From contig JANXZX010000107.1 in the NCBI GenBank assembly GCA_025355325.1, positions 1-42,178 of the forward strand: 42,178 nucleotides of DNA. Direction: 5' to 3'. The notes under the pieces were generated by a model. The model searched no databases. It worked only from the letters and a program-made list of their open reading frames with translations, and was not told where the DNA came from. The translations under genes were made by a program, and so were the position numbers. Numbering within the stretch: the stretch's first letter is position 1; every line of letters starts with the position of its first letter. Shown here piece by piece: positions 1 to 42,178 of the stretch. The DNA is from Geobacteraceae bacterium. Lineage in GTDB: Bacteria; Desulfobacterota; Desulfuromonadia; Geobacterales; Pseudopelobacteraceae.

Positions 1-228
<228 letters not shown>

Positions 229-268
229 GCAGTATTTGAACAAATAATCTCAGAAAAGGAAGACAACT

Positions 269-1369
269 ATGAAAGTCGGAATCGTCGGATGGCGCGGTAT
301 GGTTGGTTCGGTTCTCATGCAGAGGATGCAGGAAGAAAACGATTTTGCATTGGGTTTCGAGCCGGTATTTTTCACAACCTCACAAGCCGGGCAGCCGGCG
401 CCAATGAATGCAGGGACGCTGAAAAGTGCCGATGATATTGCAGAACTCAAGAAACTGGACGTAATTCTCACCTGCCAGGGGGGCGATTACACTAAAGCTG
501 TTCACCCCGAGTTGCGCAAACAGGGATGGAACGGCTACTGGATCGATGCCGCCAGCTCACTGCGCATGGAAAACAACGCCGTCATTATTCTCGACCCGGT
601 CAACCGCGACGTAATCGATGCGGCACTGGCCAAGGGAGAAAAAGATTTCATCGGCGGCAACTGCACCGTCAGCCTGATGCTGATGGCACTTGGCGGACTG
701 TTCCGCGCCGGAGCGGTGGAGTGGATCAGCTCGATGACCTATCAGGCCGCCAGCGGCGCCGGCGCTCCCAATATGCGCGAACTGATCTCACAGATGGGCG
801 TTTTAAACGACGTGGTTGCAGAAGAGCTGAAGAATCCGGGCTCGGCAATTCTCGAAATCGACAAGAAAGTTACCGCCACACTGCGGGACGGTTCCATGCC
901 GACCAAAGAGTTCGGCTTCCCTCTGGCCGGCAATGTACTTCCCTGGATCGACCGCGAAGTTGAGGACGGCCAGAGCCGCGAAGAGTGGAAAGGCTTTGCC
1001 GAGACCAACAAGATTCTCGGGACAACATCTCCGATTCCGGTTGACGGCATCTGTGTCCGCGTCGGCGCCATGCGCTGCCACAGCCAGGCATTGACGATCA
1101 AACTGAACAAGGATCTGCCGATTGCCGAGATCGAGAACCTGATCAAAAACGACAACCAGTGGGTAAAACTGATCCCCAATACCAAAGCTGATTCTCTGGC
1201 CGGGCTGACCCCTGCTGCCGTATCGGGAACCCTGACGGTGCCGATCGGTCGTCTGCGCAAGATGAAAATGGGTCCGCAGTACGTATCGGCCTTCACCTGC
1301 GGTGACCAGCTGCTGTGGGGAGCGGCGGAACCGCTTCGCAGGATGCTGCGCATTCTGCTTGAAAAGTAG
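269..1369 (+). CDS. asd: Aspartate-semialdehyde dehydrogenase
   Basis: A 366-residue protein of normal length for the gamma-proteobacterial-type Asd family. It reduces aspartyl phosphate to aspartate semialdehyde with NADPH in the cytoplasm, the branch point to lysine/diaminopimelate, threonine and methionine. The N-terminal Rossmann motif GWRGMVGS (residues 7-14) is present. The catalytic cysteine is C132 in GGNCTVS, and the substrate/dimer region [14 protein letters not shown] follows. An AAAAGGAAG Shine-Dalgarno lies just upstream of the ATG. It follows leuB by 40 bases, an arrangement common in Geobacteraceae. Nothing in the sequence looks broken. Confidence 0.96.
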
Positions 1370-1370
1370 A

Positions 1371-1493
1371 TGGAACGAGTGCTTTTCCGCGATAGCTGCG
1401 TAAGTCTTCATCGGTACTTGTGCGGCGTACCATATGGTACGCCTCCGCGCCCCGACTCGACAGCCTGGCTCTCACGAAAAATCACTCGTTCCA
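1371..1493. repeat. MITE-like palindromic element after asd
   Basis: A 123-base non-coding element starts two bases after the asd stop. Its ends are perfect 11-base inverted repeats, TGGAACGAGTG (1371-1381) and CACTCGTTCCA (1483-1493). The pairing continues imperfectly inward for about 14 more bases (roughly 11 of 14). The middle holds a perfect 20-base palindrome centred on CCATATGG (1424-1443). No transposase frame and no clear target-site duplication are visible. The structure fits a dispersed miniature repeat or a long folded RNA. The identification as mobile is an inference. Confidence 0.6.
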
Positions 1494-1505
1494 AATAAAA
1501 CTTTG

Positions 1506-1530
1506 AAACGCCCCGTATGGGGCGTTTTCA
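1506..1530 (+). terminator. Rho-independent terminator-like hairpin after asd
   Basis: AAACGCCCC (1506-1514) pairs perfectly with GGGGCGTTT (1519-1527) around a GTAT loop, and the top strand continues with T-rich sequence. It lies 18 bases before the next gene, so it should end the leuB-asd transcript. The U32 gene then either needs its own promoter or depends on read-through. Confidence 0.65.
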
Positions 1531-1544
1531 CTTTGTGAGAACCC

Positions 1545-4022
1545 ATGAAAACTGTACCTGCCAAACCCGAACTTCTTGCCCCGGCCGGCTCGCTGGAATC
1601 CTTCTTCGCCGCCATGGAGAAAGGGGCCGATGCCGTCTATGCCGGACTGCAGGATTTCTCGGCCCGCGCCCGGGCCAAAAACTTCACCCTTACCCAGATG
1701 GAACGTATGCTGGCATACGCCCACGGCATGAACCGGCGCATCTACATCACCCTTAACACCCTGGTGAAGGAGAAAGAGCTGCCGCAACTGGTGGATACCC
1801 TGACCGCCCTGGCCGGAATGCGGGCTGATGGTATCATTGTGCAGGATCTGGCGGTGGCGCGACTGGTACACAATCACTTCCCCTCCATTCCGCTGCACGC
1901 ATCGACCCAAATGACCATTCACAACACTCCGGGCGTCAAGATGCTACAGGAACTCGGCTTTCAGCGCGCCGTACTGGCCCGTGAACTGGCGATTGACGAG
2001 ATTGCCGCCATCACCGCTGCCACGTCGGTCGAGATTGAATGTTTCGTTCATGGTGCGCTCTGTTTCTCCGTTTCAGGACAATGCTTCTTTTCGTCGCTGC
2101 TCGGCGGTCACAGCGGCAACCGCGGCAGGTGCGCCCAGCCGTGCCGCCGCCTCTATAACCACCGCGGCAAAGAGGGGCATTACTTTTCCACCAGCGACCT
2201 GTCGGCAATCGATCTGATCCCCGATCTAATCAAGGCCGGAGTTACATCACTCAAAATTGAGGGGCGTATGAAGTCGGCCGAATATGTCGCGTCGGTAGTC
2301 GAAGCGTATCGCACCGTGCTTGATGCCCCGGAAAAATCGCGCAAGGAGGCGTTGACCGCCGCCAAGGGAATCCTGAAATATTCGTTCGGACGCACCCCGA
2401 CCAAAGGATTTTTGTCGTCACAGCAGCCGGATGACATCGCCAATCCCTGGCAGAAAGGGGGAACCGGGCGGTTTGTCGGCCAGATCAAAAGCCTTAAAGG
2501 CAAATGCCTGTTCTTTGAAACCAGGGATACATTATTCGTCGGTGACCGCCTGCGCGCACAACCCAAAAGTGACATGGCAGGTCAGGCCTGGACCGTGCGC
2601 GAACTGTTTCTCAATCGGAAGAAAGTCATGGAGGCCCCGGCAGGCAGCCTGGTGGAAGTCGAGACGCCGTTCGCCTTTTCCGTCGGCGATTCAATCTATA
2701 AAGTTTCTTCCCGTGAAGCATATACACTCAGCGACAGCGCCTGTCAGCGGCGCCTTGACGGAGGGCTGGGGGATAAACGCCCCTGTCAACTTCATCTTGA
2801 ATATATTCCCTCCCCCTTGACGGGGGAGGGTCAGGGTGGGGGTGAAAGTGCCAACAGAGCCGCTATTGCCGATTCACCCACCCCCCAGCCCCCTCCCGTC
2901 AAGGGCGGGGGGGCATCTTTGCTGGTTGTTTCAGCCGCCGTGGCGGGTCAGAACCATCGCTTCAGCTTTCCGCTCGGAACCCTGGAAGCGGCGCGCAGCG
3001 GCGATATGCAGGCGGTATTGCTCAACCAGTTCTCGAAATGCGGCGACACCCCGTTTCAACTTGAATCGCTGGAGGCACCCGATTTCCCGGCAGTGCTGAT
3101 TCCGTCAGCCATGTTCAAGGATCTGCGGCGGCGCTTTTACCAGCAACTGGCCGAAGCTATCACCGCCGCTTCCCGCGAACAGCTTGCTTCGGCCCGTACT
3201 GGCGCATTCCGGGAGCTGGAAATTGTCCGAAAAGGCGCAAAACGGCCTGCATCACGTGAGCAGTTGACTGTGGTCGTAAGCGAACCGAAAGAGTGGCGCT
3301 TTCCAATCCAAAACGGCGCTGATGCAACACTGCTGCCGCTTACAAAGGCGGCTATCCACCAGATTCAGTCTTCCGTACCACGCATGCGTGGTTCGGAAGA
3401 CCGCATCATCTGGCAGCTCCCGTTCATGCTCTTTGATCGCGATATCCCGCTGTATCGCGATACACTCCGCACGCTGCACCGATCGGGCTTCCGCCGTTTT
3501 GAGGTTGCCAACCTATCCCATTTCGAACTGTTGCGCGGCTTTGAAGGTATCCATATTTCCGCCTGGCACCGCTGTTTTAGCCTCAACAGTCAGGCGCTGG
3601 CCGCCTGGCGGGATCTTGGCGCCGAGTCGGCAACGCTGTATCTGGAGGATGACAGCAGCAACATTGCCGAAATACTGAGTGCCGGAATAGACATCGAACG
3701 GCGGGTAATGGCGTATTCGCCGCTGCCGGTTATGACCACCAAAATACGCATCAAGGATGTGCATGCCAACACACCGCTCCGCTCGGATCGGGGAGAAACA
3801 TATCGTGTCACCACCCAGGACGGCTTGCAGACGATCAGCTCAACGCAGCAGTTCTCTCTTACGGCCCGTCACAGCGAACTATATCAAAAGGGGTGTTCCT
3901 CATTTGTGATTGACCTGAGTGAAGAACCGCGGGAGCGGTGGGGTGATATCATCGCCGCGTTCAAATCAAACCGGGAACTTTCCGGCACGACCGAATTCAA
4001 TTACCCTGCGGAGCTGATCTGA
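1545..4022 (+). CDS. rlhA: U32 family peptidase / 23S rRNA hydroxylase RlhA-like protein
   Basis: An 825-residue protein. The N-terminal half is a U32 domain starting PELLAPAGSLESFFAAMEKG and carrying the U32 signature ECFVHGALCFSVSGQC (about residues 166-181), followed by further cysteines in GRCAQPCR. A DUF3656-like region follows. E. coli RlhA (YdcP), the nearest characterised type, makes 5-hydroxycytidine in 23S rRNA; the cysteines are likely metal or iron-sulfur ligands. Residues 422-456 are encoded by a GC-rich palindromic repeat that has kept the frame open (see the repeat at 2807). The TGA overlaps the ATG of the next gene (TGATG). The exact U32 subgroup is inferred, so the symbol is tentative. 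Confidence 0.85.
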   Translation: MKTVPAKPELLAPAGSLESFFAAMEKGADAVYAGLQDFSARARAKNFTLTQMERMLAYAHGMNRRIYITLNTLVKEKELPQLVDTLTALAGMRADGIIVQDLAVARLVHNHFPSIPLHASTQMTIHNTPGVKMLQELGFQRAVLARELAIDEIAAITAATSVEIECFVHGALCFSVSGQCFFSSLLGGHSGNRGRCAQPCRRLYNHRGKEGHYFSTSDLSAIDLIPDLIKAGVTSLKIEGRMKSAEYVASVVEAYRTVLDAPEKSRKEALTAAKGILKYSFGRTPTKGFLSSQQPDDIANPWQKGGTGRFVGQIKSLKGKCLFFETRDTLFVGDRLRAQPKSDMAGQAWTVRELFLNRKKVMEAPAGSLVEVETPFAFSVGDSIYKVSSREAYTLSDSACQRRLDGGLGDKRPCQLHLEYIPSPLTGEGQGGGESANRAAIADSPTPQPPPVKGGGASLLVVSAAVAGQNHRFSFPLGTLEAARSGDMQAVLLNQFSKCGDTPFQLESLEAPDFPAVLIPSAMFKDLRRRFYQQLAEAITAASREQLASARTGAFRELEIVRKGAKRPASREQLTVVVSEPKEWRFPIQNGADATLLPLTKAAIHQIQSSVPRMRGSEDRIIWQLPFMLFDRDIPLYRDTLRTLHRSGFRRFEVANLSHFELLRGFEGIHISAWHRCFSLNSQALAAWRDLGAESATLYLEDDSSNIAEILSAGIDIERRVMAYSPLPVMTTKIRIKDVHANTPLRSDRGETYRVTTQDGLQTISSTQQFSLTARHSELYQKGCSSFVIDLSEEPRERWGDIIAAFKSNRELSGTTEFNYPAELI
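2807..2921. repeat. GC-rich palindromic repeat inserted in frame in the U32 gene
   Basis: Two arms face each other inside the coding region. The left arm (2807-2845) contains CCTCCCCCTTGACGGGGGAG and ends GGTGGGGGTGA. The right arm (about 2873-2915) starts TCACCCACCCCCC and contains CCCTCCCGTCAAGGGCGGG. Each arm is itself a hairpin, and together they form a larger inverted repeat with a spacer of about 27 bases. It encodes a low-complexity peptide with SPLTGEGQGGGE and SPTPQPPPVKGGG. A related element lies at 28900-29009. The form is that of a REP/MITE-type element. Confidence 0.85.
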
Positions 4023-4531
4023 TGAGATCAATTATCGCAAGCATCCTGTTTATCCTGCTCATAACGGGTAATGCGTCAGCCGGGAGGATCATCGAAGGTA
4101 TGGTGCGTAACGTTTACGATGGCGACACCCTGCTGTTGACGACCCGAGAGGATAGTCGGCTCAAGGTGAGGCTGTACGGTATTGATTCGCCCGAGACTAA
4201 GAAGCCGAATGTACCGGGTCAGCCGTACGGGGATATTGCGAAACGCACTCTGATGTACAAAATCATCGGCAGACGGGTAAGCGCCGAAATTATGGATATT
4301 GATCAATATAAACGAGCCGTGGCAGTTATCCGTTATGAAGGCAGGGACATCAATCGCGAGATGGTTACGGAGGGAATGGCGTGGGCATATCGTCAGTATC
4401 TTCAGGGTGCGTATGCATCGGAATATATTGACGGCGAAGCCAAAGCCCGTTCACGCCGCGCCGGACTCTGGCGAGAGGCAAATCCTCAGTCCCCCTGGGA
4501 GTTCAGGAAAAAGCATAAGGCGCGGTGGTAG
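4022..4531 (+). CDS. Secreted thermonuclease (SNase-like) protein
   Basis: A 169-residue protein with an N-terminal signal peptide (MRSIIASILFILLITGNASA, cut expected after ASA), so it is exported. The SNase fold motifs follow: VYDGDTLLL, then LKVRLYGIDSPET, with the conserved acidic and arginine residues of the staphylococcal nuclease active site, and later RAVAVIRYEG and GLWR. The family hydrolyses DNA and RNA with calcium. Its ATG overlaps the stop of the U32 gene, so translation is probably coupled. The length is normal and the frame intact. Whether it acts in the periplasm or outside cannot be told from sequence. Confidence 0.88.
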   Translation: MRSIIASILFILLITGNASAGRIIEGMVRNVYDGDTLLLTTREDSRLKVRLYGIDSPETKKPNVPGQPYGDIAKRTLMYKIIGRRVSAEIMDIDQYKRAVAVIRYEGRDINREMVTEGMAWAYRQYLQGAYASEYIDGEAKARSRRAGLWREANPQSPWEFRKKHKARW

Positions 4532-4576
4532 GATACTCTGCTGCTGATTTAAGGTACAATTGCCGTCTAAATGGCT

Positions 4577-4891
4577 CTAGAAACCGGTCAACAGAAAATC
4601 AATAGCAGAAATAATAACTGTACGTTCATCTACCATGGTCGCAACCTTTGGACCAAGGTCTCGAACCGGATATCCTGCAAGTTCCGGCGTGGACATGAAA
4701 ACAATTTCTCCCAAAACTGACAACGGCGGGCATAGTTTTCCCATGGCCTGTCCAAAGATCTCGGTTCGTACAAGAGGAACAATAGTGCGAGTTGCAAGAG
4801 ATTGATGAAGATCATGCTGGACGTCGAGTAAATAAGGAATGATTCCCTGTGACTCAGGATCAACATTCGAATAGACCTCATATTGAGCCAT
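4577..4891 (-). CDS. ccdB: CcdB-family toxin
   Basis: A 104-residue protein, the usual CcdB length. It begins MAQYEVYSNVDPESQGIIPYL and contains the VPLV, PPLSVLGE and STPELAG segments of CcdB. CcdB toxins poison DNA gyrase by trapping the cleaved complex. The end, VDERTVIISAIDFLLTGF, matches the C-terminal gyrase-binding tail type (usually ending in a hydrophobic-Gly-x). The ATG overlaps the ccdA stop (TGATG), giving coupled translation; an upstream TTG codon is not needed. It is convergent with the thermonuclease gene. The frame is intact, so the module may be active. Confidence 0.9.
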   Translation of the reverse strand: MAQYEVYSNVDPESQGIIPYLLDVQHDLHQSLATRTIVPLVRTEIFGQAMGKLCPPLSVLGEIVFMSTPELAGYPVRDLGPKVATMVDERTVIISAIDFLLTGF

Positions 4892-5139
4892 CAAAATCTC
4901 CTCTTATTTGCCGCAAAAACGCCATGTTCTTCTATATGCGAATTATAACTGTCTATAGCGGCCTTGTTTTCTTGAAGCCATTTTTGTTCAAGCCTGGACT
5001 TCACAGTCGCCAGGACCGCTTCCTCAAAGATCTGAGACAGATTAACGCCAACCTCTTTTGCAGTCCTTATAAGGTCGCTGTTAGCGTTTAAGTTGACTGG
5101 CTTCTTAGGTGCCGATGTATCATATATGTGTGTTTGCAT
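4891..5139 (-). CDS. ccdA: CcdA-family antitoxin
   Basis: An 82-residue protein starting MQTHIYDTSAPKKPVNLNAN. The N-terminal half reads as a ribbon-helix-helix domain with KKPVNLNANSDLI followed by AKEVGVNLSQIFEEAV, the CcdA pattern. The C-terminal half (LEQKWLQENKAAIDSYNSHIEEHGVF) is the toxin-wrapping tail. I chose the ATG at 5139 because GAGGTG stands seven bases upstream; GTG and ATG codons further out overlap that Shine-Dalgarno. It should bind and neutralise CcdB and repress its own promoter. It is first in the ccdAB operon. Confidence 0.88.
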   Translation of the reverse strand: MQTHIYDTSAPKKPVNLNANSDLIRTAKEVGVNLSQIFEEAVLATVKSRLEQKWLQENKAAIDSYNSHIEEHGVFAANKRRF

Positions 5140-5172
5140 ACCCATCACCTCATGCGCATTCGTTATACGCAG

Positions 5173-5201
5173 ATTATTAGCGCAATTTGTGTTAAGTGCA
5201 A
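5173..5201 (-). promoter_or_regulatory. Sigma-70-type promoter of ccdAB
   Basis: On the minus strand TTGCAC (5196-5201) is followed after 17 bases by AATAAT (5173-5178), close to both consensus boxes. It lies about 34 bases before the ccdA start. Predicted by eye only. Confidence 0.55.
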
Positions 5202-5253
5202 TAATAATATAACGGATATCCCCTTTTGTACGACCTCTGCATCAGATCTAAAT

Positions 5254-5661
5254 TTATCTGACGGGGATAACGACCTCTATTTCAAGCTTTTCAGCCAATG
5301 CGGCCAAACGGCGATCCAAGGTGAGCAGGACTGCGTTGTTTCTGCGGGCAAGCACCAGATACAGCGCGTCATACACGGGGTGGAGATGATGGCAGGAAAG
5401 AGCGAATGCTTCCAGCGATAAAGCAGAACTTGATTCAATCCGGTCCGGCAGCTTCATCACCTGCTCCAGGGACTGCTGGCAGCGTGCCATGGGCAACAAA
5501 TCGGCCTTCCGGTACTTCCAAAGGGCATTACAGACTTCTGAAACAAAAAGGTCAGGCGCAATAACCAGGGATGCCTGCTCCAGCGGATTCGAAAAGATTT
5601 CCGAACCGGGAACAGCAAGGACGATTCCAACGGCAGCACTGGCGTCTATTACCACGTTCAT
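5254..5661 (-). CDS. PIN-domain ribonuclease toxin (FitB/VapC-like)
   Basis: A 135-residue PIN-domain protein starting MNVVIDASAAVGIVL. The four expected acidic positions are visible: D6 in VVIDAS, E in VSEVCNALWKY, D in VYDALYLVLA and D in LLTLDRRLAALA. Such toxins are Mg-dependent ribonucleases that typically cut tRNA or rRNA. The ATG at 5661 overlaps the antitoxin stop (ATGA), so an upstream in-frame start is rejected. It is second in the operon, as usual for this type. The target cannot be predicted. Confidence 0.87.
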   Translation of the reverse strand: MNVVIDASAAVGIVLAVPGSEIFSNPLEQASLVIAPDLFVSEVCNALWKYRKADLLPMARCQQSLEQVMKLPDRIESSSALSLEAFALSCHHLHPVYDALYLVLARRNNAVLLTLDRRLAALAEKLEIEVVIPVR

Positions 5662-5906
5662 CGTTCCCGATCCTCTCTGATCAGCTCTGCCGGGTCCGGC
5701 AAACAAGCTGCCTTATACTGGACAGATGCCTCGCGAACCTCTTCCAGAACGGCTTTGCGCCGCGCACGTGGATCGAGCTCAACGTTTAATCCTCTGGCAA
5801 TGGCAGAAACCGCTTGCTGAGCGATGGAGCGATGTTCTGCCTCCGCCTCGCGGCACAAGCTCAGATAGATATGTTCCGGCAGTTCTCGAACCTGTAAAGA
5901 TGGCAT
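5658..5906 (-). CDS. FitA-like ribbon-helix-helix antitoxin
   Basis: An 82-residue protein starting MPSLQVRELPEHIYLSLCRE and continuing AEAEHRSIAQQAVSAIARGL, the short strand-helix-helix pattern of FitA/Arc-type antitoxins (xLxVRxLPexvyxxLkxrA...RSxxxE). The C-terminal part is charged and should wrap the PIN toxin. An AGGAGG Shine-Dalgarno is placed well before the ATG. The upstream region holds two palindromes likely used for autoregulation. The gene starts about 770 bases upstream of ccdA on the same strand, so two TA operons sit in tandem. Confidence 0.85.
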   Translation of the reverse strand: MPSLQVRELPEHIYLSLCREAEAEHRSIAQQAVSAIARGLNVELDPRARRKAVLEEVREASVQYKAACLPDPAELIREDRER

Positions 5907-5911
5907 AAATA

Positions 5912-5951
5912 CCTCCTGAAATCAGGTTACTGCATTTTTCATACAAATGCA
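5912..5951 (-). promoter_or_regulatory. Operator palindromes of the FitA/PIN operon
   Basis: TGCATTT (5931-5937) and AAATGCA (5945-5951) form a perfect seven-base inverted repeat with a seven-base spacer. A second palindrome, CCTGAAATCAGG (5915-5926), overlaps the 3' bases of the antitoxin Shine-Dalgarno (CCTCCT on the top strand at 5912-5917). The first looks like a repressor operator; the second could be another operator or an RNA hairpin limiting initiation. Confidence 0.55.
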
Positions 5952-6012
5952 AGCGTGAGGTATGAAATGGAAATGTTTAAAATATTGAGGTTGAAAGCTG
6001 CTGATGCCTTTA

Positions 6013-6690
6013 CTACTGCAATCCGGCACTTCCGAGAAAGTTATTCATCAGCTTCCGCGAGATTGCGAAGTACGCCGCTGCACCGCTGTTGAACACGGAT
6101 ACCAGTTCATCAGTTTTATGTACCGTTGTTTTGTCCCACGCACACCAATCCCGGATAATCGCCTCCGTCACCTCCGGATGAAACTGCACCCCCCACGCAC
6201 ATCCGCCAACCCGGAACGCCTGATGGGGGCATGCGGCAGATTCCGCCAGCAGAACCCCTTCTGGCGGAATATCGAAGCTGTCATGGTGCCACTGAAAAGT
6301 GCGAAAAGTTTCTGAAATGCCAGCAAAGAACCGGTCACCCTCGCCCTTCCGTGTTAGTGAAACATCCAATACACCCCGTTCTTCCCAACGATGTGAGACC
6401 ACCGGCGCACCAAGGGCTGCCGCCAGCAGTTGTCCTCCGAGACAAATACCGAGATACGGAATTTCCTCAGCGATAACTTCGCGGATAAGCGCCTTCAATC
6501 CGGTCAGGAACGGGTGTTTGGCATCGTCATTCGCACCCATGGCACCGCCAAGGACGATCAGTGCCGATATGTCGCTAACCGCCGGGAGCAGATCGCCGCG
6601 ATACGGGTGATGCACGACATACGGCACCGTCAAACCTTCGACAATATTGCCGGGCGGAACTTCCGGATCATTCTGGATTATGTACAGCAT
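6013..6690 (-). CDS. Class I glutamine amidotransferase domain protein
   Basis: A 225-residue protein with a complete class I amidotransferase domain: the nucleophile C83 in YLGICLGGQLLA, the catalytic His in WGVQFHPEVTE, and its Glu two residues on. Related stand-alone proteins resemble the GMP synthase glutaminase domain (GuaA-N) and release ammonia from glutamine for an unknown acceptor. The start is the ATG at 6690 because GGGAGGAAACT precedes it; a longer frame exists without a ribosome site. It is the fourth gene behind nifV, 20 bases after the 96-aa gene. The link to nitrogen metabolism is inferred from position. The substrate is unknown. Confidence 0.85.
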   Translation of the reverse strand: MLYIIQNDPEVPPGNIVEGLTVPYVVHHPYRGDLLPAVSDISALIVLGGAMGANDDAKHPFLTGLKALIREVIAEEIPYLGICLGGQLLAAALGAPVVSHRWEERGVLDVSLTRKGEGDRFFAGISETFRTFQWHHDSFDIPPEGVLLAESAACPHQAFRVGGCAWGVQFHPEVTEAIIRDWCAWDKTTVHKTDELVSVFNSGAAAYFAISRKLMNNFLGSAGLQ

Positions 6691-6710
6691 AGTTTCCTCC
6701 CGGATGTCCC

Positions 6711-7001
6711 CTACTGCCTCAAGCATTCTCTGGCCGACCCCTGGAGATAATCGAACACCTCGCCGCGTGTCGTAATGAAGCCCGGCATATCGTTCAGCAC
6801 ATCTTCCAGCAGATTCAGTACTTCGCCGTCAGCACTGCCCAGTTCATTCATGACGGCCGACATCATCGGCAGTATTTCGTAAAGATCATGCCGGTTGAAT
6901 GGCGCTGGATCGGGCAGCCCGGCAAATTTTGGTTCATCCCGGTTGGCAACATCACGCGGATATTTGAATTTGAAATCGGAAGCCTTGACTGTGATTGGCA
7001 T
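6711..7001 (-). CDS. Hypothetical protein in the nifV operon
   Basis: A 96-residue soluble protein that I do not recognise. It starts MPITVKASDFKFKYPRDVAN and has a helical middle (LYEILPMMSAVMNELGSADGEVLNLLEDVL). It has no signal peptide, membrane segment or metal motif. A GGAGGTACTTTAGTT ribosome site supports the ATG at 7001. It lies 18 bases after the Cys/Gly-tail gene and 20 before the amidotransferase, so it is co-transcribed with nifV. No function is proposed beyond a possible role near nitrogen fixation. Confidence 0.75.
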   Translation of the reverse strand: MPITVKASDFKFKYPRDVANRDEPKFAGLPDPAPFNRHDLYEILPMMSAVMNELGSADGEVLNLLEDVLNDMPGFITTRGEVFDYLQGSARECLRQ

Positions 7002-7019
7002 AACTAAAGTACCTCCAAC

Positions 7020-7253
7020 TTAATGTCCACCGCAACCGCCGCCACAACCGCCGCCGCAACCCGGCTTGACAATTGCTGCAGCCTTCGGTTTATCGCACAG
7101 TGCCAGGGAAGATCGATCTACATACCAGGCTTCATCTTCCATTTTACCCTGCAGCTCGTTTTTCTTGAGCATCATCAGCACCCGCATTTCGGTTGTTTCC
7201 AGCAGCAGAGCCGCCTCGGCAATCGGTACAAAAGAAGTTCCCGTTTCACACAT
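7020..7253 (-). CDS. HTH/excisionase-like small protein with Cys-Gly tail
   Basis: A 77-residue protein. Residues 8-50 resemble an excisionase/MerR-type winged helix (FVPIAEAALLLETTEMRVLMMLKK then AWYVDRSSLALC). The C-terminal tail GCGGGCGGGCGGH spaces C66, C70 and C74 every four residues and ends in H77, a plausible metal- or cluster-binding tail. An AAGGAG site seven bases before the ATG supports the start. It lies 12 bases after nifV. A metal- or redox-responsive regulator, or a metal-carrying small protein, would both fit. Neither is shown by sequence. Confidence 0.78.
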   Translation of the reverse strand: MCETGTSFVPIAEAALLLETTEMRVLMMLKKNELQGKMEDEAWYVDRSSLALCDKPKAAAIVKPGCGGGCGGGCGGH

Positions 7254-7265
7254 AATGTACTCTCC

Positions 7266-8420
7266 TTACGCCGCCTTCGGCAGCGTTTCATTTTCAAGAT
7301 AAATTCCCATCAATTCACTGTTAGTCAGATCCCGCTTGCGACGGCACGACATGGCCCGCGTCATTTCGAGCAGCGGCTGCGCCAGGCCGCGGTCAACGGC
7401 AATGCCCATACTGCGGAAGCGCTCAATCAAACCACCGGTGCCGGAATGTTTGCCAATGACGATGCTCCGGGTCAGTCCGACTTCCGCCGGGTCAAACCCC
7501 TCGTAATTATGCGGATCCTTGATGACACCGTCGGCATGCAGCCCTGACTCGTGGGCAAAGACCCGCTCGCCGACCACCGGCTTGGAGACCGACAGTGGGC
7601 GGTGGGATGCTTTGGCGACGAAGAGAGACATTTCCCGGAAACGGTGCGTGTCAATGCCGGTATAGACGGCGCAGGCATGCTTCAGCCCCATGACCACCTC
7701 TTCCAGAGCGGCGTTACCGGCCCGCTCGCCGAGGCCGTTGATCGTTGTGTTGACGAACTTCGCGCCGGCGCGGATGCCGGCGATGGCATTGGCGGTCGCC
7801 ATGCCGAGGTCATTGTGGGTATGCACCTCAATATCTACCTCCGGCACCGCCTGCCTTAGAAACGCCACCTTGTCAAACATGCTGAACGGGTCCATAATCC
7901 CCAGAGTATCGCAAAAGCGAAACCGGTCGCCTCCCAATGCCCGGGTGATTTCCATCAGCTCTACCAGAAAGTTCAGGTCGGCACGGCTCGCATCTTCGCC
8001 CCCTACCGAAACATAGAGGTTATGCTGTTTGGCAAAACCGAGCGCCACTTTCAACTGTTCCTTGACCGCTTCACGGTCTTTGCGCAGCTTGTGAACGATC
8101 ATCTGATCGGACACCGACAGTGATATGTCGACGGCCTGCACGCCGCAGGCGATGCTTGACTTGATTTCGGGGACCAGCGCCCGGTTCCAGGTGATCAGAC
8201 GGGCATTCAGGCCAAGATCAACCAGTGAGCGAATGCTGTTTTGCTCTTCCACACCCATGGCGGGAATGCCGCATTCGATCTCGCCAACGCCGATTGAATC
8301 GAGCATGCGGGCAATGGCAATTTTCTCCCGTTTTGAGAAGACAACCCCGGCGGTCTGCTCGCCATCGCGCAGGGTGGTGTCGTCAATTATAACCGGGTGA
8401 CTATTTTTTGAGCATTCCAT
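7266..8420 (-). CDS. nifV: Homocitrate synthase
   Basis: A 384-residue enzyme that condenses acetyl-CoA with 2-oxoglutarate to homocitrate, the organic ligand of the nitrogenase FeMo cofactor. The DRE-TIM motifs are all present: IIDDTTLRDGEQTAG at the N terminus, EVHTHNDLGMATANAIAG in the middle, and FAHESGLHADGV. This wording favours NifV over LeuA/2-isopropylmalate synthase, which is also longer at the C terminus. The ATG at 8420 is chosen because GGGAGGCAGTT precedes it; a further upstream start would lie inside the leader hairpin. It heads a four-gene operon and is divergent from a PAS kinase. Control by a sigma-54 promoter and a leader terminator is suggested. Confidence 0.93.
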   Translation of the reverse strand: MECSKNSHPVIIDDTTLRDGEQTAGVVFSKREKIAIARMLDSIGVGEIECGIPAMGVEEQNSIRSLVDLGLNARLITWNRALVPEIKSSIACGVQAVDISLSVSDQMIVHKLRKDREAVKEQLKVALGFAKQHNLYVSVGGEDASRADLNFLVELMEITRALGGDRFRFCDTLGIMDPFSMFDKVAFLRQAVPEVDIEVHTHNDLGMATANAIAGIRAGAKFVNTTINGLGERAGNAALEEVVMGLKHACAVYTGIDTHRFREMSLFVAKASHRPLSVSKPVVGERVFAHESGLHADGVIKDPHNYEGFDPAEVGLTRSIVIGKHSGTGGLIERFRSMGIAVDRGLAQPLLEMTRAMSCRRKRDLTNSELMGIYLENETLPKAA

Positions 8421-8432
8421 AACTGCCTCCCG

Positions 8433-8474
8433 AAAAATAAAACGCCGAAACTCCAGTGGAGAAGCGGCGGCGTT
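8433..8474 (-). terminator. Terminator/attenuator hairpin in the nifV leader
   Basis: Read on the minus strand, AACGCCG (8468-8474) pairs with CGGCGTT (8441-8447). A smaller CTCC/GGAG stem lies inside the loop, and TTATTTTT follows directly. This is a complete intrinsic terminator, yet it sits between the nifV promoter and the nifV Shine-Dalgarno (GGGAGG), where it would stop the message before the gene. It therefore reads as an attenuator that needs antitermination. Confidence 0.65.
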
Positions 8475-8503
8475 GCCTTTTCTGTACATATCTGGTATTT
8501 AAT

Positions 8504-8521
8504 TTGCACAGGTCGTACCAA
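8504..8521 (-). promoter_or_regulatory. Sigma-54 promoter of the nifV operon
   Basis: The minus strand reads TTGGTACGACCTGTGCAA. This has the invariant GG-N10-GC spacing and matches YTGGCACGRNNNTTGCW at all but about two positions. Transcription would start near 8494 and give a leader of roughly 75 bases. No clear TGT-N10-ACA NifA site was found upstream. Confidence 0.75.
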
Positions 8522-8601
8522 GTGAAAATCAGACCGGCACTTTTTTCCACGCAGCAGACCGCTCCCCCATATTACCGGAAAGCGGGAACAGGAACCTGAC
8601 G

Positions 8602-9738
8602 ATGCCATCTCCCCAAACTTTTTTCGCCGCTGCAGGCAGAGCCGCCGATGACGTGCTGTCGGCCCAGATCCGCTCTATCCAGCAGACTGAGCTGGTAGCT
8701 ACGCTGTTGAATGCCATGCCGATAACCGCCATGGTACTCAACGAGCACCGCCAGATAATTGCGGTCAATAACCGCATGCTGAAAGCGTTTGGTATTTCAG
8801 ATACCGGCTCATTGATTGGCCGGAGACCTGGAGAGGCGCTAGGATGCATACATTTCAGTCATGGACCGGACGGCTGCGGCACCGCAGCGAACTGTTCCGT
8901 CTGCGGCGCCGTCAGGGCAATTTTGGGCAGCTTGGAGAAGGGAGATCAGGTAACAACTGAATGTCGTGTTATGCTGGAAGATGATGGCGGAACCGCCCTT
9001 GATCTTGAAGCGACCGCCACGCCGCTCTATGTTGCCGACAAGCGTTTCACCGTTTTTGCACTCAAAGATATCAGCGCAGAGAAGCGGAAACAGGTCATGG
9101 AACGCGCTTTTTTTCACGACATCATCAACACGGCCGGAGGTATCCACGGTCTCGCCTGCCTGCTCGTCGAACAGGAAGATATGGCGGGCGATAAAGACAG
9201 AGAGTATCGTGGGTTAATGATGATTCTCTCCGGCAACCTGATCGAAGAAATCATGCATCAGCGCAGGCTGTCAGCCGCCGAGCATGGAGAATACCTCCCG
9301 CAACTGGAAGAGGTTGAACTGAATAATCTGCTACAGGGGGTGTGTGACCTGTATGGGCACCACATGCATGTGCCGGGCCGGGAAGTCCGCCTTGAACCGG
9401 GAGAAAAGTGCCTGATCAGTACTGATCCCCCGGTGCTGCGAAGAATAATCGGCAACATGGTGCTTAACGCAATGGAAGCAATTCCTGCTGGCGGGATCGT
9501 AAAGGTCGGCTTCGTTCATTCGCCGGAATCGCTGCGCATCACGGTAAGCAACTCCGGTGAGATGGCGCCCGATACCCAGCTGAAAGTGTTCAAGCGTTCG
9601 TTCAGCAGCAAGTCTGCAACGGGCCGCGGCATCGGCACGTACAGCATGAAGCTGTTCGGAGAGCGCTATCTTGGTGGCAAAGTCGGTTTCAGCTGTGCGG
9701 AAGGACGGACGGCATTTTTTATTGATCTGCCGCTATAA
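8602..9738 (+). CDS. PAS-domain sensor histidine kinase with Cys/His cluster
   Basis: A 378-residue cytoplasmic kinase without membrane segments. A PAS domain (about residues 30-150) contains C82, H84, H87, C92, C98 and C101 in GCIHFSHGPDGCGTAANCSVCG, a likely metal or redox site. The dimerisation part has the phospho-acceptor in RAFFHDIINTAGGIHGL. The ATPase part has NMVLNAMEAIPAGG (N box), a weak G1 box and SKSATGRGIGTYSMKLFGE. It is divergent from nifV with about 180 bases between the starts. Geobacter nif genes are known to be controlled by Gnf two-component systems, so a nif role is plausible but rests on position. No response regulator is adjacent. Confidence 0.85.
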   Translation: MPSPQTFFAAAGRAADDVLSAQIRSIQQTELVATLLNAMPITAMVLNEHRQIIAVNNRMLKAFGISDTGSLIGRRPGEALGCIHFSHGPDGCGTAANCSVCGAVRAILGSLEKGDQVTTECRVMLEDDGGTALDLEATATPLYVADKRFTVFALKDISAEKRKQVMERAFFHDIINTAGGIHGLACLLVEQEDMAGDKDREYRGLMMILSGNLIEEIMHQRRLSAAEHGEYLPQLEEVELNNLLQGVCDLYGHHMHVPGREVRLEPGEKCLISTDPPVLRRIIGNMVLNAMEAIPAGGIVKVGFVHSPESLRITVSNSGEMAPDTQLKVFKRSFSSKSATGRGIGTYSMKLFGERYLGGKVGFSCAEGRTAFFIDLPL

Positions 9739-9841
9739 AACTCTGAATGCAAACGGATCAACTCTCCCCGGTAACAGACTTCTTCGTATGAGCCGGAAAT
9801 AGAACCAGAACACCAGATTGCTATGCCACCCCCCCCATTGG

Positions 9842-9900
9842 GGCCTATAGGCCTACCTTGATAATTCATATTTTTGTATACAAAACAGACACAATATTGT
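9842..9900. promoter_or_regulatory. Three perfect palindromes upstream of the TonB operon
   Basis: The 241-base gap between the kinase and the TonB receptor gene holds three perfect palindromes: GGCCTATAGGCC (9842-9853), TTTTGTATACAAAA (9872-9885) and ACAATATTGT (9891-9900). The second shares TTGTATAC with the region before the gene at 15402. These are candidate regulator sites, perhaps for the NarL-like protein at the end of the operon. No clear sigma-70 boxes were identified here. Confidence 0.4.
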
Positions 9901-9979
9901 TAATGAGAAACTAAACCATCGAAAAATTCACTATGGAAATTATTTTGATCGTGTAATTTGCCATTTATCAGGTATTCCT

Positions 9980-11851
9980 TTGCGACCACTCACACTTCAA
10001 AAGCTTTTCTTTACCCTGCTTGCGTTCCTGATCGGCGGCGCAGTGCCTGCCTTTGCCGACAGCGAAGGACTTGAGTCGCTTGGCATCATTGAAAAATCCG
10101 AAGGACCATCCGTTACAACATCCCGAGTCCCCCGGCCAACGTCAAAAACAGCCGAAAACATAACCGTCATTACGGCCGAACAGATAGCCCACCTTAACGC
10201 CCACACTCTGGCCGATGTGCTGCAAACCGTTCCCGGCATTCAACTCGATTATCTCCGCACTCCAAGCACCTCTACCTACTTCAATATACAAGGGGCATTA
10301 AACACCACGGTGCTGGTATTAATAGACGGTATCCGTAATAACGACTATCAGCAGAACATGGCTCTGCCCGGTTTGATCCCGGTCCAGCAGATCGAACGGA
10401 TCGAGATCATCAGGGGAGCGGCATCAACCGCCTGGGGCTCGGCCCTCGGCGGTGTGATCAACATAATTACCAAATCGCCGAATCAGGAACGCTCGGCGAC
10501 GGGGATGCTTACCGGCTCGACAGGCTCGCAATTTACTGCTGACAACCGCGGCGAACTGAGCGGCACCATAAACCGCTTCGGCTACTATCTGACCGCCGGC
10601 AATCTCCGCTCGGACGGCCTTTCCCCCAACACCGGCACCAACCTGAACAGCCTGTACGGCAAACTAGCCTACCACCTTCCGGGCAACGGCACCTTGACAG
10701 TCGGAGCATCACAACTGACCGCCTCTCCGGGAACGGATGAGGCGGATATCGGTCCCCCCCGCAACTGGGGCTTTGTTCATGACAACAACGAAAACCGCCG
10801 CACCGGCGGCTTCCTCAAATTTTCCCAACCGCTCGGCACAAAGCTGACCCTTGATATTGACGGCTATCTCAACAGTCGGGATGACCATGCCAAGTGGGGT
10901 GGGCGTGATGGGCAGGGAGCTATCACCTTCTTTAATGACAGATTCGTGAGGGAAGATTCACACGGGACAAATGCCCGCTTGACGTGGGGTGATGGGCAGA
11001 AGAACCTGGTGACCGGATTTGAATATGGTCATGTCCATGCCCGTGGCGGAGATCTGCTCAACCCGCCGCCACTTTATGACATGACCTGGGATAGCTGGTC
11101 CTTGTACGCTAACGGGGCCTACACGTTAGACCGTTTCACCATTCTTCCAGGCATTCGCTACGACATTACCGGCACCGCCGGCGACAAAACCAGCTATTCA
11201 CTCGGTATCACCTGTAAACTTACCGAAAGCACGACACTTCGCGCCTACGCTGCTGACGGCTTCAGCTTGCCGACACTTACCAATCCAGGCACTCTGCAAA
11301 AGATAAAAACCGTTCAAAGCGGCGTTGAAAGTGGCTCGATTCCATATCTCTGGCTGAAGGGAACTTATTTTTTCAACACCCTGCGCAACAGTCAATCGGG
11401 TGGCCAAATTACAACCACCAATCAGGATCGCCAGGGGTTCGAGATTGAGGCCCGTACCACACCTGTTTACAACTTCTCACTTGCCGCCGGCTATACCTAC
11501 CTGTACGTAAACAACAGCGACACCGGCGAACGACTGCAGACCAACAGCGACCAGTCAGTTCCTCCCCATCTTGTCAAACTGGCGCTGAATTATGATCATG
11601 CCGACCTTGGACTTCATGGCGTACTGACCGGCAACTATGTCTGGTGGAATTCTCCGGCAGACTACCCGTCACGCAGCAGCGGCATGATCTGGGATCTGCA
11701 CCTCAACTGGAAACTGAAGCCGGTATATACGCTGTCACCGGAACTGTTCTTCTCCGGCCACAACCTGTTCAATGGCGCACAGAGTGTTGACGAAGAGCTC
11801 TACCCCAATGCAAAGCGCTGGTTCGACGGTGGAATACGGGTGAGGTTCTGA
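9980..11851 (+). CDS. TonB-dependent outer-membrane receptor
   Basis: A 623-residue protein with a signal peptide (LFFTLLAFLIGGAVPAFA). The plug domain is clear: TAENITVITAEQIAHLNAHT, LADVLQTVPGIQL, VLVLIDGIRNND and IERIEIIRGAASTAWGSALG, followed by a beta-barrel region and a terminal aromatic (GGIRVRF). Such receptors import scarce substrates across the outer membrane using TonB energy. The start is a TTG with only a weak ribosome site, chosen because it begins the signal peptide. Its stop overlaps the next ATG. Operon partners are a binding protein and a two-component system, so it may supply ligand for sensing. The substrate is unknown; the absence of an ABC permease argues against simple uptake. 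Confidence 0.92.
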   Translation: MRPLTLQKLFFTLLAFLIGGAVPAFADSEGLESLGIIEKSEGPSVTTSRVPRPTSKTAENITVITAEQIAHLNAHTLADVLQTVPGIQLDYLRTPSTSTYFNIQGALNTTVLVLIDGIRNNDYQQNMALPGLIPVQQIERIEIIRGAASTAWGSALGGVINIITKSPNQERSATGMLTGSTGSQFTADNRGELSGTINRFGYYLTAGNLRSDGLSPNTGTNLNSLYGKLAYHLPGNGTLTVGASQLTASPGTDEADIGPPRNWGFVHDNNENRRTGGFLKFSQPLGTKLTLDIDGYLNSRDDHAKWGGRDGQGAITFFNDRFVREDSHGTNARLTWGDGQKNLVTGFEYGHVHARGGDLLNPPPLYDMTWDSWSLYANGAYTLDRFTILPGIRYDITGTAGDKTSYSLGITCKLTESTTLRAYAADGFSLPTLTNPGTLQKIKTVQSGVESGSIPYLWLKGTYFFNTLRNSQSGGQITTTNQDRQGFEIEARTTPVYNFSLAAGYTYLYVNNSDTGERLQTNSDQSVPPHLVKLALNYDHADLGLHGVLTGNYVWWNSPADYPSRSSGMIWDLHLNWKLKPVYTLSPELFFSGHNLFNGAQSVDEELYPNAKRWFDGGIRVRF

Positions 11852-12702
11852 TGAGGCGCCTCGTCCTTATCATACTCGCCCTGGCGACCCTGCTGCCGTC
11901 CCTGGCACACGCCTACGACATTCTCGTTGTTCAGAGCAGCCGCAATGCCGGTTACGAAACGGTCCTGAAAAACTTCCAGGCATCTACTAAAGCCTCACAG
12001 AGGGTAATAGTGCTGACCGACTACGCCGAAGTGGATACCGCCGGTATCGTTCGTGAAGATCGACCCCGGTTGATACTGGCCATAGGTGATGCCGCCATCA
12101 AAGCGACCGGCAAGATCCAGAGAACTCCGCAAATTGCCGTGATGTCGCTTGAAGCTGCTTCAAAACCCAATATTACCGGCATCACGGTCTTCGCCCCTCC
12201 GGCGCGCTATTGTGAACTGTTCAACCAGATGAGAGTGCAGCGGGTTGGCATCATCCATAATCCGGACAAAACAGGTTGGTACCTGGAAAAAGTACGCAAG
12301 GCAGCCGAAAAGGCTGGAATCTGGCTGGAAGTACGTTCGGTAAAGACACCCAAAGAGGTCCTGGCCAAACTTGACTCACTGGCCGGCAAAGTTGATGCCC
12401 TGTGGATGCTTCCCGATACCACAGCGGTTACCCGTGAAACAACCGAGGCCTATTTCCATTTTGGCCAGAATCATGCGGTGCCGATAATCTCGTTTGCCTC
12501 AAGCTACCTGGGATTGGGAGCAGCAGCAGTAATTGAGATGGACCTGCCCGCAATAGGACGTCAGGCTGGCAACATGGCGGCAGCACTGCTTGGAGGGGCG
12601 ATAATCGGCACCATGCCTTTTGAAGGTCCAAGCCGTACTGATATCAAGACGAATCACACCATACTTAAAAAGCTCAGTCTGGATTTCATGCTTTCCGAGT
12701 AA
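11851..12702 (+). CDS. Periplasmic ABC-type substrate-binding protein
   Basis: A 283-residue protein with a signal peptide (MRRLVLIILALATLLPSLAHA, split as two short segments MRRLVLIILA and LATLLPSLAHA) and an ABC_sub_bind (PF04392-like) fold. Visible family features are ILVVQSS, a middle IIHNPDKTGWYLE segment, DALWMLPDTTAVT and VPIISFASSYLGLGAA. It should bind a small ligand in the periplasm. The ATG overlaps the receptor stop (TGATG), and the kinase follows after 24 bases. No permease or ATPase gene accompanies it. Together with the kinase this suggests ligand presentation to the sensor instead of transport. Confidence 0.85.
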   Translation: MRRLVLIILALATLLPSLAHAYDILVVQSSRNAGYETVLKNFQASTKASQRVIVLTDYAEVDTAGIVREDRPRLILAIGDAAIKATGKIQRTPQIAVMSLEAASKPNITGITVFAPPARYCELFNQMRVQRVGIIHNPDKTGWYLEKVRKAAEKAGIWLEVRSVKTPKEVLAKLDSLAGKVDALWMLPDTTAVTRETTEAYFHFGQNHAVPIISFASSYLGLGAAAVIEMDLPAIGRQAGNMAAALLGGAIIGTMPFEGPSRTDIKTNHTILKKLSLDFMLSE

Positions 12703-12726
12703 CCTTCCGAAACACAGGGGACACTC

Positions 12727-14583
12727 ATGTCGCCACACATGCGGACGATACTCTTCCGGTCATCGTTCCAGTTCAAGCTTCTGTTTATATTCACTCTGCT
12801 AACCGGCCTGTGCTCTGTTAGTGTCACTTCCCTCCATATAGTTTTCGAAATTGCAGAATACCGGAGAAACATCTCCGAAAAGCTCCAGTTGGAATCACAT
12901 CATTTGGCCGAGACCATCCGCCTTCCGCTTTATGCCGAGAATCGCGCGACCCTGCAGCAGTTTGCTGAAAAAGCGCTCCATATTCCGGAAGTACGCGCTG
13001 TAATGATAAGCAACGGTGCCGGCAAGGTATTGGCAGTCGCTCAACTGCCGGTTATTGATACGAAGACTGAGACCATCAAAGTAGAAGCCGATATCCACGG
13101 AACAGGCATGGCAAGTTCTCCTGATTCGGCCATCAGCGGCGGAAGCGACCCAACCGCCGCATTGATCGGCAAAGTCCGCCTGGAGCGTGGCACGGATGAT
13201 CTGTCACGTAGGATTCACCGGCTTGTCCTTGTCTCATCAGGTATTGCACTGGCATTCTGGCTGACCGTCTCCCTTCTCTGTCACCTTGCCCTCCGGAAAG
13301 TCACCCGATCTTTTAAAACCCTCATGCATGGCATAGCCACCATGCAGGGTGGTGATATGTCTTCCCGGATAGAAGTTGTTTCTGACGATGAGCCGGGCAT
13401 TGCTGCCAATGCCTTCAATGAGTTGGCAGTTTCGTTGCACCGGCGGGATGAGGAGAATCAACAACTTCATCAGGAACTCCGTGACAGGGAACAGCATCTT
13501 AAGCTGCTGCTGGAGATCACTGAGCGGGATACGCGAATTCGTCTGAGCATGGCATCCGCGAATGCCTTTTTGTTCGCGTGGGACATAGACCTTACCACGA
13601 AAATAATTTCCTATTCTGATGGTGTAGAGCACGTCTTCGACACTGAAATATTGAAAGATGATTTTTACGATCTGAAAAAACTAGCTTCACGTATCCACGA
13701 AAAGGATCTTGTCCGCCTCAGAAGTTTTGATTCAGGCGCAGTATCACTCGATGAGCAATTTAGAATCAAAGTCATCGATGAGAGCTATATCTGGGTCGAG
13801 ATTCACGGGAAAATCATCTATGAGGATCAAGGTAAACCGGTACGCGTAGTTGGAATCGGTCAGAATATCACGGAACGGAAACAGCTTGAGGTTGCCCAGC
13901 GAAGAGTAAATGCCCTGGCACAGGATCTTGCGTTGGCAGAGGAGCGGGAAAGATACAGAATTGCCGAAGAGCTTCATGACGAGGTCGGCCCAAATCTCCT
14001 GTTCTGTCTGATAAAGCTGGAGTCCCTTCGTTCGATGTCGCCCGATCAAGCATATTATGACCAGATTGAGCCGATTGAAGACATTATCAGCCTCTCTATT
14101 GAAGAGCTCAGATCACTTACTTTCCAGCTTCGTCCACCAATTTTATCAACCGCCGGGTTTATGCCCGCTCTAAAGTGGCTTGTTAATGAATTTCATGATA
14201 AATACGGGATTGAAGTGAGCATTGCAGCCACTACAACTGAACATCAGATGGATATTGAGTGCCGATCTACCCTGTTTCAGGTCGTCAGGGAAACTCTGGT
14301 CAATATAATTAAACATGCCGGAACCAAACAAGCGGCAATTTCAATTGAAAAGAGTGCGGGAAAAATCATCGTCACGGTTCAGGATCATGGTATCGGCTTT
14401 GATCCGGCAGTGAAATTGATACCGAAAAGTGACACCCAGGGGTTCGGAATGTTCAATATCGGTCAGAAGATTGAGCATATCGGTGGTTCAATAGTGTTTG
14501 ACTCCAGGCCGGGAGCGGGCACATTGGTTACGATCACCGTTCCTGAAAGAATAACAGCCGGGAACACGGGAGATACCGTATGA
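12727..14583 (+). CDS. Membrane sensor histidine kinase, NarX/HisKA_3 type
   Basis: A 618-residue membrane kinase. TM1 is near residues 16-40 (LLFIFTLLTGLCSVSVTSLH). A periplasmic domain of about 120 residues follows, then TM2 near residues 165-187, a HAMP domain (FKTLMHGIATMQGGDM), a PAS domain and the HisKA_3 helix ALAEERERYRIAEELHDEVG with the phosphorylated His. The ATPase domain has RETLVNIIKHAG, DHGIGFDP and GFGMFNIGQKIEHIGG. It overlaps the regulator gene by four bases (ATGA). The periplasmic domain probably meets the adjacent binding protein; this is inference. Confidence 0.92.
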   Translation: MSPHMRTILFRSSFQFKLLFIFTLLTGLCSVSVTSLHIVFEIAEYRRNISEKLQLESHHLAETIRLPLYAENRATLQQFAEKALHIPEVRAVMISNGAGKVLAVAQLPVIDTKTETIKVEADIHGTGMASSPDSAISGGSDPTAALIGKVRLERGTDDLSRRIHRLVLVSSGIALAFWLTVSLLCHLALRKVTRSFKTLMHGIATMQGGDMSSRIEVVSDDEPGIAANAFNELAVSLHRRDEENQQLHQELRDREQHLKLLLEITERDTRIRLSMASANAFLFAWDIDLTTKIISYSDGVEHVFDTEILKDDFYDLKKLASRIHEKDLVRLRSFDSGAVSLDEQFRIKVIDESYIWVEIHGKIIYEDQGKPVRVVGIGQNITERKQLEVAQRRVNALAQDLALAEERERYRIAEELHDEVGPNLLFCLIKLESLRSMSPDQAYYDQIEPIEDIISLSIEELRSLTFQLRPPILSTAGFMPALKWLVNEFHDKYGIEVSIAATTTEHQMDIECRSTLFQVVRETLVNIIKHAGTKQAAISIEKSAGKIIVTVQDHGIGFDPAVKLIPKSDTQGFGMFNIGQKIEHIGGSIVFDSRPGAGTLVTITVPERITAGNTGDTV

Positions 14584-15230
14584 ACATCCGCATACTGATA
14601 GCCGAAGACCATAATATCGTACGTGAGGGTTTAAAGGGATTACTGGAAAAGGAGCCGGACTTTTCCATCGTCGGCGAGGCCGGAAACGGATTCGAGGCGG
14701 TGCGGTTGGCAGGTGAACTTAAACCGGATGTCATAATCATGGACATTTCCATGCCCGGCATGAATGGTACGGAAGCGACTCGACAGGTACTTAAAGCCAA
14801 TAGCAACGTCAGGGTTTTAGCACTCTCCATGGAGTCAGATCGGAGATTTATCGTGGATGCGCTTGAATCCGGGGCGTGTGGTTATGTCCTCAAGGACGCC
14901 TACTTCAAGGAACTGTCTGAAGCCATCCGCGCAGTTGCCAAAGGGGAAACTTACCTCGGCCCACGCATTAATGAGCTCATCATCAAGGACTATCTCCAGC
15001 GGATACCCGATGGTCTGCCACTGAACTTTACCAGCCTCACGGAACGTGAACGCGAATTACTGAAGATGGTTGCCAACGGCAAGAATACCAAAGACATTGC
15101 CAGCGAACTGGACATCAGCAACAAAACTGTGGAGGCGCACCGTCAGAACATCATGAAGAAATTAAACCTGTTCAGCATCGCCGAACTCACCAAATTTGCC
15201 GTCCGCGAAGGATTGACCTCCCACCTTTAG
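14580..15230 (+). CDS. NarL/FixJ-family response regulator
   Basis: A 216-residue regulator. The receiver domain has the acidic pair E9/D10, D55 in DVIIMDISMPG as phosphorylation site, and K in VLKDAYFKELSEA. The C-terminal LuxR-type helix-turn-helix reads LTERERELLKMVANGKNTKD then ISNKTVEAHRQNIMKKL. It is the cognate partner of the NarX-like kinase, shown by the ATGA overlap. It likely controls the TonB operon or the following locus. Candidate sites containing TTGTATAC lie at 9872-9885 and 15307-15314. Confidence 0.94.
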   Translation: MNIRILIAEDHNIVREGLKGLLEKEPDFSIVGEAGNGFEAVRLAGELKPDVIIMDISMPGMNGTEATRQVLKANSNVRVLALSMESDRRFIVDALESGACGYVLKDAYFKELSEAIRAVAKGETYLGPRINELIIKDYLQRIPDGLPLNFTSLTERERELLKMVANGKNTKDIASELDISNKTVEAHRQNIMKKLNLFSIAELTKFAVREGLTSHL

Positions 15231-15298
15231 ACTTTTCCACCCAATGTAGCCCCGATTACGCCTAAGGCAAATTGAAGTCGTCAGGAATTTTTGCCTGA

Positions 15299-15326
15299 TT
15301 TACAAATTGTATACGCCGTATAGAAT
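15299..15326 (+). promoter_or_regulatory. Promoter with TTGTATAC in the spacer
   Basis: TTTACA (15299-15304) and TAGAAT (15321-15326) are separated by 16 bases and each match consensus at five of six positions. TTGTATAC (15307-15314) fills the spacer and matches the core of the palindrome at 9872-9885 upstream of the TonB operon. It lies about 75 bases before the gene at 15402. Confidence 0.5.
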
Positions 15327-15401
15327 ATCTCACCGGTTGAATATACCCCTCAGTTTTTAAGCCTTTGCGACTGAAGTAACAGATTTAAGGAGGTCGCATT
15401 G

Positions 15402-15653
15402 ATGATTGAACAATATGTCCATAATCTTGCCGAGGAAATGGGGATAGAGCTTGCCGACGTGTCACTTACGGATGGTACAAATTTAGGCTGCAAAGATGTT
15501 CAACTGTTAGACATCTCATCTAAAAAAAAGCTCGTGAGCACGTTAATTTTTCGTATAGACCTCATGTATCTGGAAAATGGGCAGAATAACTGTGAATTAG
15601 AGATAAGGATACGAAAAGCTTTATTACAACTGCAGAAGTGTGATTATTGCTGA
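15402..15653 (+). CDS. Small hypothetical protein
   Basis: An 83-residue protein, MIEQYVHNLAEEMGIELADV followed by a mixed alpha/beta pattern, ending LQKCDYC with two cysteines. I do not recognise a family. A strong AAGGAGGT seven bases before the ATG at 15402 decides the start over the adjoining TTG. It has no signal peptide. It lies between the NarL-like regulator and the PhnD-like/kinase pair, behind its own predicted promoter. Confidence 0.7.
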   Translation: MIEQYVHNLAEEMGIELADVSLTDGTNLGCKDVQLLDISSKKKLVSTLIFRIDLMYLENGQNNCELEIRIRKALLQLQKCDYC

Positions 15654-15690
15654 ATATATGGCTGCCACGCCATCATGACAGGAGTCGCAA

Positions 15691-15969
15691 GTGAGGCAGG
15701 CAAAATCACCGGATAAGCGCGATTTCCTCCTGAGTGATCACAAACCTGACCATTCAGACAGGCTTGATTACCCCGTACAATGGGTTTTCGGTGACTTATA
15801 TATATGTAAGAGAAAAATGAATTGTTGCCACAGAACTTCATTCGGACTTAACGATTACTGTTCGTGGTTGTTGGGAAACGGCTCGAGTACAGAACCCGAT
15901 CCTCCATGCATACGCAGGATGAATGAGTGCGTGAAAGAGCAAAACAGCGACATCGGACGCAATATTTAA
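15691..15969 (+). CDS. Doubtful small open frame
   Basis: A possible 92-residue protein starting at GTG with AGGAG eight bases upstream (MRQAKSPDKRDFLLSDHKPD). It contains several cysteines (KRKMNCCHRT, DYCSWL, PPCIRRMNEC) but no recognisable domain. It overlaps alternative upstream starts of the PhnD-like gene. It may be a real small gene or chance coding in a leader. Composition does not settle it. Confidence 0.3.
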   Translation: MRQAKSPDKRDFLLSDHKPDHSDRLDYPVQWVFGDLYICKRKMNCCHRTSFGLNDYCSWLLGNGSSTEPDPPCIRRMNECVKEQNSDIGRNI

Positions 15970-16094
15970 ACCGTATGGCTTATGTGAGGGAATTCAATTT
16001 GATCATCCGGACTAGTGTTATGCCTTCAAGCAGTCCCCTCAAAGCATTTTCCATGATATTCCTACTTTTCCCCATTACCCTGGTCTTCTCACTC

Positions 16095-16985
16095 ATGGAG
16101 AGGAGAAGTTTTGACTTATATCTAACTGTTCGATTTTTGTCTGCACTGATGCTTGTCCTTATCCTTTCCCCTTATACGGTTGACAGTGCCACTGAAAAGC
16201 CGGTGGTCTATTTCGGCATATATCAGCGCTATCGACCGGACAAGATGTACGAGCGGTTTCAGCCATTGATGGATTACCTGAGCAGCGCAACCCCCTACCA
16301 ATTTGAGTTGAAGATCTGTTTAAATGACAAAGACGGGCTGAAACTTCTGGCAGAAAATAAAATTCAGGTTGCTATATTGGAAGATGCGGGGACAATGCAG
16401 GCGATTATTCGTTATGGGGCAGTACCTGTAGTCAGACCTTTGAACAAACTGGGAAGTGCAACGCGTCGATCCGTAATTATTGTGCCGAAACAATCCCGAA
16501 TCGGAACTATGCATGATCTTAATGGTAAGCGGATAGCGCTCGGCAAATACCACTCGGAAACCGAAAATTTGCTGCCGCGATCAATGCTTGCCGAAACAGG
16601 TGTTAAGCTCGCAACACTAACCAATCTATCCAATCGCCAAGCCGTTTTAAATGCAGTATTGAGGGGGGATTTTGATGCGGGATCCGTTGAGGATGAAGAT
16701 GTCGACCGATTAAATAATAAAGGTTTTCGGATTATCGCCACATCCAGGCCTGTGCCTTCCGATCCTATCGTTGTTGCCAATGGAGTAGATCCAGTTGTTG
16801 TCTCATCGGTTGCCAAGGCGCTGCTGAAGCTGGATTGTGCCAATCCGGCACAGCAGAAACAAATCAAAATTTGGGACGATGAATTCAGATATGGATATAG
16901 TGCGGCTTCGATTTCAGATTATCGCACCATGGCCCGCCAATACCGGACCAGGTCGTTTGGCTGCGGAGTGGGTTGTCACCGATGA
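16095..16985 (+). CDS. PhnD-like phosphate/phosphonate-type periplasmic binding protein
   Basis: About 296 residues from the ATG at 16095. The start is uncertain: the same frame is open from GTG at 15927, and no candidate has a good ribosome site. I prefer 16095 because it gives a compact signal sequence (LTVRFLSALMLVLILSPYTV). The mature part shows the PBP-like family pattern: VVYFGIYQRYRPDKMYERF, FQPLMDYLS, a DAGTMQ segment, HDLNGKRIALGKYHSET, and VLRGDFDAGSVEDEDVDRL. It would bind an oxyanion or related ligand outside the inner membrane. Its stop overlaps the kinase ATG (ATGA), and no ABC permease is present, so it probably feeds the kinase. Confidence 0.78.
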   Translation: MERRSFDLYLTVRFLSALMLVLILSPYTVDSATEKPVVYFGIYQRYRPDKMYERFQPLMDYLSSATPYQFELKICLNDKDGLKLLAENKIQVAILEDAGTMQAIIRYGAVPVVRPLNKLGSATRRSVIIVPKQSRIGTMHDLNGKRIALGKYHSETENLLPRSMLAETGVKLATLTNLSNRQAVLNAVLRGDFDAGSVEDEDVDRLNNKGFRIIATSRPVPSDPIVVANGVDPVVVSSVAKALLKLDCANPAQQKQIKIWDDEFRYGYSAASISDYRTMARQYRTRSFGCGVGCHR

Positions 16986-18466
16986 AGCCACGATTCTATT
17001 CGAGAATTGATTTCAACTATATTTTATACACAACTCTGATTACCTCATTTTTTGCTATTTTGTGGGGCGGAGTTGCCATATACAACGAAAAAACGGATCT
17101 TCTTAAAGAGCTTGTAGGCCATGGGGAGCAGCTGTTGAGCAGCTTTGGGACGCGAGCGATTAACCAGACTATTTATAATGAAATGGGGATTGAAACAGGT
17201 TCTCTCGATTTATTATTAGAAGAACTGGTTGCCAATGGTGATTTCCCCGTAACATACGCTTCTTTCGTCGACCATCGGAATATATCTTTTGTCCACAACC
17301 ACTCAGGTAATTACGCATGTCCAAATGAGGTCCCGTTAGTTACAGCAACCCTGAAAAAGGGTACATTTATCAGCGAAATATCCAAAGGCAATGATGGCAG
17401 CGAGGCGTGTCTTAGTATTGCCACACCCTTGTTTATCGGCAGCAAATATTGGGGGAGTTTGCAGATAGGTCTTTCCACGGCTGAGATGAAAAAGGAACTC
17501 TCTGCTTTTGGTAGAAAAGCGGTTATTTATTCGATAATCACAAATCTGCTTATGGTGACGGCTATCTATGTTGTCGGCCGAAGACATGCTAAGCGGTTGT
17601 TAAAACTCTCTCTTGCCCTGTCGAATACCATACCCCAAAATCGGGAACTGCCAGTTTCCGGTAATCACCGGGTTATTCCGGAAAATCGAGACCGCGACGA
17701 GATTGGCCGGCTGCATCTGACGTACCTAAAAATGCGGCAACGGCTTAAGCTGAGAGAAAATGAACACCAGATGGCGGTTGAATCGCTGTTCCTGAGTGAA
17801 AAAAAGGCGACTGTCGGCAATCTGGTAGCCGGTGTGTCGCATGAAGTGAATAACCCTTTAGCAGCCCTTTCCAGCTGTATATACAATCTGGAATATATGC
17901 CTGACAGTGAAAGGGACGAGAATATTTCAATAGCTAAGCAGGCGGTGTACCGTATTCAGAAAGTTGTCGGGCAGATTCTGGACTTCAGCAGAGTGGGCAA
18001 TGCCTCATTTACTTCAATTACCAGCGATGCATTTTTTGAGGAAGCAGCATTATTCTCAAAAATGGCGATAAAAAAATCGGGATGTAATCTTCAGACACAT
18101 GATGCCTGTGCTCCCCCCATCTGGATTGTCATTGACAAAGGCAAGATTAATCAGGCAATTCTTAATCTGGTAATGAACGCCGCCGATGTATCACCGCCAC
18201 AGCGTGACGTAACGCTGAAGGCATATAATGATGATGACTGGTACTATATCGCGATAACGGACCACGGCCCTGGGATCTCTGAGTTGGACGCAGAAAAGAT
18301 ATTTGCGCTGTTTTATACTACTAAAGCCCCTGGCGTTGGAACCGGCATGGGCCTTACGATCTCAAAAAACATCGCGGAGATGCACAGGGGAACCATCATG
18401 CTGGACAGCACCCCGGGCGAAACAACGTTTACAATAAAAATTCCCATATCGCAGGAGTTGCTGTGA
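16982..18466 (+). CDS. Membrane sensor histidine kinase
   Basis: A 494-residue kinase. TM1 lies near residues 11-35 (YILYTTLITSFFAILWGGVA) and a periplasmic loop of about 150 residues follows. TM2 is near residues 180-200 (IYSIITNLLMVTAIYVVG). The HisKA helix has the phospho-His in GNLVAGVSHEVNNPLAALSS. The ATPase domain shows ILNLVMNAADVSPP, DHGPGISELD, FALFYTTKAPG and GTGMGLTISKNIAEMHRG. The ATG overlaps the PhnD-like stop; a TTG nine bases upstream is less likely. No response regulator follows within the 338-base gap, so the partner is elsewhere. Confidence 0.9.
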   Translation: MKPRFYSRIDFNYILYTTLITSFFAILWGGVAIYNEKTDLLKELVGHGEQLLSSFGTRAINQTIYNEMGIETGSLDLLLEELVANGDFPVTYASFVDHRNISFVHNHSGNYACPNEVPLVTATLKKGTFISEISKGNDGSEACLSIATPLFIGSKYWGSLQIGLSTAEMKKELSAFGRKAVIYSIITNLLMVTAIYVVGRRHAKRLLKLSLALSNTIPQNRELPVSGNHRVIPENRDRDEIGRLHLTYLKMRQRLKLRENEHQMAVESLFLSEKKATVGNLVAGVSHEVNNPLAALSSCIYNLEYMPDSERDENISIAKQAVYRIQKVVGQILDFSRVGNASFTSITSDAFFEEAALFSKMAIKKSGCNLQTHDACAPPIWIVIDKGKINQAILNLVMNAADVSPPQRDVTLKAYNDDDWYYIAITDHGPGISELDAEKIFALFYTTKAPGVGTGMGLTISKNIAEMHRGTIMLDSTPGETTFTIKIPISQELL

Positions 18467-18803
18467 GTACTGTCACTTTCGTGATCGACCACATCCTTCG
18501 TAACCGCAACCTCTAACCACAGCTCCCCATTGTCGCAAGGCCGTAAATGAACATCGTAGTAGTTGAGCGGCAGTCTTCTCGGCCCGTTTCAACTGCCTGA
18601 TTGGAACTTCGGATTTCTCGCGACCACCTCACTTTATCTTAAAGAACTTCCCCGCCGTCTATCCTCATAAAGCAATAAAGCAACTACGTCCCGCCGGCAT
18701 TCTCCAGTTTCTGACTAATTAGACATAATGTTAAAAAGTCCGCAAAATCCATTTATTCTTGTGGTAATCTATACGAACGAAGCTACAGGAGGAGGAAATA
18801 GCA
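18467..18803. other. Non-coding gap between kinase and V4R gene
   Basis: A gap of 337 bases. I see no supported gene. A 17-codon frame runs from the overlapping GTG to TAA at about 18517 and looks accidental. AGTTGA/TCAACT could form a weak stem near 18560-18595. CTAATTAG is at about 18715. The right end must hold the promoter of the V4R gene, but I found no convincing pair of boxes. The last 20 bases carry its GGAGGAGG ribosome site. Confidence 0.4.
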
Positions 18804-19325
18804 ATGTCTGATGATCGCAAATACAAATTCTCATGGGACCTTCTCGGGGACATTCAGGCAGGACGCCCCAATCTGGGCAATACGACCCGGCTTGAGGTAT
18901 ACCGTTTACTGCAGTTTGCCTTCCGTGATGTGATAGAGCAACATGTCGGCACGGAAGAAACCGATAAAATATTCTATGAGGCCGGTGCCCTTGCCGGAAA
19001 AGAATTTTATGCCCATATGCTTACGCCTACTGCGGATTTGAACGATTTTGTCCGCCAGTTGCAAGAGGCGCTCAAGGATCTCGGCATCGGCATATTGCGA
19101 GTTGAAAAAGCAGATTTGGCAAAAGGGGAGATTATCATCACCGTGTCGGAAGATCTCGACTGTTCCGGCCTTCCTGAGCTAGACTACGAAATCTGCAGTT
19201 ACGACGAAGGCTTTATCTCTGCATTATTGGAATGTTTTTCCGGGATAAAATTCATTGTCAAAGAGATCGATTGCTGGTGCACCGGCGACCGTACCTGTCG
19301 TTTTGAAGCAAAGGCGGTGGTATAA
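18804..19325 (+). CDS. V4R-domain sensor protein
   Basis: A 173-residue soluble protein with a C-terminal V4R (4-vinyl reductase, PF02830-like) domain. Signs are the N-terminal RLEVYRLLQFAFRDVIEQHV, the middle FYEAGALAGKEFYAHML, and the end CSYDEGFISALLE then KEIDCWCTGDRTCRFEA. The C-x-C-x5-C cluster is typical of the family, which binds small hydrophobic molecules or metals. GGAGGAGG precedes the ATG. Three bases separate it from the GGDEF gene, so it probably acts as that enzyme's sensory partner. The ligand is unknown. Confidence 0.83.
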   Translation: MSDDRKYKFSWDLLGDIQAGRPNLGNTTRLEVYRLLQFAFRDVIEQHVGTEETDKIFYEAGALAGKEFYAHMLTPTADLNDFVRQLQEALKDLGIGILRVEKADLAKGEIIITVSEDLDCSGLPELDYEICSYDEGFISALLECFSGIKFIVKEIDCWCTGDRTCRFEAKAVV

Positions 19326-19328
19326 CGC

Positions 19329-20657
19329 ATGAATCCGGCATCAGAAAACAACCTCGCACTGCTCGATGCAGCCGTCAAGAACCTGCATGACCTGCTCACG
19401 GCACGCACCGTTTCACCGGAGCCGCCGGAAGAACTGGCGGTCATAGGCGGGTATGCACAGCTTTACGCGACTCTGCGTGAAGTCAGAACCGCGATTATGG
19501 CGTTCTCTTCAGGCGACTTGAATTGCAAGGTCATGATGAAAGGATATGTGCCCGGTTCGATTAAGGCATTACAGGCATCACTGAACCATTTGACCTGGCA
19601 GACCAAAATGATCGCCTCGGGAGACTTTACCCAGCGGGTGGATTTTATGGGTGATTTTTCCGAATCTTTCAACATGATGGTCGAACAGCTTGACCGGTCA
19701 CGGACCGAGCTTGAAAGCATGAATCGGCAACTGTATGAAAACAACATCAAGCTGGAACAGCAGGCGGAGGCTTTGCGAGAGAGTGAAGAGCGACTGCGGC
19801 ATATTGCCGAGAATGTCAGCGATGTTATCTGGACACTTGACCGTTCTGTAGAACATTTTACCTATATGAGCCCCTCCATTGCCGGACTTCGGGGACTGAG
19901 TGTCGATGAAGCGCTGAGAGAACCTCTTGATCAGGCAATGACTCCGGAATCTCTTGTCTCATTGAGGAAACTCCTGTCTGACAGGTTGATTAAAACGGAA
20001 GGGGGCGGTGATGCCGGTTCCGTCTCGGAAGTTATCGAGGTCGAGCAGTTCTGCCGGGATGGCAGAATTATTAATGTGGAGGTGGCCATTTCCGCCATCA
20101 CCGACTCGGATGGTCAAATCAAGGAGTTTGTCGGCGTATCCCGCGACATAACCGCCCGCAGGAAGGCGGAAGATATTTTAAAATACCAGAGCACTCATGA
20201 CTCTTTGACAGGTCTTTACAACAGGGCATTTCTCGATGCCGAACTCGAACTTGCCGTCCGCGGGAGAAAGTTCCCTGTCAGTGTTATTGTAGCTGATCTT
20301 GACGGGCTCAAACGGGTGAACGATTCGCTGGGGCACGAAGCGGGAGATAAACTTATCAAAGGAGCTGCCGCTGTTCTGCTGATGGCGTTTCGCGGAAATG
20401 ACATTGTTGCCCGTACGGGAGGCGACGAGTTTGTGATACTTCTTCACGAAATGGGCCATGAGGAGTCAGCGATAGCATGCGAGCGCATCAGATCCTGCCT
20501 TGCGATCTATAATTCAGAGAGCGGTGATCTTCCCGTCAGCATATCGCTGGGCGCCGCGACCGCTTTGACGGGCGACGAAATCCTCGCGGCGCTGAAAACG
20601 GCGGATGAACGAATGTATGCCGACAAGGTACAGCGCAAGCAGCAACGAACGGATTGA
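19329..20657 (+). CDS. HAMP-PAS-GGDEF diguanylate cyclase
   Basis: A 442-residue soluble cyclase that makes cyclic di-GMP from two GTP. Two HAMP-like units (MAFSSGDLNCKVMMKG and MIASGDFTQRVDFMGDFSES) occur without transmembrane segments. A coiled coil follows, then a PAS domain (about residues 150-275) starting SEERLRHIAENVSDVIWTLD. The GGDEF domain contains DSLTGLYNRAF and the active-site GGDEF at 364-368. R355-x-x-D358 forms a product-inhibition I-site at the correct five-residue distance. No EAL domain is present. Input probably comes from the preceding V4R protein. Confidence 0.93.
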   Translation: MNPASENNLALLDAAVKNLHDLLTARTVSPEPPEELAVIGGYAQLYATLREVRTAIMAFSSGDLNCKVMMKGYVPGSIKALQASLNHLTWQTKMIASGDFTQRVDFMGDFSESFNMMVEQLDRSRTELESMNRQLYENNIKLEQQAEALRESEERLRHIAENVSDVIWTLDRSVEHFTYMSPSIAGLRGLSVDEALREPLDQAMTPESLVSLRKLLSDRLIKTEGGGDAGSVSEVIEVEQFCRDGRIINVEVAISAITDSDGQIKEFVGVSRDITARRKAEDILKYQSTHDSLTGLYNRAFLDAELELAVRGRKFPVSVIVADLDGLKRVNDSLGHEAGDKLIKGAAAVLLMAFRGNDIVARTGGDEFVILLHEMGHEESAIACERIRSCLAIYNSESGDLPVSISLGAATALTGDEILAALKTADERMYADKVQRKQQRTD

Positions 20658-20707
20658 GGTAATGAACTATAATCCGAATCTAAGGGCTTCCGCTAACCAA
20701 TAACCAT

Positions 20708-20735
20708 TTGACAATGTACTAAATAATAGTACAAA
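20708..20735 (+). promoter_or_regulatory. Promoter and operator of the toxin-first TA pair
   Basis: TTGACA (20708-20713, perfect) is followed after 16 bases by TACAAA (20730-20735). The perfect palindrome TGTACTA-N5-TAGTACA (20715-20721 and 20727-20733) fills the spacer, so a repressor bound there would block polymerase. The predicted transcription start is at or next to the toxin ATG at 20743. Confidence 0.65.
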
Positions 20736-20742
20736 ATAACGC

Positions 20743-21021
20743 ATGGCATGGACAGTAGACATAGGCAATAAAGCATCTAAGCAAGCCGCGAAGCTGCCCG
20801 CAAAGGTAAGGGATACGCTGAAAGCCCTCATGCAAGAAATTGCCAAGACTGGCCCTGTCAGGGGAGATTGGCGGAATTATTCAACGTTGGCAAATGGGGA
20901 TCATCATTGTAATTTGAAAAAGGGGCGGCCTACCTACGTTGCAGTGTGGCAGGTAACAGATAGAACTATCAGAATTGTAGAGGTGATTTATGTTGGAACA
21001 CACGAAAAGGCACCATACTGA
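20743..21021 (+). CDS. RelE/ParE-superfamily (HigB-like) toxin
   Basis: A 92-residue protein starting MAWTVDIGNKASKQAAKLPA, with the RelE-fold pattern: a helical pair with KVRDTLKALMQEIAKTGP, then DHHCNLKKGRPTYVAVWQV and IRIVEVIYVGTHEKAPY. Such toxins usually cleave mRNA on the ribosome. The antitoxin gene follows and overlaps by 32 bases. There is no Shine-Dalgarno before the ATG, and the promoter suggests a leaderless message. It could be the HigB or ParE type; the sequence does not decide. Confidence 0.85.
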   Translation: MAWTVDIGNKASKQAAKLPAKVRDTLKALMQEIAKTGPVRGDWRNYSTLANGDHHCNLKKGRPTYVAVWQVTDRTIRIVEVIYVGTHEKAPY

Positions 21022-21340
21022 AAGCGTCCGGTTTTACGGATCGCCCCAGGTACTCAATAAAATCAGGAAGTATGCGTCTACGGCTGGAGCTGTTGAGGCT
21101 TCTTCTGATTCAATACCGGCAACAGAATTGTTCCCCGAACTGGTAACAAACCCTCAAGGCACGTATTTGAAGGGTATCCGGTGCCGTGAAGATATGACGC
21201 AAGTAGAACTTTCGGAAATGACCGGAATACCCCGCCGACACATTAGCGAGATGGAATCCGGAAAGCGCCCTGTCGGCAAAGAGAATGCAAAGAAACTTGC
21301 TGCGGCATTGGGAGTTACTGACTATCGAATGTTCCTGTAA
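20990..21340 (+). CDS. XRE-family antitoxin
   Basis: A 116-residue protein with a C-terminal XRE helix-turn-helix: REDMTQVELSEMTGIPRRHI then EMESGKRPVGKENAKKLAAA. The N-terminal half is likely the toxin-binding part. An AGAGGTG ribosome site lies inside the toxin gene just before the ATG at 20990. The gene overlaps the toxin by 32 bases, so translation is coupled. It should neutralise the toxin and bind the TGTACTA-N5-TAGTACA operator. A good terminator follows. Confidence 0.86.
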   Translation: MLEHTKRHHTESVRFYGSPQVLNKIRKYASTAGAVEASSDSIPATELFPELVTNPQGTYLKGIRCREDMTQVELSEMTGIPRRHISEMESGKRPVGKENAKKLAAALGVTDYRMFL

Positions 21341-21383
21341 TTCTTCCCGAACAATCGTGCTTGTGAGCCCGCCGAAAGGCAGC

Positions 21384-21418
21384 AGAGGGCATGGATCTGA
21401 TTCATGCCCTCTCTTTTT
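21384..21418 (+). terminator. Terminator of the toxin-first TA operon
   Basis: AGAGGGCATG (21384-21393) and CATGCCCTCT (21403-21412) form a perfect ten-base stem with a nine-base loop, followed by CTTTTT. This is a strong intrinsic terminator 44 bases after the antitoxin stop. Confidence 0.85.
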
Positions 21419-21519
21419 GAGGTTCATTCTTTTTTTAACCGGCTATAAGCATTTCGATGTGGGATTTTGCCTTTTGGTTGTCCTATAAAATGTGTCTTGG
21501 AGTGCTGTTGTGACAGGTT

Positions 21520-22086
21520 TCAGCTTTCCTTCAGGATCGCGTTTGCAACCTGTAGCAGCGTTTTGCGCTTGTCCATCGCCGTTTTCTGCATGATGCGATA
21601 CGCCTCGGCCTCCGGAACGCGGTTCTTTTCCATCAGAAGCCCTTTGGCTTTTTCAATGATTTTACGGTTTTCGATAAGCTCGCGCAGATCATCGATTTTT
21701 TCTTTCAGCTCTTCGACTTCTTCCACATGCTGCAGCGCAATTTCAATGGCGGGCAGCAGATCCTGCTGACGGAGAGGTTTGGTTAAATAAGCGGCAATGC
21801 CGCTGGCGGATGCCCGTTTTACAGTCGCACTGTCACAGGAACTCGTCAGCAGCAGAATCGGGATTTTCAGCTTTTTTCTGATCTCTGTTGCGGCGGTTAT
21901 CCCGTCCATTCCAGGCATGGACACATCCAGTATCGCCATGTCCGGAAAACATCCGAGCGCCATCTCTACGGCTTTTGCACCGTCTCCGCACTCCAGAATT
22001 TCATCAAAGCCAAGGTCGGTCAGCATGTTCTTCAGGTTGGTCCTGATAAGCGGTTCATCATCACAAATAAGTATGGATTTGCTCAT
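21520..22086 (-). CDS. ANTAR-domain response regulator (RNA-binding antiterminator)
   Basis: A 188-residue protein. The receiver domain has D9/D10, D54 in MAILDVSMPGMDG and K in YLTKPLRQQD. A coiled linker (VEEVEELKEKIDDLRELIEN) leads to an ANTAR domain, IIEKAKGLLMEKNRVPEAEA with YRIMQKTAMDKRKTLLQVAN. ANTAR regulators, when phosphorylated, bind paired RNA hairpins and prevent leader termination. The ATG at 22086 is chosen because GGAGG stands before it; the upstream TTG is too close. It is the last gene of a sensory operon, and its kinase is probably one of the two encoded upstream. GnfR, which controls nif genes in Geobacter, is of this type. Confidence 0.93.
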   Translation of the reverse strand: MSKSILICDDEPLIRTNLKNMLTDLGFDEILECGDGAKAVEMALGCFPDMAILDVSMPGMDGITAATEIRKKLKIPILLLTSSCDSATVKRASASGIAAYLTKPLRQQDLLPAIEIALQHVEEVEELKEKIDDLRELIENRKIIEKAKGLLMEKNRVPEAEAYRIMQKTAMDKRKTLLQVANAILKES

Positions 22087-22148
22087 GGTCAATTTCCTCC
22101 GTACCGGGGAACTAGCATGAGGCGTGCCATAAATAAGGGATCAGCTGA

Positions 22149-24884
22149 TCATATATCCCGGATAACCTCTTTAAGGGCGCTCAAACGATACGGTTTTTGA
22201 ATAAACCCGGCCAGCCCCCTGCCGATGAACTTCTGAGTCACTTCATGCTCGCTGAAACCGCTGGACATGATTACTTTGACATCCGGCTTCAATTGTCGCA
22301 GTTCGCGAAAACACTGCTCGCCGTCCATATGCGGCATGGTCAGATCGAGAATCACAAAAGCGATATCAGGGGTGCGCTTGAAGATCTCCACCGCCTCCAC
22401 GCCGTCATTTGCGGTGATGGCCGTAAAACCGAGCTCTTCGAGCATTTCAGCTCCGATGCCACGGATCGTTTCCTCGTCATCGACCAGCAGTACGGTGCCG
22501 CTCCCCTGCCAGTTGTCCTCATTTTCGTTGATATCGAACAGCTCGGCAGGACGGCTTGATGCGGGCAGCAGAACTTTGAAGGTGGTTCCCTTCTGTTCCT
22601 CGCTGTATACTTTGATCGCCCCTTTGTGCCCCCGTACTATTCCGAGTACGGCTGCCATACCAAGTCCCCTGCCGGTGAATTTAGTGGTGAAAAACGGATC
22701 GAACAGTTTAGCCAGCGTGTCCTTGCTCATGCCGCAGCCGGAGTCGGCTATTTCAAGACACACATACAGGCCGTCGGTCAGATTTTCGTCCAGCCACACA
22801 TCTTTCAGGTAGCTCTGGTCACAGTCCATGCAGCCGGTTGTGATGCCAATGACGCCGCTTCGCTCATCTATCGCCTCGGAGGCATTGATCACCAGATTCA
22901 TAATGATCTGACGCATCTGGGTCGCATCGGCTTCGACCGTGGGCAGCGGCCGATGCAGATTGAGCCGCAGCACCGCCTTCTTGGATATGGACACCTCCAG
23001 CATGTGCAGCATCTCTTCCAGCAACGTATTCAGATCAAGATTTTCGATCACGAACTTGCCTTTACCGGAATAGGCCAGCATCTGCCTGGCCAGATCGGCT
23101 GCCCGTGCCGCAGACTGTTCGATGCGGTGAAGATTTTCCACGGCGGGAGATTCCTTGTTGATCCGCATCAGTGCAAGATCGGCATTGCCGATGATGGCCA
23201 TCAGGATATTGTTGAAGTCATGGGCAATGCCGCCGGCCAGCACGCCAAGACTTTCCAGCTTCTGGGCGTGAAGAAGCTGACGCTCCAAAGCCAGACGTTC
23301 GTCTTCCAGCTTTTTCCGATCATCAATCGTTCTTGAAATGGCGATAATCCCGTTAACATGAGGATTGATGAGTTGGTTGCTGGCGGCGCATTCCATCCAT
23401 GTGTAACTTCCATCTTTGTTCTTATACCGGTATTGCACGCTATGTGGTTTCATCGGGGTATTGAGCACCTCATTAAAAGCGGCGCTCACTTGCGGCAGGT
23501 CTTCCGGATGAATAAGATCAAGCGTGTTCAGCCCCAGCATTTCTTCCTGGGAATAGCCGTGAATCTGAAGTGCCGCTGGTGAGTTATACTTTATAGAACC
23601 ATCTTCTCTGAGGATGCTGATGATATCCGGGGAAAGATCCATAATACTGCGAAAGAGTTCTTCGCTTTCCTTGATGGCATCTTCCGTGCGTTTGTGCTCG
23701 GTAATATCCAGGGTAAATCCTGCAATAAGGCTGGTTTTGCCTTCGCGTACTATCGGAAATTTTATGGTTGTGTAACTCCGACCGTTCAGTTCCTCCTCAA
23801 GCTGGACGGCTTTTCCCTCATTCACAACAGCCAGATCATCATCCGTTATCTTACGGGCAAAATCCGCCGGGAACAGCTCCTCCATTGTATGACCACGCAT
23901 TTCCGCAGCCGACTTGCCGACCATATCGATAAAATTTTCACTAACCTGGATGACCCTGCTTTGATTCCCTGATATTTCCTTGATAAAGGTATATGCCGGC
24001 GTGTACTTCATGAAGAGTGAGAACAGCTCCAACGTATCACGCAGTTCACTTTCAAGGCGCTTCCGTTCCGTAATATCGTGCCAGGTGATAACCGCTCCGA
24101 CGATGACTCCATCCTTGCGAATCGGGTAGGAGGAATATTCCACCGGGAAGTAGCTACCGTCTTGTCTCCAGAAAAATTCGTCTGTGACCGTTATGCCGTA
24201 ACCTTCCCGAAAGGCTTTGAAGATCCGGCATTCTTCCACCGGTATCGGCTCTCCGTCCGGTGTCCTGAAGTGAATCAGGTCATGCATATTGCGTCCCAGC
24301 ACCTCGCCGATATGGGCATATCCGAGTATCTTCAGGCATGATTCATTGGCAAAGGTGCAGAGCCCTTTGGTGTCGATACCGTAGATCGCCTCCACCGTCG
24401 ATGACATGATAAGTCGCAGCAGCTCTTCCCGTTCCGCCAGTTGGCGCTCGGCGGTCCGGCGCTCTTCAATCTCATTCAGCAGACTGGCCCGGAAACGGCT
24501 GAACTCCTCGGAAGCGAGCTGGTTATTGCGTTCGAGGCGTTCGTTCTCAAGGACTAGAATTGAACGGAGATCTTCGCTGCTGACATGCCGATTGAGCTGC
24601 GCCAACTGGTGCGCGGCAAAGTCAGCAAGGTAGGGGAGCATGGTCGGGGAAATTACTATCTGCAATACGAGTGGTGATATTTCAACGGAAGAAAGGTGAT
24701 CGCCCGGGATCAGAATCACCCCGGCCAACCGTTGCAAATGCTGCCCCAGAAACTCCCGGGCTACCTCCTGAGAGGGGGCAAACAGAGCAAAGGGGGCCTT
24801 GCGGAAATCCTGTGCCCGGAATTCGCGGCAAAACGTAAAACCATCGGGACAGGGAGTCGAGAGAGAGAAAAGGCGGGCTTTCAT
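22149..24884 (-). CDS. Multi-PAS hybrid histidine kinase
   Basis: A 911-residue cytoplasmic hybrid kinase. Residues 1-110 are an unassigned input region with several aromatic and cysteine residues. A coiled coil with EEFSRFRASLLNEIEERRTA leads to three PAS domains (about 150-275, 285-400 and 405-530). The HisKA helix has [20 protein letters not shown]. The ATPase domain has IMNLVINASEAIDERSG, DSGCGMSKDTLAKLFDPFFT and GRGLGMAAVLG. A C-terminal receiver contains LLVDDEETIRG and AFVILDLTMPHMDG. It starts four bases after the FIST stop, with GAGGTG as ribosome site. It may pass phosphate to the ANTAR regulator 62 bases downstream. Confidence 0.92.
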   Translation of the reverse strand: MKARLFSLSTPCPDGFTFCREFRAQDFRKAPFALFAPSQEVAREFLGQHLQRLAGVILIPGDHLSSVEISPLVLQIVISPTMLPYLADFAAHQLAQLNRHVSSEDLRSILVLENERLERNNQLASEEFSRFRASLLNEIEERRTAERQLAEREELLRLIMSSTVEAIYGIDTKGLCTFANESCLKILGYAHIGEVLGRNMHDLIHFRTPDGEPIPVEECRIFKAFREGYGITVTDEFFWRQDGSYFPVEYSSYPIRKDGVIVGAVITWHDITERKRLESELRDTLELFSLFMKYTPAYTFIKEISGNQSRVIQVSENFIDMVGKSAAEMRGHTMEELFPADFARKITDDDLAVVNEGKAVQLEEELNGRSYTTIKFPIVREGKTSLIAGFTLDITEHKRTEDAIKESEELFRSIMDLSPDIISILREDGSIKYNSPAALQIHGYSQEEMLGLNTLDLIHPEDLPQVSAAFNEVLNTPMKPHSVQYRYKNKDGSYTWMECAASNQLINPHVNGIIAISRTIDDRKKLEDERLALERQLLHAQKLESLGVLAGGIAHDFNNILMAIIGNADLALMRINKESPAVENLHRIEQSAARAADLARQMLAYSGKGKFVIENLDLNTLLEEMLHMLEVSISKKAVLRLNLHRPLPTVEADATQMRQIIMNLVINASEAIDERSGVIGITTGCMDCDQSYLKDVWLDENLTDGLYVCLEIADSGCGMSKDTLAKLFDPFFTTKFTGRGLGMAAVLGIVRGHKGAIKVYSEEQKGTTFKVLLPASSRPAELFDINENEDNWQGSGTVLLVDDEETIRGIGAEMLEELGFTAITANDGVEAVEIFKRTPDIAFVILDLTMPHMDGEQCFRELRQLKPDVKVIMSSGFSEHEVTQKFIGRGLAGFIQKPYRLSALKEVIRDI

Positions 24885-24888
24885 GACG

Positions 24889-26049
24889 TCACCTCAACAG
24901 GCAGACAACAAAGGTCATGTTGTGGAAGCTGACGGTGGTAAACGTACCGTCTCCATGACGGAAGGGACCGATTTCGCCGAAAGAGGGGAAGCCGATGAGC
25001 GGGATGTCGTGCCCCAGATATTTGAAAAAGGCGGAGAGCTCATGGTCGCCGCGGTCTGCAAGCAGCCACTTTCTGCCGGCGCAGCTGACGATGATCGCGG
25101 CAGACGGGATAAAGCCGAGCGAGTCCAGAGTCAAACCATCGAGAGCCCCCGAGACTCCACCGATGACGTCTTCGCGTGATGCGCTACAGACCCGCACCAC
25201 GGTGCCCTGTTCAACGCTGCCGAAGGTTGTCACCGCACCGCTATCGGCATGAAGCTGCGCGGGAGTTCGCAGGCTGAAGTGTTCTGTAGATCCGGCGTGA
25301 TAGACCGCCAGCGGCACGACTCCGATGTCGGATTCGCTCAATGGCTTTCCGAGTTGCCCGGCCATGAAATCCTGTGCCGGTTGTCCGCTAATGGTGCGGA
25401 TCTCGCACCCCACGTTGTCCTCAACAATGCCTTCGGTTCCTATGGGTGTCCAGCCGCTGTCAGCGTTGATAGCAAAGTCGATATCACCGCATCCGGTCAG
25501 TATGGCAACCGCATCTTCATATTCCTGCCCATTGAGGAAAACCTTGCTGCTGGTGAATTTGCGGTCGTCGCCGGTCAGACCGCCAAAAAACGGTCCGGAA
25601 ATTTCGGTCGCAATACCGTTCACTATGGCATGGCCGTCGGCTTTGGCGCCATCCGCCAGCACCATATGAAACGTGGCCGGTGCCGGGCAGGCCATAATCG
25701 CTTTGCGGGCGCATGTAGCGGCAGCCGTAAACGAGTCGGCCTGGACTCCCTGTTCCAGTGCGGCTGACCATGACACCTGTCCGTCACTGGAAATGCCGAG
25801 AGCGCACACACCATAGTTCTCGGCGCCGGATGTTTCATAAATGCCGTCACCGGTGCCGCCGAAAACGGTGACCGATTTGGTGCCGAGCGCATCATACAAC
25901 GCCTCGAAGAACTCCGAGAAATCGGGATCATATGACATGGAGGCAAACAGGAGTATAACCTCGGGGGCAATTTCTGCCAGTGCCGTACCGATTTCGAGGC
26001 CGGCCCGATACGGGTCCGTCAGAGTGCTCTTCGAAGATAGATAGCGCAT
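24889..26049 (-). CDS. FIST-domain sensory protein
   Basis: A 386-residue soluble protein with FIST_N and FIST_C regions. Family features include EVILLFASMSYDPDFSEFFE, SVTVFGGTGDGIYETSG, PFFGGLTGDDRKFTSSKVFL and, near the end, ALDGLTLDSLGFIPSAAIIV then FGEIGPFRHGDGTFTTVSFH. FIST proteins are ligand-binding signal input modules, with amino acids proposed as ligands. It has no output domain and lies between two hybrid kinases with gaps of 14 and 4 bases, so it probably modulates them. AAAGGAG stands before the ATG. Confidence 0.9.
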   Translation of the reverse strand: MRYLSSKSTLTDPYRAGLEIGTALAEIAPEVILLFASMSYDPDFSEFFEALYDALGTKSVTVFGGTGDGIYETSGAENYGVCALGISSDGQVSWSAALEQGVQADSFTAAATCARKAIMACPAPATFHMVLADGAKADGHAIVNGIATEISGPFFGGLTGDDRKFTSSKVFLNGQEYEDAVAILTGCGDIDFAINADSGWTPIGTEGIVEDNVGCEIRTISGQPAQDFMAGQLGKPLSESDIGVVPLAVYHAGSTEHFSLRTPAQLHADSGAVTTFGSVEQGTVVRVCSASREDVIGGVSGALDGLTLDSLGFIPSAAIIVSCAGRKWLLADRGDHELSAFFKYLGHDIPLIGFPSFGEIGPFRHGDGTFTTVSFHNMTFVVCLLR

Positions 26050-26063
26050 GGTGATGTACTCCT

Positions 26064-28745
26064 TTAGCCTGCTACTTTCTTTCCGATGCCGGTGCGGATT
26101 GCCGTCAGTAGATCAAGAGGTTTGAGCGGCTTCTGCAGGAACTCGACTTCAAGCCCATGTATCTCAGCCACGTCAATAATATCATCGAGATAACCGCTGA
26201 TCATGATAATCGGCAATTTCGGCAACTGCTGCCTGATCTTTTCAACTACTTCGCGGCCGTTCATGCGCGGCATGATCACGTCAACAATTGCCAGCTGAAT
26301 TTCATCCCGATGTTCGGTAAACACTTCCATGCCTTCCACCCCGTCAGCCGCCTGAAGAATGGTGTAGCCGTAGCGATCCAGCACCTCCGTATACATCTTC
26401 ATGATGGCGACGTCATCCTCGACAATAAGAATAGTTTCTGTACCGCTTGGGTTGACCGTCTCCACGGTTTCGAGCGATATTCGGGCCATATCACCGGCAT
26501 ACAACGGCAGATAGACACGGAACTCCGTACCCTTGCCCTTGGCACTGGTGACGGAGATGTGGCCATTGTGCTTCATGACGATACTGTGGACGATGGCAAG
26601 TCCCAATCCGGTGCCTTTTCCCTTTTCCTTGGTGGTAAAGAACGGGTCGAAAATGTGCTCGATTGTTTCCTCACTCATGCCGCTGCCGTTGTCGCTGATA
26701 CTCAGGCAGGCGTAGTCACCCGGCGGAACGAATATATTCCCCTCGCGGCGTGCTTCTTCATATTGTGCCATCTGCGCCGACACAGTGATAGTCCCCCCCG
26801 CCTCAAGGGCGTCACGGGCGTTGATAACAAGATTTATCAGCACCTGTTCAATCTGCACCCGATCTGCATATATCGGCAGGCGATTTTCGTTGGGGATTAT
26901 GTCCAGCGTGATATCTTCGCGAATCAGGCGCTTCAGGCTCTTACGCAGGGGGGTGCATATCTGGTTCAGATCATCGTACTGCTTTTGCATTTCCTGCTTA
27001 CCGCTGAAGGAGAGCAGGCTGCGGGTCATTTCAGCGGCCCGGTCCACCGAGTACGTAATTTCCTGAGCATACCCGAGATTTTCCTCGTCGGCGGCGAGAG
27101 TGGTCTGCAAAAGGTTGGCATAACCGTTGATGACGGTGAGGATGTTGTTGAAATCGTGAGCAATGCCCCCGGCAAGAACGCCGACCGATTCCATTTTCTG
27201 GGCCTGGAGAAGTTGTGCCCCGAGAGAAACCCGCTCGGAAACATCTGACAGCGTCTGAATAGCAGCTATGACCGCGCCATCGCGGTCGCGAATAGGCGCA
27301 GCAGAGAATACCAGGCGACATTGATGACCGCCGAGGCAATAGTCACCTTCGGCGGACAGGCCGTCTGGAAGCAGTACGGAACGGGAAATTATGGTGTAGA
27401 GCTTCCGGGCCTGTTCAGCACTCCCGTCCAGAACAATGTCTGCCAGGCATGGCCGGACATCCGGATAAAAGGCGCGCCACTGCTCATTGGTGCCGACAAC
27501 TTCCTGCGCCTTGATGCCGGTCAGTTCCTCAAGGGCGCGGTTCCAGATCAGTACCTGATGGTCGAAGTTTATAACAAAAGTGGGGGTCGTGGAGTTCAGG
27601 ATTAGATTTTCGGCAAAGTCCATCTTGTCGCGTAGTTCCTTTTCTGCCGCCAGTCGATCGGAAATATCAAATACAATGGATTGCAGTACGGTATGCCCCT
27701 GAAAATCAATGGGATTACTAAACACCTCCACAGCCCTGATTGTGCCATCAACCAGGCGGTGCTGTGCCACAAACTGCCCTCTGATGCCGTCCCGCACCTC
27801 GGAAATGCACGTGGCCAGCTCGTCAGGCGTACTGGTATTGATGTCGGAAATATTTCGAGTCATAAGGGTATCGCAGGCATATCCGTAAAATGAGCATGCG
27901 GCAGGGTTGGCGTCGATGATGGCGCCGTTTTCCGGGTCTATAATCAGCATGGCTGCCTGACACTGCCGGAACTGCTGCCGGTAGCGCTCCTCGCTATCGC
28001 TGAGGGCGCGTGCTCCCCTGCCGATAATGCGGGTACTGAGCCAGATGCCGGACAGACCCAGACACCAGACAAAACCGACAATAAGTACGTGCTTAACGTT
28101 GCTGAAGTGCATGAGGGAGTCCAACTGGGTAACCGGTACGGATACGCTGATGCCGCCGCGCACATCGCCTTCGCGATAGCCCTGGATGGCGTGGCACTTG
28201 AGGCAGGGCTGCTCCGTTTTCAGAACGTGCATGAAGCGGAAATTGCGCACGCCGTCGATTTCCTGATACTCGCTGAACTCCGGAGTTCCCCCGCCAATAA
28301 TCTCCAGGGCTTTCCGCTCCCAGGCATCCGGAGCGTTTTCCGGACGGATCGGGTTAAGGCTTGTGATGTGGCCTTGCGGCGAATCAGGCGCCGAACGCAT
28401 TAATTCGTAAACCTGCCGGGTCATGTAGGCAGGGTTCATCAGAGTCAGTTTTCTGCCGGATGGAGTCTCAATATCGCGTTCCGGAACATTCAGGTGGGGG
28501 TTTGGCGGAGTTTCGGCGGTGGCCGGTACATACGCGCCGCCATGTTTCGCAGCCCAGCGGCGAAACGCGAGATCCTTCTGATAACTGGCGCGGCAGATCG
28601 CCAGGGCATTTGCGGCTTCAAAGTCATAATTATCGACTATTTCCCAGGCCAATACCGTAATGGCGGCAATAGTCCAACCAAGCGCCGCTGCGATTGATAT
28701 GTACCGAAGTGATTTTCGTGTTTTCAGAAGCGTACTGTTCTGCAT
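26064..28745 (-). CDS. Hybrid histidine kinase with haem-binding (CxxCH) sensor domain
   Basis: An 893-residue hybrid kinase. TM1 is at about 15-36. The periplasmic domain (about 40-210) matches DUF3365/Tll0287-like sensors, with [20 protein letters not shown] and the c-type haem motif CLKCH at 181-185. TM2 follows at about 219-240. Two PAS domains come next (about 250-365 and 370-500). The kinase core has [56 protein letters not shown] and [18 protein letters not shown]. The C-terminal receiver has [12 protein letters not shown] and [12 protein letters not shown]. It is the first gene of the four-gene operon. A redox or gas signal sensed by haem is likely. Confidence 0.93.
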
Positions 28746-28806
28746 GGGTATTCAAACTCCTTGTGGCTGGCCGCTTCGTTGCGTCGCAATGGATACGGAT
28801 CGTCAC

Positions 28807-28834
28807 AATATACCTAATTCCCCCGTCAGTTCAA
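28807..28834 (-). promoter_or_regulatory. Promoter of the four-gene sensory operon
   Basis: On the minus strand TTGAAC (28829-28834) precedes TATATT (28807-28812) by 16 bases. The ATG follows after about 60 bases, with AAGGAG in front. Predicted by eye. Confidence 0.5.
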
Positions 28835-28899
28835 ATAATTACTTCGAATTTCATTCAAGACCAGCGCTGTCCTGTTTGGTGTTTGCAATTGCCTAAAAG

Positions 28900-29009
28900 T
28901 CCCCCCTCCCCTTGCGGGAGGGGGTCAGGGGGTGGGGGAATTTGCCATATTTGATGCTGACGGCAGCTTCACCCACCCCTCAATCCCCTCCCGTCAAGGG
29001 AGGGGAGGC
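28900..29009. repeat. Second GC-rich palindromic repeat, upstream of the rhomboid gene
   Basis: The left arm (28900-28940) contains CCCCTCCCCTTGCGGGAGGG and GGTGGGGGAA. The right arm (28969-29009) starts TTCACCCACCCCTC and contains CCCTCCCGTCAAGGGAGGGG. The layout (two hairpin arms, inverted to each other, spacer about 28 bases) is that of the element inside the U32 gene at 2807. Here it lies between divergent genes. Confidence 0.85.
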
Positions 29010-29114
29010 TTAACGCAAAACCAAACCGGACAGATGCTGATTCTAGATGAAATTCGCAACAATTTTCTCATGCCGACATGGTATTTTCCAATAGTAGTGA
29101 TTATAGTGCCAATC

Positions 29115-30056
29115 ATGGACTTTGCAAATTTACATCAAAACGAAGAAGGCAGTTTCTGGAGCCCGGTTTATCCTGAACAGGACTTCGTTCTCACCAAATC
29201 ACAGGCCCGCTCCGCTGCGCTTGTGCTGGATGCCCGCTCCATACCCTGCTGCATTGAATATGACGGGGCCAACTGGCTGCTGCTGGTGCCGGGGCATCAT
29301 CTGGAGAGTGCCCGCAGGGAGCTGCAGCTGTACGAAGAAGCCAATCACAATTGGCCTCCTGCGGTGCCGGCCGAACGACAGCTCATTGAAAATACTCTGC
29401 CGACTCTTTCAGTTCTGCTGCTTCTGGCAACCTTTCACAATCTGGCCCTGATCGGGATTTCGCTCCCGGAACAGGGAATTCTCGACCTGTATGAGCTTGG
29501 CGTTGCCCACGCAGCCGCCATACTGAACGGTCAGTGGTGGCGCCTCATCACGGCTCTCACCCTGCACGCGGATTCGGTGCATCTGCTCGGCAACCTGACC
29601 ATTGGCGGCGTCTTCATTATCCTGCTCTGCCGCGAGCTCGGCTCAGGCATGGCCTGGAGTCTGCTGGTGGCATCAGGAGCCCTCGGCAATCTGGCCAATG
29701 CACTGGTGCAGTCACCGGCTCACCGCTCAGTGGGTGCCTCCACCGCAGTTTTTGCCGCAGTAGGCATTCTGGCGGCGGTTAAAATGGTGCGCTTTCGCCA
29801 TCACCTGCAGCGGCGCTGGTTCATTCCGGTTGCCGCAGGAGCGGCACTGCTGGCGATTCTGGGCACTGAGGGAAAACATACCGATCTGGGCGCACATCTG
29901 TTCGGTTTCGGTTTTGGCTTGATCTTCGGGATGACTGCTGAGTTTTTTGTGGGGAAATTTGGCCGACCGGGAGCGATCCTTAACCTTCTGCTGGCTTTTC
30001 TAAGCGGGGCTCTCGTGGCAGCGGCATGGTGGGCTGCAATAGAGTGGGGAGTGTGA
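29115..30056 (+). CDS. Rhomboid-family intramembrane serine protease
   Basis: About 313 residues from the ATG at 29115. An N-terminal soluble part (ALVLDARSIPCCIEYDGANW) is followed by six or seven membrane segments. Rhomboid features are HADSVHLLGNLTIGGVFIIL, the serine motif SVGASTAVFAAVG (about residues 204-216) and the His in DLGAHLFGFGFG. These form the Ser-His dyad that cuts membrane proteins within the bilayer. The frame is open further upstream (ATGs at 29034 and 29070, GTG at 28932), but the last begins inside the GC-rich repeat. None has a clear ribosome site, so the start is uncertain. The substrate is unknown. Confidence 0.88.
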   Translation: MDFANLHQNEEGSFWSPVYPEQDFVLTKSQARSAALVLDARSIPCCIEYDGANWLLLVPGHHLESARRELQLYEEANHNWPPAVPAERQLIENTLPTLSVLLLLATFHNLALIGISLPEQGILDLYELGVAHAAAILNGQWWRLITALTLHADSVHLLGNLTIGGVFIILLCRELGSGMAWSLLVASGALGNLANALVQSPAHRSVGASTAVFAAVGILAAVKMVRFRHHLQRRWFIPVAAGAALLAILGTEGKHTDLGAHLFGFGFGLIFGMTAEFFVGKFGRPGAILNLLLAFLSGALVAAAWWAAIEWGV

Positions 30057-30065
30057 TGTGGCTCC

Positions 30066-30114
30066 AGGCTTGATATTCAGATACTTTTGTCAGCACTATC
30101 AAAAAATCAAGCCT
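30066..30114. terminator. Weak inverted repeat between convergent genes
   Basis: AGGCTTGAT (30066-30074) and ATCAAGCCT (30106-30114) are perfect nine-base arms 31 bases apart. They lie between the convergent rhomboid gene and the small gene at 30136. They could form a long terminator-like stem, but no T-run follows closely. Confidence 0.3.
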
Positions 30115-30135
30115 TACACCAATAGGTATCGGCAA

Positions 30136-30393
30136 TTATTTTTCTTTCGATGCTTTTAAAGCTGATTGAGCGGCTTTATCCTTGATATCCTGAACGGATG
30201 TAAAGACATCATTTACGGCTTTTTTTACTGCCTGCTTTGAAAATGTGACCGTTTCCGTTTGGGCAGCCTGTACAGACCGCTGTGCATCCTGACTGGCTTG
30301 CGGCACGGTAGTTGCCTGTTCCGCTTTGACCTGTGGATTAATATGAGCAGGGTTAGCAATTACGCTACTTGGGGAAAGCTGTGCTATTGACAT
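30136..30393 (-). CDS. Small Ala/Gln-rich hypothetical protein
   Basis: An 85-residue protein starting MSIAQLSPSSVIANPAHINP and rich in Ala, Gln, Lys and Ser (QASQDAQRSVQAAQTE, KAVNDVFTSVQDIKDKAAQ). It is probably mostly helical. It has no signal peptide, membrane segment or known motif. GGAGGTAGGTTAC in front of the ATG at 30393 decides the start over earlier in-frame codons. It is divergent from the MBL-fold gene at 30576. Confidence 0.65.
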   Translation of the reverse strand: MSIAQLSPSSVIANPAHINPQVKAEQATTVPQASQDAQRSVQAAQTETVTFSKQAVKKAVNDVFTSVQDIKDKAAQSALKASKEK

Positions 30394-30498
30394 GTAACCT
30401 ACCTCCATTCGATTTACCCTTACATACACCATATCGGGTATCTATCTAATTTCTTGATTCAATTATTTGTTGTTTCCGCCATGTACTGCCAACTCCAC

Positions 30499-30526
30499 TT
30501 TGCAATTTTGGATTGCATTCTATAAT
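30499..30526 (+). promoter_or_regulatory. Sigma-70 promoter of the large MBL-fold gene
   Basis: TTTGCA (30499-30504) and a perfect TATAAT (30521-30526) are 16 bases apart. An inverted repeat TGCAA-N7-TTGCA starts in the -35 box and runs into the spacer, a possible operator. The gene starts 50 bases downstream. Confidence 0.55.
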
Positions 30527-30575
30527 ATTACCCCACAGAATAGACAAGCGGGTGGATTAGCCTGGGAGGTGAAAA

Positions 30576-32039
30576 GTGGCTGCTGAAGGAATTCTTGTGC
30601 GAGTATTGGGCGATTATGGGCCTTTTTCCGCCATGGGAAAAAGCATCGGCTATCAGGTAACCATTGGAGACGCCAGCTTTCTGGTTGATTGTGGATCTCC
30701 ACTCTTTCAGCACATTGGGGGTCACGGCCTCAAATCTGTCAAAGGCTTGATAATGACACATTGTCATGATGATCATAAACGCTGGTTTACTGATCTGTCC
30801 CTTTTCTACATGTATGCTCCGGATATTGCACACAAACTTAACGTGCTTACTTCGGAGGCAATTAACTCCGGCCTTATGGTCTCCTCCGGACCGGCACTCA
30901 ATCAAAGTCTCAGCCCTGATTCAAAGACAGTTATTGATCTCGACTATGTGGACTATGTCAACTTTCAGCCGATTGGCCCCCGGGCTTTGTATCGGATCGT
31001 ACGACAGGAGACTGGAGCGGGTAGTTGGGCTCTGGTTGTAGTTGATGCTCAGGGGAATATCGTTGATCACGAGCATGCCAAAATCATCATTAATAGAAAA
31101 AATGGTGCTCCAAGACTTCTGCTAAGGGATCCGGATTATTGTGAATGGGTAGAGCCGGAACAATTTTATCCTTTCTCATCACAATTTTTCTACGAACAAA
31201 ATCAAAACGTATATCACGACCCGACCGGTTTCACGATTGAAGCATTTAACGCGCCTGTCTGGCACGGCGTTCCAAGCATCGGCTTGAAATTTTCCACCGC
31301 GCATGAATCACTGGTGTTTAGTTCTGATACCGTTAACGACACTGAGTTGTGGCAGGTTCTTCATACGGAGAAACGTCAGCAGTGCTTATCGGATTGTACC
31401 CGCACAGAATTTGATTCATCTTCCGTTATATATGGAGATATCAATAATTTTATTGAAAGGATCTGGAGCAAAGAGCGTTATCAGGATGCTTTGGTAACTT
31501 TTAAAGATGCGACTGTTATCCATGACATTGCAACACGTAAAAGCGTTGTCCATACCGACTACCGTCGGCTTAAGCATACCGAGCTGAGTAAAGAGCATAC
31601 CATTCTCACGCACAGTCCTGACAAAATGACATCAGAGTGGCCCCTGACCACGTCCGGAAAGTCTTACTTTATCCGGGGCAAATCTGCCAACGAAGTAGTT
31701 GGAAACAAACTTTTCCCCTTGGATGCTGCGGTTTATCACAAACAGGATGGCAGATATTTCGTCGGCTATAAAAACCGGAACGGAGATACAACGGTTTATG
31801 AAAACGACGGCATTCTCAATTTAGGCGGGGAATGGAATTGGGAGAAAGGCACCGGGTTGTTTAACGTTGATCTCTATGAAGATATCAACGGGAGATATTA
31901 CCCGAAACTGGCGGAAGATGATGTCTCATGCTATGTGGAGCGAAAAGACGGCGAGGTTGAACAGGTCACCTATAGTAAAGAGGGGTCAGTCGGGACAGTA
32001 ATAGAAGATTTACGGGGAAAGCTTGTTAATTCCGGGTGA
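30576..32039 (+). CDS. Large metallo-beta-lactamase-fold protein
   Basis: A 487-residue protein starting at GTG with GGGAGG in front. The fold is shown by ILVRVLGDYGPFSAMGKSIG, FLVDCGSPLFQHIGGHG and the metal motif HCHDDH in LIMTHCHDDHKRW. Further metal-ligand candidates are FSSDTVND and LTHSPDKM. A long unassigned insertion (about residues 120-225) separates the first ligand set from the second. A C-terminal extension (GRYFVGYKNRNGDTTVYEND, then GEWNWEKGTGLFNVDLYEDI) resembles nothing I know. RNase Z-like or cyclic-nucleotide hydrolase activity is possible, but the substrate cannot be stated. It is a single-gene unit with its own promoter and terminator. Confidence 0.8.
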   Translation: MAAEGILVRVLGDYGPFSAMGKSIGYQVTIGDASFLVDCGSPLFQHIGGHGLKSVKGLIMTHCHDDHKRWFTDLSLFYMYAPDIAHKLNVLTSEAINSGLMVSSGPALNQSLSPDSKTVIDLDYVDYVNFQPIGPRALYRIVRQETGAGSWALVVVDAQGNIVDHEHAKIIINRKNGAPRLLLRDPDYCEWVEPEQFYPFSSQFFYEQNQNVYHDPTGFTIEAFNAPVWHGVPSIGLKFSTAHESLVFSSDTVNDTELWQVLHTEKRQQCLSDCTRTEFDSSSVIYGDINNFIERIWSKERYQDALVTFKDATVIHDIATRKSVVHTDYRRLKHTELSKEHTILTHSPDKMTSEWPLTTSGKSYFIRGKSANEVVGNKLFPLDAAVYHKQDGRYFVGYKNRNGDTTVYENDGILNLGGEWNWEKGTGLFNVDLYEDINGRYYPKLAEDDVSCYVERKDGEVEQVTYSKEGSVGTVIEDLRGKLVNSG

Positions 32040-32054
32040 GTTTGACCCTTCAAC

Positions 32055-32088
32055 AATGGGGTAGCCGAATCTGCTACCCCATTCTTTT
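32055..32088 (+). terminator. Terminator of the large MBL-fold gene
   Basis: AATGGGGTAGC (32055-32065) pairs perfectly with GCTACCCCATT (32073-32083) around a seven-base loop, followed by CTTTT. It stands 16 bases after the stop, between convergent genes. Confidence 0.85.
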
Positions 32089-32146
32089 CGATACCTCGCA
32101 TGATTCATTCCAACCTTTGTTGGCCATTTCTGGAATTTATTGGCAT

Positions 32147-33001
32147 CTACAGAACAATCTCCATCTCATCAGCAACCGCAAAGCATTGTACTCCGCTCCC
32201 TGATTTTTGGATTCTCTGCCGACAAGTTTCCACATGTAGCTCCAGCTCCTCATCAGTACGATCAGGATCATGATGAAAAATGCCGAAACTCTTTACGTTG
32301 GCTGCAATAGCAAGGTCAGTAGCATCGGCATACGTTGAGTGACCCCATCCACGGGTATACCGGTATTCGTCATCAGTATATTGGGAATCGTGGATAAGGA
32401 GGTCAGCATCTTGAACGGTTTTTGCGAAATAGTCTCTGTCGGGACCGTTCGGATGGGCAAATCCAAGTTCATTGTCGGGAAAGAAGAAAAAAGTTTTGCC
32501 GTTTTCCGAGAACCGGTAACCGAAACCGCCATTGGGGTGGTTGATCGGGATTGCGCGCACTTCAATGCCGTCGCAGATGCAATTCCGGTTTTCCTGACAG
32601 GGGTTGTCACAGTGGAAGTTCATTTTAGCCTGAAGCTGAGACAGATCAACGGGGAAATAGGGAGCCTGCATCTGGTGTGAGAGATATTGCCTTATTGAGT
32701 CCTGGGCATGAGGGCCACTACAGAATGTCAAAGAATATTTGTTTGAATATGCCGGTTGAAAAAAAGGAAAACCGAGCAGATGATCCCAGTGCGAATGTGT
32801 AAAGTAGAACCGGACGCTGGTTACATCCTTTTCTTTGACAAGTGATTTGCCAAGCTTGTGAAGCCCTGAACCGGCATCAATAATAATAACCCCGCCAGTA
32901 TCAGGCCTGACCTCTACGCACGTTGTATTGCCGCCATAGCGTGACATTTTCACACCCGGCGCAGGAAGTGAACCACGACAGCCCCATATCTTGATTTTCA
33001 T
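32147..33001 (-). CDS. MBL-fold metallo-hydrolase
   Basis: A 284-residue protein starting MKIKIWGCRGSLPAPGVKMS, with GGNTTCVEV, the IIIDAGSGLHKLG strand, the metal motif FYFTHSHWDHLLGFPFFQPA, then IHDSQY, GWGHSTYADA and FHHDP. This subgroup is related to cyclic phosphate/phosphonate phosphodiesterases (PhnP-like) and is often annotated as a cAMP-phosphodiesterase-like MBL protein. A cysteine-rich stretch, CDNPCQENRNCIC, is an oddity. GGGAGGA precedes the ATG. It follows the sigma-54 activator by 15 bases and shares its promoter. A second MBL-fold gene is convergent with it. Confidence 0.85.
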   Translation of the reverse strand: MKIKIWGCRGSLPAPGVKMSRYGGNTTCVEVRPDTGGVIIIDAGSGLHKLGKSLVKEKDVTSVRFYFTHSHWDHLLGFPFFQPAYSNKYSLTFCSGPHAQDSIRQYLSHQMQAPYFPVDLSQLQAKMNFHCDNPCQENRNCICDGIEVRAIPINHPNGGFGYRFSENGKTFFFFPDNELGFAHPNGPDRDYFAKTVQDADLLIHDSQYTDDEYRYTRGWGHSTYADATDLAIAANVKSFGIFHHDPDRTDEELELHVETCRQRIQKSGSGVQCFAVADEMEIVL

Positions 33002-33016
33002 TTGTCCTCCCTTTCT

Positions 33017-35830
33017 TCAGAGCTTCACTGTCTTGTACAAGAAGTTCTTGAACCGGAACAACTGCCGTTGTTCCTCATCCCTTTCCTGCCCACCGCTGAG
33101 GGCCTTAAGATAGCGCGCCACCGCCGGCATGGTTTTACCCGCCTTTGCCCGTGCTTTTTCAATTATCAACCGCACCGTTTCACGCGAAATGTCGTTACGT
33201 GTGAACGGATCATAAATATCTGTCCAGAAATTTCCCCCGGCGATAATTTTGGTAATAATCTCTCCGGCGACCTGCTCATCAAGATTATTCAGGGTTGTTG
33301 GCCTGGAAGGTGACTCCAGATTGCTGGTTCCGGCTATCGCTTCACTGATCGAATCACCGGTTATGGCCCCCTTTTGCCTGAAAAACAGCGCTCGTAGCAA
33401 TATGCTGCGCAGCTCACGGATGTTGCCCTTGTAATTGTGGCGCATGAGAATATCTTTGGCATCCTTGGTCAGGTACGGCGGCGTTTCACCCGTGTCAGTC
33501 TCGGCACGGTAAGTACGATAGAGTTTCCCCAGAAAATGTACCGAGAGGTCGGGAATATCTGCACGGCGTTCGTTAAGTGACGGCAGGCGAATCGAAAGCT
33601 CTGAAAGCCTGTGGTAGAGGTCCTCGCGGAACCGCCCGGCCTCAATCTCGTCGGCGAGATTCTTGTTGGTTGCTGCAACCAGCAGCACCCTGCTGTACCG
33701 CTCGGCATTTTCACCGAGCCGCATGAAACCGCCGTTATCCAGGAAACGGAGGAGCTGCACCTGGGTCTTGGGATCGGCATCGCCGATTTCATCCAGAAAG
33801 ACAATACCGCCGATATTCTCCTCCAGAATCCCGCGCCGGTCGGTATACGCCCCGGTAAACGCCCCCTTCTTGTGACCGAACAGTTCCGAATAGGTCAGCT
33901 CACCCGAGTATGCGGCTATGTTTGTTTTCTTGACCGGCAATTCTCCGGTGGGGTTAATGTCGCGGCGGTACAGTTCATTGAGTTTATTGTAGAGGTTGTT
34001 GAAAAAGAATTCCTTGCCGGAGCCGGTCTGGCCGGTTACCAGAATTGACGGAAGCCCGATGGTCGCCTCCTGAAGGATATTGCGTGACCAATAGACAATG
34101 CGGTTAAAGAGCGGCGGCGAGACGGTGTTGATGAAATCGACAATCTCCTGTGACTTCTGGCTGTTGCCGATGATGTTGCCAAGCCGGTACGAGGAAACGT
34201 GCGGATCCTTGTAGGCAACATCTGTTGTCAGTCGGCTGACTTCGCCTTGCAGGCGCTCAATGCGCTGCAGATCGGATATGTGTCGCGCCGTCAGGGAGCC
34301 GACGATTTGAAGGATCCGGCGATGCTCTTCACGGAAATAGTCGTACTGGAGCGAGTTGAGGCAGATGACGGCAATGACCTCGTCATCACAGATGATCGGC
34401 ACCGCAATCTCGCTCTTCAAAAGAGCGCTCATGGAGCGATGGAAGCCGCTTCCATGCAGTTCCGCCTCGACCCGGGCGGTAATTTTCGGTTTCTTGGTGA
34501 ATGCGACATATCCTGTCAGACTTCGCTCCTCCCGAGGCAGCTCGTTACCGCCAACCACGAGCGGCGGGATATACTTTTTCAGCCACTCCTTATTCTTGGC
34601 TCCGATGATGGCACCACTTTCATCCTCCACCACCAGCCATTTCTTGCCGTCCCGTTCGATGACCACTGCGATACTGCCGGTATCGGCGCCGATCAGTTCC
34701 GTCGCCTTGGAAAGAACCCTGGTTAAAAACGGTTGCAGGCTCTCGGTCCGCTCATTCAAAAGATCACTGATTTCCGAGAGCACCCGGATTTCCAGATGTT
34801 CTCCGCCAACTTCGCTGATGACTTTCTCGACCATTTCGGCATGGGTCTGCAGCAGTCCCATTTCAAAATCACTGAACTGATACAGATCACGGGTATAGTA
34901 ATTGAGGAGACATATTATGCGCCGGGTATCCGGGTTGAATCGAGGAACCACGTAGAGCGACCGGAGTTCGAGCGATTCGGTCAAGGCGCGCTTTTGCAGG
35001 TTGTGCTGGGTCAGATCGGAAATATACAGCGGCTTATGCAGAAGCTCATCGGTAATTATGCCCTGATCGTTGATATAGTTGGAAATCAGCGACATCCCTT
35101 TTCGAAGATCCAATGCTCCTAACTGGTCATACTTTTTCTTGAGATTTTCATCTTCAGAATAGCTGGCAAGGTTTTCCAGAATACCGGTGCTGCCTTCCTG
35201 ATGAGTCGGCACCAGCACTGCTGCCAGAGAAACTTTCTCAATGAGTCTGACCGCCGACTGCACCATCATTCCGGCAGCTTCGCGCGCTTTGAACTCCTCC
35301 AGACGCCGGGCCAGGCGGATCTGCTGGTGATAGATTCTGGCCTGGTCAAGTGGATCGGCAATCATGTCGGACAAATCCGCCAGTTGCACTTTTGCACGGT
35401 TGTTCAGCACTTCGCCGGGATGATCCTGGTCGATGCAGAGGACTCCGATGGATTTTCCGAGGCTGACTACCGGCATGACATAGCTGGAGTTGAACTTGAA
35501 GCGGGCGGCATATTCGTGATCAAGGGAGTTTTTTTCAGTACGGGAGACTTTAAAATCAAGCGGCTGCTGATTGACAAAAACGCGGGAAACGATCGCTTCA
35601 TTCGAGACTATCGGAAATGTTGATTCAACAAGTTCTTTTCCGAGCGGCCCGGTAGCATGGACACAGGTAAGAGTTCCCTGCGTCAGGTCTTCCAGATATA
35701 TGCGAACCTGTTCACAGGCCGCTATTTTTTTGGAGCTTTCCGCCAGGGCATACAGCAGTTCCCCGAGATTTTCCTTGCCATAGGCGGCAATTGAGGTCTG
35801 GAAAGCTTTGAATAAAGATGGAATCGGCAT
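33017..35830 (-). CDS. GAF-domain sigma-54 transcription activator
   Basis: A 937-residue activator. Two GAF-type sensory regions fill about the first 540 residues (ILCLNY, AVICLNSLQYDYFREEHRRI). The AAA+ domain has Walker A VTGQTGSGKE (about 597-606), the sigma-54-contacting GAFTGA in HKKGAFTGAYTDRRG (about 656), Walker B GGIVFLDEIGDAD and the arginine finger RFREDLYHRL. The C-terminal part is helical and should bind DNA but is not a standard Fis HTH. The frame is open 20 codons further, but the promoter at 35897-35925 would start RNA there. GGGAG precedes the ATG at 35830. It is co-transcribed with the MBL hydrolase gene. Confidence 0.92.
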   Translation of the reverse strand: MPIPSLFKAFQTSIAAYGKENLGELLYALAESSKKIAACEQVRIYLEDLTQGTLTCVHATGPLGKELVESTFPIVSNEAIVSRVFVNQQPLDFKVSRTEKNSLDHEYAARFKFNSSYVMPVVSLGKSIGVLCIDQDHPGEVLNNRAKVQLADLSDMIADPLDQARIYHQQIRLARRLEEFKAREAAGMMVQSAVRLIEKVSLAAVLVPTHQEGSTGILENLASYSEDENLKKKYDQLGALDLRKGMSLISNYINDQGIITDELLHKPLYISDLTQHNLQKRALTESLELRSLYVVPRFNPDTRRIICLLNYYTRDLYQFSDFEMGLLQTHAEMVEKVISEVGGEHLEIRVLSEISDLLNERTESLQPFLTRVLSKATELIGADTGSIAVVIERDGKKWLVVEDESGAIIGAKNKEWLKKYIPPLVVGGNELPREERSLTGYVAFTKKPKITARVEAELHGSGFHRSMSALLKSEIAVPIICDDEVIAVICLNSLQYDYFREEHRRILQIVGSLTARHISDLQRIERLQGEVSRLTTDVAYKDPHVSSYRLGNIIGNSQKSQEIVDFINTVSPPLFNRIVYWSRNILQEATIGLPSILVTGQTGSGKEFFFNNLYNKLNELYRRDINPTGELPVKKTNIAAYSGELTYSELFGHKKGAFTGAYTDRRGILEENIGGIVFLDEIGDADPKTQVQLLRFLDNGGFMRLGENAERYSRVLLVAATNKNLADEIEAGRFREDLYHRLSELSIRLPSLNERRADIPDLSVHFLGKLYRTYRAETDTGETPPYLTKDAKDILMRHNYKGNIRELRSILLRALFFRQKGAITGDSISEAIAGTSNLESPSRPTTLNNLDEQVAGEIITKIIAGGNFWTDIYDPFTRNDISRETVRLIIEKARAKAGKTMPAVARYLKALSGGQERDEEQRQLFRFKNFLYKTVKL

Positions 35831-35893
35831 GATGCTCCCTGTGGCTGCGTACCGGCAACGAAAGAACTCGTGTGAGTACAAAATCCACACAGC

Positions 35894-35932
35894 CGGACTG
35901 TAGCGCGGGAGACATGTCAGGTCAAGACTGAA
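35894..35932 (-). promoter_or_regulatory. Conserved 39-bp promoter block, copy 1 (sigma-54 activator operon)
   Basis: On the minus strand TTGACC (35920-35925) and TACAGT (35897-35902) are 17 bases apart. The spacer TGACATGTCTCCCGCGC, the left flank and the right flank TCCG are the same as in copy 2 at 40611-40649, except for two transitions. The predicted start is near 35889, so the activator is translated from 35830. Confidence 0.8.
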
Positions 35933-35992
35933 AATGTCGTGAGGTAAATAACGTCTAGCCCCGGGGACTTACCCGCCTATTTTCATTTAAAC

Positions 35993-38143
35993 CTACAGCT
36001 TACCGATAAATGCCCCGATCTCCGCATGAACCTTTTCAGAACCCTCTCCGGCAAGTATCCCATGCCGGTCAAAGTCGAACGGTACATATTGTTTCTCTTT
36101 CGCTCCGATGCGATTGTACAGGAGTGCCGTCCCCTCTGAATTGACCACCGGATCGCCGTGAGCCTGCACGATGAGGGTCGGGGTCGTCACGTGGGCCAGC
36201 TTCGGTTCAAGATCCTTCATGAAACGCTCCAGCGCCGACAGCGCTGCCAGCGGAACGCGGGTATAGTTGATTGATGGCCGTTCCGGGATGATATCAAAAT
36301 ACTCTTTTGTCGCTCCGTGACAATGTATCGCATCCATCATCTTGTTCCAGGTCGTAACAACGGATGCAAATCGCGTTGAGATGTCCTGGAGGCGGAAGGG
36401 TGGTGAAATCGCAAAGACTCCGGCCAGGCCGGAAATCCGCGCGGCGGCGTCCAGCGCCAGTCCTCCCCCCAATGAAAAGCCTCCGACCACCACCCGCGAG
36501 CATAAGGCGCTCATCATGGCATAGCCGGTATCGACTGATTCAATCCAGTCACTTCCGCTGCGTGTGGCAAGATCTTCAGGCGAAGTCCCATGTCCGCGGA
36601 GGCGGACGCAATAGACCCAATATCCTTTGCTGTGCAGGTAAGACGCAAGTTCAAGCATTTCCCGGGGAGCCGCAATAAAGCCATGCACGAGCACGACACC
36701 CACGCGCCGCGACGTCCCCTTCAGCAGGATTGGAGCGCCGACAGTGCGCTCTTTGGATTCGCCGATGCGATGAAAGAGTGCATAGTCCGCTTCAAACTGA
36801 TCTGACGCCTGACGCAGGAGAACATCAGCGACCCGATGCCGAACCAGCATTTTCGGCAGCCACGCCATCCAGCGCACCTGACGGAGAAGCTTTGAGAGCG
36901 GCCTTACTTCGTTTGCCACGACTCCAAGCGGATTTTCGATCCGTACCCGGTGGAATTCGGATTTCGCCGACAAGTTGGCTGAAATTCTGAGCAGCATCCC
37001 GTTCTCGCGGCGGACCACCCCCGTTTCCCTGGCCAGCTCCAGAAAGTCGCGGTACTTGTGATACCGGTCATCCGTCAGCAGGGCAACCTGCCCGATCTTG
37101 AGGCTCTGGTGGCAATAGACGAACGTTTTGTCGGGAACCAGATCGGTCAGCAAAAAAACGCGCCTCCGGAAGTCGATTTCCGATATTTCACTGGAAGGGA
37201 GCAGATTCAGCAGCGATGCGAAAAGGTGATCGTGGTTAACAGTGGTCATGCTATAGATGTCGGCCATGAAGCGGTGCATCAGGGTTGCCGCTTTCTGACG
37301 CATTACCTGTAGGGATGGCAGATGATCGTCAAAATTTATCTGCCGACGGGCAAATATATCCTGCGTGATTTTGGGGTCGGCAAGCGATTCCGATACCGGG
37401 ATTGCCGCACCAAAACGGATGTCAATATCAACGCCCTCGAAAAACATGCTCCCTTCAGTCAACAACTCTTCACGCAGTCGTTCGGACATGTTGCGCGCGA
37501 AACGGTCCGCCAGAGTGCTGAGAACGTTCTCCCGTGCCCGCAGAGGGTAATAGGTCAGGTTGATCGGAACTATCCAAGTCGTTTCTGTCAGAATGGGCAT
37601 CATATTTTCAATCTGAAACATGTTCATCAGGCGTTCCGCTTCTGCGGGGTCTTCAGTGAGCAGGTGATTCAGCCGTTTACGGTAGAACTCGGTGCGGAGC
37701 GCCAGATTAGCAGCGCCCGTATGTGCGGCGCGACGTCCGCCGCGGTGCAGGCCGAAGAAGGAGGGTCTGCTGACCTCTTCCTTGTCCTTGACCATCTGCC
37801 CTTCGGGAAAAATTATCCAATTCGCTTCACCGGTAAGAAGGCCTTTAACGATCAGGTGGTCGCGATCAGGATTTCTGGTGGAGACCGCCCCGACCTTTTC
37901 GAGGAAGCCGCTCATGGGCCCTTCAAAGAAGGAGTGATCGGCCAGTGACCAGACAGGGACATGGGTAAGGTTGTAAATATGATAGGGAAGCAGAAGTGTT
38001 TCGATGCGGGTGAAATGGTTTACGACAAATATGACCGAACCGCTTGGAATCTGCTCCTGGCCGTGGGTTACTACCTTGATTTTTGAAAAACTCTGCATGA
38101 GCGTAATCATGCTGCCTGTGGCAAGGTATGCGGAATATTTCAT
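35993..38143 (-). CDS. Acyltransferase - alpha/beta hydrolase fusion protein
   Basis: A 716-residue two-domain protein. The N-terminal domain resembles PlsC-type glycerolipid acyltransferases: IFVVNHFTRIETLLLP (H43, with E48 in place of the usual Asp of H-x4-D), GAVSTRNPDRDH and NWIIFPEGQM. A middle region of about 300 residues is unassigned. The C-terminal domain (about 470-716) is a monoglyceride-lipase-like hydrolase with VVLVHGFIAAPREM, VRLRGHGTSP, the nucleophile elbow GGFSLGGGLA (Ser near 554), an Asp in QAHGDPVVN and the His in DRHGIL. AGGGAAGGAAC stands before the ATG at 38143, which overlaps the glpD stop. It probably remodels acyl chains. Confidence 0.87.
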   Translation of the reverse strand: MKYSAYLATGSMITLMQSFSKIKVVTHGQEQIPSGSVIFVVNHFTRIETLLLPYHIYNLTHVPVWSLADHSFFEGPMSGFLEKVGAVSTRNPDRDHLIVKGLLTGEANWIIFPEGQMVKDKEEVSRPSFFGLHRGGRRAAHTGAANLALRTEFYRKRLNHLLTEDPAEAERLMNMFQIENMMPILTETTWIVPINLTYYPLRARENVLSTLADRFARNMSERLREELLTEGSMFFEGVDIDIRFGAAIPVSESLADPKITQDIFARRQINFDDHLPSLQVMRQKAATLMHRFMADIYSMTTVNHDHLFASLLNLLPSSEISEIDFRRRVFLLTDLVPDKTFVYCHQSLKIGQVALLTDDRYHKYRDFLELARETGVVRRENGMLLRISANLSAKSEFHRVRIENPLGVVANEVRPLSKLLRQVRWMAWLPKMLVRHRVADVLLRQASDQFEADYALFHRIGESKERTVGAPILLKGTSRRVGVVLVHGFIAAPREMLELASYLHSKGYWVYCVRLRGHGTSPEDLATRSGSDWIESVDTGYAMMSALCSRVVVGGFSLGGGLALDAAARISGLAGVFAISPPFRLQDISTRFASVVTTWNKMMDAIHCHGATKEYFDIIPERPSINYTRVPLAALSALERFMKDLEPKLAHVTTPTLIVQAHGDPVVNSEGTALLYNRIGAKEKQYVPFDFDRHGILAGEGSEKVHAEIGAFIGKL

Positions 38144-39732
38144 GATTGTTCCTTCCCTCGTAACCATTCAGGCAGAAAAAGGTGCCGGGCGGTTTCGTTA
38201 AACCTTTCCAGTTGCTGACTCTGCCAAGCCTGATCGCGCCCGAGTTCGGCTGCCATCAGACCAGCCACGCGCGGAGCGATATCACGGCTTGCAGCGGCAT
38301 CCAGAAAAAGGGCGCGGGTGCGGCGGGCAAGCACGTCTTCCACGCTCCGGGCCCATTCGAAACGCACGGCCCAGATGACATCCCCGACCGTATAGGGAAG
38401 GCGCGGATGCAACTGCTCACGGCCTACGGGATGGGCGTCAGCCATCTGCTCGAACAGCCCTCTGTCCGAGCCATAGTTGATGTATGGTCCCGGCGAGGAT
38501 GACGACGGCTCCCACCCATGCAGACGGAGTGAACGGGTAGTCGATGACTGCGGACGAAGCCCCCCTTGTGCGGCGGCAGTGTCAACAGCGGCGACGCCCA
38601 TACTGCGATAGGTAGTCCATTTGCCGCCGGTTATGGTGACAAGGCCGGAAGCAGAAACCGAAAGCAGACGTTCGCGGCTCATTTCCGCAGTACTTTGTCC
38701 GCTCTTTCCCCCGGTTAACGGCCTGATCCCGGTAAATGTACTGAGAACATCGGAGCGAGCCGGTTGGCGTTCAAGGCAGCGTCCCGCATGTGCCAGCAGA
38801 AAATCGATCTCATCCTGCAATGGCACCGCGCCGGTGGTGCCGCTGTCAAGAGGCGTATCAGTGGTGCCGACAATGACGTGATCATACCACGGAATCGCGA
38901 AAAAGACCCTGCCATCATCGCTGCGTGGAATCATAACGGCGCAGTCGCCGGGCAGGAAGGAACGGTCAAGGACCAGATGCGCCCCCTGACTCGGGGTAAT
39001 GAGAGGAGAACAGGCCGGATCGTCCATGCGCCGCACCTGATCGCACATTACACCGGTTGCATTGATGACTGCCCGTGCCGACAGGATATATTCCCGGCCG
39101 CTTTCACGATCAATGGTTGTCACAATTCTCATCCGCCCCGACTCAGCGGCAAGGGCGCTGACATTCATATAGCTGAGCGGAGTCCCACCCAGATCGGCAA
39201 AGGTGCGCGCAAGGCAGACAGCCATGCGGGCGTCGTCAAACTGGCCGTCGTGATAGACGATGCCGCCGCGAAGGTTCCGGCGCTTGACGGTCGGAGTCAG
39301 AGCTATCGTCTCTTCCCGGCTGAGATGGCGGGAGGGCTTCAGCCCATGGGTCCCCGAGAGCAGATCGTACAAGGCCATACCGATGCCGTAAAAAGGGCGC
39401 TCCCACCAGCGGTAAAGAGGGATGACAAAGGGGAGGTCATGTACCAGATGGGGAGCATTCTTCAGCAGGATGTGCCGTTCATGCAGCGCCTCACGGACAA
39501 GAGCCAGATTGCCCTGCTGCAGGTAGCGCACACCGCCGTGAACAAGTTTTGTACTGCAGCTTGACGTCCCGCAGGCAAAGTCACCCTGCTCCAGCAGCAG
39601 GGTGCGGTAGCCCCGGCTGACCGCATCGACGGCCGCCCCCAGTCCGGTGGCGCCGCCGCCGATTACGATGATATCCCATGGCCCGGAATTGTCGTCCAGT
39701 CTGCGCAGCAGCTCTTCCCGCGACGGATTCAT
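38140..39732 (-). CDS. glpD: Glycerol-3-phosphate dehydrogenase (FAD-dependent)
   Basis: A 530-residue flavoenzyme that oxidises glycerol 3-phosphate to dihydroxyacetone phosphate at the inner membrane. The N terminus has the FAD-binding DIIVIGGGATGLGAAVDAVS. The family block GTSSCSTKLVHGGVRYLQQG follows, and later FTGIRPLTGG and TITGGKWTTYRSMG are present. The C-terminal DAO_C part has VRFEWARSVEDVLARRTRAL. AGGAG lies 11 bases before the ATG at 39732; a TTG at 39741 is too close to it. It is five bases behind the GDPD gene and overlaps the fusion gene (ATGA), so it is the middle member of a glycerolipid operon. Confidence 0.95.
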   Translation of the reverse strand: MNPSREELLRRLDDNSGPWDIIVIGGGATGLGAAVDAVSRGYRTLLLEQGDFACGTSSCSTKLVHGGVRYLQQGNLALVREALHERHILLKNAPHLVHDLPFVIPLYRWWERPFYGIGMALYDLLSGTHGLKPSRHLSREETIALTPTVKRRNLRGGIVYHDGQFDDARMAVCLARTFADLGGTPLSYMNVSALAAESGRMRIVTTIDRESGREYILSARAVINATGVMCDQVRRMDDPACSPLITPSQGAHLVLDRSFLPGDCAVMIPRSDDGRVFFAIPWYDHVIVGTTDTPLDSGTTGAVPLQDEIDFLLAHAGRCLERQPARSDVLSTFTGIRPLTGGKSGQSTAEMSRERLLSVSASGLVTITGGKWTTYRSMGVAAVDTAAAQGGLRPQSSTTRSLRLHGWEPSSSSPGPYINYGSDRGLFEQMADAHPVGREQLHPRLPYTVGDVIWAVRFEWARSVEDVLARRTRALFLDAAASRDIAPRVAGLMAAELGRDQAWQSQQLERFNETARHLFLPEWLRGKEQS

Positions 39733-39737
39733 GGCAA

Positions 39738-40511
39738 TCAAGGCTCCTGCAGCCGTGTGCGCAGCCAGCCGGGGCGATTGGTCATGATCGAGTCAACACC
39801 CATTGTACGCAGATGCTGTGCCTCGGATAACCGGTCTACGGTCCAGACATGTATCTCCTTGCCGAGCTCTTTAAGCGTATCAACCAGTTCCTGATCGAGG
39901 AACACCCGGTTGGCGCTGGCCAGTCCGTCGGCGCCGGAACTGAGAAGCGTATTGAGAACGTCAGCGCGTGAGGGGAACCAGGCATCGTTGCGCACAAAGT
40001 GGCGGTAATCACAGAGCCAGCAGGCACGCCATTCCGGAAGCCGCTGTTTAAATTCCTTGATCAGCGGTGCGCTGAATGACAGCAATCTGACCCGTTCCGG
40101 AGCGATGTCTGAAACCTGCAGCGCCTTTTCCAGCGGTGTAATGATTTCCGGTCCGCTCTTGATTTCGATAAAAAACCACGTGCCGCGCGGTACTTCGGCA
40201 AGCACTTCGTCAAGTGTCGGCATCGTTGTTCCGGACCAGACCGCCCCCTTCCGGTATCCCGCGTCCAGTCGGCGCAATTCCTCCAGCCTGGTGTCTGAAA
40301 TTCTCACGTCAGCGCCGGTTGTCCGTCCGGTCGTATCATCATGCATACAGACAATACGGCCATCGGCAGTGAGACGGAAATCAGCCTCTATGCCGTCAGC
40401 CCCCTGTTCCCAGGCGAGCCGGAATGATGCCAGGGTATTTTCCGGCGCATCCCGGGAAGCGCCGCGGTGACCGATTATTAGCGGCGGATTGTGCATAGAA
40501 TCAGTATTCAT
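39738..40511 (-). CDS. Glycerophosphodiester phosphodiesterase
   Basis: A 257-residue cytoplasmic enzyme (no signal peptide) that splits glycerophosphodiesters into glycerol 3-phosphate and an alcohol. The GDPD motifs are complete: LIIGHRGASRDAPENTLASF, GADGIEADFRLTADGRIVCM with HDD, WFFIEIKSG, and near the end VWTVDRLSEAQHLRTMGVDS then IMTNRP. It is the UgpQ type by length. It heads the operon and supplies the substrate of the following GlpD. The ribosome site is weak. Transcription should start near 40606 from the conserved promoter block. Confidence 0.94.
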   Translation of the reverse strand: MNTDSMHNPPLIIGHRGASRDAPENTLASFRLAWEQGADGIEADFRLTADGRIVCMHDDTTGRTTGADVRISDTRLEELRRLDAGYRKGAVWSGTTMPTLDEVLAEVPRGTWFFIEIKSGPEIITPLEKALQVSDIAPERVRLLSFSAPLIKEFKQRLPEWRACWLCDYRHFVRNDAWFPSRADVLNTLLSSGADGLASANRVFLDQELVDTLKELGKEIHVWTVDRLSEAQHLRTMGVDSIMTNRPGWLRTRLQEP

Positions 40512-40610
40512 GGCTGCAGATCCGTACCTTTTTGTAAGTTGCTGATGTTTTGGATGTGTAGCGACCGGATGAGGCTAACATGCTGGCCATGGGGAGGTTC
40601 CGGGATTTCG

Positions 40611-40649
40611 CGGACTGTAGCGCGGGAGGCATGTCAGGTCAAGGCTGAA
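40611..40649 (-). promoter_or_regulatory. Conserved 39-bp promoter block, copy 2 (glycerolipid operon)
   Basis: TTGACC (40637-40642) and TACAGT (40614-40619) on the minus strand, 17 bases apart. The block matches copy 1 at 35894-35932 at 37 of 39 positions, including the whole spacer apart from one base. The two sequences diverge outside the block. Confidence 0.8.
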
Positions 40650-40934
40650 TATGATGTGATGTGAACAGGAGCAGAAATCCTTAGCCAGACCACAAATACG
40701 GTTGGCCAATCCGGGCACTGCCCTCAAAACTTGTCGGCAAAGCTCTCTTACCTGCTTCCTTTGCGGGCGGGATACTGACGTCCAAGCACACCTTCGCGCT
40801 TGTCTCCAGCCATTTCAACGTCGGTGATCGTGTCGGTATCGTCACCGTTGACACTCACACTAGTCTTTAATCAAGCCTCACGTGGTGCACTTACAATGTG
40901 AATTCACCTGTCCCTAGCTTCCCCCGGCATAAAG
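40650..40934. other. Gap with possible gene remnant
   Basis: No supported gene. On the minus strand, from about 40860 down to 40750, a short frame reads SVNGDDTDTITDVEMAGDKR then EGVLGRQYPARKGSR before TAA. It has coding-like composition but no start or ribosome site, so it may be the tail of a decayed gene. This stretch lies between the glycerolipid promoter and the mobile mystery pair. Confidence 0.25.
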
Positions 40935-41519
40935 TTACGACCGAACAAACCCCCGTAACGGTTCATAATCTTGACGGTCAGCGGAACGAAGCGCATTGAT
41001 ATTGTGCAATCGACAATCACCGACATTGACCAGATTGCCGCTGCCCCATGTGAAGGGTTTCCGGTTCAGGAGATGAACAAGAACAATGTCGGTCATCAAC
41101 CGGACATGGCGACCGTTACCGTTGGGGAATGGATGAATCGCCGTAAGTCGGTGATGGAAGCGCACACCAATTTCATCCGGTGAAAAAGTGTTGTGCTCGA
41201 TCCAGACCGCGCAATCTGCACACATATTTCGTAATTCAATAGCGATCTGCCAGGCGGGGACGCCGATGTTCTTACCGGTGGATCGGAAATTTCCTGCCCA
41301 TCGCCAGACGTTGCCGAACATTTTTTTATGCAGCCGCTTGATATACGTTTCTGTTAGCACATCTTTCTGCTTCCGCCTGAAGACAGCTGCTTCGGCCTCG
41401 GCAATATTTTCCTGTTCCCAGCGGTCCAGTTCCGAACGATTCGTGATATGGGTGAGCAACAATCCAGCCGCTTCGTCGGCATCAAGCGGAGTTGCGCCTT
41501 CCGGATAATCAAAATTCAT
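40935..41519 (-). CDS. Mobile mystery protein B (Fic domain)
   Basis: A 194-residue Fic-fold protein of the mobile mystery B family. The Fic motif at 129-140 reads HPFPNGNGRHVR. The usual acidic residue after HPFx is N133, while the His and the GNGR anion-binding loop are kept. The N-terminal part contains GATPLDADEAAGLLLTHITN. Fic enzymes usually transfer AMP to proteins; with Asn at the metal site the chemistry may differ. The ATG at 41519 overlaps the stop of gene A (ATGA). The pair probably behaves as a toxin-antitoxin unit; this is inference. Confidence 0.88.
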   Translation of the reverse strand: MNFDYPEGATPLDADEAAGLLLTHITNRSELDRWEQENIAEAEAAVFRRKQKDVLTETYIKRLHKKMFGNVWRWAGNFRSTGKNIGVPAWQIAIELRNMCADCAVWIEHNTFSPDEIGVRFHHRLTAIHPFPNGNGRHVRLMTDIVLVHLLNRKPFTWGSGNLVNVGDCRLHNINALRSADRQDYEPLRGFVRS

Positions 41520-41986
41520 GATTTCACACTCCAAAGGTCTTTTGGCATCTCCCGCATAAGTTCATCTATCATTAATTGCAGCATTTTCTGACGTTCCGGC
41601 TTTTGAAGCTGCTGATCTTCAAGTATCATCGTGTGGGTCGTGCGCTTCATCCGTTCGATGGCTATCTGCCGTACTTGCTCTCTAATGGTATTCTCCAGTG
41701 TAGAGCGTGGCACTAACGCATAGACAAATACGCAGTCAAGGGCTTCGGCAGCCTGTCGCATGGTCTTTATCGATACAGCGCCGGCTACTTCGTCTTTTTC
41801 CAATATTGGGATGCGAGGCTGTCGGACGCTCAGACGCTCCGCCAACTGCTTTCCGGTCATTCCCAATGCCTCACGGATAGCGCGAATCCACCCTTTTGGC
41901 GGTGGAGAAACGTCTTGTACATTTTTGAAGCGGGAAAGTGTCTTGTCCAGTTGCTCGACAATTATCCTTTTATGAGCTGGCTTCAT
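41516..41986 (-). CDS. Mobile mystery protein A (XRE regulator)
   Basis: A 156-residue protein. The helix-turn-helix reads IREALGMTGKQLAERLSVRQ with PRIPILEKDEVAGAVSIKTM. The family continuation is AAEALDCVFVYALVPRSTLE. The C-terminal part (MKRTTHTMILEDQQLQKPER, then LIDELMREMPKDLW-like) is helical. It is the upstream member of the A/B pair, translationally coupled to the Fic gene, and probably represses the pair and neutralises the Fic protein. AGAGGT precedes the ATG. Confidence 0.9.
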   Translation of the reverse strand: MKPAHKRIIVEQLDKTLSRFKNVQDVSPPPKGWIRAIREALGMTGKQLAERLSVRQPRIPILEKDEVAGAVSIKTMRQAAEALDCVFVYALVPRSTLENTIREQVRQIAIERMKRTTHTMILEDQQLQKPERQKMLQLMIDELMREMPKDLWSVKS

Positions 41987-42018
41987 AATAACCTCTGCAT
42001 TATTTATTGTCTCAATGA

Positions 42019-42049
42019 ATATAATCTAAAAGTTATTATATGCAAACAA
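42019..42049 (-). promoter_or_regulatory. Operator/promoter region of the mobile mystery pair
   Basis: ATATAAT (42019-42025) and ATTATAT (42035-42041) form a perfect seven-base inverted repeat with a nine-base spacer. On the minus strand TTGTTT (42044-42049) and GATTAT (42021-42026) are 17 bases apart, so the palindrome overlaps the promoter. It is about 33 bases from the start of gene A and is a candidate site for its HTH. Confidence 0.45.
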
Positions 42050-42125
42050 TAAAATAATACGTGGGATATTTTGTTGTGCAGCTGCCAGGAAGAAGAAAAT
42101 CTATTCCCGGATACCCAAAACGACA

Positions 42126-42153
42126 GAAGCCGTCCCCATAAGAGGCCGGCTTC
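42126..42153 (-). terminator. Possible terminator of a gene beyond the right edge
   Basis: On the minus strand GAAGCCG and CGGCTTC form a seven-base stem with partly pairing loop (CCTC/GGGG), followed by TGTCGTTTT. It may end a minus-strand gene lying to the right of the window. Confidence 0.35.
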
Positions 42154-42178
42154 AGTAGTATCTCCTGATAGTACGCAG

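Follow-up and report, generated by a model that had tools for sequence, protein, structure and literature searches.

A core promoter shared by a GPMC system regulator gene and a glycerolipid operon probably reflects a lineage-specific duplication

Repressor operators that overlap the transcription start site are known from sigma-70 promoters. Promoter capture by duplication has been described for citT in Lenski's E. coli lines (PMC4718724). The window analysed in this work, a stretch of 42,178 nucleotides from a Geobacteraceae bacterium, is a single contig of a draft assembly (contamination estimate, 3.32%) and contains two nearly identical 39-bp blocks, one before the gene for a GPMC system regulator and the other before an operon encoding a glycerophosphodiester phosphodiesterase (GDPD), a GlpD-like dehydrogenase and an acyltransferase/hydrolase fusion (Table 1). 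We consider it likely that the block is the sigma-70-type core promoter of the regulator gene, duplicated in this lineage to a position before the GDPD operon, which would amount to promoter capture. Behind this reading stands what the sequence comparison shows, namely two copies in promoter orientation, −35 and −10 elements kept at the regulator genes of relatives, the block's absence from relatives' GDPD genes, rare bases common to both copies and broken gene neighbourhoods. Two almost identical promoters in the same genome readily suggest a regulon; here the relatives point to a copied promoter.

Table 1 Features of the two blocks and their surroundings, in window positions.
Feature	Positions	Strand	Remarks
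MBL-fold hydrolase, not GPMC MBL family	32147–33001	−	15 bp downstream of regulator
GPMC system transcriptional regulator, GAF + sigma-54 AAA+ domains	33017–35830	−	NCBIfam NF038230; Pfam GAF, Sigma54_activat
Operator-like dyad (putative), TGTGTGGATTTTGTACTCA	35873–35891	−	Consensus TGWGTA-N7-TACWCA, 1 mismatch here; just 3′ of copy 1 −10; only there
Block copy 1, probable core promoter of GPMC regulator	35894–35932	−	−35 TTGACC 35925–35920; −10 TACAGT 35902–35897; spacer 17; orthologous promoters in relatives
Copy 1 upstream extension, weakly alike	35933–35948	−	11/16 bases in common with 40650–40665
Acyltransferase + alpha/beta hydrolase fusion	35993–38167	−	Pfam PF01553, PF12146; 28-bp overlap with GlpD; end lies 60 bp from copy 1
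FAD-dependent glycerol-3-phosphate dehydrogenase-like (GlpD)	38140–39741	−	Pfam DAO/DAO_C; 4-bp overlap with GDPD
GDPD, first gene behind copy 2	39738–40511	−	Pfam PF03009
Block copy 2, probable duplicate core promoter before GDPD-GlpD-acyltransferase operon	40611–40649	−	−35 40642–40637; −10 40619–40614
Copy 2 upstream extension, weakly alike	40650–40665	−	Counterpart of 35933–35948
HTH_3-Fic gene pair upstream of copy 2	40935–41986	−	Second, 92% identical stretch on contig C188

Direct reading and a repeat search of the window both returned 37 identical bases out of 39 for the two blocks, as the sequence-only reading had reported. They form the best same-strand 39-mer pair in the window among pairs seeded by shared 9-mers, the best pairs in five block-shuffled windows reaching only 26–28 of 39, and a 38-letter block pattern allowing up to 3 mismatches matched the window at these two places and dinucleotide shuffles never (0/100). 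The claim that the blocks diverge at once holds on the downstream, gene side only; upstream, the following 16 bases still match at 11 positions (48/55 for the whole stretch), and the copied segment has a blurred edge there. BLAST and pattern searches of the organism's own draft genome (4.17 Mb, 241 contigs) found these two copies and no third, ruling out the dispersed repeat that had been named as grounds for abandoning the earlier interpretation. It is extremely improbable that copy 2 or the operon join is a draft-assembly chimera: the contig end region does have a 92% identical second copy on contig C188, but the blocks differ from each other, their longest exact common run of 18 bases is short for usual assembly word sizes, and over 1.5 kb separates copy 2 from the end of the contig.

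Both blocks are supported as promoter-like by their sequence. The predicted −35 TTGACC and −10 TACAGT at 17 bases are present in each, on the minus strand, giving sigma-70-like elements with 9 of 12 consensus matches (40642–40614 and 35925–35897), where hexamers spaced by 16–18 nt with at least 9 of 12 matches were taken as sigma-70-type. The same 5.3 kb holds 8 further promoter-like sites, against a shuffle mean of 2.6, so a consensus match alone is weak evidence. Each block is correctly oriented before a gene start, and transcription would begin about 7 nt after the −10 at each copy, with expected leaders of ~60 nt (copy 1) and ~95 nt (copy 2); RNA structure is modest in the regulator leader (z = −1.98) and absent from the GDPD leader (z = 0.49).

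In relatives, CTTGACC and (CCRCGC)TACATT are retained at the regulator's promoter, and the spacer has for the most part drifted. Across 26 genus relatives (three genus promoters whose spacer is 18 nt long were left out), information per position was 1.93 bits in the −35, 1.92 in the −10, 0.67 in the spacer and 1.16 in the 5′ flank, at odds with the proposal that spacer and flanks are equally conserved. The bases directly 5′ of the −10 were unusually conserved (1.38 bits), which fits the idea that a dedicated alternative sigma factor reads a CTTGACC-N11-CCRCGCTACAKT core and that the element marks its regulon. We judge this idea very improbable: the own genome has these two sites alone at up to 3 mismatches, and in 39 genus genomes (own included) the 27 regulator-type sites at up to 1 mismatch are confined to 26 regulator genes and the own GDPD operon, so that at this stringency such a regulon gains no additional site. 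With 2 mismatches, 5 further sites lie at regulators and 6 elsewhere, and 9 genomes are without any. A family-wide pattern search of 76 genomes at up to 3 mismatches yielded two other regulator promoters (G011 and G031), the two own copies and nothing else; most relatives' own promoters exceed that limit, and the search therefore cannot exclude diverged duplications there. A second copy was not found in the other genomes of either search (76-genome family, 39-genome genus); the nearest full-length regulators are only ~85% identical, and no close sister displays the unduplicated arrangement.

The two own copies resemble each other more than either resembles the orthologous promoter of any relative: they differ at 2 of 36 positions, compared with at least 5 (GDPD copy) or at least 7 (regulator copy) against the 26 relatives. 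They have in common an A and a G in the 5′ flank that occur in 0 of 26 relatives and a G in the −10 that occurs in 1 of 26. Pairs of relatives also fall within 2 differences in 3 of 325 cases, so distance alone is no clock. Agreement at 10 of 11 spacer positions makes a lineage-specific constraint by a shared factor possible, and a true two-operon regulon, in which one DNA-binding regulator that reads the block through its spacer and flanks governs the GDPD operon together with the regulator/MBL operon in this lineage, would account both for 37/39 identity extending into an otherwise variable spacer and for a core in which fewer bases differ (2 of 39) than in the stretch of 16 beside it (5 of 16; Fisher p = 0.018). 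Such a regulon is nevertheless unlikely. Low core divergence would follow just as well from the maintenance of two functional promoters, a third site was not found in the genome, the spacer of the relatives' orthologous promoter shows little conservation, relatives' GDPD genes are without the block, and a conserved dyad lies outside it.

Among the 15 GDPD orthologues that have upstream DNA, none is preceded by the block, the best upstream match being 17–23 of 39, and the 14 fetched GDPD neighbourhoods contained no block match above 24 of 39 (L053–L057 were not counted, L053 being cut off at its start and the others 36% identical; L058 and L059 are fragments). The sequence-only reading had placed the regulator, the MBL hydrolase and the glycerolipid genes in one regulon, for which the site would be looked for before orthologous targets in relatives; the count of 0/15, together with a class of sites at up to 1 mismatch limited to 26 regulators and the own GDPD operon, speaks against that grouping. 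The MBL gene is not the GPMC MBL (NF038231, cutoff 360 bits, is not among its NCBIfam matches) and has no match in 80 related regulator loci. Co-expression of both operons in this one genome is possible.

The regulator gene reaches 1554.8 bits against NF038230 (cutoff 1200) when scanned from 35890, where the longest open reading frame begins; its likely start is ATG 35830, behind AGGGAG. Whether the GAF protein could be FgrM was considered, but nothing supports this and NCBIfam assigns another family. Neither the phrase 'GPMC system' nor the name TIGR04442 was found in the open-access literature searched. For the regulator's surroundings we kept 80 loci from 159 relatives in the genome-collection scan; GDPD, GlpD and the acyltransferase have no match in these 80, of which 49 have ~8 kb on both sides, the absence of neighbours being less firm for the other 31. 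The usual upstream neighbours of the regulator, the GPMC MBL (NF038231, 405.9 bits), TIGR04442 and FlgM-like genes, are here on contig C188, where a group II intron and HTH-Fic genes come after them; this second HTH-Fic stretch, 92% identical to that in the window, is cut inside Fic by the C188 contig end, and C188 may join the window contig through HTH-Fic. At GDPD, a divergent MerR gene lies upstream in at least 10 of 14 relatives, and the own MerR orthologue is on contig C11 without GDPD. Both usual neighbourhoods are thus interrupted or broken in the own genome.

These interruptions, the direct repeats (4717 start to start) that bound the glycerolipid genes, and the succession on C188 of GPMC genes, group II intron and second HTH-Fic pair would suit an integration scar, in which a ~4.7 kb GDPD-GlpD-acyltransferase segment was inserted and the regulator promoter became a ~39–55 bp target duplication. 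This is a possible mechanism of promoter capture and does not exclude it, yet we lean against it: none of the three genes scanned between the repeats (GDPD, GlpD-like, which matches NCBIfam GlpD models below cutoff, and acyltransferase/hydrolase) is a recombinase, and the copied segment coincides with an entire core promoter, as would not be required of a target site hit at random.

The best candidate operator at the regulator is a 19-bp dyad, TGWGTA-N7-TACWCA, with an A+T-rich centre, which overlaps the expected transcription start and so sits where a repressor operator would. In a promoter-blind test of 84 unique upstream regions, 10 of them without a recognisable promoter, 58 of the 74 fitted regulator promoters (own included) carried the dyad with at most 1 mismatch, compared with 0.03% of shuffles, and the reversed pattern occurred in 0 of 74 at up to 2 mismatches. 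Eight of the 74 have at least 3 dyad mismatches, two of which (L100 and L116) are without a gene start. A separate comparison, in which promoters were picked with the help of the dyad, is biased; 17 entries, some of them duplicates, were left out of it. Directly after the own dyad TGTGTGGATTTTGTACTCA stands CACGAGT, which may be a further half-site.

The dyad is absent after the −10 of the GDPD copy (at least 7 mismatches there), its best match anywhere in the GDPD upstream region (40512–40934) having 4, and the operon therefore probably gained the core promoter without it. A common repressor or activator binding within the block, as previously suggested, is thus disfavoured, given a spacer that varies among relatives and a candidate site that lies outside the block and is missing at GDPD. 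Exact dyads number 32 in 25 of the 39 genus genomes, 23 at the regulator promoter (23 genomes) and 9 elsewhere, among them the own genome's two exact sites. Those 9 do not exceed the 13 of the reversed control, which speaks against a genome-wide operator in these genomes, and upstream of 49 GPMC-MBL-cluster genes the dyad did no better than the reversed control.

In the promoter capture that we favour, the core promoter of the GPMC regulator gene would have been duplicated recently in this lineage, and one copy would now precede the GDPD operon, which in relatives lies elsewhere, where its upstream region is a different one and in most cases contains a divergent MerR gene. The present arrangement could have arisen either by insertion of the operon at a duplicated site or by a move of the regulator. 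The GDPD operon would then be expressed from the captured promoter and, since the dyad was not copied, would escape any control exerted through TGWGTA-N7-TACWCA at the regulator. A tentative extension, which we find plausible but hold with less than even confidence, is that the regulator gene in related Geobacterales has a dedicated single-site start-site operator (TGWGTA-N7-TACWCA, perhaps with an extra GWGT half-site) serving autoregulation or a dedicated repressor, and that the operator-less promoter uncouples a glycerolipid remodelling operon here. A literature search on autoregulation gave no match. On this comparison, control probably acts at a site a few bases downstream of the block, and the conserved dyad offers a direct handle on an uncharacterised GPMC regulator.

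Compared with described systems, the gene directly behind copy 1 scores above the NF038230 family cutoff; in this genome it is separated from the GPMC MBL and TIGR04442 genes, which are on a different contig. As with start-site-overlapping repressor operators, the dyad lies just 3′ of the −10 and has an A+T-rich centre; it differs in being a candidate known from sequence and nearly confined to the regulator promoter. As in citT, a duplicated promoter appears to have landed before a gene that it did not drive earlier; that capture was followed in an evolution experiment, whereas the present one is inferred from comparison, with just ~39–55 bp copied and the donor gene still adjacent (PMC4718724).

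Two copies of a 39-bp block lie in the window, one before a regulator gene (copy 1) and one before an operon of mutually overlapping GDPD, GlpD-like and acyltransferase-alpha/beta hydrolase genes (copy 2). The sequence-only reading had placed both correctly: their minus-strand sequence is TTCAG[T/C]CTTGACCTGACATG[T/C]CTCCCGCGCTACAGTCCG, with 37 of 39 positions identical. It had also described them as diverging at once, which holds downstream, where the likeness ends immediately; upstream, 11 of 16 bases still agree before it fades. Among pairs sharing a 9-mer, this was the top same-strand 39-mer pair in the window, while the best pairs in five shuffled windows reached just 26–28 of 39. The genome-wide search which that reading had proposed revealed the two copies and no third in the draft genome (241 contigs, 4.17 Mb). 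The block is unlikely to be misassembled, since the longest exact run common to the copies is 18 bases.

Coordinates of the features discussed (L155 is a piece of C188, another contig of the same draft genome)
Feature	Sequence	Position	Strand
Block, copy 1	window	35894-35932	-
Block, copy 2	window	40611-40649	-
GPMC regulator gene	window	33017-35830	
Acyltransferase fused with alpha/beta hydrolase	window	35993-38167	
Two PAS-rich hybrid histidine kinases with a FIST-domain protein between them	window	22149-28745	-
HTH-Fic stretch	window	40935-41986	
HTH-Fic stretch	L155	1-740	
Group II intron (RF00029)	L155	823-896	

The gene behind copy 1 encodes a GAF/AAA+ sigma-54-type activator by Pfam, assigned by NCBIfam to the 'GPMC system transcriptional regulator' family (NF038230; 1554.8 bits, cutoff 1200). 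A family scan ruled out the MBL gene behind it as the GPMC MBL, which sits on C188. An acyltransferase-hydrolase fusion like that in the operon behind copy 2 accompanies GDPD in all 14 neighbourhoods fetched from relatives, with GlpD between the two in 6.

We searched 39 genus genomes, own included, and found a regulator match in every one, although as partial matches (~44% identical) in G010 (76% complete) and G026 (66% complete) and as a fragment in G038. One relative bin carries two regulator copies, promoters included (G002:C19 and G002:C66); the latter match has in-frame stops, and the duplicate is possibly bin contamination. In the genus, the promoter has CTTGACC and CCRCGC TACATT separated by 11 bases that mostly vary. 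Spacer and flanks had been described as equally conserved, yet among genus relatives of equal promoter spacing (n = 26) the spacer had 0.67 bits per position and the 5' flank 1.16, versus 1.93 at the -35, 1.92 at the -10 and 1.38 in the hexamer before the -10; given that spacer value, the spacer identity of the own copies is mostly not kept by selection at the orthologous promoter. Three bases common to the own copies are absent or rare among these relatives: an A and a G in the 5' flank (each 0/26) and a G within the -10 (1/26). Of 36 positions, 2 differ between the own copies, and 5 or more (GDPD copy) or 7 or more (regulator copy) differ from any of the 26 relatives, with the caution that 3 of 325 relative-relative pairs also fall within 2 differences. 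Promoter-class sites with at most one mismatch numbered 27 across the 39 genomes, of which the own GDPD operon has one and regulator genes the other 26; 11 more had two mismatches (5 at regulators), and 9 genomes had no such site.

Just downstream of the regulator promoter's -10 lies an operator-like dyad, TGWGTA-N7-TACWCA; among 68 fitted promoters the distance is 2–8 bases in all but one, where it is 11. When promoters were picked without regard to it (n = 74, own included), 58 carried the dyad with at most one mismatch and 66 with at most two, compared with none at up to two mismatches for the reversed pattern and 0.03% of shuffled leaders at up to one. The dyad is nearly confined to the regulator promoter, because 23 of 32 exact sites in the 39 genomes lie there, leaving 9 against a reversed-control count of 13. 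It overlaps the expected transcription start, a position like that of a repressor operator, and is a predicted binding site. The own regulator promoter keeps the dyad with a single mismatch. Downstream of the -10 in the GDPD copy it was not found at any tested offset (at least 7 mismatches), nor elsewhere in the GDPD upstream region (at least 4 anywhere). Contrary to the proposal that a common operator joins the two operons, what they share is, judging from sequence, a core promoter rather than an operator.

GDPD matches occurred in 22 of the 39 genomes. The block was not found before 15 orthologues with upstream DNA (L038–L052, 57–72% identity), the best match in up to 400 upstream bases being 17–23 of 39, where chance-level matches at the own locus reach 20; nor was it found in the neighbourhoods examined for 14 of these 15 (best anywhere on either strand, 24/39). 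By simple ORF calling, a 132-aa MerR-like gene lies upstream of and divergent to GDPD in 10 of 14 neighbourhoods, its identity confirmed by Pfam for one of the 10 and for the own orthologue (83%). The latter lies on another own contig, C11, and the 16 kb retrieved around this gene showed no GDPD. GDPD, GlpD and the acyltransferase had no match in 80 related regulator loci (~8 kb of both flanks in 49; at least 5 kb upstream in 66 and downstream in 58).

These 80 loci, kept from 159 in a genome-collection scan, came from Geobacteraceae and Desulfuromonadaceae records and named genera (for example, Geomonas, Oryzomonas, Pelotalea and Geotalea). Upstream of the regulator, 57 have a TIGR04442-cluster gene, 51 an MBL-cluster gene, 45 both and 19 a FlgM-cluster gene, the family names having been tested on two loci (L102, L073) and the own genes. 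The own C188 runs MBL (405.9 bits), TIGR04442 (1003.7 bits), FlgM-like gene (35.5 bits, below the cutoff of 40.75), group II intron (45.7 bits), HTH and Fic to the contig end; the intron occupies the place where many relatives have the regulator. On the minus strand of the window the order is HTH, Fic, copy 2, GDPD, GlpD, acyltransferase, copy 1, regulator and MBL. Both HTH-Fic stretches sit at contig ends; they align over 743 columns with 92% identity and may represent a toxin-antitoxin-like module that is mobile or repeated.

The simplest account would be promoter capture by duplication: the regulator's core promoter would have been duplicated in the own lineage, perhaps as an integration scar or by tandem duplication, placing a copy without the dyad before the GDPD operon, which would thereby escape dyad-mediated control. 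Each copy is predicted to drive transcription. Neither the phrase 'GPMC system' nor the name TIGR04442 was found in the open-access literature searched. Promoter capture by duplication is itself a known kind of event, with citT as an example (PMC4718724).
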